Shown piece after piece: positions 1 to 46,945 of a stretch of DNA of 46,945 nt. Source of the DNA: Acidobacteriota bacterium (GTDB lineage Bacteria; Acidobacteriota; Vicinamibacteria; Vicinamibacterales; CAVVIG01); NCBI GenBank assembly GCA_025463215.1, contig JAOBWF010000060.1:1-46945 (forward strand), in the 5' to 3' direction. The notes under the pieces were generated by a model. That model worked only from the letters and a program-made list of their open reading frames with translations. It was not told the DNA's origin and searched no databases. The position numbers were made by a program, and so were the translations under genes. How positions within the stretch are numbered: the stretch's first letter is position 1; every line of letters begins with the position of its first letter.

Positions 1-1
1 C

Positions 2-400
2 TACAAGCGGGTGCAGTGGATCGAACCGATCTGGAAGATGCTGTGGTCGAACAAGGTGATCCTCGCCGTGCTCTGGGAGCTGTTTCCGAATCACCCGAAC
101 CTGGTGCCGGCCTATCTCGATGCGCCGGGCGACCTGACGTCGTACGTGACGAAGCCGAAGATGAGCCGCGAAGGCGCCAACGTCAGCGTCGTCGTCGACC
201 AGCGGCGCGTGGTCGAGACCGCCGGCGACTACGGCGAGGAAGGGTTCGTGTTCCAGCAACTGGTGCCGGCCGCGAACGACTCGCATCCGATCATCGGCAG
301 CTGGGTCATCGACGGCGTCTCGGCCGGCATCGGCATCCGCGAATCAGCGTCGCTCGTGACCGACAACATGAGCCGCTTCGTGCCGCACTTCTTCGCGTAG
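2..400 (+). CDS. Glutathionylspermidine synthase family protein, C-terminal part (cut by window edge)
   Basis: The reading frame is open from base 2, so this is the last 132 codons of a longer gene beginning outside the window. The residues match the C-terminal ATP-grasp part of the glutathionylspermidine synthase-like family (E. coli YgiC/YjfC type). They include WIEPIWKMLWSNK, the LFPNHPNLVPAY stretch, SREGANV, GDYGEEGFVFQQ, IGSWVIDG and the terminal GIGIRES...SRFVPHFF. Members form an amide bond using ATP; their substrates are mostly unproven, and many stand-alone members lack the amidase domain of true GspS. The N-terminal half and any amidase domain cannot be judged here. The stop is followed after 21 bp by the 3' end of a gene on the other strand. 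Family assignment is firm, substrate unknown. Confidence 0.85.
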   Translation, partial: YKRVQWIEPIWKMLWSNKVILAVLWELFPNHPNLVPAYLDAPGDLTSYVTKPKMSREGANVSVVVDQRRVVETAGDYGEEGFVFQQLVPAANDSHPIIGSWVIDGVSAGIGIRESASLVTDNMSRFVPHFFA

Positions 401-421
401 CGCGCCCAACGGCGCGACGGA

Positions 422-1303
422 TCAGGGCTTGTTGCGATCCTCCGGCTTCTTGCGCTCTTCACGCTTGTGCTCCTCGCGGCCGCGCTCGCCGCGACGCTCC
501 TGCTCGCGCTCGTGCCCAGACGGCGACACCGCGCGATGCGGGTCGGCAGGCCGAGGCGCCGCGTAGCGCGGCACAGCGTAGGGATGCACGTAGGTCTGGC
601 GGTTGATGCGCGAACGGTCCCAGCGCGCGTTGTTGATGAACACCGCGCGGTTGCTCCAGGCGATGCGGTTGCCGCCCCAGCCCCAGGGGCTGAAGTAGAC
701 GCCGATCGGCACCGTGTAACCGTAGCGGATGGCAACGAGCGGACGGTAGCCCGGGCGCGGCCGCGCGAACACGATCAGCGGATCGTAGTACGGCACGACG
801 ACGTAGCCGGGCGCCGCGGGAAGGATCTCGACGTACGGGCCGGGGCTCACCGTGACCTGAGCGTTGCTGCGCAGGTAGCCATAGTCGCGCGCCTGCTGGC
901 GCAGCCGCTGCGCCGCGTCGGTGACGTCCTGCGGCTGATCGAGGAAGGCGTTGCCGAGGCTCGTCGTCCACGGCATGTCGGCGGCCATCATGTTGAGCAC
1001 CGACGGAAACGGCAGCAGCGCCTGCACGCTCGGATCGAACGGCAGATGATCGTCGGCGATCGCGCGCGCCAGCGGCTCGCCGCTCATGTAGTGGTGCTCG
1101 TCGGCCCAGCGCGACGCATCGGCCGTCTGCTCCGGAAACGTCGACGCCGCCAGGATCTGGGCGAGCAGGGGATCGGGATACAGGGCGATGCGCGACACGA
1201 GACGATCCAGCTCCGCGGGCGGATACTGGCCGGGCGCCTGCGCGGACGCGGACCCGGCACTGAGACAGATGATGGAGATAATCGCGGCCGCAACATGGCG
1301 CAT
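422..1303 (-). CDS. DUF3300 family secreted protein
   Basis: A 293-aa exported protein. Residues 1-22 form a signal peptide ending ASA-Q. The mature part opens PPAELDRLVSRIALYPDPLLAQILAAS, the hallmark of DUF3300, followed by YVVVPYYDP and YSPWGWGG-like aromatic stretches. The last 40 residues are almost entirely R, E, K and H. I chose the ATG at 1303 because it opens the signal peptide and has a GAAAGG ribosome site about 9 nt upstream; the longer open frame upstream has no such features. Function is unknown; DUF3300 proteins are periplasmic or outer-membrane-associated. It is divergent from the MetX-like gene with only 28 bp between the two start codons, so their promoters must overlap each other or the opposite 5' coding region. 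Confidence 0.85.
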   Translation of the reverse strand: MRHVAAAIISIICLSAGSASAQAPGQYPPAELDRLVSRIALYPDPLLAQILAASTFPEQTADASRWADEHHYMSGEPLARAIADDHLPFDPSVQALLPFPSVLNMMAADMPWTTSLGNAFLDQPQDVTDAAQRLRQQARDYGYLRSNAQVTVSPGPYVEILPAAPGYVVVPYYDPLIVFARPRPGYRPLVAIRYGYTVPIGVYFSPWGWGGNRIAWSNRAVFINNARWDRSRINRQTYVHPYAVPRYAAPRPADPHRAVSPSGHEREQERRGERGREEHKREERKKPEDRNKP

Positions 1304-1331
1304 GTGGGATACCTTTCGTAAGGGAGCCTCC

Positions 1332-2453
1332 ATGATAAGCCACCGTGCCTTCGTCCTCGCGCTGATGCTGGCAGCGTCGGCGGTACTCCGCGCGCAGGAC
1401 GCGCCGCCGCACGCGGCCGAGCACCACGAGTTCCTTATCGACAATTTCCGCACCGAGAGCGGCGTGACGCTGCCGAAGGCGCGCATCGTCTACGGGACCT
1501 ACGGTCGTCTCAACGCCGCCCGCGACAATGTCATCCTGCTGCCGTCGCACTACATGGCGAACCACCACGGCTACGAGTGGCTGATTGGCGCGGATCGCGC
1601 GCTCGATCCGTCGAAGCTGTTCCTGGTCGCGACCGAATTGTTCGGCAACGGATTCTCGTCATCGCCCAGCAACACACCGGAGCCGTTCCACGGACCGCGT
1701 TTTCCGGTCATGACGATCCGCGACAACGTCGAAGCCGTCCGCCGCCTGCTGGCCGACGACCTCCAGGTGACGCACGTGCGCGCCATCATCGGCTTCTCGA
1801 TGGGCGCGGAGCAGGCGTTCCAGTGGGCGGTCAGCCACCCCGCGTTCGCCGATCGGATTGTCGCGACGTCAGGAACGGCGAAGGCCTGGCCGCACGGGAT
1901 CGTACGGCTCGAGGGGCAGATCTCCGCGCTGACGGCCGATCCCGCGTTCAACGGCGGCGACTACGCCGCACCACCGAGGCGGGGCATCGAAGCCTACGGG
2001 ATGGTCTGGCTCGGGTGGCTCTACTCGCAGGAATGGTGGCGCCGCGAAATGTGGAAGACCACCAACCCCGATCGCACGCTCGAGCAGGAGATCGAGAATC
2101 GGCGCCGCACGTTCTTCCAGAACAACGACGCCAACGATCTGATCCTGCAGGCGCGCACCTGGCAGCGGCATGACGTCGGCACCACGCCGGCCTTCAACGG
2201 CGACGTCCAGCGCGCGCTGCGATCGATCACCGCGCCGCTGCTCTACATGCCGTCGGACACCGATCTGTACTTTCCGGTCAGCGACGCGCGGTTCGAGGCG
2301 CAATTCATCCCGCGCGTCTCGTTCGTGCCGATTCCGTCGCTCTGGGGACATCCGGCGGGCGCCGGCGGCAACCCCGACGATCGCGCGTTTCTCAACGAGA
2401 ACATCGGCCGTTTCCTCTCGGGCCAGCCGCTCAGCACGGCGCAAAAGCCGTAG
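1332..2453 (+). CDS. Exported MetX-like alpha/beta hydrolase
   Basis: A 373-aa alpha/beta-hydrolase of the homoserine O-acetyltransferase (MetX) superfamily with an N-terminal signal peptide (residues 1-21, ending LRAQ). The early strand reads LPKARIVYGTYGRLNAARDNVILLPSHY, as in MetX. The nucleophile elbow is GFSMGAEQAF (Ser156), a candidate acid is D309 or D311 in PSDTDLYFP, and the catalytic His is in LWGHPAGAG (about H340). Cytosolic MetX enzymes acylate homoserine, but export argues against a role in methionine synthesis, so ester hydrolysis or acyl transfer outside the cytoplasm is more likely. The start at 1332 has AGGGAG 6 nt upstream. No methionine genes lie nearby. Confidence 0.82.
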   Translation: MISHRAFVLALMLAASAVLRAQDAPPHAAEHHEFLIDNFRTESGVTLPKARIVYGTYGRLNAARDNVILLPSHYMANHHGYEWLIGADRALDPSKLFLVATELFGNGFSSSPSNTPEPFHGPRFPVMTIRDNVEAVRRLLADDLQVTHVRAIIGFSMGAEQAFQWAVSHPAFADRIVATSGTAKAWPHGIVRLEGQISALTADPAFNGGDYAAPPRRGIEAYGMVWLGWLYSQEWWRREMWKTTNPDRTLEQEIENRRRTFFQNNDANDLILQARTWQRHDVGTTPAFNGDVQRALRSITAPLLYMPSDTDLYFPVSDARFEAQFIPRVSFVPIPSLWGHPAGAGGNPDDRAFLNENIGRFLSGQPLSTAQKP

Positions 2454-2481
2454 TTGACAACCGGGTCACAAGGACGAAAAT
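2454..2481 (+). promoter_or_regulatory. Candidate promoter TTGACA-N16-GAAAAT
   Basis: A perfect -35 hexamer TTGACA (2454-2459) is followed after 16 nt by GAAAAT (2476-2481), 6 nt before the ATG of the next gene. Transcription would then begin at or within a base of the start codon. An AAGGA at 2470-2474 would lie upstream of that transcript, so either the mRNA is leaderless or a second promoter exists. Confidence 0.4.
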
Positions 2482-2487
2482 TGGCGT

Positions 2488-3639
2488 ATGCGTAACCGAA
2501 CGTCTGGCTTCATCGTCTCGGTCGCGGTCGCGGCGGTCGCCATGGGCGTCACGGATGGCTCACTGGCCGCCCAGACGCCGGCGAAATCGGCGGCGAAGCC
2601 CGCGGCCGCGCGGCTCGCGAACATCAAACGCGCGCCCGACGGTCACCCGGATCTGACCGGCACCTACGACGTTGCGACGATGACGCCGGTCGAGCGCCCC
2701 AGCGGCGTGAAGAGCCTCACGCTGACGAAGGAAGAGGCGGCGGCGCTGGAGATGTACGAGGCCGAGCGCCAGAAGAAAAACGACGCCCCGCTCGAGGCCG
2801 ATCGCCAGGCGCCGCCGGTCGGCGGTGAAACGACGACCGGCAAGTCGTATCTCGAATTCCTCGAGCGCGCCGGCGGCGGCGTGGTCGGCGGCTACAACAA
2901 CTTCTGGCTCGCCGGCGGGACGCAGCTGATCGTTGTCGACGGCCAGAAGCGCAGTTCGCTCGTGATGGATCCGCCCGACGGCAGGATTCCGCCGATGAAG
3001 CCGGAAGCGCGTCAGCGCAACGCGCGGTTTGCTGCCGGCGGCGCGGTCGCGCCCGACGCCAGCGAGTCGGCGGCATCCGGACCTCCCGGCGCATTCGACG
3101 GCCCGGAACTGCGCCCGCTCGCCGAGCGCTGCCTGCTCGGGTTCGGCAACACGTCGGGACCGCCGACCCTGCCGAACTATTTCTACAACAACCTCAAACA
3201 GATCGTGCAGACCAGGGACACCGTCGTCCTGCTCAACGAAATGGTCCACGACGCGCGCGTCGTCCGCATGAACGCGGAGCACGCGCCGCCGACGATCCGC
3301 AAGTGGATGGGCGATTCGGTCGGCCGCTGGGACGGCGACACGCTGGTCGTCGATACGACGAACTTCACCACCAAGACCCGCTACAACGGCTCGAGCGAGA
3401 ACCTGCACGTCGTCGAGCGCTTCACGAAGACCGACGCGAACACGATCCTCTACCGCTTCACCGTCGAGGATCCGACAACGTGGGACCGATCGTGGACCGG
3501 CGAGTATCCGTGGCGCGCGACCGACGAAAAGCTCTACGAGTACGCGTGCCACGAAGGCAACTACTCGCTCGGCGGCATGCTGCGCGGCGCGCGTCAGAAG
3601 GAAGCCGAAGACGCGGCCAAGAAAACGGGCAAGCAGTAA
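2488..3639 (+). CDS. Secreted protein of an Acidobacteriota-expanded family of unknown function
   Basis: A 383-aa exported protein with a signal peptide ending at SLAAQ (about residue 29). The mature part begins with an Ala/Lys linker, then NIKRAPDGHPDLTGTYDVATMTPV. This opening is typical of a very large paralogous family in Acidobacteriota genomes that has no established function. Later conserved-looking blocks are ERCLLGFGNTSGPPTLPNYFYNN, IVQTRDTVVLLNEMVHDARVVRM, WMGDSVGRWDGDTLVVDTTNF and ERFTKTDANTILYRFTVEDP. These suggest a beta-rich fold. The C-terminus is Lys/Glu-rich and helical. I infer periplasmic or secreted location only. It is the last plus-strand gene before a convergent hybrid kinase, with the gap holding a 9-bp tandem repeat. 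Confidence 0.8.
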   Translation: MRNRTSGFIVSVAVAAVAMGVTDGSLAAQTPAKSAAKPAAARLANIKRAPDGHPDLTGTYDVATMTPVERPSGVKSLTLTKEEAAALEMYEAERQKKNDAPLEADRQAPPVGGETTTGKSYLEFLERAGGGVVGGYNNFWLAGGTQLIVVDGQKRSSLVMDPPDGRIPPMKPEARQRNARFAAGGAVAPDASESAASGPPGAFDGPELRPLAERCLLGFGNTSGPPTLPNYFYNNLKQIVQTRDTVVLLNEMVHDARVVRMNAEHAPPTIRKWMGDSVGRWDGDTLVVDTTNFTTKTRYNGSSENLHVVERFTKTDANTILYRFTVEDPTTWDRSWTGEYPWRATDEKLYEYACHEGNYSLGGMLRGARQKEAEDAAKKTGKQ

Positions 3640-3670
3640 CGCCGCTCCACCAGGGTCGGTTTACTCCGGA

Positions 3671-3695
3671 TCCGCGTAATCCGCGTAATCCGCGT
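3671..3695. repeat. Short tandem repeat, unit TCCGCGTAA x 2.8
   Basis: The 9-bp unit TCCGCGTAA occurs at 3671-3679 and 3680-3688, with a partial copy at 3689-3695. It sits in the 76-bp gap between two convergent genes. It resembles the intergenic simple repeats elsewhere in this window rather than a coding remnant. Confidence 0.75.
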
Positions 3696-3715
3696 GCCGG
3701 CGGGCAAGAAAACCG

Positions 3716-5260
3716 TCAGCGCAGCGCGGCGCAGACGGCGTTGACGGCGCGTTCGAGTTGCGGCGCCGTGAACGGCTTGGAGAGCAGCGGCGCACCGGTG
3801 TCGCGGATCCGCTGCTGCGCTTCGGGCACCGCGGTATAGCCCGACATGAAGATCACCGGCAGACCGGGCCGGGCGTGGCGCGCGGCCTGGGCCAGGTCGA
3901 TGCCATTCACCCCTGTCTTGAGCACGACGTCGGTGAGCAGCACGTCCGGCGCGCCGGGTCCCTGAATCAGCAGCAGCGCTTCGGTCGCCGCCTCGGCGAC
4001 GAGCACGCGGTGTCCGAGGCTCTCGAGCTGACGCCGGACGATCGCGCGCACATCCGGTTCGTCCTCGACGACGAGAATCGTCCGCGGGATCGAGGAAGGG
4101 ACGACGGGCGCGGCGCTGCCCGCCGCGGTCTGCGATTCGCGGCCGGCGAGCGGCAGGAACAGGCTGACCGTGGTGCCGCGGCCAGGCTGCGATGCAATCT
4201 TCACCGTCCCGCCCGATTGCTTCGCAAACCCGTACACCATGCTGAGGCCGAGGCCGGTGCCGCGGCCGCCGGCCTTGGTGGTGAAGAACGGCTCGAACAC
4301 GCGCATCATGACGTCGGCCGCCATGCCGGAGCCGGTGTCCTCGAGCGCGATGAGCACGTAGAGGCCGGGCTCGAGATCGTCTTCGGTCTGCGGCCGTTCG
4401 GACACCTTGACCGTCGACGTGTGGATCGCCAGCGATCCGCCCTCGGGCATGGCGTCGCGGGCGTTCAGCGCGACGTTGAGCAGCGCCCCTTCGAGCGCCG
4501 CCGGATCCGCATACGCCATTCCCGCATCCGTGCTCGTCGACGTCGTCACGCGGATGGTGGCGCCGAGCGTGCGCCCGAGCAGACGCACGATGCCGGCAAC
4601 CACGACGTTGACGTCGACCGCTTGCGGATTGAGCAGCCGCCGCCGTGAGAACGCGAGCAGGTGGCCGGTGAGATCCTTGCCGTGCAGCGTCGCGCGCAGC
4701 ACCGCCTCGACGATCTCGTCGGTGTACGGATCCTTCGGCAGGTAGGCCTGCAGCAGCTCGATGTTGCCAAGGATGATCGCGAGGATGTTGTTGAAGTCGT
4801 GGGCGAGGCCGCCGGTCAGCTGGCCGACCGCTTCCATCTTCTGCGATCGAAACAACGCTTGCTGCGTCCGCTCGAGCGTCTCGTGCGCCTCGCGCAGCTC
4901 GGTGATGTCGTGCGAGATGCCGTAGACGCCGAGGCTGCGGCCGTCCTTGTCGCGGTAGACCCCTTTCGAGACCAGGTAGGTTTGCGGCTGGCCGTCCTGT
5001 CCGGTGGCGACCCCTTCGAACGCCTGCGGTTTGCCGGCGGCGAGCACCTGCCGGTCGGCTTCGACGAACGCGCGCGCGTCCGCTTCCGGATAAAGCTCGA
5101 AGTCGTTCTTGCCGACGATGTCGGCCGGCGACCGGCCGATGAAGCGGGCGAACGCGGCGTTGACGAGAACGTAGCGGCCATCGAGATCCTTGACGAAGAT
5201 CGCGTCAGGCGTCGCTTCGATCACCGCCTGCAGGATATCGAAGGAATTCGGGATCGCCAT
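3716..5260 (-). CDS. PAS-domain hybrid sensor histidine kinase with receiver domain
   Basis: A 514-aa soluble hybrid kinase. A PAS sensor spans residues 8-122 (DAIFVKDLDGRYVLVN, GISHDITE). A HisKA-type dimerisation segment follows with the phosphorylated H154 in LAHDFNNIL. The ATPase domain spans about 255-371, with N266 in the N box, DTGSGM, FEPFFTTK and the GRGTGLGLSMVYG glycine loop. A C-terminal receiver spans about 394-510 with acceptor D444 (LLTDVVL) and K495. It has no membrane segment or signal peptide, so the signal is probably cytoplasmic. Output would pass by phosphotransfer to an unlinked partner, as no response regulator is adjacent. The ATG at 5260 was chosen because it starts the PAS domain. 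A divergent membrane-protein gene starts 43 bp away. Confidence 0.9.
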   Translation of the reverse strand: MAIPNSFDILQAVIEATPDAIFVKDLDGRYVLVNAAFARFIGRSPADIVGKNDFELYPEADARAFVEADRQVLAAGKPQAFEGVATGQDGQPQTYLVSKGVYRDKDGRSLGVYGISHDITELREAHETLERTQQALFRSQKMEAVGQLTGGLAHDFNNILAIILGNIELLQAYLPKDPYTDEIVEAVLRATLHGKDLTGHLLAFSRRRLLNPQAVDVNVVVAGIVRLLGRTLGATIRVTTSTSTDAGMAYADPAALEGALLNVALNARDAMPEGGSLAIHTSTVKVSERPQTEDDLEPGLYVLIALEDTGSGMAADVMMRVFEPFFTTKAGGRGTGLGLSMVYGFAKQSGGTVKIASQPGRGTTVSLFLPLAGRESQTAAGSAAPVVPSSIPRTILVVEDEPDVRAIVRRQLESLGHRVLVAEAATEALLLIQGPGAPDVLLTDVVLKTGVNGIDLAQAARHARPGLPVIFMSGYTAVPEAQQRIRDTGAPLLSKPFTAPQLERAVNAVCAALR

Positions 5261-5302
5261 GGCGGGCTCATTGTGCCACTTTTCCCTTACACTCGACCCT
5301 AT

Positions 5303-5632
5303 ATGGCGACCGTTGCGCTGCTGCTCGTCTCCAATATGTTCATGACGTTTGCGTGGTACGGCCACCTCAAACACCGGTCGGCGCCGCTCGCGGCGGCGAT
5401 CCTCGTCAGCTGGCTGATCGCGCTCGGCGAGTATTGCTTCCAGGTGCCGGCCAACCGCATCGGCTACGGCCAGTTCACGCTGTATCAGCTCAAGATCATC
5501 CAGGAAGCGATCACGCTCGTCGTGTTCACCGGATTCGCATATCTCTACATGGGCGAGGCGCTGCGCTGGAACAACGCGGCCTCTCTCGTCTGCCTGATGG
5601 GCGCGGTGGCGTTCGCGTTCTGGCACGCATGA
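5303..5632 (+). CDS. DMT family / DUF486 small membrane protein
   Basis: A 109-aa protein with four predicted membrane helices, matching the DUF486 (DMT-type, EmrE-like fold) family in length and sequence. Recognisable pieces are NMFMTFAWYGHLK, LVSWLIALGEYCFQVPANRIGY, LKIIQEAITLVVFTGFAYLYMGE and the terminal AFAFWHA. No transported substrate is known for this family. The start at 5303 matches the family's N-terminus exactly; no good ribosome site precedes it. Its stop overlaps the start of the next gene (ATGA), so the two are probably translated together. Confidence 0.88.
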   Translation: MATVALLLVSNMFMTFAWYGHLKHRSAPLAAAILVSWLIALGEYCFQVPANRIGYGQFTLYQLKIIQEAITLVVFTGFAYLYMGEALRWNNAASLVCLMGAVAFAFWHA

Positions 5633-5853
5633 CGCCGGACCCGGTCGCCGACGTCATGGTCTACCACGTCGCGATGGTCGACGCGCTCAGCGGAGTGTCG
5701 ATCGGCGATCGCTGGACGGTGTGGGTCGGGATGGAGAGTGAAGGATCGTTCGACAACGAAGCGGAGGCCGTGGCGGCGGCGCTGGTGCTCGCCGACGACC
5801 ATCAACGCCCCGCGTGGCTCGTCAACGAAGGCGGCGAGACGACGCGGTTATGA
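5629..5853 (+). CDS. Small hypothetical protein (74 aa)
   Basis: A 74-aa acidic protein starting inside the stop of the DUF486 gene (ATGA overlap), which supports it being real. The sequence contains VGMESEGSFDNEAEAVAAALVLADDHQRPAWLVNEGG. It looks like one beta-alpha-beta unit, loosely like small DUF2188-type proteins, but I cannot assign a family with confidence. A cluster of negative charge precedes the helix. Its 3' end overlaps the convergent KGG-protein gene by 6 bp. Confidence 0.6.
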   Translation: MTPDPVADVMVYHVAMVDALSGVSIGDRWTVWVGMESEGSFDNEAEAVAAALVLADDHQRPAWLVNEGGETTRL

Positions 5854-6060
5854 CGCCGACGCGTCGTCAGGCGAGGACGCCGGCGGTACCTGCGTCTTGC
5901 GGTGACGCGCCAGTCCGCCTTTGCGGCCGGCAGCCTGGGCTTCTTCGCGCGTCCACTCGTGCGCGGCGCCCTTCAGGTGTGCCGCCTTGCCGCCCTTGCT
6001 CGCAATCTCACGCTGGCGGTTGCGTTCCATCGACGCGAAGCCGCGATCTTCCGTAGCCAT
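5848..6060 (-). CDS. KGG-motif stress-induced protein (YciG/GsiB-like)
   Basis: A 70-aa highly charged protein with two KGG repeat motifs: REIASKGGKAAHLKG and AAGRKGGLARH, separated by HEWTREEAQ. This repeat defines the small 'stress-induced bacterial acidophilic repeat' proteins such as YciG and B. subtilis GsiB. These are hydrophilic, probably disordered, and linked to general stress or desiccation. The ATG at 6060 has a strong GGAGG 7 nt upstream. A 15-bp perfect dyad abuts the ribosome site on its 5' side and may be an operator or an mRNA hairpin. The gene is monocistronic and convergent with the 74-aa protein. Confidence 0.82.
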   Translation of the reverse strand: MATEDRGFASMERNRQREIASKGGKAAHLKGAAHEWTREEAQAAGRKGGLARHRKTQVPPASSPDDASAS

Positions 6061-6072
6061 TGGGGAGCCTCC

Positions 6073-6087
6073 GCACCGGACCGGTGC
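6073..6087. promoter_or_regulatory. Perfect 15-bp dyad upstream of the KGG stress gene
   Basis: GCACCGG-A-CCGGTGC is a perfect 7-bp inverted repeat around one base. It lies directly 5' of the GGAGG ribosome site (6068-6072) of the KGG gene. As DNA it could bind a dimeric repressor. As RNA the one-base loop is too tight, so a shortened stem would be needed. Nothing else of note is visible in the rest of the gap up to 6315. Confidence 0.4.
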
Positions 6088-6315
6088 AACGACGGCTCCA
6101 GTCGAATCGCGGCGAAACACGCCACAAGCAATCAGCGAGGCTCGCGGCTCTCACGCCGCTGTCACAATTCGCCGTGTAAAAGCTCCACCATGCACGGCCG
6201 TCGGCCGCGCCGGCGGTGATGTCTCAGCGCGCTGTGCGAGATCGTCAAGCAGCGGCTCGAGGCGGCGGACGGCGGCGCGGATCGGACCGTCGCGGTTGCC
6301 GTCGCGCGCATCGGC

Positions 6316-8199
6316 TCATGACCGCAGCTTGCCGATCCGCCCCTTGATGGTCGACGCCAGCGCCTTGAGCCGCATCTGATCGCGCCCGGTCGCGGCGGCC
6401 GCGTCGGCGTCGAGCTGCGCGACGGCGGCGTCGAGCTGCTCCAGCACCGCGGCGGCGCCGCGCTCCTTGCCGGTGCGGATGCTGTCGGCGCGATCGATCG
6501 CGAGCTTGACGCTGCGCGCGTGCTCAGGCTGGATCCCCTTGCTGCGCGTCAGCTGATCGAGATAGGCGCGCGCGACCGGCATCGCCGCCGGCCACACGAT
6601 CTTCTGCTGTTCCTGGGTATTGAGCTCCTCGCTGCGGATCATCAGCGCCGCGTCGAGCTCGTTCTGCGTCAGGTATTCGCTCGGCGTCAGGTTGAAGATG
6701 TCGATGCCGCGCGCGATCTCGGAGCCGTAGATGTTGCCGTTGTACCAATAGGCGGACCAGAAGCCGCCGAGCATCAGCGTCTTGGCGTCGATCGGGCCGC
6801 GATCGAAGAACGCGATCTCGACCGGGTTCGCCGAATCGGTGAAGTCGAACACCGACACGCCGCCCTGATACCACGCCTGCACCATGATGTCGCGCCCGGG
6901 CACCGGGACCAGTGAGCCGTTGTGCGCGACGCAGTTTTCCTGATCGGTCTGCGGCGCCGGCATCTTGTAATAGCCCTTGAACACCAGCTTGCGATCGACG
7001 ATGTCGAAGATCGCGTCGGCGCCCCAGTTGGGCAGATCGGTCGCGCGGCAGCGCGGCCGGGAGCCGCCGCCCCACTCGTCGGTGAAGATCACCTTGCTGC
7101 CATCGTTGTTGAAGGTCGCCGAGTGCCAGTAGGCGAAGTTCTTGTCCGAGGCGACGTCGAGCCGCTTCGGGTTTTTCGGATCGCTGATGTCCAGCAGCAG
7201 TCCGTTGCCCGAGCAGGCGCCCGCCGCCAAGCCGACCTCCGGAAACACCGTGATGTCGTGGCACTGGTTGGTCTCGCTCATCTTCTGCGTGCCGGGGCCG
7301 CTGTCGCCGCCCTTGTTCAGACCGGCGATCTTGCCGGTGGCCATGTCGGCGAAGATGCGCGGCCGGCCGATGATCTTCGCGTTCTGCGGCGCGGCGACCG
7401 GCACCTGGATGACGTCGATGCTGAAGAGCGCCGTGTTCGGATCGTCGTCCGGCTTCAGGCCGGAACAGCCCGCGAGCTCCTCGCCTGGACGGACGCCGCT
7501 CGTGCCGGAGCCGTAGACGTACAGGTTGCCCTTGTCGTTCGGATCGCTGACGAGCGTGTGGGTGTGGGATCCACGGCAGGTCTGGATCGCCGCGACCTGC
7601 TTCGGCTTGTTGAGATCGCTGATGTCGAAGATGCGCACGCCGCGGAAGCGCTCGGCGCTCACCGGCGTCGACACCCCCTGCACGCCGCAATCGAGGCGGC
7701 CGCGCGTCTGCTCGACCGACATGAACAGGAGGTTGCCGTGGACCGAGACGTCCCCCTGGCCGCCGGGACAGACGACCGAGGCGCTCAGCTTCGGCTTGCT
7801 CGGCCGCTCGATGTCGTACGTGGTGAAGCCGTGAAAGCTGCCCATGAACACGTGGTTGCCGCTGAACGCCAGATCCGAGTTGGCGAAGCCGAGCATGTTC
7901 GACTGCGCGACCGCGGCGGGTGAGGTCGGATCGGGCCGCGGCTCGGCCGGCAGATTCGGATCGCGCTCCGCCGGAATCGGCGTGCCCGCGGGATTGGCCG
8001 GATCGAAAAAGCCTTCCGGCTTCGGCAGGCTCGAGATCCGTTTCATGTTGCGCGCCGCCTCGCCGGCGTCGCGCAGGCCGGCCTTCAGCCCGATCCGCGG
8101 ATCGTTCGGATCGGCGGGGCGCTGCTGCGCGCCTCCCTCGAGGGCGGCGGCCAGCATCACGGCCGAGAGACACAGTGCGAATGCGGCGGCGGATTTCAT
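6316..8199 (-). CDS. Exported LVIVD-repeat beta-propeller-like protein
   Basis: A 627-aa exported protein with a signal peptide (residues 1-25, ending EGGAQQ). The central region carries repeats of the LVIVD type, seen as VRIFDISDLNKPKQVA, LLLDISDPKNPKRLDV and VSVFDFTDSANPVEIAFFD, interleaved with HTHTL, CHDITVFP and FAYWHSATF blocks. These repeats are thought to build beta-propellers. Conserved-looking cysteines (CPGG, CRGSHT, NQCHD, NCVAHNG) suggest disulfides in the periplasm. The last 100 residues are helical and Ala/Asp-rich. The start ATG has AAGGAG 9 nt upstream and overlaps the stop of the DUF305 gene (ATGA), so translation is coupled. No enzymatic function is known. Confidence 0.85.
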   Translation of the reverse strand: MKSAAAFALCLSAVMLAAALEGGAQQRPADPNDPRIGLKAGLRDAGEAARNMKRISSLPKPEGFFDPANPAGTPIPAERDPNLPAEPRPDPTSPAAVAQSNMLGFANSDLAFSGNHVFMGSFHGFTTYDIERPSKPKLSASVVCPGGQGDVSVHGNLLFMSVEQTRGRLDCGVQGVSTPVSAERFRGVRIFDISDLNKPKQVAAIQTCRGSHTHTLVSDPNDKGNLYVYGSGTSGVRPGEELAGCSGLKPDDDPNTALFSIDVIQVPVAAPQNAKIIGRPRIFADMATGKIAGLNKGGDSGPGTQKMSETNQCHDITVFPEVGLAAGACSGNGLLLDISDPKNPKRLDVASDKNFAYWHSATFNNDGSKVIFTDEWGGGSRPRCRATDLPNWGADAIFDIVDRKLVFKGYYKMPAPQTDQENCVAHNGSLVPVPGRDIMVQAWYQGGVSVFDFTDSANPVEIAFFDRGPIDAKTLMLGGFWSAYWYNGNIYGSEIARGIDIFNLTPSEYLTQNELDAALMIRSEELNTQEQQKIVWPAAMPVARAYLDQLTRSKGIQPEHARSVKLAIDRADSIRTGKERGAAAVLEQLDAAVAQLDADAAAATGRDQMRLKALASTIKGRIGKLRS

Positions 8200-8867
8200 T
8201 TCTGCAGCTCCTTGAGCATCGAGCCCATGCGATCGATTTCCATACGTTGATCCGCGTCCACGTCGGACGCGTACGAAAAGATTTCCGGCGTCTGGCCGGC
8301 GCCGTCGGTGGCGAACAGCTCGTGCACCATCGTGATGGCGCCGCTGTGGTGCTTGATCATCCCCTCGAGGAAGAGCCGGTCGAACTCGGCGCCTGTGGCG
8401 GCGGCGAGGCGCGCCATCTCCTCGGCGGTGAGCATCCCGGGCATCAGCGTCGCGCCCATCATGTGGTGCGCGCGCGGATCGGGGATCGGCTGGCCGCGCG
8501 CCTGCAGCCACTCCCGCATCATCTCCATCTCGTCCTTCTGCGACACGTCGATCCGCATCGCCAGCTTGCGCACTTCGTCAGACGCGGTGCGGCCCGGCAC
8601 GAGCGCGACCATCTCGACCGCCTGGGCGTGGTGGCCGATCATCCCCTGCATGAACTTGATATCGCCGCCGGTGTATTGCACCTTCGACAGGTCGCTCGCC
8701 TGCGCCGGGGCGATGACCTGGCTCGGTTGTCCGGGCGCGCCCGGCTGGACGATCGGCGCCCTCGCGGCGGTGGGCGGCGCGAGCGCGGCGGAACGGCACG
8801 CGCCAGCCGCGGTGCCAGCCAGCAGAACGAAGGCGATCGGATATCTCACTCGCCATAGGATACACAT
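8196..8867 (-). CDS. DUF305 family (ferritin-like) exported protein, probable lipoprotein
   Basis: A 223-aa protein whose mature part is DUF305. It has two copies of the histidine/methionine signature, FMQGMIGHHAQAVEMV and FLEGMIKHHSGAITMV, with a MMREW helix and an HHMMG segment between them. The fold is a ferritin-like helical bundle; His/Met clusters suggest metal or copper binding, which is an inference. The N-terminus is hydrophobic and ends AAGAC, a plausible but non-ideal lipobox (Cys24). A Pro/Ala-rich linker follows. I chose the ATG at 8867 (GAGAG just upstream); a GTG six codons later is possible. It is first in a two-gene operon with the LVIVD protein, start and stop overlapping. 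Confidence 0.85.
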   Translation of the reverse strand: MCILWRVRYPIAFVLLAGTAAGACRSAALAPPTAARAPIVQPGAPGQPSQVIAPAQASDLSKVQYTGGDIKFMQGMIGHHAQAVEMVALVPGRTASDEVRKLAMRIDVSQKDEMEMMREWLQARGQPIPDPRAHHMMGATLMPGMLTAEEMARLAAATGAEFDRLFLEGMIKHHSGAITMVHELFATDGAGQTPEIFSYASDVDADQRMEIDRMGSMLKELQK

Positions 8868-9025
8868 CTCTCGCGACAGATAACCGTTCAGCGAAGGCTT
8901 ACGAAAACTTTCGGTGAGACGCTCACCTCCGGCGTCGGCGCGCGTCTCTTGACGTATCCGCGGATGATCGTCCGGGCGCGGTTTTGTGCTCGATAATCGG
9001 CACCCACGATGCGAGGCGACAGCCG

Positions 9026-9409
9026 TCACCGCACCATGGTGTCGAGCAGGTGCTGCAGCGTTTTCTCGGGATCGTCGGTGCGGCCGGTGTGAACCGGCGA
9101 CATCTGGATGATCGTGCTGCGCGGCGACACCAGCCAATGGAACCGGTTGCGCTGCGGCAGCGCACCGATCTCGCCGGCCTCGGCAGCGCCCCGGCAGACG
9201 CGCGGGATGACCTCGAGGTGCGCCCGAGCGGCGTCGAGATCGAGCGACGGATCGAGCGCGAGCAGCCGCGCCGCGTCCAGCTCGATCCGGGCGTCGAGGA
9301 AATCGGCGGACGGGCACGACAGGATGACGCCGACGTTGATCAGCTCGCCGCGCTCGACGCGCGGCACCACCCGGATTACGGCGTAGTCGTAGGTGTGCTC
9401 ACCGGACAC
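9026..9409 (-). CDS. DUF3037 family protein
   Basis: A 127-aa cytoplasmic protein matching DUF3037. It opens YDYAVIRVVPRVERGELINVGVIL, then FLDARIELDAARLLALDP, and ends RTDDPEKTLQHLLDTMV. No biochemical function is known for the family. The start is GTG at 9409, with GAGGAGG 7 nt upstream inside the previous gene. It overlaps the HipA-like kinase gene by 11 bp, so the two are co-translated. This tight pairing suggests that the product is a partner, substrate or regulator of that kinase. It is the last gene of the operon; the 158-bp gap that follows holds no gene I can support and must contain the DUF305 promoter. Confidence 0.85.
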   Translation of the reverse strand: MSGEHTYDYAVIRVVPRVERGELINVGVILSCPSADFLDARIELDAARLLALDPSLDLDAARAHLEVIPRVCRGAAEAGEIGALPQRNRFHWLVSPRSTIIQMSPVHTGRTDDPEKTLQHLLDTMVR

Positions 9410-10151
9410 GAACGGCCTCCTCGACGAACGCCCGCGGCGCCGCCAGCCGATCGACCAGATACCGGCCGTAGGCCGCGCGCTGTGCGGGGCCCTGTTCGAG
9501 CCAGCTCTCGGGAATCCGCGCGACGATCGCGTCGATGACGGCCGGCGTCAGCCTCGCCGCCATCTCCATGTCGACGGCGGCGAGCAGTCCGGCGCGCCGC
9601 AGCAGCACGTTCTCCTTGATCAGCGGAAACGGCGTCCGCGACCTGGCGCGATCGGTCATCCAGCCTTCGGCGTGGTGAAAGTACAGCGTCGCGCCGTGGT
9701 CGATCAGCCAGAGCCGCTTGTGCCACATCAGCATGTTGGTATTGCGCACCGTGCGATCGACGTTGGTGACGTAGGCGTCGAACCAGACGATGCGCGAGGC
9801 GAGATCGGAGGAGACCTGCTCGACGACCGGATCGAACATGACGGATGAGGGCAGATAGTCGAGCCCGAGGTTGAGGCCGGCGCTGTCGCGGATCAACGCG
9901 AAGATCTCCGGGTCGGGCTCGGTCCGCGCCAGATCGGGATCGAGCTCGGCGAACACCAGCTCCGGCACCGGCAACCCGAGCGCCCGCGCGATCTCGCCGG
10001 ATACGAGCTCCGCAATCAAGGCCTTCGGCCCCTGGCCGGCGCCGCGGAACTTCAGCACGTACAATCCTTCGTCATCGGCCTCGACGATCGCGGGCAGCGA
10101 TCCGCCTTCCCGCAGCGGCGTGACATAGCGCGTGACCCGGACCGTTCTCAC
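9399..10151 (-). CDS. HipA-like family protein kinase
   Basis: A 250-aa protein of the short HipA-like kinase family. It lacks the N-terminal subdomain of HipA toxins. Visible kinase features are K34 in LYVLKF, a helix with E48 (ALIAELVSGEIARALG), the catalytic-loop motif NVDRTVRNTNML with D132 and N137/N139, and a metal-binding IDHG (D151) replacing DFG/DFD. All key residues are present, so activity is expected. HipA itself phosphorylates a tRNA synthetase; substrates of this short group are unknown to me. The start is GTG at 10151, 29 bp from the divergent MFS gene. The DUF3037 gene follows with an 11-bp overlap. No HipB-like DNA-binding antitoxin is present. Confidence 0.85.
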   Translation of the reverse strand: MRTVRVTRYVTPLREGGSLPAIVEADDEGLYVLKFRGAGQGPKALIAELVSGEIARALGLPVPELVFAELDPDLARTEPDPEIFALIRDSAGLNLGLDYLPSSVMFDPVVEQVSSDLASRIVWFDAYVTNVDRTVRNTNMLMWHKRLWLIDHGATLYFHHAEGWMTDRARSRTPFPLIKENVLLRRAGLLAAVDMEMAARLTPAVIDAIVARIPESWLEQGPAQRAAYGRYLVDRLAAPRAFVEEAVRVR

Positions 10152-10180
10152 GACCGCCTAGGATAACTTACGATGAGCGC
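10152..10180. promoter_or_regulatory. 29-bp divergent start region, kinase / MFS transporter
   Basis: Only 29 bp separate the GTG of the kinase and the ATG of the MFS gene. On the plus strand TACGAT (10169-10174) lies 6 nt before the MFS ATG, as expected for a leaderless -10 box. On the minus strand TATCCT lies 8 nt before the kinase GTG. Both boxes are imperfect (4 of 6 consensus positions) and no ribosome site precedes the MFS start. Confidence 0.3.
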
Positions 10181-11440
10181 ATGCCGCGTCCGCTGACCCG
10201 CCACGACTACCGCACCCTGGCGCTTGCCGCCCTCGGCGGCGCGCTCGAGTTCTACGACTTCGTCATCTACGTCTTTCTCGCGCCGGTGATCGGCCGCCTG
10301 TTCTTCCCGGCCGACATGCCGGACTGGCTGCGGCTGCTGCAGACGTTCGGGATTTTCTCGGCCGGCTATCTGGCGCGGCCGCTCGGCGGCATCGTCATCG
10401 CGCACTTCGGCGATCTCCTCGGCCGCAAGCGGATGTTCACCCTCAGCATCTTCCTGATGGCGGCGCCGACGCTCGCGATCGGCCTGCTGCCCACCTACGC
10501 GAGCGTCGGCATCGTCGCGCCGCTGCTGCTGCTCCTGATGCGCATCCTCCAGGGAGTAGCGATCGGCGGCGAAGTGCCCGGCGCCTGGGTGTTCGTCGCC
10601 GAGCACGTGCCCGAGCAGCGGTTCGGCCTCGGCATCGGCACCCTGACGGCGGGATTGACCACCGGGATCCTGCTCGGATCGCTGATGGCGGGCGCGATCG
10701 ACACGGTCTACGGTCCCGCCGCGGTCGCGGCGTTCGCCTGGCGCATTCCGTTCGTCGCCGGCGGCGCGTTCGGGTTCGTCTCGGTCTATCTGCGCCGCTT
10801 CCTTGCCGAGACGCCGGTATTCCAGGAGATGCAGACGCGGCGCTCACTCGCGCGCGAGGTGCCGATCAAGACCGTCCTCAGGGACCATCGCCGCGAGACG
10901 CTGCTCGCGCTCGGCCTCACCTGGGTCCTCACCGCCGGCATCGTCGTCGTCATCCTGTTTACGCCGGCATATCTGCAGCAGGTGTTTCACGTACCCGCGG
11001 TGTCCGCGTTGCGCGCCAACACCTTCGCGACGATGACCTTCATCGCGGGGTGCCTGGTGTTCGGATGGGCGAGCGACCGCATCGGCACGCGCACGGCGAT
11101 GGTGAGCGGGTTCACCGGCCTGCTGGCGAGCAGCTATCTGTTTTATTCGGGGCTGCCCGGCGCGCCGATCTGGCTGAACCTGACGTACGCGCTCACCGGC
11201 TTCTTCGTCGGCGCGGTGACGCTGGTGCCGATCGCCGCCGTGCGATCGTTCCCCGCGCCTGTCCGCTTCTCGGGCCTGTCGTTCGCCTACAACGTGTCGT
11301 ACGCGGTCTTCGGCGGCTTGACGCCGGTGGTGCTGTCGCTGTGGGTGCGCACCGATCCGATGGCGCCGGCGTATTACGTCGGCGGTCTCTGTCTCCTTGG
11401 AATCGCGCTGGCGTTCGCGCCGAATTCTGCGACACTCTAG
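10181..11440 (+). CDS. MFS transporter, metabolite:H+ symporter (MHS) type
   Basis: A 419-aa inner-membrane transporter with about 12 helices. The opening ALGGALEFYDFVIYVFLAPVIG with its buried FYDF acidic residue, the SAGYLARPLGGIVIAHFGD segment and the loop 2-3 motif GDLLGRKRMF are diagnostic of the MHS family. That family includes ProP, citrate and alpha-ketoglutarate symporters. RILQGVAIGGEVPGAWVFVAEH in helix 4-5 agrees. A proton-coupled carboxylate or zwitterion substrate is likely but not determined. The downstream ABC genes start 2 bp after its stop, so they may share a transcript. The start at 10181 agrees with family length. Confidence 0.9.
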   Translation: MPRPLTRHDYRTLALAALGGALEFYDFVIYVFLAPVIGRLFFPADMPDWLRLLQTFGIFSAGYLARPLGGIVIAHFGDLLGRKRMFTLSIFLMAAPTLAIGLLPTYASVGIVAPLLLLLMRILQGVAIGGEVPGAWVFVAEHVPEQRFGLGIGTLTAGLTTGILLGSLMAGAIDTVYGPAAVAAFAWRIPFVAGGAFGFVSVYLRRFLAETPVFQEMQTRRSLAREVPIKTVLRDHRRETLLALGLTWVLTAGIVVVILFTPAYLQQVFHVPAVSALRANTFATMTFIAGCLVFGWASDRIGTRTAMVSGFTGLLASSYLFYSGLPGAPIWLNLTYALTGFFVGAVTLVPIAAVRSFPAPVRFSGLSFAYNVSYAVFGGLTPVVLSLWVRTDPMAPAYYVGGLCLLGIALAFAPNSATL

Positions 11441-11442
11441 CG

Positions 11443-13244
11443 GTGTTTCGCACGCTGACCGCGCGCAAGGAATGGACGTTCTTCAGCGTCCTGCCGAAGG
11501 CCGACCGCGCCATGGCCGTGGGCTGGTGGATTGCGCTGATCCTCCGCGGGGTGCTGCCGGCGGTGTTTGCGATCGCCACCGGGATACTGGTCGGGGCGGC
11601 CCAGCGCGGCAGCAGCCTCACCGCACCGCTGACGTTGGTGGGCATCGTGTTCATCCTGATGCAGATCCTGACGCCGGTCCACCAGGCGGTCAGCGCCAAC
11701 CTCGGCGACCGCACCGCGGCGTGGCTCTACGACCGCCTGACGGACGCGTGCATCCGGCCGCCGGGGATGGCACATCTCGAGGATCCGTCGCTGACGAGCG
11801 ATCTCACCGTCGCGCGCGATTTCGATCTCGGCATGACCGGGCCCCCGCTGGCATTCTCGATGGACTTCATCGCCGGCGGCATGGTCGAGATGATCGGCGG
11901 GGTGGCGCGGCCGCGGCGCTGCTGGCCGCGTATGCGTGGTGGGCGCCGCTGCTTCTCGCCGGCGCGTGGCTCTCGACCCAGTGGCTGCTGCGCGAGAGCG
12001 GCATCTGGCACGACCGCAACACGCCTGAGGTGCGCGCGGCGCAGCGCGACGCCGACTACACGTATCGCCTGGCCGTCGATCCGGCGCCGGCCAAGGAGCT
12101 CCGGATGTTCGGCCTCGCCGGCTGGACGATCGCACGCTTCGTCGAGCGCCGCACACACCTGCACGCGCTGCAGTACGAGGCGACGCGCCTGCGCGAGAAG
12201 CCGATGGTGTGGAGCGTGCTCGTCGTGCTCGGTGCGAACGTGGTGGTGTTCTGGTCGCTGGCGTCGGCGGTGAGCGGCGGGCGGCTCTCGCTCGGCGAGG
12301 TGGTGGTCTTTGCGCAGGCCGCGGTCGGCGTCTCGCTGCTGGCATTCGGCGGCTTCTCGTGGGCGCTCGACGGCGCGGCGGCCCCCGTCGCCGCGGTCAT
12401 GCGGCTCGAGGCGGCGATGGCGTCGGCGGGAGCGCTCGCATCGGGCCGCCGGCAGGCGCAGTTCCTGCCTGCCCGCGAGATTCGCTTTCGTGACGTGACC
12501 TTCGCTTACGGCGCGGCATCGCCAGTGCTCGAGCACTTCGATCTGACGATTCCGGCCGGGTCGTCGATCGCGATCGTCGGCCAGAACGGCGCCGGCAAAA
12601 CGACGCTCGCCAAGCTGCTGTGCCGGTTGTACGACCCGCAGGCGGGGGCGATCGAAGTCGACGGCATCGACCTGCGCGAGATCGATGTCGCATCGTGGCG
12701 CGCGCGTGTCACCGCGGTATTTCAGGACTTCATCCGCCTCGAACTGCCGCTGCGCGACAACGTCGCGCCATCGGGCGCGGCCGACGAAGCGATCGTCGCC
12801 GCGCTGGCGTCAGCGGGCGCTTCGTCCCTCGCCGGTCTCGACACGATCCTCGCCCGCGGCTACACCGGCGGCATCGACCTGTCCGGTGGACAGTGGCAGC
12901 GCGTCGCGCTCGCCCGCGCCCTGTGCGCGGTCCGAGTCGGCGCCGGCGTCGTCCTGCTCGACGAGCCGACCGCGCAGCTCGACGTTCGCGGCGAAGCCGA
13001 GATCTTCGAGCGCATCCTCGCGGCGACGCGGCACGCGACCACCATCCTGATCTCGCACCGGTTCTCGACCGTACGGCAGGCGGATCGCATCTGCGTCCTC
13101 GAGCACGGACGCGTGGTGGAGCTCGGCACGCATGACGAATTGATGGCGCTCGGCGGCCGCTATCAGACGATGTTCGATCTGCAGGCGCAGCGGTTCAACG
13201 CGCCCGAGGACGAGGAGGGCAAGCAGTATGACGTCCTCGCCTGA
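11443..13244 (+). pseudogene. ABC exporter half-transporter (membrane + ATPase), frameshifted
   Basis: This would encode a roughly 600-aa fused membrane/ATPase protein, but one base is missing near 11905-11915. Frame one runs from a GTG at 11443 (FRTLTARKEWTFFSVLP, ILRGVLPAVFAIATG) to MVEMIGGVA. The frame shifted back by one continues AAAALLAAYAWWAPLLLAG and runs intact to 13244. The ATPase part is complete: GQNGAGKTT (about 12580), DLSGGQWQRVALARA, VVLLDEPTAQLD and the ILISHRFSTVR switch His. Adding one base restores a protein of the partner's length, so this is either a recent mutation or a sequencing/assembly error in a GC run. It overlaps the next half-transporter by 17 bp, so the pair was built as a heterodimer. 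Confidence 0.85.
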
Positions 13245-15033
13245 CGCGCGGCACGACGATCTGCCGCCGGCGCTGTCGTCGATGTGGCGGCTGTGCAGGC
13301 TGGGCTACCAGCACGAGCCGGCATTGATGCTGATCGCGTTCCTGCTGGCGCTGTTGTCGGCGCTGCCGGACGCGCTGCTGGCGGTGTGGCTCAAGCTGCT
13401 CGGCGACGGCGTTCTCGGCCATCGGCCCCGCCTGGTCCTCGCCGCCGCGATCGGTCTCGGGGTGTCCGCCACCGCGACCTGGTTCCTGCGCACCGTGAGC
13501 GCGCGCGTCCAGCGGCGGTTCCGCGACAAGGTGACGATCGCGCTGGAGTCGCACGTCGCCCGGCTGCTGGCGTCGATCGCCACGATCGCGCACCACGAAC
13601 GGCCCGATTATCTCGACCGCCTGTCGGTGCTGCGCGATCAGATCTTCATGCTCGATCACATGTACATGTCGGTGTTCTCGACCGCCGGATGGATCCTGCG
13701 GCTGGGCGTCACCGTCGTCCTGCTCGCCTCGATTCATCCGGCGCTGGTGCTGCTCGCCGCGTTCGCCTTGCCGACCGTCGTAACGTCGACGTGGCGGCCC
13801 GGTGTCGAGCGGATCGCGCAAGAGAAAGGCGCGCAATCCGCGCGTCTCGCGCGTCACCTGTTCACGATGGCGACGACCGCGCCGCCGGGAAAAGAAGTGC
13901 GCGTGCTCGGCGTCGGCAGCCGGCTGATGACGCAGCGGCGCGAGGCGTGGGAGCGCTGGTACCTTCCGGTGGCCGCCGCGCGCTGGGGCTCGGCGATCTG
14001 GCACACGCTGGCCTGGGCGGTCTTCGGCGCCGCGTATGTCGGTGCGGTGGTGTTCGTGTCGGCGCGGGCCGGCTCGTCGCCCGGCGACGTCCTGCTGGTG
14101 CTCGCCGCCGGCTCGCGGCTCTCGGCGTACATCGGCGCGACGGTCGGCGAGATCGGATTCCTGCGCGGCGTCTGGATGGACGGCGCCCGGCGCCTGGCCT
14201 GGCTCGAGGACTACGCCGCGTCGCTATCGGCGAACGCCGATCAACCCGTGCCGGATCGAGTGCACGAAGGCATTCGGCTCGATCACGTGTCGTTCACCTA
14301 CCCCGGGACGTCGCGGCTCGTCCTCGACGATGTGTCGCTGGCGCTCCCGGCGGGAGCGGTCGTCGCGATCGTCGGAGAGAACGGCGCCGGCAAGACGACC
14401 CTGGTCAAGCTGCTGGCGAGGATGTACGAGCCCTCATCCGGGTCGATCCTGGTCGACCAGACGCCGCTGGCGCGGATGCCCGCGGATGCATGGCGCGCCC
14501 GTCTTGCGGGCGCGTTCCAGGATTTTTTCCGCTTCGAGTTCCGGGCGCGCCACAGCGTCGGTCTGGGCGACGTGGCCCGGATGGACGATGAGCGCGCGGT
14601 GTTGCAGGCGATCGAACGGGCCGGCGCGACGGATGTCGTCGCGAAGCTGCCCTCAGGACTGGAGACACAGCTCGGGCCGACCTGGCCCGGCGGCGTCGAT
14701 CTGTCGTTCGGGCAATGGCAGAAGCTGGCGCTGGCGCGCGGCTTCATGCGCGATCGTCCGCTGCTGCTGATTCTCGACGAACCGACCGCGGCCCTCGACG
14801 CGGAAACCGAGCACGCGCTGTTCGAGCGCTATGCGGAGGCGGCGCGGCACGAGAGCGGTGACGGCCGCATCACGATCCTCGTGTCGCACCGCTTCTCCAC
14901 GGTACGGATGGCGGGCCTGATCATCGTGCTCGACGGCGCCAGGCTCGTCGAAGCCGGCACGCACGACGAGCTGATGGCGGAGGGCGGCCAGTACTCGCAG
15001 CTGTACGGCATCCAGGCGGCCGCGTACCGGTAA
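13228..15033 (+). CDS. ABC exporter half-transporter (membrane + ATPase)
   Basis: A 601-aa fused half-transporter. Residues 1-330 hold the membrane domain (helices around LMLIAFLLALLSALPDALLAVW, LAAAIGLGVSATATWFL, TVVLLASIHPALVLLAAFAL). Residues 345-598 hold the ATPase: Walker A GENGAGKTT (about 383), signature DLSFGQWQKLALARG, Walker B LLLILDEPTAALD and ILVSHRFSTVR. The signature has Phe in place of the first Gly of LSGGQ, which hints at one weakened ATP site in a heterodimer with the preceding gene's product. GAGGAGGGC provides a ribosome site within the upstream gene. The substrate (lipid, peptide or drug) cannot be read from sequence. It is convergent, with no gap, with the following gene. 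Confidence 0.9.
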   Translation: MTSSPDARHDDLPPALSSMWRLCRLGYQHEPALMLIAFLLALLSALPDALLAVWLKLLGDGVLGHRPRLVLAAAIGLGVSATATWFLRTVSARVQRRFRDKVTIALESHVARLLASIATIAHHERPDYLDRLSVLRDQIFMLDHMYMSVFSTAGWILRLGVTVVLLASIHPALVLLAAFALPTVVTSTWRPGVERIAQEKGAQSARLARHLFTMATTAPPGKEVRVLGVGSRLMTQRREAWERWYLPVAAARWGSAIWHTLAWAVFGAAYVGAVVFVSARAGSSPGDVLLVLAAGSRLSAYIGATVGEIGFLRGVWMDGARRLAWLEDYAASLSANADQPVPDRVHEGIRLDHVSFTYPGTSRLVLDDVSLALPAGAVVAIVGENGAGKTTLVKLLARMYEPSSGSILVDQTPLARMPADAWRARLAGAFQDFFRFEFRARHSVGLGDVARMDDERAVLQAIERAGATDVVAKLPSGLETQLGPTWPGGVDLSFGQWQKLALARGFMRDRPLLLILDEPTAALDAETEHALFERYAEAARHESGDGRITILVSHRFSTVRMAGLIIVLDGARLVEAGTHDELMAEGGQYSQLYGIQAAAYR

Positions 15034-15483
15034 CTACCGCTTTTCTCCCTGCAGCGACGCCTTCACCTGCGACACCTCGGCGCGGATCTCGTCCAGCAGG
15101 CCGCGATCGATCGTCACTTCGGTGCCTTTGCGGTCGACCACCTTGTCCAGCACCTTCTGAATGCGGTCGAGCAGCAGGATCGACGTGCCGTGGTCGGTGT
15201 CGGCGATCGACGTCGTCGCGGCGGACCCCATCTGTCCACCGGCACCTTGTGTCGTCGTTTGACCGGTCCCGGCCGTACCGGGCGACGCCGGCTGTCCGGC
15301 CGGCGCCTGTGTCGGCGCCGTGCTCGGCGTCTGCGTCCCCGGCGCGGTCGCCTGCGGCGTCGATTGCACGTTCGATTGCGGCGACGCGGGAGGCGCGGCT
15401 GTCGTTTGCGTCCGCGTGTAGGCCGGCGCGCCGGTAAATACGGCCACGACTGCCGCCGCTGATATCCATCCGTTCATCTTCAT
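15034..15483 (-). CDS. Small secreted low-complexity protein
   Basis: A 149-aa protein with a signal peptide (about residues 1-25). A Gln/Thr/Pro/Ala/Gly-rich, probably disordered stretch covers residues 26-90. A C-terminal helical part, ILLLDRIQKVLDKVVDRKGTEVT followed by LLDEIRAEVSQVKASLQ, could form a coiled coil. I do not recognise a family. GAGGA lies 7 nt before the ATG at 15483; the ATG two codons later is also possible. Its stop codon touches the stop of the convergent ABC gene. The long disordered linker suggests a tether in the periplasm, but that is speculation. Confidence 0.65.
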   Translation of the reverse strand: MKMNGWISAAAVVAVFTGAPAYTRTQTTAAPPASPQSNVQSTPQATAPGTQTPSTAPTQAPAGQPASPGTAGTGQTTTQGAGGQMGSAATTSIADTDHGTSILLLDRIQKVLDKVVDRKGTEVTIDRGLLDEIRAEVSQVKASLQGEKR

Positions 15484-15663
15484 GGGTGTGTCCTCAACTG
15501 CTCAGCACGGTGCGACCTTTGGGATCGAAGGGAGCAAACAGAATGCCGGGCGACATCCGACATCCAAGAATCAGGATGGCGGCCAGTGTGCGGACAAAAA
15601 TTCCAGCGCCCATTGGACAAAAGTGGCGACTCTCCTGCACTCCCCGAACGGCGGAGGTGTTTG

Positions 15664-16224
15664 TTGAATCTACTGAACCATACATTTGCCGTCCTGGGTT
15701 TCACGTGTCTGCTGGCGAGCGCAGCCGTCCCTGCCGCGGCGCAGACACCGCCAATGCCGGCGACCGATGTCTCGCTGGGGTATCAAACGTTGCACATTCC
15801 CGGGCAGAACTATCCCCTCGGTGTCTTCGTCGGCGCATCGCACCGCATCACCGATGTGGTGCGGATCGTTGGTGAAGCTGGCCTGTCGATCGACCAGCAG
15901 TCCGGATCCAACCTCAACGGAACGCTGACGTTCTATCAATACGGCATCGGCCCTCGCGTCCAGATCGCCGCAGGCCGGGTGATTCCGTACGCCCAGTTCC
16001 TGTTCGGCGGCGTCCACTCGCGCGCGGATTTGACGACGACGGCCGGTGCGCCATTCACCGCGTCGAGCAACGGATGGCTGCTGCAGCCCGGCGCCGGCGT
16101 GATCGTGCCGCTGACCCGCACCTTCGCGCTTCAGGGCGGCGTCAACTACCGGCGCGTCATCTTTACCGGCAGCAACGACAACGAAACCAGCGTCGTCGCC
16201 GGCGTGCGGATCGCATTTCGCTGA
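15664..16224 (+). CDS. Outer-membrane beta-barrel-like exported protein (TTG start)
   Basis: A 186-aa protein with a signal peptide (LLNHTFAVLGF...PAAAQ). The mature part alternates polar and hydrophobic residues in short strands (VSLGYQTLHI, VRIVGEAGLSI, LTFYQYGIGPRVQI, VIPYAQFLFGGVHS, FALQGGVNYRRVIF) and ends VVAGVRIAFR with a C-terminal aromatic. That pattern is typical of an eight-stranded outer-membrane porin-like barrel. No ATG fits the signal peptide; a TTG at 15664 lies 6 nt after GGAGG (15653-15657) and is the best start, with another TTG one codon earlier. The 180-bp gap before it must hold promoters for this gene and the divergent one, but I see no clear consensus there. Confidence 0.78.
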   Translation: MNLLNHTFAVLGFTCLLASAAVPAAAQTPPMPATDVSLGYQTLHIPGQNYPLGVFVGASHRITDVVRIVGEAGLSIDQQSGSNLNGTLTFYQYGIGPRVQIAAGRVIPYAQFLFGGVHSRADLTTTAGAPFTASSNGWLLQPGAGVIVPLTRTFALQGGVNYRRVIFTGSNDNETSVVAGVRIAFR

Positions 16225-16230
16225 GCTCGT

Positions 16231-16260
16231 GAGGCGGCGCGGGGCCGGCCCGCGCCTCTC
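16231..16260 (+). terminator. GC-rich hairpin after the beta-barrel gene
   Basis: GGCGCGGG (16236-16243) pairs perfectly with CCCGCGCC (16249-16256) around a 5-nt loop. An outer GAG/CTC extends the stem. It starts 6 bp after the stop codon. No T-tract follows, so it may stabilise the 3' end or assist termination rather than act alone. Confidence 0.4.
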
Positions 16261-16296
16261 ATCGCCCGTGGCACCCCGGTTGCTCGATCTGCCACG

Positions 16297-17601
16297 ATGG
16301 CGGCCACGAATTCTCAACTGAAGCGGACGATGAAGAAGGTTTTCGGCCTCGACCAGTTCCGGCCGGGACAGGAGGATGTCATCCGCTCCGTGCTCGCGCG
16401 CCGAGACACGCTCGCGATCATGCCGACCGGCAGCGGCAAGTCGCTGTGCTATCAGCTGCCCGGGCTGCACCTGCGCGGCACCACGGTCGTGGTTTCGCCG
16501 CTGATCTCGCTGATGAAGGATCAGACCGACAAGCTGACCGGCTGCGGCATCGACACCTCGCAGGTCAACAGCGCGCTGTCGACGAGCGAGGCCGGCGCGT
16601 CGATGGATCAAATCCGAAAACAGCGCGCCGAGTTCGTGCTCACCACGCCCGAGCGCCTCACCGATGCGTCGTTCCTCGAGACCCTGGCCGGCAACACGAT
16701 CGACTTCATCGTCGTCGACGAAGCCCACTGTGTCTCACAGTGGGGCCACGATTTCCGGCCGGCGTTCGCCGAGCTGAAACACGCGATCGCCGCGCTCGGC
16801 CAGCCGCCGGTCCTGGCGCTCACGGCCACCGCCACTCCCCAGGTGATCACCGACATCGTCGACACGCTGGGGCTCCGCGATCCGGAGATCGTCAACACCG
16901 GCGTCTTTCGCGACAACCTCTCGCTCGAAGTCCGGCAGACGGCGAGCGACGGTGCGAAGCGTCTGCAGCTCGCGGAACTGGTGCGCGACATCGATGGCGC
17001 CGGTATCGTCTACGCCGCCAGCATCAAACAGGTCGAGGCGATCCACACCGAGCTGACCGCGATCGGCATTGCGGCGGGGAAATATCACGGCCGCCTGGGG
17101 CCGCGGCAGCGGCGCGAGAATCAGGAGCGCTTCATGGCCGGCGACATCAAGACGATGGTCGCGACCAATGCGTTCGGGATGGGCATCGACAAGCCGGATA
17201 TCCGCTTCGTGATCCACTACAGCATTCCGGGATCGCTCGAGGCCTACTACCAGGAGGCGGGGCGCGCCGGCCGCGATGGCGCGCCGGCGCGATGCATTCT
17301 TCTCTATCAGGCAGCCGACCGCCGGATTCACCGCTACTTCATCGCCGGCCGGTATCGCGGCGTGAAAACGCGCCTGGCGCGCAAGGGCATCGACGCCGAT
17401 CGACTGGAGCGGGAGCTGGCGCGCTATGAAGAACGGCGCCGCCACGACGAGCTCAAGCTCGAACAGATGATCCTGTACGGCCAGTCGATGACGTGCCGCT
17501 GGAGAGCCCTGCTCGAGTACTTCGACGAGGGCGCCGCCGATCCGGCATTCTCCTGCGGCGCGTGCGACGTCTGCGCCGTGCCGCAGACCCATGTCGCTTG
17601 A
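16297..17601 (+). CDS. recQ: RecQ-type ATP-dependent DNA helicase, short form
   Basis: A 434-aa RecQ-family 3'-5' DNA helicase for recombination and fork repair. The Q-motif region [14 protein letters not shown], Walker [10 protein letters not shown] (K48), DEAH box (141-144) with the RecQ-specific aromatic loop [32 protein letters not shown] and arginine-finger motif [10 protein letters not shown] are all present. The C-terminus holds the zinc site [12 protein letters not shown]...CGACDVC with four Cys. It ends there, without the winged-helix and HRDC domains of full RecQ (about 600 aa), so it belongs to the short class. The start at 16297 has no ribosome site. It converges with the phosphoesterase gene 6 bp downstream. 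Confidence 0.92.
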
Positions 17602-17607
17602 GCGGCG

Positions 17608-18411
17608 CTAGAACCAGCCGTCGCTGCGGTGCTGAAACGTGCCGGTCCAGGACCGTGCAAATGTCGCCGACGTGTCGTTCCAGCTGTACCGCTCGACGAT
17701 GATTCGCGGCCGCTCGAGCCGCAGCACGTTGAACGTATTGGCTTCCCCGCGCTCGCGCGTCGACAGCGTCCCGGCCTGCACCACCAGCGCGGAGTGACCC
17801 GCGATCTGATAGCGCTCGGCGCTGTGTCCGACGTGGCTGACGTGCAGGTGACCGGCGAGAAAGACGTCCGCGCCGGCAGCGGCCAGCTGCTGCATCGCCA
17901 TGTTCGATCGACCAATGAGATGCTCGTCGCCGTGGCCCGCCGGCAGGTCGAAGGGATGGTGCGTGACGACGATCTTCACCGCGTCGGGCGGCGCTGCGCG
18001 CAGCCGGGCGGAGGCCCGCGCGACCTGCGTGTCATTCAGCCGGCCGCCGCCGTGAAACGGCAGCGACCGCGCGCTGTTCATCCCGACCGCGATCATTTCG
18101 CCATCGTCGTGAACCGGCTCCAGGTCGGAGGTGATGTAGCGACGATAACTGCGCAGCGGATCCAGGAACCGCACCGGCAGGTTGTAGAGCGGCACGTCGT
18201 GGTTGCCGGGCACGACGAGGTGAGGAAACGCGAGCTGGGCGATGAAGGCGCGTGCCTGCTCGTACTGGCGCCGGCGGGCGCGCTGCGTGAGGTCTCCCGA
18301 GATCGCGACGAGATCCGGGATCAGGCTGCGGACCGTCGACAGCAGCGGTGCGACAACGCGCGCATCGACGCGGCCGAAATGAATGTCCGAGAGATGCACG
18401 ATGGTCCGCAT
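17608..18411 (-). CDS. Calcineurin-like metallophosphoesterase
   Basis: A 267-aa metallophosphoesterase with the complete two-metal site: D9-x-H11 (LSDIHFG), D40 (SGDLTQR), GNHD (69-72), THHP and GHLHVSH. The arrangement resembles CpdA/Icc and other class III phosphodiesterases, but substrates in this group range from cyclic nucleotides to lipid head groups. It follows the lipid-kinase gene on the same strand after 4 bp, which makes a lipid or nucleotide phosphoester a reasonable guess. No signal peptide is present. The start at 18411 is supported by the motif starting at residue 5. Confidence 0.88.
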   Translation of the reverse strand: MRTIVHLSDIHFGRVDARVVAPLLSTVRSLIPDLVAISGDLTQRARRRQYEQARAFIAQLAFPHLVVPGNHDVPLYNLPVRFLDPLRSYRRYITSDLEPVHDDGEMIAVGMNSARSLPFHGGGRLNDTQVARASARLRAAPPDAVKIVVTHHPFDLPAGHGDEHLIGRSNMAMQQLAAAGADVFLAGHLHVSHVGHSAERYQIAGHSALVVQAGTLSTRERGEANTFNVLRLERPRIIVERYSWNDTSATFARSWTGTFQHRSDGWF

Positions 18412-18415
18412 CGGT

Positions 18416-19318
18416 TCAGGCCTGCGGCACCACGACGCGCAGCGCTCCGGCGCGCGCCCGATAGTGCAGCGGTGTAGTCATGCGGCGGACCTCGCCGTCG
18501 ACGGCGACGCGCCGGCGCTTCCGGCGCGACGTGCCGATCCACAGCTCCGAGGCGGGCACGATCTCGAAGTCCCCCGACCGCCTGGCCCGGCCGACCAGCG
18601 CCTTCGCGAGCAGCAGCGGCAGCTGATAGGCGTGCAGCCGCGGCGCCAGATAGACGAACAGCGCGCCCTCGTCCAGCCGCGTGCGCTTGCCCATCCGGAT
18701 GCCGTCAATTTCGTACTCGTTGTTGCCGACGAACACGAAGGGCGTTCGCCAGCTGCGGCGGTGTCCGTCGACGTCGATGCTCACCGTGACCCCGCGGTAA
18801 CGCCACAGCACACGAATCGTGGCGAGCGCCATCGCCGGCCACTTCGCGTGCCCCTGGCCGCGCAGCGCCTCGCGCGCGTCGACGATGCTCGGGTAGATGC
18901 CGATCGAGGAGTTGTTGACGAAGACCGAGTCGTTGACCTGACCGACGTCCACCGCGCGGATGTGGCCGGCGGCGATCACCGCGACCGCTCCCTCGAGATC
19001 GAGCGGAATCTGGAGGTCCTTGGCAAAGTGATTCAGCGTGCCGAGCGGAAGCACACCCAGGGCCGCGGCGGAGTCGACCAGCGCGGCGGCGACGCTGCTG
19101 ACCGTGCCATCGCCGCCGGCGGCAACGACAATCGCCGCGTGCCGGCTGGCGTCACGCGCGGCGGGCCCCGGGTCGTCGCCATCGCGAAGCACGATGATCT
19201 CCACGGCGTGACCCGCGGCTCGGAAGAGCGCCGCAAGCTCGGTCTCGATTTGTGCGTGACCGGCGGCAGCGCCGGCGCGGGCGTTCACGATGATGGCGAT
19301 GGACGCCGGCGGGGACAT
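18416..19318 (-). CDS. Diacylglycerol kinase-like lipid kinase (YegS/BmrU type)
   Basis: A 300-aa member of the DAGK catalytic-domain family. The signatures IAIIVNARAG, VVAAGGDGTVSSVAAAL (GGDGT at 68-72), LGVLPLGTLNHFAKDL and FVNNSSIGIYP are all present, and a C-terminal beta-sandwich (FVFVGNNEYEIDG, LDEGALFVYLAP, RRVAVDGEV) follows. Such enzymes phosphorylate diacylglycerol or related lipids at the inner membrane. I chose the ATG at 19318 over a GTG 14 codons upstream because it directly precedes the first strand. The downstream phosphoesterase is 4 bp away, giving a kinase-phosphatase pair in one operon. The next feature upstream is the tRNA-Ser gene. Confidence 0.88.
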   Translation of the reverse strand: MSPPASIAIIVNARAGAAAGHAQIETELAALFRAAGHAVEIIVLRDGDDPGPAARDASRHAAIVVAAGGDGTVSSVAAALVDSAAALGVLPLGTLNHFAKDLQIPLDLEGAVAVIAAGHIRAVDVGQVNDSVFVNNSSIGIYPSIVDAREALRGQGHAKWPAMALATIRVLWRYRGVTVSIDVDGHRRSWRTPFVFVGNNEYEIDGIRMGKRTRLDEGALFVYLAPRLHAYQLPLLLAKALVGRARRSGDFEIVPASELWIGTSRRKRRRVAVDGEVRRMTTPLHYRARAGALRVVVPQA

Positions 19319-19391
19319 GACCGCCCCAATCGTACTGGCGCGATCGGGCGGCACACTCACGGTTCAGGCAGCGCGGACTCTGGAAGGGATT

Positions 19392-19478
19392 CGGAGAGGT
19401 AGGGATTCGAACCCTAGATAGCCTTACGACTATAACGGTTTTCGAGACCGCCGCTTTCGACCACTCAGCCACCTCTCC
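19392..19478 (-). tRNA. tRNA-Ser(CGA)
   Basis: An 87-nt class II tRNA on the minus strand. The 7-bp acceptor stem GGAGAGG/CCTCTCC, the D-arm TGGCTGAGTGGTCGAAAG, the loop CTCGAAA with anticodon CGA (plus-strand 19442-19444), a long variable arm and the T-arm GGGTTCGAATCCC are all visible. The discriminator base is G and CCA is not encoded. A TAGAAT box (plus coordinates 19497-19502) lies 19 bp upstream and may be its -10 element. Confidence 0.96.
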
Positions 19479-19546
19479 CGTATTCGGGAACCCCCGATTC
19501 TAACATGGCAGTGAAGGGGACGTCCCGCCGGCTCGCGGTCGACGCA

Positions 19547-20008
19547 TCAGGATGATGCACGCGAGCTGCGACGTTCCCTGAAGAACGTCTGCATCAGCTC
19601 GCGGCAGGCCGCCTCGCGAACGTCGCCCACGACTTCGATCCGGTGGTTGAGACCCGGCAGCTCGGCGCCGCGGACCGCCGAGATCAACGACCCGGTCTTG
19701 GGCTCCGCCGCGCCATACACCAGCGTCCCGATGCGCGCGTGCACCAGTGCGCCGACGCACATCAGACAGGGCTCAATGGTCACGCACAGGATCGCGCCGG
19801 TCAGCCGGTAGTTGGCGACGTGGCGCGCGGCATCACGGATCGCGACGATCTCGGCATGCGCGGTCGGATCACCCGATGAAATCGGCTGATTGAAGCCGCG
19901 GCCGACAATCGTGCCGGCGAGCACGACGACGGCGCCGATCGGTACTTCTCCCGCGTCGCGGGCGAGCCGCGCCGCGTCCAACGCGGCATCCATCCAGTCG
20001 TCGTACAT
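19547..20008 (-). CDS. tadA: tRNA-specific adenosine deaminase TadA
   Basis: A 153-aa zinc deaminase that converts A34 to inosine in tRNA-Arg(ACG), as in other bacteria. The zinc/catalytic residues are H51-A-E53 and P80-C81-x-x-C84 (EPCLMC). Family blocks EVPIGAVVV, GRGFNQPISSGDPTAHAEI, YGAAEPKTG and the C-terminal RELMQTFFRERR are present. Its tRNA substrate is encoded 3.6 kb away (tRNA-Arg ACG at 23583-23656). The ATG at 20008 faces the divergent exported-protein gene, 22 bp apart, over a shared AT-rich box. Confidence 0.95.
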   Translation of the reverse strand: MYDDWMDAALDAARLARDAGEVPIGAVVVLAGTIVGRGFNQPISSGDPTAHAEIVAIRDAARHVANYRLTGAILCVTIEPCLMCVGALVHARIGTLVYGAAEPKTGSLISAVRGAELPGLNHRIEVVGDVREAACRELMQTFFRERRSSRASS

Positions 20009-20016
20009 GAAGTCCG

Positions 20017-20024
20017 CATAATAT
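20017..20024. promoter_or_regulatory. Shared AT-rich -10 region, tadA / DMF-amidase-like gene
   Basis: The 22-bp divergent gap contains CATAATAT. On the plus strand TAATAT (20019-20024) lies exactly 6 nt before the ATG at 20031. On the minus strand TATTAT lies 9 nt before the tadA ATG. No Shine-Dalgarno sequence is visible on the minus strand. On the plus strand only GGG sits close to the start. This is the spacing expected for leaderless or near-leaderless transcripts in both directions. Confidence 0.4.
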
Positions 20025-20030
20025 CAGGGC

Positions 20031-21581
20031 ATGCTGGCCGTTCTCCTCGCGGTGGTCACGACGGTCGCGGCCGAAAATCAGCGTCCGGGATCGCCCGGGT
20101 GGGACATCACCACCCCCGCATTCCATCGGGAGATCGAAGGCTACGCATCGCGGACGAGCGTCAACGGCGGCGATCCGATCGACCTGTTCGTCAACACACG
20201 CGAGCCCCGCTACACCGTCGACGTCTTTCGCATGGGCTGGTACGGCGGCATCGGCGCGCGCCGCGTCGCCGGCCCGATCGATCGCGAAGGCACCGCCCAG
20301 GAGGTCCCGGCGCCCGATCCGGTGACCGGCCTGGTGGCATGCGCCTGGCGCGACCCGCTGCGGCTCGCGACGCGCGACGCCGCCGGCGCGTGGCCGAGCG
20401 GCATCTATCTCGCCCGCTTGACCGCCCTCAGCCGCGCGCAGTCGTTCATCGTGTTCGTCGTGCGCGACGATGCCCGCGCCTCCGCGCTGCTGTTTCAGTC
20501 GAGCGTGACGACGTTCGCCGCGTACAACAACTGGGGCGGCAAGTCGCTGTATGCGTTCAACAGCGGCAACGCACCGGCGCGAAAGGTCTCGTTCGATCGG
20601 CCGTACGCCGCGAACCCGTACGGCGTGCGGCTCGACGGCGCCGGCGATTTCCTGCGCCGCTGGGAATACAACGCCGTCCGCTTCCTGGAGCGCGAGGGCT
20701 ACGACGTGAGTTACGCGACCGACGTCGACACCCACGAGCGCCCGATCGCCGAGTCCGGCGCACCGTCCGGGCACCGCGTGTTCCTGTCGGTCGGCCACGA
20801 CGAGTACTGGTCGGCGCCGATGCGCGCGCACGTCGAGGCGGCGCGCGATCGCGGCGTCCACCTCGCGTTTCTCGGCGCCGATGCCTGCTACTGGCAGATT
20901 CGGTTCGAGCCGGGCGCGGGCGGCGACGCCGACCGCACCATCGTCGGCTACAAGGAAGCGGCGGGCGATCTCGATCCGCTCGCGCTCGACGGCCGGCCGG
21001 ACAACGATCATCTGATCACCGGACGCTGGCGCGACCGGCCGGTGGGGCGCCCCGAGGAGCGGCTCGTCGGCGTGATGTACGCCGCCGATCCGGTCGATGC
21101 CGACATCGTCGTGACCGAGGCGGACCATTGGGCGTTCGCTGGTACGGGGCTCCGGCGCGGCGACGCGCTGCGCGGCCTGCTCGGCTACGAAGTCGACGCG
21201 ATGTCCGGCGGCGGCCGGGCCGGGCTCACCCGGCTGGCGCACTCGCCGTTCCACGACGAGGGGGCGCACGGCGCGATCCGGTATGCGGACATGACGCTGT
21301 ACGAGTCGGGCAGCGGCGCGCTCGTCTTCGCGACGGGATCGATTCAGTGGAGCTGGGGCCTCGACGACTTCAACGCGCCGGCATGGCACAGCGCGCGGGT
21401 CAGCGAGGCGGCGCGGCGCATCACACGCAACGTGATCGATCGCATGCTGCGGACGCCGACGCATCCGCGCCCCGCGCCGCGCTGGCTGCCGAGTCCGATC
21501 GTGCTGCTGGCGTCGGCGATCGCGCTCGCGTTCGTGGCACGGGCGTGGATTCGGCGTAGGATGGGGGGCCATGCTCCCTGA
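20031..21581 (+). CDS. Exported N,N-dimethylformamidase large-subunit-like protein
   Basis: A 516-aa protein related to the C-terminal domain of the N,N-dimethylformamidase beta subunit. Typical blocks are YTVDVFRMGWYGGIGAR, TFAAYNNWGGKSLYAF, FLEREGYDVSYATDVD, FLSVGHDEYWSAPMR and ALVFATGSIQWSWGLD. GHDEYW (255-260) probably includes catalytic or metal residues. A short signal peptide (about 1-14) and a C-terminal hydrophobic segment (about 490-507) followed by RRRM suggest a periplasmic enzyme anchored at its C-terminus. DMFase itself is cytoplasmic, so the substrate here is likely different. Its 3' end overlaps the next gene by 11 bp. Confidence 0.8.
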   Translation: MLAVLLAVVTTVAAENQRPGSPGWDITTPAFHREIEGYASRTSVNGGDPIDLFVNTREPRYTVDVFRMGWYGGIGARRVAGPIDREGTAQEVPAPDPVTGLVACAWRDPLRLATRDAAGAWPSGIYLARLTALSRAQSFIVFVVRDDARASALLFQSSVTTFAAYNNWGGKSLYAFNSGNAPARKVSFDRPYAANPYGVRLDGAGDFLRRWEYNAVRFLEREGYDVSYATDVDTHERPIAESGAPSGHRVFLSVGHDEYWSAPMRAHVEAARDRGVHLAFLGADACYWQIRFEPGAGGDADRTIVGYKEAAGDLDPLALDGRPDNDHLITGRWRDRPVGRPEERLVGVMYAADPVDADIVVTEADHWAFAGTGLRRGDALRGLLGYEVDAMSGGGRAGLTRLAHSPFHDEGAHGAIRYADMTLYESGSGALVFATGSIQWSWGLDDFNAPAWHSARVSEAARRITRNVIDRMLRTPTHPRPAPRWLPSPIVLLASAIALAFVARAWIRRRMGGHAP

Positions 21582-21951
21582 TCTTCGCCAGCGCCCCGAT
21601 CGGCGGCGCCGCGGGCGCGGCGGCCGCCGCCCAGACGACAAGGGGGACTTCGCGCCGCTGGTCCTCGTCGCGGACGAGGATGCCGCGAGCGGCGATATGT
21701 GCGAAGCGCTGCTCGCGACGCTGCGCTTCGCGGTGGCGCGCGTCGACTCGGTGGACAAGGCGATCGCGGTGATCGCGACGCTACTGCCCGACGTCATCGT
21801 CGCGCGCGGCCGTGACGTCTCGCCGCTGCAGCGGGCGGCGTGGCCGAGCGGCGTCCCGTTCGTCACCGTGACCGACGGCCTGCGCGATCCCGACGCGCTC
21901 ATCGACGCCATCCGCCACGCCATCCGCTCCGCGCGCGTGCCGCAGAACTAG
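21571..21951 (+). CDS. Degenerate response-regulator receiver-like protein
   Basis: A 126-aa protein with a basic, Arg/Gly-rich N-terminus (RQRPDRRRRGRGGRR, residues 6-20), then a receiver-like alpha/beta domain. LVLVADEDAASGDMCEALLATLRF resembles the first strand with its acidic pair, and LLPDVIVARG resembles the third strand. The aspartate that should be phosphorylated is replaced (DVIVARGRD in place of DLxLLD), so ordinary phosphorylation is unlikely. The GVPFVTVTDGLRDPDALIDAI end fits strands 4-5. The basic N-terminal arm may bind nucleic acid; that is a guess. It starts inside the 3' end of the previous gene (11-bp overlap). Confidence 0.65.
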   Translation: MLPDLRQRPDRRRRGRGGRRPDDKGDFAPLVLVADEDAASGDMCEALLATLRFAVARVDSVDKAIAVIATLLPDVIVARGRDVSPLQRAAWPSGVPFVTVTDGLRDPDALIDAIRHAIRSARVPQN

Positions 21952-22155
21952 CAGAGCCGCCGGCGCCTCAGCGCTCCCCCTGCAGCGGCTCTGCCGCCAA
22001 CGCGACCGTCGCGGATGACGCAATCGCCGCGTAGATTTTTCCCACTCCGTCGTCGCGGGCGACGCACCGCGGCGGCAACCTTCGGCCGATCGAAATGGCC
22101 GAGCGGCATATCGATTGCCCCTCCTCCTCTCGCGGGATTATCGAAGGAGCGTGCG

Positions 22156-22371
22156 ATGCGCCGATCGCTTGTGGTGGATGCCGGTCTCGACAAGCTCCAG
22201 CAGCTGCTGCTGGCGATGGAGGAAGGCGACGAAATCAGCGCCGAGCACGCCCAGACGATCAGCGGGTTGCAGCTCGCGCAGTGCGAAGCGGTGCTCGAGG
22301 CGCTCGCGCGCGCGGGATTGATGATCCGGCGGCCCGGTGGCGCCTACGTCCGCCGCCACCTCGCCGAGTGA
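22156..22371 (+). CDS. Small winged-helix-like protein (71 aa)
   Basis: A 71-aa protein with a strong ribosome site (AAGGAG, 6 nt before the ATG). It reads LDKLQQLLLAMEEGDEISAEHAQTISGL, then QCEAVLEALARAGLMIRR and ends with a GGAYVRRHL hairpin. This layout, helix-helix-recognition helix-wing, looks like a small winged helix-turn-helix domain without any effector part. I cannot name a family. The 204-bp gap upstream contains no gene I can support and is its probable promoter region. Confidence 0.68.
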   Translation: MRRSLVVDAGLDKLQQLLLAMEEGDEISAEHAQTISGLQLAQCEAVLEALARAGLMIRRPGGAYVRRHLAE

Positions 22372-22444
22372 GTGCGAACGGGTCAGCCAGGGACCCGAGG
22401 GCGCATTGGAGCGGCCCCGGCGGATATCGATGTGACGCACCGCG

Positions 22445-22459
22445 GTGACGGCGCGTCAC
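22445..22459. terminator. Hairpin between convergent genes
   Basis: GTGACG-GCG-CGTCAC forms a perfect 6-bp stem in the gap between two convergent genes. There is no T-run on either side, so its role as terminator is only suggested by position. Confidence 0.25.
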
Positions 22460-22475
22460 GCGCGTCTCGTCGCGC

Positions 22476-23372
22476 CTATTGATTGGTCGCTCTCGTCGTC
22501 AGCAAGAAATCGCGCACGATCCGGTTGAACTCGTCGGCGCATTCGAGCTGTGGCATGTGGCCGCAGTTGTCGACGATCACCTTGCGGGCGCCGGAAATGG
22601 TTTTCTCGAGTCGATCCGCACCGGCGGGATTCGCGAGCTCGTCGTACTTGCCCCAGACGACCAGCGTCGGTGCCTTGACGCCGCGCACCTCTTGCTCGCT
22701 GAGGCTGCCCCTCTCACCCGCCTCCTGCATCTTCGTGATCGTGAACGCCGCCCTCAGCCTCAGGGCCAGTTGCTCGTCGACCATTTTCTCGGTCACGCGG
22801 CTTTTGTCGTGGAACAGGATGCGGAAGAACTCGCGCGTCTCGTCGCGCGTCACACTGTTCTGCAGCTGCCGGCGGTGCAACGCGTCCGGTGTCGGCGGCG
22901 GTGCGGCAGCGGTGGCAGTTGAGCGGAAGCCGCCGCCATCGGCCAGGACGATTCGATCGACCATCTCGGGGTAATGCACCGCGGTATACAGCGCGACGCC
23001 GGCGCCCATCGAGTTGCCCACGAGCGACGCCTTCTGAAGGCCCGCCGCCTTCATGAAGCCGACAAGAAATTCCGCGAGCATGCCGGTGTGATAGTTCGCC
23101 AGCGGCTTGTCGGATTCGCCGAAGCCGATCTGATCGAGGGCGAAGACATGGAAGTCCTTCGCGAGCGGGTCGATGTTCGGCCCCCAGCGTGATCCGTCGC
23201 CGCCGAGACCATGCAGCAGCACGACCGGTGCGCCGCGACCGGCCTCCAGATAGTGGAGCTTGAACCCCAGAACGGTCACATCCTTGCCGGTCGCAGCGGC
23301 CTGCGGGCGAGCCAGACCGACGATTGCTCCGACGACGAGCACGACTGATGTCGCGAAGAATCTTTTCAGCAT
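22476..23372 (-). CDS. Exported alpha/beta hydrolase
   Basis: A 298-aa alpha/beta-hydrolase with an N-terminal signal or anchor helix (residues 1-27). The oxyanion loop is VVLLHGLGGDGSRW, the nucleophile elbow LVGNSMGAG (S121), the acid D in WGKYDELAN and the catalytic His in DNCGHMPQLE. The sequence order resembles the epoxide hydrolase/C-C hydrolase subgroup. The substrate is unknown. The start at 23372 sits 6 residues before the hydrophobic core. It faces the small winged-helix gene convergently. Confidence 0.86.
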   Translation of the reverse strand: MLKRFFATSVVLVVGAIVGLARPQAAATGKDVTVLGFKLHYLEAGRGAPVVLLHGLGGDGSRWGPNIDPLAKDFHVFALDQIGFGESDKPLANYHTGMLAEFLVGFMKAAGLQKASLVGNSMGAGVALYTAVHYPEMVDRIVLADGGGFRSTATAAAPPPTPDALHRRQLQNSVTRDETREFFRILFHDKSRVTEKMVDEQLALRLRAAFTITKMQEAGERGSLSEQEVRGVKAPTLVVWGKYDELANPAGADRLEKTISGARKVIVDNCGHMPQLECADEFNRIVRDFLLTTRATNQ

Positions 23373-23484
23373 GCGCCGATTCTAGCGCGAGCCCGGGCGG
23401 CGTTCTTCCGGGATTTGGCCGCGCGCAGGCGCGAACGGCAGGCGTGGGGAGGGAGCGCCGGAGCTCACGCGTTGAAACTGATTA

Positions 23485-23504
23485 GTGCGCCTTGCAGGAC
23501 TCGA
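23485..23504. repeat. 20-bp copy of the tRNA-Arg 3' end
   Basis: GTGCGCCTTGCAGGACTCGA occurs here and again at 23582-23601, where it covers the acceptor stem, discriminator and part of the T-arm of tRNA-Arg. The two copies are in direct orientation, 97 bp apart start to start, and the extra copy lies beyond the tRNA's 3' end. This is the arrangement left by site-specific integration at a tRNA gene, although the 77 bp between the copies encodes nothing. Confidence 0.7.
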
Positions 23505-23561
23505 CCCCGCTCGCGGTGAGCGCGCGCGAACCGCGGCGTGGCTGAAGACCGCATGGGAAAC

Positions 23562-23581
23562 CAGCTCGCGGCTGCGAGCTG
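23562..23581 (-). terminator. Terminator-like hairpin after tRNA-Arg
   Basis: A perfect 8-bp stem CAGCTCGC/GCGAGCTG with a 4-nt loop begins 1 nt after the tRNA-Arg 3' end on the minus strand. It is followed by GTTTCCC. The stem position and the three T residues suggest intrinsic termination, though the T-tract is short. Confidence 0.5.
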
Positions 23582-23582
23582 G

Positions 23583-23656
23583 TGCGCCTTGCAGGACTCG
23601 AACCTGCGACCTCCTGGTTCGTAGCCAGACGCTCTATCCAACTGAGCTAAAGGCGC
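23583..23656 (-). tRNA. tRNA-Arg(ACG)
   Basis: A 74-nt tRNA on the minus strand. The acceptor stem GCGCCTT/AAGGCGC, D-arm TAGCTCAGTTGGATAGAGC, the loop CTACGAA with anticodon ACG, variable loop AGGTC and T-arm GCAGGTTCGAGTCCTGC are complete. The discriminator is A and CCA is not encoded. ACG is read after conversion to ICG by TadA, whose gene is also in this window. Confidence 0.97.
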
Positions 23657-23680
23657 GCATTGAGGCCGGACGAAACTCTG

Positions 23681-23710
23681 AGTGTAGACGCTTCCGTCAA
23701 CGCTGGTCAA
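23681..23710 (-). promoter_or_regulatory. Candidate tRNA-Arg promoter
   Basis: On the minus strand TTGACC (23710-23705) is followed after 18 nt by TACACT (23686-23681), 24 nt before the tRNA 5' end. It overlaps the 3' end of the GIY-YIG gene. Confidence 0.45.
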
Positions 23711-24545
23711 GACGCTCGGCAAACAGACGATCGTCGGCGAGCAGCGCGGCGAGCCGCACCTGCAGTTGCGCGACCGTGGCGGCGTCGTGCGGATCGAGCC
23801 GCGTCGCGGCGGCGCCGCGGCCGGCGAGCCACGAAAAGACCAACGGGGCGAAGCCGGCCGCGCGCGACGTGCCGGGTGCGGCCTGCGGCGTGCGAAGTAC
23901 GGCGTTCGCGCCACGGAAAAAGATCCACAGACGTTTGGCGTGCACCGCGAGGTCGGCGCCGCTGCGGCGGGTGCGCTGAATCATCCAGCGGCCGTCGAGG
24001 GCGGCGGCGATCAGCTCGACCGAGTCCGCTTCGATCGACGGCTGCACGACCAGGACATCGCGCCGCAGCGCCTGCGGCAGCTCGCGGGTGTCGGGATCGG
24101 GCGCCGCGATCTGGACGTTGATCGGCGGCCGCAGCTCCTGAATCAGCGCCGCCTCTCGCAGCAGCGCCTCGATCTCCGATCCGACCTCGTGCCATTCGGC
24201 GTCCGCGGCGCGCGACATACCCGGCTTGATCGCGCGCCAGCGGCGCTCGGCGAAATGCGCGCGCAGCCGGCGGCGGAGGTGCACGGCCTTGCCGACGTAC
24301 AGGGCGCGGCCGTCCTCGTCCTTGAGGATGTAGACGCCGGGCGTCGGCGGCGCGGCGCGGCAGATCCGCTCCCCCGCCTCGCGCCACACCTCGCGCCGGT
24401 CCTCGAGCACCAGCGCCTGCGCCACCAGCCGGCGCGCGAGCTCGGGCGGCGCGCCGCGGATCCCGAGCACCTCCGACGCCAGCCGCTGATGATCAGGGGT
24501 GTCGCCCATCTCGGCGAGACGAGCCAGCAGTTTGTCGCGCAGCAT
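23697..24545 (-). CDS. GIY-YIG nuclease domain protein (UvrC/Cho N-terminus-like)
   Basis: A 282-aa protein with a GIY-YIG endonuclease domain at about residues 66-145. PGVYILKDEDG and ALYVGKAVHLRRRLRAHF carry the GIY and YIG positions and catalytic arginine. EIEALLREAALIQELRPPIN holds the metal-binding Glu and the terminal Asn. This order matches the UvrC N-terminal domain and Cho nuclease. The 65-residue helical N-terminus and the C-terminal 130 residues are not UvrC-like, and there is no UvrB-binding or RNase H-like domain. A DNA-repair or structure-specific nicking role is likely. It follows the NagZ-like gene after 2 bp, so it is co-transcribed with it. Confidence 0.85.
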   Translation of the reverse strand: MLRDKLLARLAEMGDTPDHQRLASEVLGIRGAPPELARRLVAQALVLEDRREVWREAGERICRAAPPTPGVYILKDEDGRALYVGKAVHLRRRLRAHFAERRWRAIKPGMSRAADAEWHEVGSEIEALLREAALIQELRPPINVQIAAPDPDTRELPQALRRDVLVVQPSIEADSVELIAAALDGRWMIQRTRRSGADLAVHAKRLWIFFRGANAVLRTPQAAPGTSRAAGFAPLVFSWLAGRGAAATRLDPHDAATVAQLQVRLAALLADDRLFAERLDQR

Positions 24546-24547
24546 GG

Positions 24548-26392
24548 CTAGTCACGCGTCCCCGTCACGCTTCGGTCGAGGCCATGTCCGGCCTTCAACT
24601 CGGGCGACAGCGTGATCGGCAGCTTGCCGCCGATGGCGGTCTCACCCGCGATGGCGCGCACGGCGGCGCGCTCGGTCGCGTCGTAGAAATCGTAGGTCAG
24701 CAGCGTCGCCGGCAGTTCGGGCACGAACGCCGCGGTGTAGGGGTTGCCGAAAAAGGTCGTGACGAACGGGATCGCGCCCCGTTCGGTGATGCGCGCGAGG
24801 TCTCTCAGCAGCCGGACCAGTTCCGGCGCGAGATCGAGCCTGCCGCTACCCGACGTCGATCGCACGAACACGGACGCGACGACGGCGCCGTACCGCGGCG
24901 CGACGGCGCGGACCAGATCGAGCTCCGACATCGGCGTGTGATCCGACACTTCGATCGACGTGACGTTCGGCCAGCGCTTCTTCAGCTCGGGAATGAAGGT
25001 GCGGCTCGGCGCCGCGATCTGCCATCCGGACGGATAGTCGAGCACCGATACGTACAGGATCGGTGCGTCGCGCGGCGCGGCAAGGGGCACCTGATGCCGA
25101 TCGTCCTTGACGAGCGTCACCGCGCGCGCAAACGCCTCCTGCGCGATTGCGTCGTGCGCCCGGCCGCCCACCATCGTCGGCACCGCGTCGAGATCGATCG
25201 CGCGCTGCAGGTGCAGCCCGACCGACGCCTTGGCGCGCAGCACGCGCTCGACCGAGGCGTCAATCTGCGCCGGCGACAGCCGTCCCGCGGTCAGAGCGGC
25301 CTTGATGCCGGCGAAGGCCGCGATCGGATCCGGCGAATGCAGCACCTGATCGGCGCCGGCCAGCAGCGCGCGGACCGCGCCTTCCTCCGGCGACACCATC
25401 TTCGCGACCGCGTCCATCGACATCGAATCGGTGTAAACGAGGCCGCCGAATCCGAGCTCGGTCCGCAGCAGGTCGTGCAGGATCGGGCGGCTGAACGTCG
25501 CCGGGGTCGACGGCGACGGATCGAGCGCCGGCAGCACGATGTGCGCCGCCATCACCGCCTCGGCCCCCTGCGCGATCCCGCGCCGGAACGGCACCAGCTC
25601 GATGCCGTTCAACCGCGCGCGATCGTAGCTGATCACCGGCAGGCCGAGGTGGCTGTCGACGTCGGTGTCGCCATGCCCGGGGAAGTGCTTGATCGTCGCG
25701 ATCATCCTGCCGTCGCGGGCGCCGGCGACGTAGGCGGCGACCAGCGCCGCCACCCGCTCCGGGTTCTCGCCGTACGACCGGATGTTGATCACCGGGTTGC
25801 GCGCGTTGTTGTTCACGTCGGCGACCGGCGCGAAGTTCACCTGGACGCCGAGGGCGCGTGCTTCGATCCCGGTGATGCGCGCTTCCTCGCGCACCAGACG
25901 CAGGCCATCGGCCCCGGGAATCGCGCCCATCGCCATCTGGCGCGGAAACGCGGTCGCGCCGAAGATGCGGAAGCCGACGCCGGTTTCGAAGTCCGCGGTA
26001 TTCAGCAGCGGCACCGCCGACAGCGCCTGCAGCCGGTTGATCAGGAAGGCGGCGGAAAACGGCTGGCCGAGGATTACCGTGCCGTAGCCCGCATTCAACA
26101 GCACCGACGGCGCCGCCTGCGACGCACCGAACACGTGGAAGCCGCCGACGTGATAGTCGCGCACCAACCGGGCGAGCGCCTCGAACGTATCGCTGTCGGT
26201 GCTCAGAAAGTTGGACTCGAACGACGGCACGATCAGCTGGCCGATCTTCTCGTCGGCGCTGAGCGCCTTCAGCGTCCGCGCGACCCATTGTTCCGCGGCC
26301 CGATCGAGGGTGAACGGATCGCGCGGCGCCGCGATCAGCCCGCACGCCACGACCAGCACACTTAGACCCACCGAAACCAGCCGGCCCCGCAT
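24548..26392 (-). CDS. Glycoside hydrolase family 3, NagZ-like beta-N-acetylhexosaminidase
   Basis: A 614-aa GH3 enzyme, probably cleaving N-acetylglucosamine from peptidoglycan fragments. The NagZ motif KHFPGHGDTDVDSH (235-248) is intact and supplies the catalytic His/Asp pair. The nucleophile Asp is D322 in VYTDSMSMDAV. A second domain (about 390-610) follows, making it longer than cytoplasmic NagZ (about 340 aa) and like two-domain Gram-positive or Bacteroidetes forms. The N-terminus is a signal sequence with LVVAC (Cys17), a plausible lipobox, so it is probably anchored in the periplasm. The start at 26392 precedes that signal; a longer open frame upstream is not supported. The moaB gene is divergent, 40 bp away. 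Confidence 0.9.
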   Translation of the reverse strand: MRGRLVSVGLSVLVVACGLIAAPRDPFTLDRAAEQWVARTLKALSADEKIGQLIVPSFESNFLSTDSDTFEALARLVRDYHVGGFHVFGASQAAPSVLLNAGYGTVILGQPFSAAFLINRLQALSAVPLLNTADFETGVGFRIFGATAFPRQMAMGAIPGADGLRLVREEARITGIEARALGVQVNFAPVADVNNNARNPVINIRSYGENPERVAALVAAYVAGARDGRMIATIKHFPGHGDTDVDSHLGLPVISYDRARLNGIELVPFRRGIAQGAEAVMAAHIVLPALDPSPSTPATFSRPILHDLLRTELGFGGLVYTDSMSMDAVAKMVSPEEGAVRALLAGADQVLHSPDPIAAFAGIKAALTAGRLSPAQIDASVERVLRAKASVGLHLQRAIDLDAVPTMVGGRAHDAIAQEAFARAVTLVKDDRHQVPLAAPRDAPILYVSVLDYPSGWQIAAPSRTFIPELKKRWPNVTSIEVSDHTPMSELDLVRAVAPRYGAVVASVFVRSTSGSGRLDLAPELVRLLRDLARITERGAIPFVTTFFGNPYTAAFVPELPATLLTYDFYDATERAAVRAIAGETAIGGKLPITLSPELKAGHGLDRSVTGTRD

Positions 26393-26418
26393 CGGCGGAT
26401 CGTAGCATGCGGCCGCGC

Positions 26419-26424
26419 TACAAT
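26419..26424 (+). promoter_or_regulatory. -10 box TACAAT before moaB
   Basis: TACAAT (5 of 6 consensus positions) lies 8 nt before the moaB ATG, with no Shine-Dalgarno sequence between. The expected transcript would be leaderless or nearly so. Confidence 0.4.
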
Positions 26425-26432
26425 GACCTCGA

Positions 26433-26936
26433 ATGAGCCAGGCCGAACACAAGGCACACGCGCCGGTCTCGGTGCGCTGCTTCATCCTCACGGTCAGCGA
26501 CACGCGGACCGAAGCGACCGACACGAGCGGCCGCGCGATCGCGGCGCTGCTCACCGCCGCCGGCCACATCGTCTCGGGGCGCGCGATCGTCAAGGACGAC
26601 GCGATGCTGGTGCGCGACACGGTGCGGCGTCAGCTGGCGAGCGTCGACGTCCAGGCGATCATCACGACCGGCGGCACCGGCATCACCTCGCGCGACAGCA
26701 CCTACGAGGCGATCTCCGCGCTGCTCGAGAAGCGGCTCGACGGCTTCGGCGAACTGTTCCGGATGCTCAGCTTCGAACAGATCGGCGCGGCCGCGATGAT
26801 GAGCCGCGCCTGCGCCGGCATTGCCGCCGGCCACATCGTCGTCTCGCTGCCGGGTTCTGAGGCCGCCGTCCGGCTCGCGATGGAACGGCTGCTGATCCCG
26901 GAGCTCGGACACTTGATTCAGCAGGCATCCAAGTGA
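26433..26936 (+). CDS. moaB: Molybdenum cofactor biosynthesis protein MoaB/Mog family
   Basis: A 167-aa molybdopterin-binding protein that adenylylates molybdopterin or otherwise supports cofactor assembly. The key motif ITTGGTGITSRDSTYEAI (78-95) and the FGELFRMLSFEQIGAAAMMSRA block are typical of MoaB. The C-terminal HIVVSLPGSEAAVRLAMERLLIPELGHL is complete. The N-terminal 12 residues are a variable extension. moeA follows on the same strand after 79 bp containing a 7-bp tandem repeat. Together they catalyse the last steps of molybdenum insertion. Confidence 0.93.
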   Translation: MSQAEHKAHAPVSVRCFILTVSDTRTEATDTSGRAIAALLTAAGHIVSGRAIVKDDAMLVRDTVRRQLASVDVQAIITTGGTGITSRDSTYEAISALLEKRLDGFGELFRMLSFEQIGAAAMMSRACAGIAAGHIVVSLPGSEAAVRLAMERLLIPELGHLIQQASK

Positions 26937-26943
26937 GCCGCGC

Positions 26944-26970
26944 GGTTCGTGGTTCGTGGTTCGTGGTTCG
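26944..26970. repeat. 7-bp tandem repeat GGTTCGT x 3.9
   Basis: GGTTCGT is repeated at 26944, 26951 and 26958, with GGTTCG at 26965. It starts 7 bp after the moaB stop codon. A related imperfect stretch with GTTCGG and GAACGTCGAACGTC follows up to about 27000. It is non-coding and of the dispersed simple-repeat type. Confidence 0.8.
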
Positions 26971-27015
26971 GCGTTCGGAGCGGAGAACGTCGAACGTCAA
27001 CAGGCCTCGTTCCTG

Positions 27016-28233
27016 ATGCGGCCGTTCACCTCGACGATCGCCCTGGAGGAAGCGCGCCGGCGCCTGAACGCCGCCATCCGTCCGATCACGCGGATCGAGC
27101 GGGTGCCGCTGGACGAGGCCGCCGGCCGGGTCGCGGCGGCTGACGTCACCTCGGCGATCGACGTGCCGCCGTTCGCGCGATCGGCGATGGACGGCTACGC
27201 GCTGATCGCCGCCGACAGCGCCGCCGCGACGCGATCCACGCCGGCGCAACTGCGGCTGCTCGATCGCATCTACACCGGACAGATGTCGACCGTGACGATC
27301 GCGCGCGGCACCTGCGCCGAGATCGCCACCGGCGCACCGCTGCCCGCCGGAGCCGACGCGGTGATCATGGTCGAGGAGACGGCCAGGAACGCGGACGGGA
27401 ACACCGTCGACATCTTCGCCCCCGCATCCGCCGGCCAGCACATCGGCCGGCGCGGCGCCGACATCGCCGGTGGGGACCGCGTCGTCGCCGCCGGCGATCG
27501 GCTGTCGCCGAGCCGCGTCGGGGCGATCGCCGCGATCGGACAGGCCGACGCCGCGGTGTTCGCCCGGCCGCGCGTCGCGATCCTGTCGACCGGGAACGAA
27601 GTGGTCGAGCCTGGCCGCGCCCTCGCCCCAGGCCAGATCTTCGACGTCAACCGGTTCACTCTCGGCGCCATCGTGTCGGCGCACGGCGGCGTTCCCGAGC
27701 CGCATCACGCCGCTCAGGACACCGTCGCCGCCCTGGTCGCGGCACTTGACGCCTGCACCACCGCCGACCTGATCGTATTTTCCGGCGGCAGCTCGGTCGG
27801 CGAGCGCGACCTCGTCGTCGACGCGATCGCGGCGCGCGGCGAGATGATCTTTCACGGCATCGCGGTCAGGCCAGGAAAGCCGACCGCATTCGCCACGATC
27901 GGACCGGACGCGACACCGTTTTTCGGGATGCCGGGCAATCCGACCTCATGCCTGTCGAACGCATACATCCTGCTGGTGCCGTTCCTGCGAGCGCTCGCGC
28001 GCCTGCCGCCGCACACGCCGCGGACGGTGCGGGCGCCGCTCGGCAGCCGCATCGCCTCCGCCGTGAATCGGCACCAGTTCTACACCGTGCGGCTGCGCGA
28101 CGGCGTGGCGCTGCCCGCATTCAAGGGATCCGGCGACATCACCAGCCTGTCGCAGGCCGACGGCTATATCGAAATTCCGGCGGATCAGAGTGTCGTTGAA
28201 CAGGGCGCGTCGGTCTTGGTGACCCTGTTTTGA
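27016..28233 (+). CDS. moeA: Molybdopterin molybdenumtransferase MoeA
   Basis: A 405-aa cytoplasmic enzyme inserting molybdate into adenylylated molybdopterin. The N-terminal half carries VPPFARSAMDGYAL and CAEIATGAPLPAGADAVIMVEE, both MoeA signatures. The catalytic MoaB-like domain has ILSTGNEVVEPG, VNRFTLGAIV, SGGSSVGERD and FGMPGNPTSCL. The C-terminal beta-domain ends GSGDITSLSQADGYIEIP. I chose the ATG at 27016, which matches the family N-terminus; the open frame from 26956 runs through the tandem repeat and adds 20 residues that do not look like protein. The gene ends at an inverted-repeat element. Confidence 0.93.
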   Translation: MRPFTSTIALEEARRRLNAAIRPITRIERVPLDEAAGRVAAADVTSAIDVPPFARSAMDGYALIAADSAAATRSTPAQLRLLDRIYTGQMSTVTIARGTCAEIATGAPLPAGADAVIMVEETARNADGNTVDIFAPASAGQHIGRRGADIAGGDRVVAAGDRLSPSRVGAIAAIGQADAAVFARPRVAILSTGNEVVEPGRALAPGQIFDVNRFTLGAIVSAHGGVPEPHHAAQDTVAALVAALDACTTADLIVFSGGSSVGERDLVVDAIAARGEMIFHGIAVRPGKPTAFATIGPDATPFFGMPGNPTSCLSNAYILLVPFLRALARLPPHTPRTVRAPLGSRIASAVNRHQFYTVRLRDGVALPAFKGSGDITSLSQADGYIEIPADQSVVEQGASVLVTLF

Positions 28234-28234
28234 A

Positions 28235-28307
28235 TTGGGTAATCGGGTGATCGGGTGATTGGGTAGCCAATCGATGACCCAATCACCCGAGTATCCAATT
28301 ACCCGAT
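28235..28307. repeat. Tandem and inverted repeat element between convergent genes
   Basis: Units of the type ATCGGGTG / ATTGGGT are tandemly repeated (28235-28264). They are mirrored by a perfect 13-bp inverted repeat, CGGGTGATTGGGT (28252-28264) and ACCCAATCACCCG (28277-28289), around a 12-nt loop. The flank 28297-28305 repeats the theme in reverse (AATTACCCG). It begins 2 bp after the moeA stop and runs to the last base of the convergent zinc-protein gene, so it may act as a two-way terminator. Confidence 0.75.
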
Positions 28308-28771
28308 CAACGCCGTCCGATTCGCCGTTCGTATTCCATTTCAAGCACGTCGGCGGTGTGAAGATCGAAGGCGACCGCCTTATGTTCGAACGGGCCGCGG
28401 AACTCGCTGTGGCAGCGGTAGCAGACCGTCAAATCCTTCAACCGGCCGTAAATCGCGAGATCGATCAGCGTCGCGAATCCGAGGATGCTGTACGCGATCA
28501 GGTCGCGGCCGTACCAGTAGAAGCCGGCGCTGATCAGCGCGCCGACGATGACGACGGAGAGACCGATTTTCGGATCGAAATCCTTGCGGATGTAGAAGTC
28601 GCCGCCGCTGCACACCGGGCACCGGTCAACGGCGTCGCCGTGCCTGAGCGCGTCGGACACCGACAACGGGATCTCGTGCCCGCAGCCGCCGCACGTGATC
28701 GACGAGGGAGCGGTATCCGCGGACACGGGCAGGCCGGCGTCGCACTTCGGGCACTTCGCGAGGAATTCCAT
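28307..28771 (-). CDS. Zinc-ribbon membrane protein of unknown function
   Basis: A 154-aa protein with an N-terminal zinc ribbon (C7-P-K-C10 and C27-G-G-C30). A second Cys pair is at C51-x-x-C54, two membrane helices cover about 70-88 and 91-109, and a fourth Cys pair is C117-Y-R-C120 after the helices. The third and fourth pairs would be brought together on the cytoplasmic side if both helices cross the membrane, forming a second zinc site. Such rubredoxin-like proteins are common in several phyla but have no assigned role. The ATG at 28771 opens directly with the first ribbon (MEFLAKCPKC). Confidence 0.75.
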   Translation of the reverse strand: MEFLAKCPKCDAGLPVSADTAPSSITCGGCGHEIPLSVSDALRHGDAVDRCPVCSGGDFYIRKDFDPKIGLSVVIVGALISAGFYWYGRDLIAYSILGFATLIDLAIYGRLKDLTVCYRCHSEFRGPFEHKAVAFDLHTADVLEMEYERRIGRR

Positions 28772-28895
28772 CGGTGACGAAATTATCTCACGTCGTCGAT
28801 GTAGAGCGTCGAGCGGTCGTCGTCGGGCATGAACGAGGCGCGCAGCGCGCTGCCTGACCGCCCGAGCCGGGCCGGATTGTGCGTCGGTCGAGCCG

Positions 28896-29900
28896 TTAGC
28901 GCCCGGGGAAGAACGAGGGCAGGGCGAGGTCCCGCATCGTGTGCAGGCCGGGGGCCGCCGCCAGCACTTTCGGAATCATGTTCACCACGATCGACGCGGT
29001 CGCGACGTCGCCGTGAATGCCGCCGCTGACCTTCGAAGAAATCGACGGCGATCCTTCGATGTCGACCGAGTCGAACGACTCCGGTGCGCCGAGGTAGGCC
29101 TCCATGTGCAGGCGGATGACCGGCTCGTTCTTGCGGTAGCCGACGCCGTCCTGGATGATGCCGCAGACGTAGCCGGGATCGACCGCGAGGAACTCGCTCG
29201 AGATCGTCACCGCCGCCAGCTTCGGCTGGATGTCGTCGGTGATCCGATCCAGCGTCCACCCCATGGCGTCCGCGATCATCGCGATCGATTCGGTCAAGCC
29301 GACATGGCGCACACTGCCGTCGTCGACCTTCTTCTGGAACTGCTCGGTCGTGAGGCCGGCGCCGATCTTCTGCTGGAACGGCAGGCGCCGGATCCGCGCA
29401 TCCTGCACGCGGTTGACGACGATGCGATCGACGCGTTCGCAGACCGCCGTGAGCGCAATCGGCAGCGCGTCCATCGCGAAGCCCGGGTTGACGCCGGTGC
29501 CGAGGACCGCGACCTTCGCCTTTTTCGCGAGGGCGTGAATCTGGCGCGCCTGGCGGATGTGCGTGTAGCCCGGGTACGAGAGCTCCTCGGTCGTCGACAC
29601 GATCGCCGTCTTCGACTTCAGGATCAACTCGAGCTGCGGCAGCACCTTCTTAATCGACGAGCTGGTGCAAAGGATGACCACGTCGGGCTTGGCCACCTTG
29701 AGCGCCTTCGCCGCATCAGCCGACACCTTGACGCCGAGCCGCTTGGGCAACCCGACCACATCGCCAAGGTCGCGCCCGACCTTGGCGGCGTCGATATCGA
29801 TCGCCCCCACGATCTTGAAACCTGGGCGGGTCGCGATCTGCTTGGCGATCGCGGCGCCAATCGGGCCGAGCCCGAAGTGCATGACTTTGATGTTGGGCAT
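28896..29900 (-). CDS. NAD(P)-dependent oxidoreductase, diaminopentanoate/dihydrodipicolinate-reductase-like
   Basis: A 334-aa Rossmann-fold enzyme. The N-terminal dinucleotide site is VMHFGLGPIGAAIAKQI, followed by VGAIDIDAAKVGRDLGD and DVVILCTSSS. The catalytic region has VLGTGVNPGFAMDALP. This layout is that of the 2,4-diaminopentanoate dehydrogenase (Ord) group, relatives of DapB that act on amino-acid derivatives. The precise substrate is unknown, and no ornithine-degradation neighbours are visible. The start at 29900 matches the fold's first strand and lies 10 nt after a perfect TATAAT. The open frame extending upstream to 30230 is antisense to the FkbM gene and not credible. Confidence 0.82.
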   Translation of the reverse strand: MPNIKVMHFGLGPIGAAIAKQIATRPGFKIVGAIDIDAAKVGRDLGDVVGLPKRLGVKVSADAAKALKVAKPDVVILCTSSSIKKVLPQLELILKSKTAIVSTTEELSYPGYTHIRQARQIHALAKKAKVAVLGTGVNPGFAMDALPIALTAVCERVDRIVVNRVQDARIRRLPFQQKIGAGLTTEQFQKKVDDGSVRHVGLTESIAMIADAMGWTLDRITDDIQPKLAAVTISSEFLAVDPGYVCGIIQDGVGYRKNEPVIRLHMEAYLGAPESFDSVDIEGSPSISSKVSGGIHGDVATASIVVNMIPKVLAAAPGLHTMRDLALPSFFPGR

Positions 29901-29910
29901 AAGCTGCGCG

Positions 29911-29916
29911 ATTATA
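29911..29916 (-). promoter_or_regulatory. -10 box TATAAT before the Ord-like gene
   Basis: A perfect TATAAT on the minus strand ends 10 nt before the ATG at 29900. No -35 consensus and no ribosome site are visible. The predicted 5' leader would be only 2-4 nt. Confidence 0.45.
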
Positions 29917-29969
29917 CGCGGCCGGCGAACGGCGGCGCTACTGCCCGTGATGGTACGATGACACACTCC

Positions 29970-30917
29970 ATGGCGCATGACGACCCGACGTTGACCCGCG
30001 AACACGTCATCTGGGCCTACCGCCTGTTGCTCGATCGCGATCCCGAGAGCGAGGACGTCATCGGCCCGAAGCTCGCCGGGGCGCGGACGACGGCGGAGCT
30101 GCGGCATCACCTGATGACGTCGGCCGAGTTCCGAGACAAAAACCCCGATTTTGCACGGACGAACGAGGCGACGGTGGTGATCAAGGAGATCGCGCCAGGC
30201 GTCCGCCTGTTGATCGACCTGTCCGATCACGTGATCGGCCTCAATATTCTACGCGGCCACTACGAGCAGGACGAGATCCGCTTCGTGCGCGGCCTGCTCC
30301 GCCCCGGCGACTCGGCCATTGACGTCGGCGCGCACATCGGCTTCTTCACGATGCACATGGCCGACGTGGCCGGGCCCTCGGGCCGCATCTACGCCTTCGA
30401 GCCGCTCGACCGCAACGCCGATCTGCTCGAGCAGTCGATCGCCGAGAACGGCTTCAGCGATCGCATCCGCTTTCAGCGCGCCGCCGCCGGTGCGGCCGCC
30501 GGTACCGCGGCGCTGACGTTTCCGGTGGAGACGCTCAACTCGGGCGGCGCCTATCTGCTCCGCGACGGCAGCGCGCCGCTCGCCGGCAACCAGAAGAAAG
30601 ATGTCCCCGTGGTCGCGCTCGACGGCCTCGATCTGCGGCGGCCGGTGCGCTTGATCAAGATGGACGTCGAGGGCGCGGAACCGCAGGTGCTGCGCGGCGC
30701 CGCCGGAATTCTGCAGGCCGACAAACCGGTGATCCTGTCCGAGCTGCACCCGATCCAGCTCGAACGCGCGTCGGGCATCACCGCGGCCCAGTTTCTTGCC
30801 CAGATCGCCGCGTTCGGCTACCGCGCGCATCACCTCGCCAACGGCGCGATCGGCGCGCCGATCCTCAGCGCGCCGGTCGACGCGTTGGTGTCGGCGGTGT
30901 TCGTGCCCGCCGCGTAG
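29970..30917 (+). CDS. FkbM family methyltransferase with N-terminal DUF4214-like segment
   Basis: A 315-aa SAM-dependent methyltransferase. Residues 8-55 (REHVIWAYRLLLDRDPESEDV...LMTSAEFR) resemble the short DUF4214-like helical module often attached to glycan-modifying enzymes. The FkbM domain then follows: motif I DSAIDVGAHIGFFTMHMA, YAFEPLDRNADLLEQSI, LIKMDVEGAEPQVLRGA and ILSELHP. FkbM enzymes O-methylate sugars or lipids; a surface glycan is a reasonable but unproven target. An in-frame ATG at 29958 is an alternative start; neither has a ribosome site. It converges with the esterase gene. Confidence 0.86.
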   Translation: MAHDDPTLTREHVIWAYRLLLDRDPESEDVIGPKLAGARTTAELRHHLMTSAEFRDKNPDFARTNEATVVIKEIAPGVRLLIDLSDHVIGLNILRGHYEQDEIRFVRGLLRPGDSAIDVGAHIGFFTMHMADVAGPSGRIYAFEPLDRNADLLEQSIAENGFSDRIRFQRAAAGAAAGTAALTFPVETLNSGGAYLLRDGSAPLAGNQKKDVPVVALDGLDLRRPVRLIKMDVEGAEPQVLRGAAGILQADKPVILSELHPIQLERASGITAAQFLAQIAAFGYRAHHLANGAIGAPILSAPVDALVSAVFVPAA

Positions 30918-30937
30918 TGCACGGGCAGGCTCGAGCG

Positions 30938-31786
30938 CTATTTGGAGCGGCTGGTCGCGTTGACGAACGCGATGATGTTGTTCGACGCCGGATCTTCCTC
31001 GTCTTGCAGGTGCCGGAGGATCGACATGTGCGTGCGGTTCGCAATCCGCACGATCCCGACACGCTCGTTGCCCGCCGCGCGGACGTCGCGCGCGAACTCT
31101 TCGTTCTGCTGCTGCCGCCACGGCTCGTCGCCGTCGGCGTAGAGAATCTGCATCGGCGGAAGCGCGGCGTGCAGGTGGTGCGCCGGCGAGGCGTCGCGCC
31201 ACACGCGCTCGTCGGTGCCCCAGACCGTCTTCGGCCGATCCGGCGCCACGCCGCTGCGCTCGACCCAGAAAAAGGCGCTGACCGGCACCAGACCGCGAAT
31301 GTCGCGCGGCGAGAGGCCGTGCGCGCCGAGGTAGCGTCCGTCGGTGGCCAGCAGCGCCAGCAGATACGCGCCGGCCGAATGGCCGACGACGAAAACCTGA
31401 TTCGCGTCGCCGCCGTAGTCCGCGATGTGCCGCTTGACCCATGCGAACGACGCCGCGGCATCCTCGATGTGCGCCGGGTGCGCGACCGACGGCGACAACC
31501 GGTAGTTCACCACGGCCGTGGCGATCCCGGCGGCGGCGAAGCGCTGCGCCGCGCCGACTTCGGTCGCGTCGCTCTTGTCCCCTTCCTGCAGGGCGCCGCC
31601 GTAATACCACACGATCACGGGTGCGCCCGTCTTGCCCTGCGGCAGATACAGATCGAGGGTGTTCTTGCCTGTCGCATCGCCGCCGCCGCGATAAGCGATG
31701 TCTTTGACGACACGGACGGGCAGCCGCTCCGCCGACGCCGGCGCCGCCAGCGCGCACATGAGGAGCAGTCCGGCGATCCGTGTCAT
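30938..31786 (-). CDS. Exported alpha/beta-hydrolase esterase (BD-FAE/kynurenine formamidase-like)
   Basis: A 282-aa exported esterase with a signal peptide ending ASA-E (residue 20). The mature part starts VKDIAYRGGGDATGKNTLDLYLPQG, typical of the hormone-sensitive-lipase-like BD-FAE group. The oxyanion segment is VWYYGGALQEGD with Tyr in place of the usual His of HGG. The nucleophile is S137 in VGHSAGAYLLAL; the acid is in YADGDEPW and the catalytic His in RTHMSIL. The start at 31786 lies 7 nt after a perfect TATAAT. It is divergent from the M1 peptidase gene (55 bp between starts). Confidence 0.86.
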   Translation of the reverse strand: MTRIAGLLLMCALAAPASAERLPVRVVKDIAYRGGGDATGKNTLDLYLPQGKTGAPVIVWYYGGALQEGDKSDATEVGAAQRFAAAGIATAVVNYRLSPSVAHPAHIEDAAASFAWVKRHIADYGGDANQVFVVGHSAGAYLLALLATDGRYLGAHGLSPRDIRGLVPVSAFFWVERSGVAPDRPKTVWGTDERVWRDASPAHHLHAALPPMQILYADGDEPWRQQQNEEFARDVRAAGNERVGIVRIANRTHMSILRHLQDEEDPASNNIIAFVNATSRSK

Positions 31787-31793
31787 GCGCGGG

Positions 31794-31799
31794 ATTATA
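31794..31799 (-). promoter_or_regulatory. -10 box TATAAT before the esterase gene
   Basis: TATAAT on the minus strand ends exactly 7 nt before the esterase ATG, so transcription would begin on the start codon itself. There is no ribosome site. This is one of the clearest leaderless arrangements in the window. Confidence 0.5.
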
Positions 31800-31841
31800 C
31801 GTCCGCGATGCGCCGCGGCGGCCTGAGGTAGGATGCTGCGC

Positions 31842-33761
31842 ATGCGGCGCGTGTGGCTCGGCATGCTTCTCGTTGCGGCGTCCTCGGCCGCACCGGCTGC
31901 GCAGCGCGACGCCGCCCTGCCGCTGTCCGCGCGCAACGCCAACTACACCATCACCGCGCGCCTCGATCCGGCGACGCGGACGATCACCGGCGCCGAAACC
32001 ATCACCTGGCGCAACATCACGAGCCGGCCCGCCGCCGACCTGCAGTTTCATCTCTACTGGAACGCGTGGAAGGACACGCGCTCGACGTTCATGCGCGAGC
32101 GCGCGCTCGGCCGCTCCGACGACCGCAACCGCCGCGCCGACGAATGGGGCCGGATCGACGTGACCACGATCCGCGTCGACGGCGCCGATCGCGCGGCCTC
32201 CGAGCGGTTCATCTCCCCGGACGACGAGAACGCGGACGATCAAACGGTGATGTCGGTGCCGCTGGCGCAGCCGATCCCACCGAACGGCACCGCCACGATC
32301 GACGTCGCCTGGACCGCCCACGTGCCGCGCACCTTCGCGCGCACCGGCGCGATCGGCAATTTCTTTTTCATCGCGCAGTGGTTCCCCAAGCTTGGCGTGC
32401 TGCAGGACGAGGGCTGGAACTGCCACCAGTTTCATTCGGGCACCGAGTTTTTCGCCGACTACGGCGTCTACGATGTGTCGCTGAGCGTGCCGCGCGGCTG
32501 GCCGCTCGGCGCCACGGGCGTGGCGCGCGAGGCACGTGACGCGGGCGACGGCACGACCACGCACCGCTACTACCAGGAGGACGTCCACGACTTCGCGTGG
32601 ACGACCAGCCCCGACTACCTGGTGAAAACCGCGCGATTCGAGCATCCGCAACTGCCCGCGGTCGAGATGCGGCTGCTGCTCCAGCCCGAACACGAAGCGC
32701 AGGCGGAACGCCATTTCGCCGCGACCCGCGCGACCCTGAAGTACTACGGCGAGTGGTACGGGCCGTACCCGTACGGCCACATCACGATCGTCGATCCGGC
32801 GTATCAGAGCGGCGCCGGCGGGATGGAATATCCCACGCTCTTCACCGCCGGCACGCGCTGGCTGGCGCCGGCCGACGTCACGACGCCCGAAGGCGTGACC
32901 GTCCACGAGGCCGGCCACCAGTTCTGGTACGGCATCGTCGGCAACAACGAGTTCGAGGACGCGTGGATGGACGAGGGGTTCAACACCTTCTCGACCGCAC
33001 GCGCGGTCGCGCAGGCGTTCACGCCGAATTACCTGGCGCTGCGATATTTCGGCGGCTTCGTGCCGTGGGTCGTGCGGGACATCGCGCTCAGCCGCGAGAC
33101 CGAAGGCAACCGTCTGGCCGGCTATCGGCGCGATGCCAAAAGCGACGCGCAGTCGACCCCGACCTACCGCTACTTCCCGGCGACCGGCGGCAGCATCACC
33201 TACAATAAAACCGCGTTATGGTTGAACACGATGGAGCGCTGGCTGGGATGGGAGACGCTGCAGCGCATCATGGCGGCACACTTCGGCGCGTGGACATTCA
33301 AGCATCCGGCGCCGCATGATTTTTTTGCGGTGGCGAACCAGGCGAGCGGCCAGGACCTGGGATGGTTTTTCGATCAGGTGTATCGCAGTTCGAACGTGTT
33401 CGACTACGGCGTGCAGGACATCGCCAGCACGCGCGACGGCGAACGCTATCGGACGACCGTGGTGGTCCGGCGCTACGGCGAGGCGCTGTTTCCGGTGGAC
33501 GTGCTCATGACCTTCGCCGACGGCGAGCGCGTCACCGAACGGTGGGACGGCCGCGACCGCTGGAAGCTGTACACATACGATCGGACCGGGCCGATCGTCT
33601 CAGCGCAGGTCGATCCGAATCGCGTACTGCTGCTGGACGTCGACTACACCAACAACTCGAAGACGCTCGCGCCGAAGAGCGCCGCCGCCGCGTCGAAATG
33701 GTCGTTGACGTGGATGGTCTGGCTGCAGGAGTGCCTGCTGTCCTGGGCCGTCCTCGCATGA
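31842..33761 (+). CDS. Exported M1 family metallopeptidase
   Basis: A 639-aa zinc aminopeptidase-like protein. A signal peptide covers residues 1-20 (ending PAAQ). An N-terminal beta-sandwich comes next, then the catalytic domain with GGMEYPTLF (exopeptidase-type motif) and HEAGHQFWYGIVGNNEFEDAWMDEG, giving zinc ligands H355, H359 and E378 with E356 as base. A C-terminal hydrophobic stretch (SLTWMVWLQECLLSWAVL) looks like a membrane anchor. The active site is complete, so peptide cleavage in the periplasm is likely. I chose the ATG at 31842, 7 nt after TAGGAT; an ATG at 31833 would add three residues. Its stop overlaps the next start (ATGA). Confidence 0.9.
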   Translation: MRRVWLGMLLVAASSAAPAAQRDAALPLSARNANYTITARLDPATRTITGAETITWRNITSRPAADLQFHLYWNAWKDTRSTFMRERALGRSDDRNRRADEWGRIDVTTIRVDGADRAASERFISPDDENADDQTVMSVPLAQPIPPNGTATIDVAWTAHVPRTFARTGAIGNFFFIAQWFPKLGVLQDEGWNCHQFHSGTEFFADYGVYDVSLSVPRGWPLGATGVAREARDAGDGTTTHRYYQEDVHDFAWTTSPDYLVKTARFEHPQLPAVEMRLLLQPEHEAQAERHFAATRATLKYYGEWYGPYPYGHITIVDPAYQSGAGGMEYPTLFTAGTRWLAPADVTTPEGVTVHEAGHQFWYGIVGNNEFEDAWMDEGFNTFSTARAVAQAFTPNYLALRYFGGFVPWVVRDIALSRETEGNRLAGYRRDAKSDAQSTPTYRYFPATGGSITYNKTALWLNTMERWLGWETLQRIMAAHFGAWTFKHPAPHDFFAVANQASGQDLGWFFDQVYRSSNVFDYGVQDIASTRDGERYRTTVVVRRYGEALFPVDVLMTFADGERVTERWDGRDRWKLYTYDRTGPIVSAQVDPNRVLLLDVDYTNNSKTLAPKSAAAASKWSLTWMVWLQECLLSWAVLA

Positions 33762-34756
33762 GCGCCCTGGCGGCGTGGCTCGAGGGCATCCGGCGGGTCA
33801 ATCGCGCGCCGGCGGTGCTGCTCGGCGTGTGGGCGCTCACGCTGCTGGTCAGCGTGCCGCTCGCGGTCGCGCTGCGCGGCATGCTGGCACAGCACCTCGG
33901 GGCGAGCCTCGCCGCCGACAGCGCGGCGACCGGCGTGAACTACGACTGGATGCAGGAGTTCAGCGATCAGGCGACCGGTCTCGGGACGACGTTCAAGCCG
34001 ACCATCATCGGCTTCGGCGCCGTGCTCGACAACTTGAGCAGCTTCCTCGACGCCACGCCACAGCCGATCGTCATCGCCGGCGCCGCCGCGGTCTACATCG
34101 TTCTTTGGATGTTCGCGGCCGGGGGCATCCTCGATCGGTACGCGCGCGATCGGTCGACACACATTTACGGGTTCTTCGGCAGCGCCGGCGAATACTTCTT
34201 TCGCTTTCTCCGGCTCGGGCTGATGCAATGGATCGTGTACGGGATGTTGTTCGGCGGCCTGCACGCGTGGCTGTTCGACCGGCTCTATCCGCGGCTGACG
34301 CACGAGATGACGGTCGAACGCACCGCGTTCGCGGTGCGGGTCGGGCTCTACCTGGTGTTCGGCGCCGCGGTGGCCGCGGCGACGATGATCTTCGATTACG
34401 CCAAGGTCCGCGCCGTCGTCGAGGATCGCCGCAGCATGGTCGGCGCGGTGAACGCGGCCGCCGGCTTCATCCGCCGCAACGCGGGCGGCGCGGTGCTGCT
34501 GTTCCTGCTGAACTTCGGCGCATTCATCGCGACGCTCGGGATCTATGCCCTGGTCGCTCCCGGCGCCGGCAGCTCCGGGTTGACGATGTGGCTGGGTGTC
34601 GCGGTCGGGCAGGTCTATGTGATCACGCGGCTCTGGATCAAGCTGACGTTCTGGGCGTCTGAGACGGCGCTGTTTCAGGGCCGCCTCGGCCACGCCGGCT
34701 ACGTCGTACGCGCCCAGCCTGTGTGGCCCGACTCTCCAGCCGCGGACGCGATTTAG
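33758..34756 (+). CDS. Polytopic membrane protein of unknown function
   Basis: A 332-aa membrane protein with six likely helices, among them VLLGVWALTLLVSVPLAVAL near the N-terminus, IVIAGAAAVYIVLWMFAAGG, and GGAVLLFLLNFGAFIATLGIY and WLGVAVGQVYVIT near the C-terminus. A soluble, extracytoplasmic loop of about 75 residues follows the first helix. It lacks transporter signatures. The start lies within the stop of the M1 peptidase gene, so the two are translationally coupled and may form one complex. The peptidase has its own C-terminal anchor. I do not recognise a named family. Confidence 0.75.
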   Translation: MSALAAWLEGIRRVNRAPAVLLGVWALTLLVSVPLAVALRGMLAQHLGASLAADSAATGVNYDWMQEFSDQATGLGTTFKPTIIGFGAVLDNLSSFLDATPQPIVIAGAAAVYIVLWMFAAGGILDRYARDRSTHIYGFFGSAGEYFFRFLRLGLMQWIVYGMLFGGLHAWLFDRLYPRLTHEMTVERTAFAVRVGLYLVFGAAVAAATMIFDYAKVRAVVEDRRSMVGAVNAAAGFIRRNAGGAVLLFLLNFGAFIATLGIYALVAPGAGSSGLTMWLGVAVGQVYVITRLWIKLTFWASETALFQGRLGHAGYVVRAQPVWPDSPAADAI

Positions 34757-34792
34757 AGCGGCGCGTCCGGCCGTAGTCTCGCGAAATCGACG

Positions 34793-36673
34793 TCAGGCGG
34801 CCGCGGCGATAACCGCCTTGATCGCTTCAGCGTCCAGCGACTCCACCACCAGCAGCTCCTCGGCCATCGCGCGCACCGCGGCGCGGTTCTTGGCGATGAT
34901 CTGGCGCGCCGTCTCGTAGCCGCGCATGACGAGCTCGTGGATCTCGTGGTCGACCTGGAGCGCGGTCGCTTCGCTGATGCCGACCCCCTTGTCGGTCTCC
35001 CACGGGTTGCCCGGCGTCCGGTACGCGAGCGGACCGAGGGCCGCCGACATGCCGAACTCGCACACCATGCGGCGGGCGATGTCGGTCGCGCGCTCGATGT
35101 CGTTGCCGGCGCCGCTCGTCATCTGGCGCAGGAAGAGTTCTTCGGCGATGCGGCCGCCCATCAGGATCGCGATCTGCGCTTCGAGGAACTCGCGCGTGTG
35201 GGTGTGGCGGTCGCCTTCCGGCAGCTGCATCGTGACGCCGAGCGCGCGGCCGCGCGGGATGATCGTCACCTTGTGCAGCGGATCGGCGTGCGGCAGCAGC
35301 GCCGCGACCACGGCGTGCCCCGACTCGTGGTACGCGCAGGTGATGCGCTCGTGCTCGCTCATCGTCAACGACTTGCGCTCGGCGCCCATCAGCACCTTGT
35401 CGCGCGCCTGATCGAAGTCGTAGTCGGTGACCATCTGCCGGCCGCTGCGGACCGCGAACAGCGCCGCCTCGTTCACCAGGTTGGCCAGCTCCGCGCCCGA
35501 GAAGCCCGGGGTGCCGCGGGCGATCTGGCGGAGATCGACGCCGACCCCGACCGCGACCTTGCGCGCGTGAATCTTGAGGATCTGCTCGCGCCCCTTCACG
35601 TCCGGGGCGCCGACGGTCACCTGACGATCGAAGCGGCCCGGCCGCAGCAGCGCCGGATCGAGGATGTCGGCGCGGTTGGTCGCGGCGACGACGACGATGC
35701 CCTCGTTCTGCGCGAAGCCGTCCATCTCGACGAGCAGCTGGTTCAGCGTCTGCTCGCGCTCTTCGTGGCTGAGCGAGTTGCCGCCGCGGCTGCGGCCGAC
35801 GGCGTCGAGCTCGTCGATGAAGATGATGCAGGACGGGTGGCGCCGCGCCTCCTTGAACAGCTTCCGGATCCGCGATGCGCCGACGCCGGCATACATTTCG
35901 ACGAAGTCCGAGCCGCTGGCGAAGAGGAACGGCACACCGGCTTCACCGGCGATCGATCGCGCAAGCAGCGTCTTGCCGGTGCCCGGAGGGCCGACGAGCA
36001 GGACGCCTTTCGGAATGCGGCCGCCGATCGCTTCGAAGCGGCCCGGCTCACGCAGGAAGTCGACGATCTCTTTGACTTCTTCCTTGGCCTCGTCCACGCC
36101 CGCGACGTCGGCGAAGGTCACCGTCGTCGCTTCCGAACCGGCCTCGCGCGTCTTGCTCTCGAGCGCCGGAATGCGGCCGGACGTGACGCGATACATCATG
36201 AAGCCGATGGCGCCGACGAAGCCGAGCCCCATCAGCAGCGCCAGATAGCTGAATGTGCCCTGCTCGGGCAGGGTCTGGACGTCAATCCGCACATGGCGCT
36301 TCGCGAGATCCGGCACGAAGGCGGCGTTGGCCGTCACGTAATTGGCCGGCGCGATGGTGCGGAACGTGGCGCCGCTCGACAGCGTGAAGTCGAGCGCGTC
36401 GCCGTTGACGACCACGGCTGCCACCGCGTCGTCGTCGAGGTGCTTCAGCAGATCGGAAAATGGCACCTGCACCACCGCAGCGGCGCGATGGCCGCGCAGG
36501 AACACGATACCGCCCGCGAGGGCGACAACCAGCAGCGAGGCCGCGATGATCATTGCGCGGCGATGGAACCGTCGTGCAAACACGGGGAACTCCGGCGCCC
36601 GGCGCCGGCCGGACACGTTGTCGATCAGTTTGGAAGAGGATATCCGCGCGGGGAACGCGGAACGTGGAGACAT
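34793..36673 (-). CDS. ftsH: ATP-dependent zinc metalloprotease FtsH (possibly a divergent paralogue)
   Basis: A 626-aa membrane AAA+ protease. Helix 1 is at about 41-60, the periplasmic domain at 61-140, helix 2 at about 142-161, and Walker A GPPGTGKT at 228-235. [11 protein letters not shown] and the [20 protein letters not shown] second-region-of-homology segment follow, then the protease motif HESGH (449-453) with a distal Asp in [10 protein letters not shown]. The metal site has Ser for the usual Ala (HEAGH). The pore loop reads [12 protein letters not shown] in place of FVEMFVGVGASR. The start at 36673 has only a weak AGG upstream; the ATG at codon 41 is an alternative. It degrades misfolded membrane proteins and regulators in other bacteria. 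Confidence 0.92.
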
Positions 36674-36742
36674 CTTACCTGAGGGTTCGTCCGATGTAAA
36701 CCACGAGTGGTCAGCGTTTTAGCCCATCAATACTGGGCGGGA

Positions 36743-36748
36743 TAGAAT
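36743..36748 (+). promoter_or_regulatory. -10 box TAGAAT and upstream dyads before nadE
   Basis: TAGAAT lies 7 nt before the nadE ATG. Just upstream, GCCCA-N7-TGGGC (36722-36738) spans the -35/spacer region. A second dyad, ACCAC-GA-GTGGT (36700-36711), lies further up. Either dyad could be an operator for the divergent ftsH/nadE pair. Confidence 0.35.
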
Positions 36749-36755
36749 CCTCGCC

Positions 36756-37520
36756 ATGCCGGCAGCGGAACCGATTGCGGGATGGATGCGGCGGCAGCTC
36801 ACGGCGAGCGGCGCACGCGGCTTCGTGGTTGGTCTCAGCGGCGGGGTCGACTCGGCGGTGGTCGCCCGGCTCGCGCAACTCGCCGCTCCGGGGCACGTCG
36901 TTGCCGCCATCCTGCCGGTGCACAGCGATCCGGACGACGAGCGCGACGCGAAGGCAATTGCGAGCCACTTCTCGTTGACCGTCGCCAGTGAGGATCTGTC
37001 GAACGCATATGACGCGATGCTCGCCGCGGCGCAGGGCGCGCTGCACGGCCTGCGGCACCAGCCGCGCGGTCCGCGCGCCAGCGATCCGGCACGCATCCGG
37101 CTTCCGCTCGCCAACATCAAACCGCGGCTGCGGATGACGCTGCTCTACTTCCTTGCCACCAGCCTCGACTACCTCGTCGCCGGCACGGGCAACCGCTCGG
37201 AGCTGGCGATCGGCTACTTCACGAAGTACGGCGACGGCGGATCCGATCTGCTGCCGATCGGCCACCTGGTGAAGAGCGAGGTGCGCGCGCTCGCGCGCGA
37301 GCTCAACGTGCCGCCCGCGATCGTCGACCGCCCGCCGAGCGCCGGATTGTGGATCGGCCAGCGCGACGAAGAGGAAATGGGGTTCACCTACGCCGAACTC
37401 GAGCGCTATCTCGAAGACGGCCCGCAGGGCGTGTCGCCGGCGCTGGCGATGAAAATCGAGCGTCTGGTGCGATCGAGCGATCACAAACGCGCGCTGCCAC
37501 CGATGCCGGACGACGAATGA
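36756..37520 (+). CDS. nadE: NAD synthetase, ammonia-dependent type
   Basis: A 254-aa enzyme that amidates nicotinic acid adenine dinucleotide to NAD using ATP. The PP-loop VVGLSGGVDSAVVARLA (GLSGGVDS at 26-33), LPLANIKPRLRMTLLYFLA, VAGTGNRSELAIGYFTKYGDGG and PIGHLVKSEVRALARELNVP are all typical. No glutaminase domain is present, so it uses free ammonia or an external source. The length is that of the short NadE class. It is divergent from ftsH and apparently monocistronic. Confidence 0.93.
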   Translation: MPAAEPIAGWMRRQLTASGARGFVVGLSGGVDSAVVARLAQLAAPGHVVAAILPVHSDPDDERDAKAIASHFSLTVASEDLSNAYDAMLAAAQGALHGLRHQPRGPRASDPARIRLPLANIKPRLRMTLLYFLATSLDYLVAGTGNRSELAIGYFTKYGDGGSDLLPIGHLVKSEVRALARELNVPPAIVDRPPSAGLWIGQRDEEEMGFTYAELERYLEDGPQGVSPALAMKIERLVRSSDHKRALPPMPDDE

Positions 37521-37521
37521 A

Positions 37522-37622
37522 CTGAAACCGCCGAGCGCGCTGAGATCGCCGAGACCGCCGCAGACAACAAGATCATTTCTTCTCTGTGTTTTCTCCGCGT
37601 TCGTTGCGAGCTCCGCGGTTTC
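37522..37622. repeat. Intergenic element with 10-bp inverted ends
   Basis: CTGAAACCGC (37522-37531) and GCGGTTTCAG (37613-37622) form a perfect inverted repeat bounding about 100 bp. Inside are imperfect repeats of the CGCCGAG and GATCGCCGAGACCGCCG type on one side and a T-rich stretch (TTCTTCTCTGTGTTTTCTCCGCG) on the other. The element fills the gap between the convergent nadE and response-regulator genes. Confidence 0.65.
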
Positions 37623-37628
37623 AGCTCG

Positions 37629-38360
37629 TTACACGTCGGCGAATTTGTAGCCGACGCCCCACACGGTCAGCAGAAATCTCGGGTGCGCCGGATCGGCTTC
37701 GATGCGGCGGCGCAGGCGCTTGACCAGGGTGTCGACGCTGCGCACCGTGACGTAGGTGTCGCCGCGCCAGATGCGCGTCAGCAGCGCCTCGCGGCTGAAG
37801 ACGATCCCGGCGTGCGTCGCGAGCAGGTGCAGCAGACGGAACTCCTGATCGGTCAACTCGATGTCGCGGCGATCGAGCCGGACGCGGCGCCGCGCGAAAT
37901 CGATCTCGAAGCCATGGATGTGCACGGGCGGGCCGGCGACATCCCCCTCCTCGTCGAGCGCCGGCGGCGGCGCCGGCATGGGCTCCGGCCGGCGCAGCAG
38001 CGCGCGCGCGCGCGCCACGAGCTCGCGGACGCCGAACGGCTTGGTCAGGTAGTCGTCCGCGCCGCTCTCGAGCCCGATCACCTTGTCGGATTCCTCGGCG
38101 CGCGCGGTCAGCATCAGGATCGGCACGTCGCGGTTCAGCGTGCCGCGGCGCACCGCCCGGCACAGCGACACGCCGTCGAGCCCCGGCAGCATGACGTCGA
38201 GCACGAGCAGATCGAACTGTTCCGCCTCCGCCCGCTTCAGCGCCAACGCGCCGTCGGCCGCGCTCGCGCACGCGTAGCCCTCGAGGCCGAGATGCAGGCA
38301 CACGAGCTCGCGGATGTTCGGCTCGTCCTCGACGACGAGCACGCGGGAAGCATCGGTCAC
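37629..38360 (-). CDS. OmpR/PhoB-family response regulator
   Basis: A 243-aa two-component response regulator. The receiver spans residues 1-118 with acidic pair E11/D12, phosphoacceptor D55 (LLVLDVMLPG), MLTARAEE and K107 (YLTKPFG). A Pro-rich linker (about 122-140) precedes the winged-helix DNA-binding domain (LTDQEFRLLHLLATHAG, VFSREALLTRIW, VRSVDTLVKRLRRRIE, VWGVGYKF). I chose the GTG at 38360, which begins just before the first receiver strand; no ATG is available. No histidine kinase is adjacent. The divergent Spy/CpxP-like gene 69 bp away is a likely target, as in envelope-stress systems. Confidence 0.9.
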   Translation of the reverse strand: MTDASRVLVVEDEPNIRELVCLHLGLEGYACASAADGALALKRAEAEQFDLLVLDVMLPGLDGVSLCRAVRRGTLNRDVPILMLTARAEESDKVIGLESGADDYLTKPFGVRELVARARALLRRPEPMPAPPPALDEEGDVAGPPVHIHGFEIDFARRRVRLDRRDIELTDQEFRLLHLLATHAGIVFSREALLTRIWRGDTYVTVRSVDTLVKRLRRRIEADPAHPRFLLTVWGVGYKFADV

Positions 38361-38429
38361 AGTTTTTTCACCGTTTGTCCATGTGCCGTTCACCGGGGCA
38401 CAGTCCAATCTACTAGAAGGAGACACGAC

Positions 38430-38939
38430 ATGACTGCAACAGTGAAACGTCTGGCCCTCACCCTCGGTGCCGGCCTCATCGCCGCCGGCGTCAGCGCCGG
38501 CGCCTACGTCCACGCTCAAGATGGGAATACGAGCCAGCAGCCGCCGCCGTTTCACCGCGGCATGGGACCGGGCGGTCGTGGCGGACGCTTTGGCGGCCCG
38601 GGCGGGCCGATGGGCCTGCTGCCGATGTTCGGCGCGCGGCTCGGCCTGACCGACGCGCAGCGCGAGCAGATCAGGGCGATCGGCGATGCGCACAAGGACG
38701 AATGGAAAGCGCTCGGCGACCGCGCCCGCGCGGCGCACATGGCCCTCGACGCCGCCGTCACTGCCGACGTCGTCGACGAAGCGGCGATCCGGCAGAAGAG
38801 CGCCGACGCCTCAGCGGTCGACGCCGACGTCGCGGTGGCGCGCGCGCACGCGTTCACCGAAGCGCTGCAGATCCTGACCGCGGATCAGAAAGCGCAGCTC
38901 AAGAAAATGAGATCTAACTTCTTACTTTCAAAACCTTGA
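38430..38939 (+). CDS. Spy/CpxP-like periplasmic protein
   Basis: A 169-aa exported protein with signal peptide (about 1-30, ending HAQ). A Gly/Arg/Pro-rich linker (FHRGMGPGGRGGRFGG) is followed by a long helical part. It has two LTxxQ-type sites, LGLTDAQREQIRAI and ILTADQKAQLKKM, the hallmark of Spy/CpxP chaperone-like proteins that respond to envelope stress or metals. The ATG at 38430 has AAGGAG 8 nt upstream. Its coding end overlaps the convergent transketolase gene by 26 bp. The divergent OmpR-type regulator probably controls it. Confidence 0.82.
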   Translation: MTATVKRLALTLGAGLIAAGVSAGAYVHAQDGNTSQQPPPFHRGMGPGGRGGRFGGPGGPMGLLPMFGARLGLTDAQREQIRAIGDAHKDEWKALGDRARAAHMALDAAVTADVVDEAAIRQKSADASAVDADVAVARAHAFTEALQILTADQKAQLKKMRSNFLLSKP

Positions 38940-40797
38940 CCGCATTGACAATGTGCGTGGCGGAGATCCCGTAGCGCTCCACGAGCTCTTCGGGTTTTCC
39001 GCTGCGCGCGATCTCACGGACGGCGAGGCGGTGAACGGTCAGGCCGGCGTCGGCCACCGCTTCCGCCACCGCGTCGCCGACCCCGCCGACTGCGTAGTGA
39101 TCCTCGACGGTGATCAGGCGTCCGCCGGTCGCGCGCCCCGCCGCAATCAGCCCCGCCTGATCGACCGGCTGCAACGAGTAGAGATCGATGACGCGAATCG
39201 CGATGCCCGCGGCCATCAGCTGATCGTAGGCCTTGAGCGCCTCGAACACGGTGATGCCGGCGCCGATCACCGTCGCGACGTCCGCCGCGCTCTCGTGCAG
39301 CACCTTCAGCCCGCCGATCGTGAACGTGTCGTCGTTGCCGTAGATGACCGGCGTCTTCGGCCGGCTGGTGCGCATGTAGGCGGGGCCGGGGTGGTACGCC
39401 ATCAACGCGAGCAGCCGTTCCGCGCTGACCGCGTCCGACGGGTACAGCACGGTGTAGTTCGGCTCGGCCCGGTACATCGCGAGATCCTCGAGCGCCATCT
39501 GCGACGGCCCGTCTTCGCCGATCGACACGCCGGCGTGCGACCCGACGAGCTTGATCCCGACGTTGCTGATCGCCGCCATGCGGACGAAATCGGCGGCGCG
39601 GGTCAGGAAGCAGGCGAATGTCGACGGAAACGGAATCGCGCCGCGGGCCGCGAGCCCCATCGCCGCGCCGACCATCACCTGCTCGGCGATGAAGTTCTGA
39701 TAGAAGCGCTCCGGCGCCACCTTCTCGAAGCGATCGCTGAAGGTCGAGTTCTTGACGTCGGCGTCGAGCGCGACGATGCGTGGATCCGCCTCGCCCAGCT
39801 TGGCGAGGGCGGTGCCGTACGCTTCGCGCGTGGCGACGAGATCGCCGAGCTTGTAGGCCGGCGGCGCGAGCGTCTTGGGGCTGTCGACGCCGCGCGGCTT
39901 CGACGCCGGCTTCGCGATGTTTCCGGCGAGGTTCGCGGCCGGGCCGTTGTCCGGCACCGGCACGAACTGCTTCTCGAGCTCGGCGATCGCGTTGTCGAGC
40001 TCCTCGCCTTTCTTGAACGCCCTGCCATGCCAGCCCTGATGCCCCTCGACCGACGCGACCCCTTTGCCTTTGATCGTCCGCGCCAGGATCATCGTCGGCT
40101 GTCCCTTGGTGGCCTTCGCTTCCGCGAGCGCGTCGAGGATCTGCCCGAGGTCGTGGCCGTCGATGACGATGGCGTGCCAGCCGAAGGCTGTCCAGCGCCG
40201 CTCGAACTGCGCCATGTCGTGCTCGAACATCGTCGGGCGGCTCTGGCCGAGCGCGTTGACGTCGGTGATCGCGCACAGGTTGTCGAGCTTGTCGATCGCG
40301 GCGACGTCGGCCGCTTCCCACACCGAGCCTTCGGCCGACTCGCCGTCGCCGAGCAGGACGTAGGTGCGATAGTCCGACTTGATCCGGCGGGCGTTGAGCG
40401 CGGTGCCGATCGCGGCGCAGATCCCCTGGCCGAGCGAGCCGGTCGCGACGTCGACAAACGGCAGCCGCGGCGTCGGATGTCCTTCGAGATCGGAGCCGAT
40501 CTCGCGCAGCTTCATCAGCTCGGCGCGATCGAACGCGCCCGCCTCGGCCCACGCGGCGTAGAGAATCGGCGCGGCGTGCCCTTTCGAGAGCACGAAGCGA
40601 TCGCTCTCCGGGTTCTTCGGATCCTTCGGATCGAAGCGCATCTCCGCGAAGAAGAGCGCGGCGGTGAGGTCGGCCATCGACATGCAGCTGGTCGGATGGC
40701 CGCTGCCGGCCTCCGAGGTGGAGCGCACCGAGTCGATGCGGAGCCTGGTGGCGATATTTTTGAGAGCGGGAATGAGCGACGCGCGGTCAATGGTCAT
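38914..40797 (-). CDS. tkt: Transketolase, full-length single-chain type
   Basis: A 627-aa thiamine-diphosphate enzyme moving two-carbon units in the pentose phosphate pathway. The N-terminal domain has TSEAGSGHPTSCMSMADL, FVLSKGHAAPILYAAW, GSLGQGICAAIG and the cofactor motif GDGESAEGSVWEA...LDNLCAITDVN. The pyrimidine domain (about 315-490) contains FYQNFIAEQVMVGAAMGLA and GVSIGEDGPSQMALEDLAM. The C-terminal domain follows. The length and motifs match the shorter transketolase class found in animals and many bacteria. A TAGAAT box 12 nt before the ATG overlaps the stop codon of the upstream gene. Confidence 0.94.
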   Translation of the reverse strand: MTIDRASLIPALKNIATRLRIDSVRSTSEAGSGHPTSCMSMADLTAALFFAEMRFDPKDPKNPESDRFVLSKGHAAPILYAAWAEAGAFDRAELMKLREIGSDLEGHPTPRLPFVDVATGSLGQGICAAIGTALNARRIKSDYRTYVLLGDGESAEGSVWEAADVAAIDKLDNLCAITDVNALGQSRPTMFEHDMAQFERRWTAFGWHAIVIDGHDLGQILDALAEAKATKGQPTMILARTIKGKGVASVEGHQGWHGRAFKKGEELDNAIAELEKQFVPVPDNGPAANLAGNIAKPASKPRGVDSPKTLAPPAYKLGDLVATREAYGTALAKLGEADPRIVALDADVKNSTFSDRFEKVAPERFYQNFIAEQVMVGAAMGLAARGAIPFPSTFACFLTRAADFVRMAAISNVGIKLVGSHAGVSIGEDGPSQMALEDLAMYRAEPNYTVLYPSDAVSAERLLALMAYHPGPAYMRTSRPKTPVIYGNDDTFTIGGLKVLHESAADVATVIGAGITVFEALKAYDQLMAAGIAIRVIDLYSLQPVDQAGLIAAGRATGGRLITVEDHYAVGGVGDAVAEAVADAGLTVHRLAVREIARSGKPEELVERYGISATHIVNAVKVLKVRS

Positions 40798-40812
40798 ATC
40801 GGTGCCGGAATT

Positions 40813-41661
40813 CTATCGTACGTGCCGCAGCAGTTCGTCGAGCGCGACGCCATAGCGCGCCGCGTCGGCGGGTGTGCCGGCGCGCGCGCGCGCCGACTGG
40901 GTGGCGAGGATGCGCGAGGCCTGCTCGCGATAGTCGGCGCCCTCGGCGATCACCGCGGCGCCGCGGTAGTCGGGATCGTCGTGGAGCGCGGCGAGCCGGC
41001 AGAGCACCCGCGCCGTTTCGCACTCGATCGCCAGATTGCCATCGGTGCGCCGTTCGCGCGCGGCGATCGCGATCAACTCTTCCGCCAGCATCGAATAGGG
41101 CAGCCGGCCGCTGATCTCGTATGCGGTGAGCAACGCCGCCGCGCCGCGCACGTGATCGCCGGCGCTGCCGCGGACGCGGACGCCGTCGCGATCGCGCATC
41201 AGGCCGTCACCCGGCCGGTACGCCCCGCCGATCACGCGCTCGAGGTGATCGATCGCATCCTGGACAAGGCCGTCGGGGTTGAGGATCGCGGTCGCACGCA
41301 GGCACGCGTCGACCGACGCCGAGACCTCGTCGATCCGCGTCAGCGCCGGCCATGTGCGCTGCGACGCGTCCACGAGCTGTTCCGCGGCGGGCACAATCCG
41401 CTCGTCGTCGGCGATCGCCGCGGCCTCGACCAGGAGCGTCAGCCAGCCGGCGCGCCCCATGGCCGTGTCATCGGTAGGGGCGAGGGCCAGTGTCTGGGCA
41501 AGCGCCAGCCCGAGCGTGTCGCGGAGCGCGTCGCCATCGGTGGCGAGATAGCGGCGCAGCAGGAACACCGGCACCGCCGCGTCGGTGATTGTCGCGCCGG
41601 CGACCGCCTCGATCGCGCGCGCCGCGATCTCCTCCAGCTCCGCGATCCGGGGATCCTGCAA
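40813..41661 (-). CDS. Helical-repeat hypothetical protein (TTG start)
   Basis: A 282-aa all-alpha protein of unknown function, Ala-, Leu- and Asp-rich. Paired helices such as MGRAGWLTLLVEAAAIADDE and ASVDACLRATAILNPDGLVQDAIDHL, plus VRGAAALLTAYEISGRLPYSMLAEELI, resemble the (alpha/alpha)6 toroid of the YyaL / thioredoxin-domain C-terminal group. The N-terminal thioredoxin part and catalytic residues are missing. The only start that covers the first helices is TTG at 41661, which lies exactly 6 nt after a TATAAT box. The next usable ATG (MGRAGWL) would remove about 65 residues. The transketolase follows on the same strand after 15 bp, so it may be co-transcribed. Confidence 0.7.
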   Translation of the reverse strand: MQDPRIAELEEIAARAIEAVAGATITDAAVPVFLLRRYLATDGDALRDTLGLALAQTLALAPTDDTAMGRAGWLTLLVEAAAIADDERIVPAAEQLVDASQRTWPALTRIDEVSASVDACLRATAILNPDGLVQDAIDHLERVIGGAYRPGDGLMRDRDGVRVRGSAGDHVRGAAALLTAYEISGRLPYSMLAEELIAIAARERRTDGNLAIECETARVLCRLAALHDDPDYRGAAVIAEGADYREQASRILATQSARARAGTPADAARYGVALDELLRHVR

Positions 41662-41667
41662 GGCGCA

Positions 41668-41675
41668 ATTATAAT
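41668..41675. promoter_or_regulatory. Palindromic ATTATAAT serving two divergent starts
   Basis: ATTATAAT is its own reverse complement, so TATAAT reads on both strands (plus 41670-41675, minus 41673-41668). Each hexamer ends exactly 6 nt before a start codon: ATG 41682 on plus, TTG 41661 on minus. Transcription in both directions would begin at the start codons. The GAGGAG before the plus-strand ATG touches it with no spacing, so it is not a usable ribosome site. Confidence 0.55.
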
Positions 41676-41681
41676 GAGGAG

Positions 41682-41999
41682 ATGATCCTGGTCCGCTACG
41701 CGACGCTTGTGGCGCTGGTGATCTGGCTGGGCGTCATGGTGGACGAGCGGTTCGGCGACCTGCTCCGGCGTCCTCACCTGATCAGCTACGGCTGCGGCGC
41801 CGCGGTTGTCGTCGGCCTCTTCGTGCTCAAGTTCATGGGGCCGCCGCCGAGGGCCTTCGTCCTGCGCGCCGGCATCGCGGTGCTGATGCTGGCGAGCGCG
41901 GTGGCGGCCGTGTTCGTCGCCCGCGACCTGTCGAACATCCTGCTCACCGTCAACATCGGCCTTGGCCTCGTCCTCCTCATTTGGTACGTGCGCGAATGA
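41682..41999 (+). CDS. Small three-helix membrane protein (105 aa)
   Basis: A 105-aa hydrophobic protein with about three or four helices (VRYATLVALVIWLGVMV, LISYGCGAAVVVGLFVLKF, FVLRAGIAVLMLASAVAAVFVA, ILLTVNIGLGLVLLIWYV). The segment DERFGDLLRRPH after the first helix is its only charged loop. I do not recognise it; DUF4149-like proteins share the general form. It starts at a candidate leaderless promoter, and its stop overlaps the isocitrate dehydrogenase start (ATGA), so translation is coupled to it. Confidence 0.7.
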   Translation: MILVRYATLVALVIWLGVMVDERFGDLLRRPHLISYGCGAAVVVGLFVLKFMGPPPRAFVLRAGIAVLMLASAVAAVFVARDLSNILLTVNIGLGLVLLIWYVRE

Positions 42000-42997
42000 C
42001 ACACACGATCACCCTGATCCCCGGCGACGGCATCGGACCTGAAGTCACCGAAGCCGTCGTCCGCATTCTCAAGGCCTCCGGCGTCGCGATCGACTGGGAA
42101 CCGCACGTCGCGGGAATCGTCGCCTTCGAACGCACCGGCGAGGCGCTGCCGGTGGAGCTGGTCGACTCGGTCCGGCGCAACAAGGTCGCGCTCAAAGGAC
42201 CGGTGACCACGCCGATCGGGCTCGGGTTCACGAGCGTGAACGTCGGTCTGCGCAAGGCGCTCGACCTCTTCGCCAACCTGCGGCCGGTGTGGAACCTGCC
42301 GGGCATCGACTCGCGCTTTGCCGGCGTCGACCTCGTGATCGTCCGCGAGAACACCGAGGATCTCTACGCCGGGCTCGAGCACGAGATCATTCCCGGAGTG
42401 GTCGAGAGCCTGAAGATCATCACCGAGAAAGCGTCGACGCGGATCGCCCACTTCGCCTTCCAGCACGCCCGCAAGCACGGACGCAAGAAGGTGACGTCGA
42501 TCCACAAAGCCAACATCATGAAGCTGAGCGACGGGTTGTTCATCGACAGCGTCCGGCGCGCGGCGCGCGAGTACATCGAGATTGCCTACGACGAGCGCAT
42601 CGTCGACGCCGCGTGCATGCAGCTGGTGATGTACCCGGAGCAGTTCGACGTCCTGGTGTTGCCGAACCTTTATGGCGACATCGTGTCCGACCTGTGCGCG
42701 GGCCTGGTCGGCGGCCTCGGCGTCGTCGGCGCGGCCAACCTCGGCGCCGACATCGGCGTGTTCGAAGCGGTGCACGGCAGCGCGCCCGACATCGCCGGCA
42801 AGCAGCTCGCGAATCCGACCGCGCTGCTGCTCTCGGCGGTACTGATGCTGCGGCACATCGACGAGGGCGAGGCGGCCGACCGGATCATGACCGCGCTCGG
42901 CGCGGTGCTGACCGCCAAGGCGGTGCGCACGCGCGACTTGCACGGCACCGCATCGACGCTCGAGTTCGCGGATGCGGTGTGCAGAGCCATGCTATAG
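41996..42997 (+). CDS. Isocitrate/isopropylmalate dehydrogenase family, NAD-isocitrate dehydrogenase type
   Basis: A 333-aa beta-decarboxylating dehydrogenase. The N-terminal ITLIPGDGIGPEVTEAVV, substrate region GFTSVNVGLRKALDLFANLRPVWNLPG, VRENTEDLYAGLEHEIIPGVVESLKI, KVTSIHKANIMKLSDGLFI, the metal-binding LVVGGLGVVGAANLG-type block and AVHGSAPDIAGKQLANP are all typical. The serine- and arginine-containing SVNVGLRK segment and the NTEDLYAGLEH run fit NAD-dependent isocitrate dehydrogenase rather than LeuB. It supplies 2-oxoglutarate in the citric acid cycle. It starts in the stop of the small membrane gene. Confidence 0.88.
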   Translation: MTHTITLIPGDGIGPEVTEAVVRILKASGVAIDWEPHVAGIVAFERTGEALPVELVDSVRRNKVALKGPVTTPIGLGFTSVNVGLRKALDLFANLRPVWNLPGIDSRFAGVDLVIVRENTEDLYAGLEHEIIPGVVESLKIITEKASTRIAHFAFQHARKHGRKKVTSIHKANIMKLSDGLFIDSVRRAAREYIEIAYDERIVDAACMQLVMYPEQFDVLVLPNLYGDIVSDLCAGLVGGLGVVGAANLGADIGVFEAVHGSAPDIAGKQLANPTALLLSAVLMLRHIDEGEAADRIMTALGAVLTAKAVRTRDLHGTASTLEFADAVCRAML

Positions 42998-43015
42998 TCC
43001 GAGACGGTTCTCTCA

Positions 43016-44137
43016 ATGCAGGATGAAATCTCCGAGGCCGTGCTCGCCAACGAGGACGTCGTCAAGTATCTCCGCGGCGGATACGGCGACAGCGGCGCGC
43101 AGGCGCGCGAGAAGATCAACGGCTACCTCGACGAGCTGCGGACGACCCAGCGCCACAAGTTCTATCGCGCCCTGCAGCATCCGCTCTACCCGATTCTCCG
43201 GAAGATCGAACGCAAGCACGAGAACCTGCACCACGTCCTCAACGCGGTCGGCCGTCACCGCATCGTCTACTCGTCGAATCACAAGAGCCACTGCGATTAC
43301 CTGGTCGAGCCGCTGGTGCTCGACGACAACGGTGTGCGGCCGCCGCTCATCGTCGCCGGCATCAATCTGTTCGGCGGACCGCTCGGCCTGATCCACAAGC
43401 ACGTCACCGGGGCGATTCCGATCCGGCGCGCCACCAAGGACGCCGCGTATCTGATCATCTTCAAGGCCTACGTCGCCGAGGTCCTGAAGAAGCACGACCT
43501 GTTCTTTTATCCCGAGGGCGGGCGCAGCTACAGCGGCGAGCTGAAGCCGTCGAAGACCGGCCTGTTCAACGCCGCGCTCGGCGCGGAGCGCCCCAATCTG
43601 GTGATCATCCCGGTGGCGGTGGCGTACGACCTCGTGCTCGAGGATCACATCCTCGCGCACCAGAGCGTCAAGCGGCGGCAGCGGCCGTTCGGACGCGAGG
43701 TCGCCGAGATGGTGCGCTATGCGGTCGGCTACCGGTCTCGCGCGTTCGTCACCTTCGGCGCGCCGATCACCGCCGGCGATCGCGACGTGCATTCGCGCAC
43801 CGACGTTCTGGAGCTGGCGCGGCTGGTGCGGGCGCGCACCGGAATGCTCTACAAGGTGCTGCCGACGGCGGTGTTCGCGGCGGCGATGCGGCCGTCGATC
43901 ACGCGGCGCGATCTCGAGTCGCGCATCGATCGGCTGATCGAAGAGCTCGCCGTCCGCCACGCCAACCTGGGCGTGACCAGCGGCCGCCAGGCGATCGAGG
44001 AAGCGGCCGAACCGCTCGAGACGCGCGGCATCGTCGTCGCCGAGCGTGGACGCTTCCGGGTCCGCGAACGCACGGTGCTCAAGTACTACGCGCGCACGAT
44101 CGAGCACCTGCTCGTCACGACCGGCCGGACCCACTGA
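43016..44137 (+). CDS. PlsB-like glycerol-phosphate O-acyltransferase
   Basis: A 373-aa membrane-associated acyltransferase of the PlsB/GPAT group. Block I NHKSHCDYL holds the catalytic HX4D pair (H89, D94). Block II is TGAIPIRRATKDAAY, block III FFYPEGGRSYSGELKPSKTG and block IV VIIPVAVAYD. The size is about half that of E. coli PlsB (807 aa). It lacks the long N- and C-terminal parts, so the substrate could be glycerol-3-phosphate or another lipid head group. A TATAGT box (42993-42998) overlaps the stop codon of the isocitrate dehydrogenase and may give it its own promoter. Its stop overlaps the proline dehydrogenase start by one base. Confidence 0.87.
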   Translation: MQDEISEAVLANEDVVKYLRGGYGDSGAQAREKINGYLDELRTTQRHKFYRALQHPLYPILRKIERKHENLHHVLNAVGRHRIVYSSNHKSHCDYLVEPLVLDDNGVRPPLIVAGINLFGGPLGLIHKHVTGAIPIRRATKDAAYLIIFKAYVAEVLKKHDLFFYPEGGRSYSGELKPSKTGLFNAALGAERPNLVIIPVAVAYDLVLEDHILAHQSVKRRQRPFGREVAEMVRYAVGYRSRAFVTFGAPITAGDRDVHSRTDVLELARLVRARTGMLYKVLPTAVFAAAMRPSITRRDLESRIDRLIEELAVRHANLGVTSGRQAIEEAAEPLETRGIVVAERGRFRVRERTVLKYYARTIEHLLVTTGRTH

Positions 44138-45075
44138 TGCTCGACAGCGCATCCAAGACTGTTTTCCACCTCATCGCGGGAAGCCGGACCCTCAAGACGC
44201 TCGCGTCCCGCTACGGCATGCGGCGGCCGACCAGCTTCGCGCGCCGGTTCATCGCCGGCGAAACCGCGGCGGAAGCCATCGCGGCGGCGCGCAGCGTCGA
44301 AGCGCGCGGCATGACCGTCACGATGGATCTGCTCGGCGAGAGCGTGACCACGCTGGACGGTGCGGACGCGGCGACGCGCGACTACCTGGCGGTGATCGAC
44401 GCGATCATCGACGCGGGCATCGGCCGCAACATTTCGCTCAAGCTGACGCAGCTCGGACTCGACGTCGACAAGGCGAGCGCGATCGACAACCTGCGCAAGA
44501 TCCTCGAACGCGCCGATCCGGCCGGCTTCTTCGTCCGGATCGACATGGAGAACTCGCCGTACACCGACGTGACCCTCGAGATCTTCGAGACGCTGTGGCG
44601 CCACGGCTACCGCCAGATGGGCGTCGTGCTGCAGTCGGCCCTGTACCGAACCGAGGCAGATCTGCGCACCATCAATGCGCTCGGCGGCCGCGTGCGCCTG
44701 GTGAAGGGGGCCTATAAAGAGCCGAAGACGGTGGCGTATCCCAAGAAGGCCGACGTCGATGCGGCCTACGCGCGGATGGTGAAGACGCTGCTGACCGAGG
44801 GGCACTATCCGGCCATCGCGACACACGATCCGGCCATGATCACGCTGGCCCGCGCCGTCGCCCAGGAACATCACATCGCGCCCGACCTGTTCGAATTCCA
44901 GATGCTGTACGGCGTGCGCCGCGACCTGCAGGCCATGCTGGTGGCTGCCGGCTACCGGGTCCGCGTCTACGTGCCGTTCGGGAAGGAGTGGTTTCCTTAC
45001 TTCATGCGCCGGCTCGGCGAGCGTCCGGCCAACGTCGCCTTCGTAATCCGCGGCATCGTCGGAGAGGGTGGGTAG
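44137..45075 (+). CDS. Proline dehydrogenase
   Basis: A 312-aa FAD-dependent enzyme oxidising proline to pyrroline-5-carboxylate. The monofunctional ProDH barrel is complete: TVTMDLLGESVTTLDGADAAT, NISLKLTQLGLDVDKASA, FFVRIDMENSPYTDVTLEIFETL, GVVLQSALYRTEADL, VRLVKGAYKEPKTVAYPKKADVD, ATHDPAMI, FEFQMLYGVRRDLQ and the substrate-binding VYVPFGKEWFPYFMRRLGERPAN. No aldehyde dehydrogenase domain is fused, so the second step needs a separate enzyme not in this window. The ATG at 44137 overlaps the acyltransferase stop (TGATG). Confidence 0.94.
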   Translation: MLDSASKTVFHLIAGSRTLKTLASRYGMRRPTSFARRFIAGETAAEAIAAARSVEARGMTVTMDLLGESVTTLDGADAATRDYLAVIDAIIDAGIGRNISLKLTQLGLDVDKASAIDNLRKILERADPAGFFVRIDMENSPYTDVTLEIFETLWRHGYRQMGVVLQSALYRTEADLRTINALGGRVRLVKGAYKEPKTVAYPKKADVDAAYARMVKTLLTEGHYPAIATHDPAMITLARAVAQEHHIAPDLFEFQMLYGVRRDLQAMLVAAGYRVRVYVPFGKEWFPYFMRRLGERPANVAFVIRGIVGEGG

Positions 45076-45290
45076 CGGCCTACCACGATCGCGCAAATTG
45101 CATCATTCGGCACCAGCCTCTGAGTTGGCTGTTTCCACGGCAGACACCCTCCGCACTGCGCCTTCCGCAAACTCTTCTTCTGCAACCGCCGCACACCTCA
45201 GCACTTACACGAATTCAGCGGCTCGCGGCACGCCTCTTGATATCAACTGAACCGCAAGGACGGCCGGCGGCATCCTACAGAGGGAGGCCG
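45076..45290. other. 215-bp intergenic region, less GC-rich
   Basis: This gap is visibly less GC-rich than its surroundings and carries no gene I can support. It contains a perfect 10-bp palindrome, TTGATATCAA (45237-45246), about 45 bp before the next start. That position suits an operator. AGAGGGAGG just before 45291 is a strong ribosome site for the next gene. Confidence 0.4.
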
Positions 45291-45620
45291 ATGAGGCAGG
45301 AGGAGCTGGAGATCATGGTTACGAACTATCCCCACCCGATGACGGCGCACGATGGCCTGCAGACGAATGCGGCCACCGAGCAGCCAGGTGGACTCGTGCG
45401 GTTCATGGACCTGCTGCGCCAGGCGTTCTGCGGCCTGCGGGGCCACGATACGCTGCTGCATTTCGAGGACGAGCGGATGGCGCTGCGATGCGTCTCCTGC
45501 GGCCACGAAACGCCGGGCTGGGAGCTGAACGAAGTGCCGCCGACGGTGACGGTTCGCGGCGACGCGCGCCGCCACGCGATCGTGCGGCCCCAGCTCATCG
45601 GTGAACGCCGAATCGCGTAG
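45291..45620 (+). CDS. Small zinc-finger-like protein (109 aa)
   Basis: A 109-aa protein with a C-terminal treble-clef-like CxxC piece: HFEDERMALRCVSCGHETPGWEL. LVRFMDLLRQAFCGLRGHDTLL precedes it, adding a third Cys and a His. Proteins with this ending occur repeatedly in Acidobacteriota and have no assigned function. Zinc binding is likely but only one complete CxxC pair is visible. GGGAGG lies 5 nt before the ATG at 45291; an ATG eight codons later also has a purine-rich site. Confidence 0.72.
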   Translation: MRQEELEIMVTNYPHPMTAHDGLQTNAATEQPGGLVRFMDLLRQAFCGLRGHDTLLHFEDERMALRCVSCGHETPGWELNEVPPTVTVRGDARRHAIVRPQLIGERRIA

Positions 45621-45734
45621 TCTTCCGCGACACGCGGCGCACTGTTCGAGCGCTCAAGCATAACGCGCCGGGATTCCCGTACCTTCGCCGCGTGAAGGTG
45701 CGGTCCCCGGGCGCGGACATCCCTCAGACTTTCC

Positions 45735-46868
45735 TCAACAAAACCTTCGTACCAGCTCGACCAACGTGTCGCGGCAGGTCAGCACGTCCGCGACGATGAC
45801 GTACTCCTCGGTCGAATGCAGACCGGCGCCGCCTGGGCCGAACAACACGGACGGAATGCCGGCGTGACCGAGCACCGCCGCGTCGGTCCAGAAGCTGGCG
45901 CCGCTGACCTTCGGTTCTCCGCCAGCCTGGGTGAACGACGCCGCGAGCAGCTCGGGCAGATCGCTGTCGGGCGCGATCTCGTAGGCCGGACGACTGAACA
46001 TGGCTGTGGCTGTTCCACGGAACGTCGCATCCTCGGACACGAGCTCGTCGAGAATTTGCCGAACCTCGTGAATAGCGGCCGACTCGTCTTCCGTCGGCAG
46101 TGTGCGGCGCTCCATCTGCAGCGTCGCGCGGTCCGGATAACTGCTGAGCTCGTGGCCGCCCTCGATAATCGACGCATGCAGTGAGCCGGTGCCCACGAGC
46201 GGATGCGGAGGCCGCGCCTGGAGCGCGCGATCGAGCGCCTCGAGCCGGGCCAGCACGCGCCCGAGCCGGAGAATCGCGTCCTGACCGTCGGCCGGACGAC
46301 TGCCATGAGCCGCCTTGCCGTGAACCGCAATCTCCACCCAGGCGAACCCTTTATGGCCCACCGCGATTTGGAGATCGGTCGGCTCCGTCACCACCGCGGC
46401 ATCCGCGCGCCACGATTTCACCAGCGCATCGGCGCCGATACTCGAATGCTCCTCGTCGACGACGGCGGCCACGACGAGGCGGCCCGCCTCCAGACCGCCG
46501 CGCTGGGCGACGGCGGTCGCCGCGGAAATCATCGCCGCGACCCCGCCCTTCATGTCTTGCGCGCCGCGGCCGTAGAGCCGGCCGTCGCGCTCGACCGGCG
46601 TGAACGGATCGACCATGCCGGTGACGCCGACGGTATCGGTGTGGCCGCAGAACATCAGCGTCCGTCCCGCGGCTCGCCCTTCGAGGACGCCGACGACGTT
46701 CGGCCGCCCGTGGGTGACGGTTTCGATCGATACGTCGAGGCCGCCGCGCCGCATTTCGGCGGCGATCACATCCGCGATCTCCCGCTCCCCGGGTGCACCG
46801 CGCACCAGCGTCGGGTTGACGGAATTGACGGCGACGAGCTCGCGCAACAAGCGGATGGCAGGATCCAT
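45735..46868 (-). CDS. M20 family metallopeptidase (ArgE/DapE/ACY1 type)
   Basis: A 377-aa zinc amidohydrolase. The metal and catalytic residues are H76 and D78 in CGHTDTVG, D105 in GRGAQDMKGGVAAM, the general base E139 and ligand E140 in VVDEEHSS, and E162 in VTEPTD. A dimerisation domain sits between about 175 and 285 (GFAWVEIAVHGKAAHGSRP, GGHELSSYPDRATLQMERR). The C-terminal ligand His is in GLHSTEEYV. The family deacylates N-acyl amino acids or cleaves dipeptides; neighbours give no clue to the exact substrate. I chose the ATG at 46868; a longer open frame reaches 46943 but adds Arg-rich sequence. Confidence 0.9.
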   Translation of the reverse strand: MDPAIRLLRELVAVNSVNPTLVRGAPGEREIADVIAAEMRRGGLDVSIETVTHGRPNVVGVLEGRAAGRTLMFCGHTDTVGVTGMVDPFTPVERDGRLYGRGAQDMKGGVAAMISAATAVAQRGGLEAGRLVVAAVVDEEHSSIGADALVKSWRADAAVVTEPTDLQIAVGHKGFAWVEIAVHGKAAHGSRPADGQDAILRLGRVLARLEALDRALQARPPHPLVGTGSLHASIIEGGHELSSYPDRATLQMERRTLPTEDESAAIHEVRQILDELVSEDATFRGTATAMFSRPAYEIAPDSDLPELLAASFTQAGGEPKVSGASFWTDAAVLGHAGIPSVLFGPGGAGLHSTEEYVIVADVLTCRDTLVELVRRFC

Positions 46869-46945
46869 CACCAGTAGCTTACAGCTGTCGGCGAGGAGCG
46901 CTCGGTAGAGGCGGCGGCGCGATCGCGGGTAAGCTGAACACATGC

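Follow-up and report, generated by a model that had tools for sequence, protein, structure and literature searches.

A compact HipA-like kinase/DUF3037 gene pair on an Acidobacteriota chromosome, a probable kinase toxin with its candidate inhibitor

A HipA-like kinase gene that overlaps a DUF3037 gene raises the question of what the two proteins do together, and whether their pairing has been described before. Such a pair lies in the window analyzed here, i.e., the whole stretch of 46,945 nucleotides of Acidobacteriota DNA under study, and an earlier note made from these letters had proposed it as an undescribed two-gene module. We found that the pair belongs to the broad HipA-like kinase/DUF3037 family, having adjacent HipA_2 and DUF3037 genes with the catalytic residues intact. 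Its features are as follows:

9399..10151, minus strand: HipA_2-type minimal Ser/Thr kinase of 250 aa, GTG start (PF20613, E 4e-20; PDC-M66A, E 6e-25)
9026..9409, minus strand: compact DUF3037 protein of 127 aa, candidate kinase inhibitor, GTG start (PF11236, E 8e-45, full length)
9399..9409, minus strand: 11-bp gene overlap, with the kinase stop codon inside the DUF3037 gene (from the sequence)
9416..9422, minus strand: Shine-Dalgarno GAGGAGG, 6 nt 5' of the DUF3037 GTG, within the kinase E-E-A codons (from the sequence)

Both the 11-bp overlap and the strong ribosome site inside the kinase gene, as described in the earlier note, were confirmed at these positions. The E-E-A residues whose codons hold GAGGAGG are near-invariant, and the G+C contents at the three codon positions (0.70/0.45/0.88 for the kinase gene and 0.73/0.45/0.90 for the DUF3037 gene) follow a coding pattern. 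The pair is flanked by a DUF305 gene and a divergent MFS transporter gene. No HipB-like gene was found adjoining the kinase, the Pfam matches of its neighbours being to DUF3037, DUF305 and an MFS transporter, in agreement with the proposal that the kinase has no HipB partner here. Neither a sigma-70 promoter nor a terminator was found at the pair. Elsewhere in the window, Pfam matched a RecQ-type helicase, an FtsH-like protease and a PAS histidine kinase. The PADLOC matches of the window proteins resemble housekeeping genes, and the setting of the pair is that of an ordinary chromosome; among the PADLOC matches listed (25 of 31 families, for 35 window proteins), there was no retron reverse transcriptase near the pair.

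The DUF3037 protein is a short one. Against the 281-position PADLOC profile PDC-M66B, it aligned over positions 2-128 only (E 1e-11), i.e., without a C-terminal half, and each of the 18 compact partners in the alignment (17 besides the window protein) matched this profile. By contrast, the long forms L012 and L013, likewise from Acidobacteriota, covered positions 2-279 or 4-279 with E values of about 1e-50. The feature that defines the long form, a DUF3037 protein of ~280 aa with a C-terminal half, is thus absent from the window protein of 127 aa. DUF3037 matches across the phylum fell into two groups, one short and scoring above ~120 bits, the other long (about 270-290 aa) and scoring below 90 bits. 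Because the compact form lacks the C-terminal half, the putative inhibitor probably has no DNA-binding or sensing module of its own. The AF2 model of the window protein (pLDDT 92.5) consists of strands alternating with helices and had no clear fold match in the PDB (Foldseek best E 0.59 and VIA best Z 3.5, neither of them meaningful). Pfam gave no match to HipB or HTH families. A comparison with HipS yielded neither a sequence match nor a clear fold match, although a likeness may go unseen in a fold search. The DUF3037 number has also been given to IPR022542, which we take to be a different, similarly numbered DUF that is probably unrelated to the bacterial one. That entry was assigned to plant RST1 and human focadhesin (PMC6711988).

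The kinase answers well to its earlier description as a short, active-looking HipA-type enzyme. It matches HipA_2 and carries an ATP-binding Lys (K34), a helix-C Glu (E48), a catalytic Asp (D132), N137/N139 and a Mg-binding Asp (D151), and these six residues were invariant in 106/106 kinases of the compact subtype. A Gly-rich loop, REGGS, occupies residues 14-18, with E-G-G-S kept in 105 of the 106 sequences. Judged by these residues, the compact kinase looks catalytically intact. Its AF2 model (pLDDT 96.7) is that of a minimal kinase, for which the closest fold match was Helicobacter CtkA (Z 16.2, rmsd 3.4, 213 residues); PI4KII (Z 13.8) and Shewanella HipA (Z 11.6, 186 residues) were matched as well.

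A scan of named genomes gave at least 575 confirmed relatives, of which 80 were kept. These came from Acidobacteriota, Pseudomonadota, Chloroflexota, Cyanobacteriota, Myxococcota, Bacteroidota and others. In each of the 111 short-form loci fetched from other records, some of which are redundant (L009 and L044 are evidently one contig), the kinase gene immediately preceded the DUF3037 gene in the same orientation, and the pairing spans about nine phyla. Adjacency is therefore not limited to close relatives, and the idea that the genes form a functional pair was borne out. With starts inferred from profiles, the two genes overlapped in 109/111 loci, by 23 nt in 87 cases and by 11 nt in 14. A start codon stood at the inferred DUF3037 position in 94/113 short-form loci, and in 102/113 the preceding 20 nt contained a 5-nt Shine-Dalgarno core. 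Among 247 genomes of the phylum, short DUF3037 was present in 24, and a strong kinase match was found in exactly those 24, adjoining it in each. The distance matrices of the two proteins were correlated (r 0.66, against a largest value of 0.15 in 1000 permutations), a figure to which shared host phylogeny contributes. No conserved third gene accompanies the compact pairs, and the module therefore consists of two genes. The neighbours common to the window pair and its relatives amounted to generic ABC transporters and signalling proteins. The pair is also dispensable, given its patchy presence (10/60 close relatives carry the short form).

Several loci depart from this layout. No natural kinase-DUF3037 fusion occurred in 122 loci. 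At L010:859-1737 (minus strand), compact DUF3037 runs on into a DUF2204 nucleotidyltransferase domain, giving a protein of 292 aa that is either a fusion or a frameshift read-through. At G147:C1:3720174-3720931 (L017, L127), the kinase is split by a frameshift beside an intact DUF3037 gene, with intact kinases in related genomes; damage in this direction is what a harmful kinase would lead one to expect, albeit in a single case. Two further kinase ORFs, at L060:4290-4883 and L093:5613-6008, look N-terminally truncated (197 and 131 aa) beside intact DUF3037 genes, through either decay or sequencing error.

We consider it probable, with some reserve, that the window pair, as a compact representative of the HipA-like kinase/DUF3037 family, comprises a kinase toxin and a DUF3037 inhibitor that are translationally coupled. 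This reading is favoured because the kinase residues are invariant, the pairing is constant, the Shine-Dalgarno site and start are conserved, the distance matrices are correlated, the fold is that of CtkA, PI4KII and HipA, and related systems have been tested experimentally. By analogy with HipA and HipT, the kinase would arrest growth by phosphorylating a host target, either an aminoacyl-tRNA synthetase or another translation factor. The DUF3037 protein would bind the kinase and keep it inactive, with the order of the genes, kinase then inhibitor, and the internal ribosome site coupling synthesis of the inhibitor to that of the kinase. A stimulus, by analogy phage, would then release the kinase. 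The earlier suggestion that DUF3037 acts as a neutraliser is in line with what is known of relatives, in that deletion of the Retron-Sda1 DUF3037 gene is toxic, and by extension is plausible for the window pair. Two sets of observations speak against the toxin/inhibitor reading. The partners in tested systems are about twice as long, and the kinases of the compact and long forms are far apart, with a weak or absent profile match between them. In addition, compact pairs do not lie near defence genes and hardly ever occur on mobile elements, which sets them apart from most defence or toxin-antitoxin systems.

This genomic setting is what gives weight to another reading, which we consider possible though unlikely, namely that the two genes form a long-standing chromosomal signalling module, with a resident regulatory kinase and DUF3037 as its regulatory subunit or substrate, and take no part in toxicity or phage defence. 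The compact pair was found in 0/50,697 phages and on 6/72,556 plasmid records, one of which, at 11.9 Mb, is of chromosome size, while 2.9 million viral contigs gave one weak match. The kinase tree tracks host phyla with some exceptions, requiring 13 label changes where the minimum is 8 and the shuffled mean 43.5, and synteny is held among close relatives, e.g., in Steroidobacteraceae and Ktedonobacteria. There was likewise no enrichment in defence islands, with 10 PADLOC families near 20 compact pairs vs 38 near 20 control loci (E 1e-10), and the window itself is ordinary chromosome. The compact pair is thus in the main chromosomal and vertically inherited, and it is for this reason that we keep a non-immune role as a real, if minor, possibility. 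Set against it, however, are the patchy presence of the pair (10/60 close relatives, 24/247 genomes of the phylum), which is unusual for a housekeeping function, and the behaviour of tested relatives as toxin and neutraliser; vertical inheritance, moreover, is also seen in many chromosomal toxin-antitoxin pairs.

A related and more doubtful idea, which we put forward tentatively, is that the HipAD family began on the chromosome with the compact pair as its ancestral core, a resident switch made of a kinase and its inhibitor whose primary role is not immunity. The prophage-borne defence versions would have arisen from it when DUF3037 gained a further half for DNA binding or sensing. The single long-form query, like the compact pair, had no match among phages and few on plasmids. 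For this reason, the contrast in mobility between compact and long forms rests mainly on the published prophage setting in E. coli and on loci in Acidobacteriaceae.

In Acidobacteriaceae-type genomes (L143-L148, L150-L160, L162), a long-form HipA_2/DUF3037 pair lies between the genes for a phage large terminase and a portal protein, for example at L145:5266-12540. The locus is mostly found beside purE-purK, often just upstream, and is syntenic across many genera at roughly 50-90% protein identity; a fuller version (L162) also includes a head-tail adaptor. This arrangement points to a phage packaging module, kinase pair included, that has been retained by vertical descent; the locus resembles a domesticated prophage or GTA-like module.

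A classical HipBA-type system, in which DUF3037, like HipB, would bind DNA as antitoxin and autorepressor, shares with the window pair the HipA-type kinase fold and the two-gene operon. Given that DUF3037 has no match to HipB or HTH families, that its model has no clear PDB match, and that the DNA-binding-like part of tested relatives is precisely the C-terminal region absent from the compact form, we regard this reading as very improbable. Chance adjacency or spurious ORFs, a negligible prospect, were ruled out by full-length family matches and by the identical arrangement in 111 loci across phyla.

Amongst the experimentally tested systems that we found in the literature, none was a compact pair, although compact pairs may already be drawn in the neighbourhood supplement of PMC12548924. 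What appears from sequence comparison to be new here is the subtype, i.e., a DUF3037 domain alone, without the C-terminal half of the tested partners. In all of the tested HipA/DUF3037 systems the DUF3037 partner has two parts, which makes it hard to assign inhibition to one and sensing or DNA binding to the other. The widespread form consisting of DUF3037 only makes this division of labour directly testable: if compact DUF3037 neutralises the kinase, the DUF3037 domain is the inhibitory part and the C-terminal half provides an input of its own. The compact pair also offers a mostly vertical, non-prophage branch in which to ask what these kinases do outside phage defence.

Compared with known toxin-antitoxin systems, the window kinase has the HipA-type fold in common with HipBA, whereas the HTH antitoxin HipB is absent from the locus. 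No HipS-like protein, as in HipBST, was recognised by sequence or fold at the pair; the kinase has DUF3037 as its partner, with the partner gene lying downstream. Like HipT and CtkA, the window kinase is without the N-terminal subdomain of HipA (PMC8262856).

The closest likenesses are to systems already on record, and the claims that the module is undescribed and that its proteins have no assigned biochemical role did not survive the comparison. PADLOC already lists the kinase/DUF3037 pair as the phage-defence candidate PDC-M66, with the same two families in the same order as in the window; long members match its PDC-M66B profile end to end, whereas the window DUF3037 matches the first part only. 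Since both PADLOC and the literature cover the pair, the term "undescribed" was wrong; within the wider family, Retron-Sda1 (PMC12548924) and DS-6/HipAD (PMC13092281) are members that have been tested. In Retron-Sda1, the two accessory genes protect against phage Bas51 without the retron; deletion of the kinase abolishes defence, and deletion of DUF3037 is toxic (PMC12548924). The C-terminal region of its DUF3037 protein resembles the DNA-binding protein of type III-A1 retrons and is absent from the window protein (PMC12548924). DS-6 of E. coli, renamed HipAD, combines a HipA-like kinase with a DUF3037+DUF1829 partner; mutating a key predicted catalytic residue of DS-6A abolishes defence, and AlphaFold3 predicts an A:B complex with an ipTM of 0.76-0.79 (PMC13092281). 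According to the title of Brenes and Laub 2025, cited in PMC13092281, HipAD comes from E. coli prophages. DS-6/HipAD and the window pair thus have in common a HipA-like kinase and a DUF3037 protein with no HipB, but DS-6B has DUF1829 in addition and a prophage setting, whereas the compact form consists of DUF3037 only and is chromosomal.
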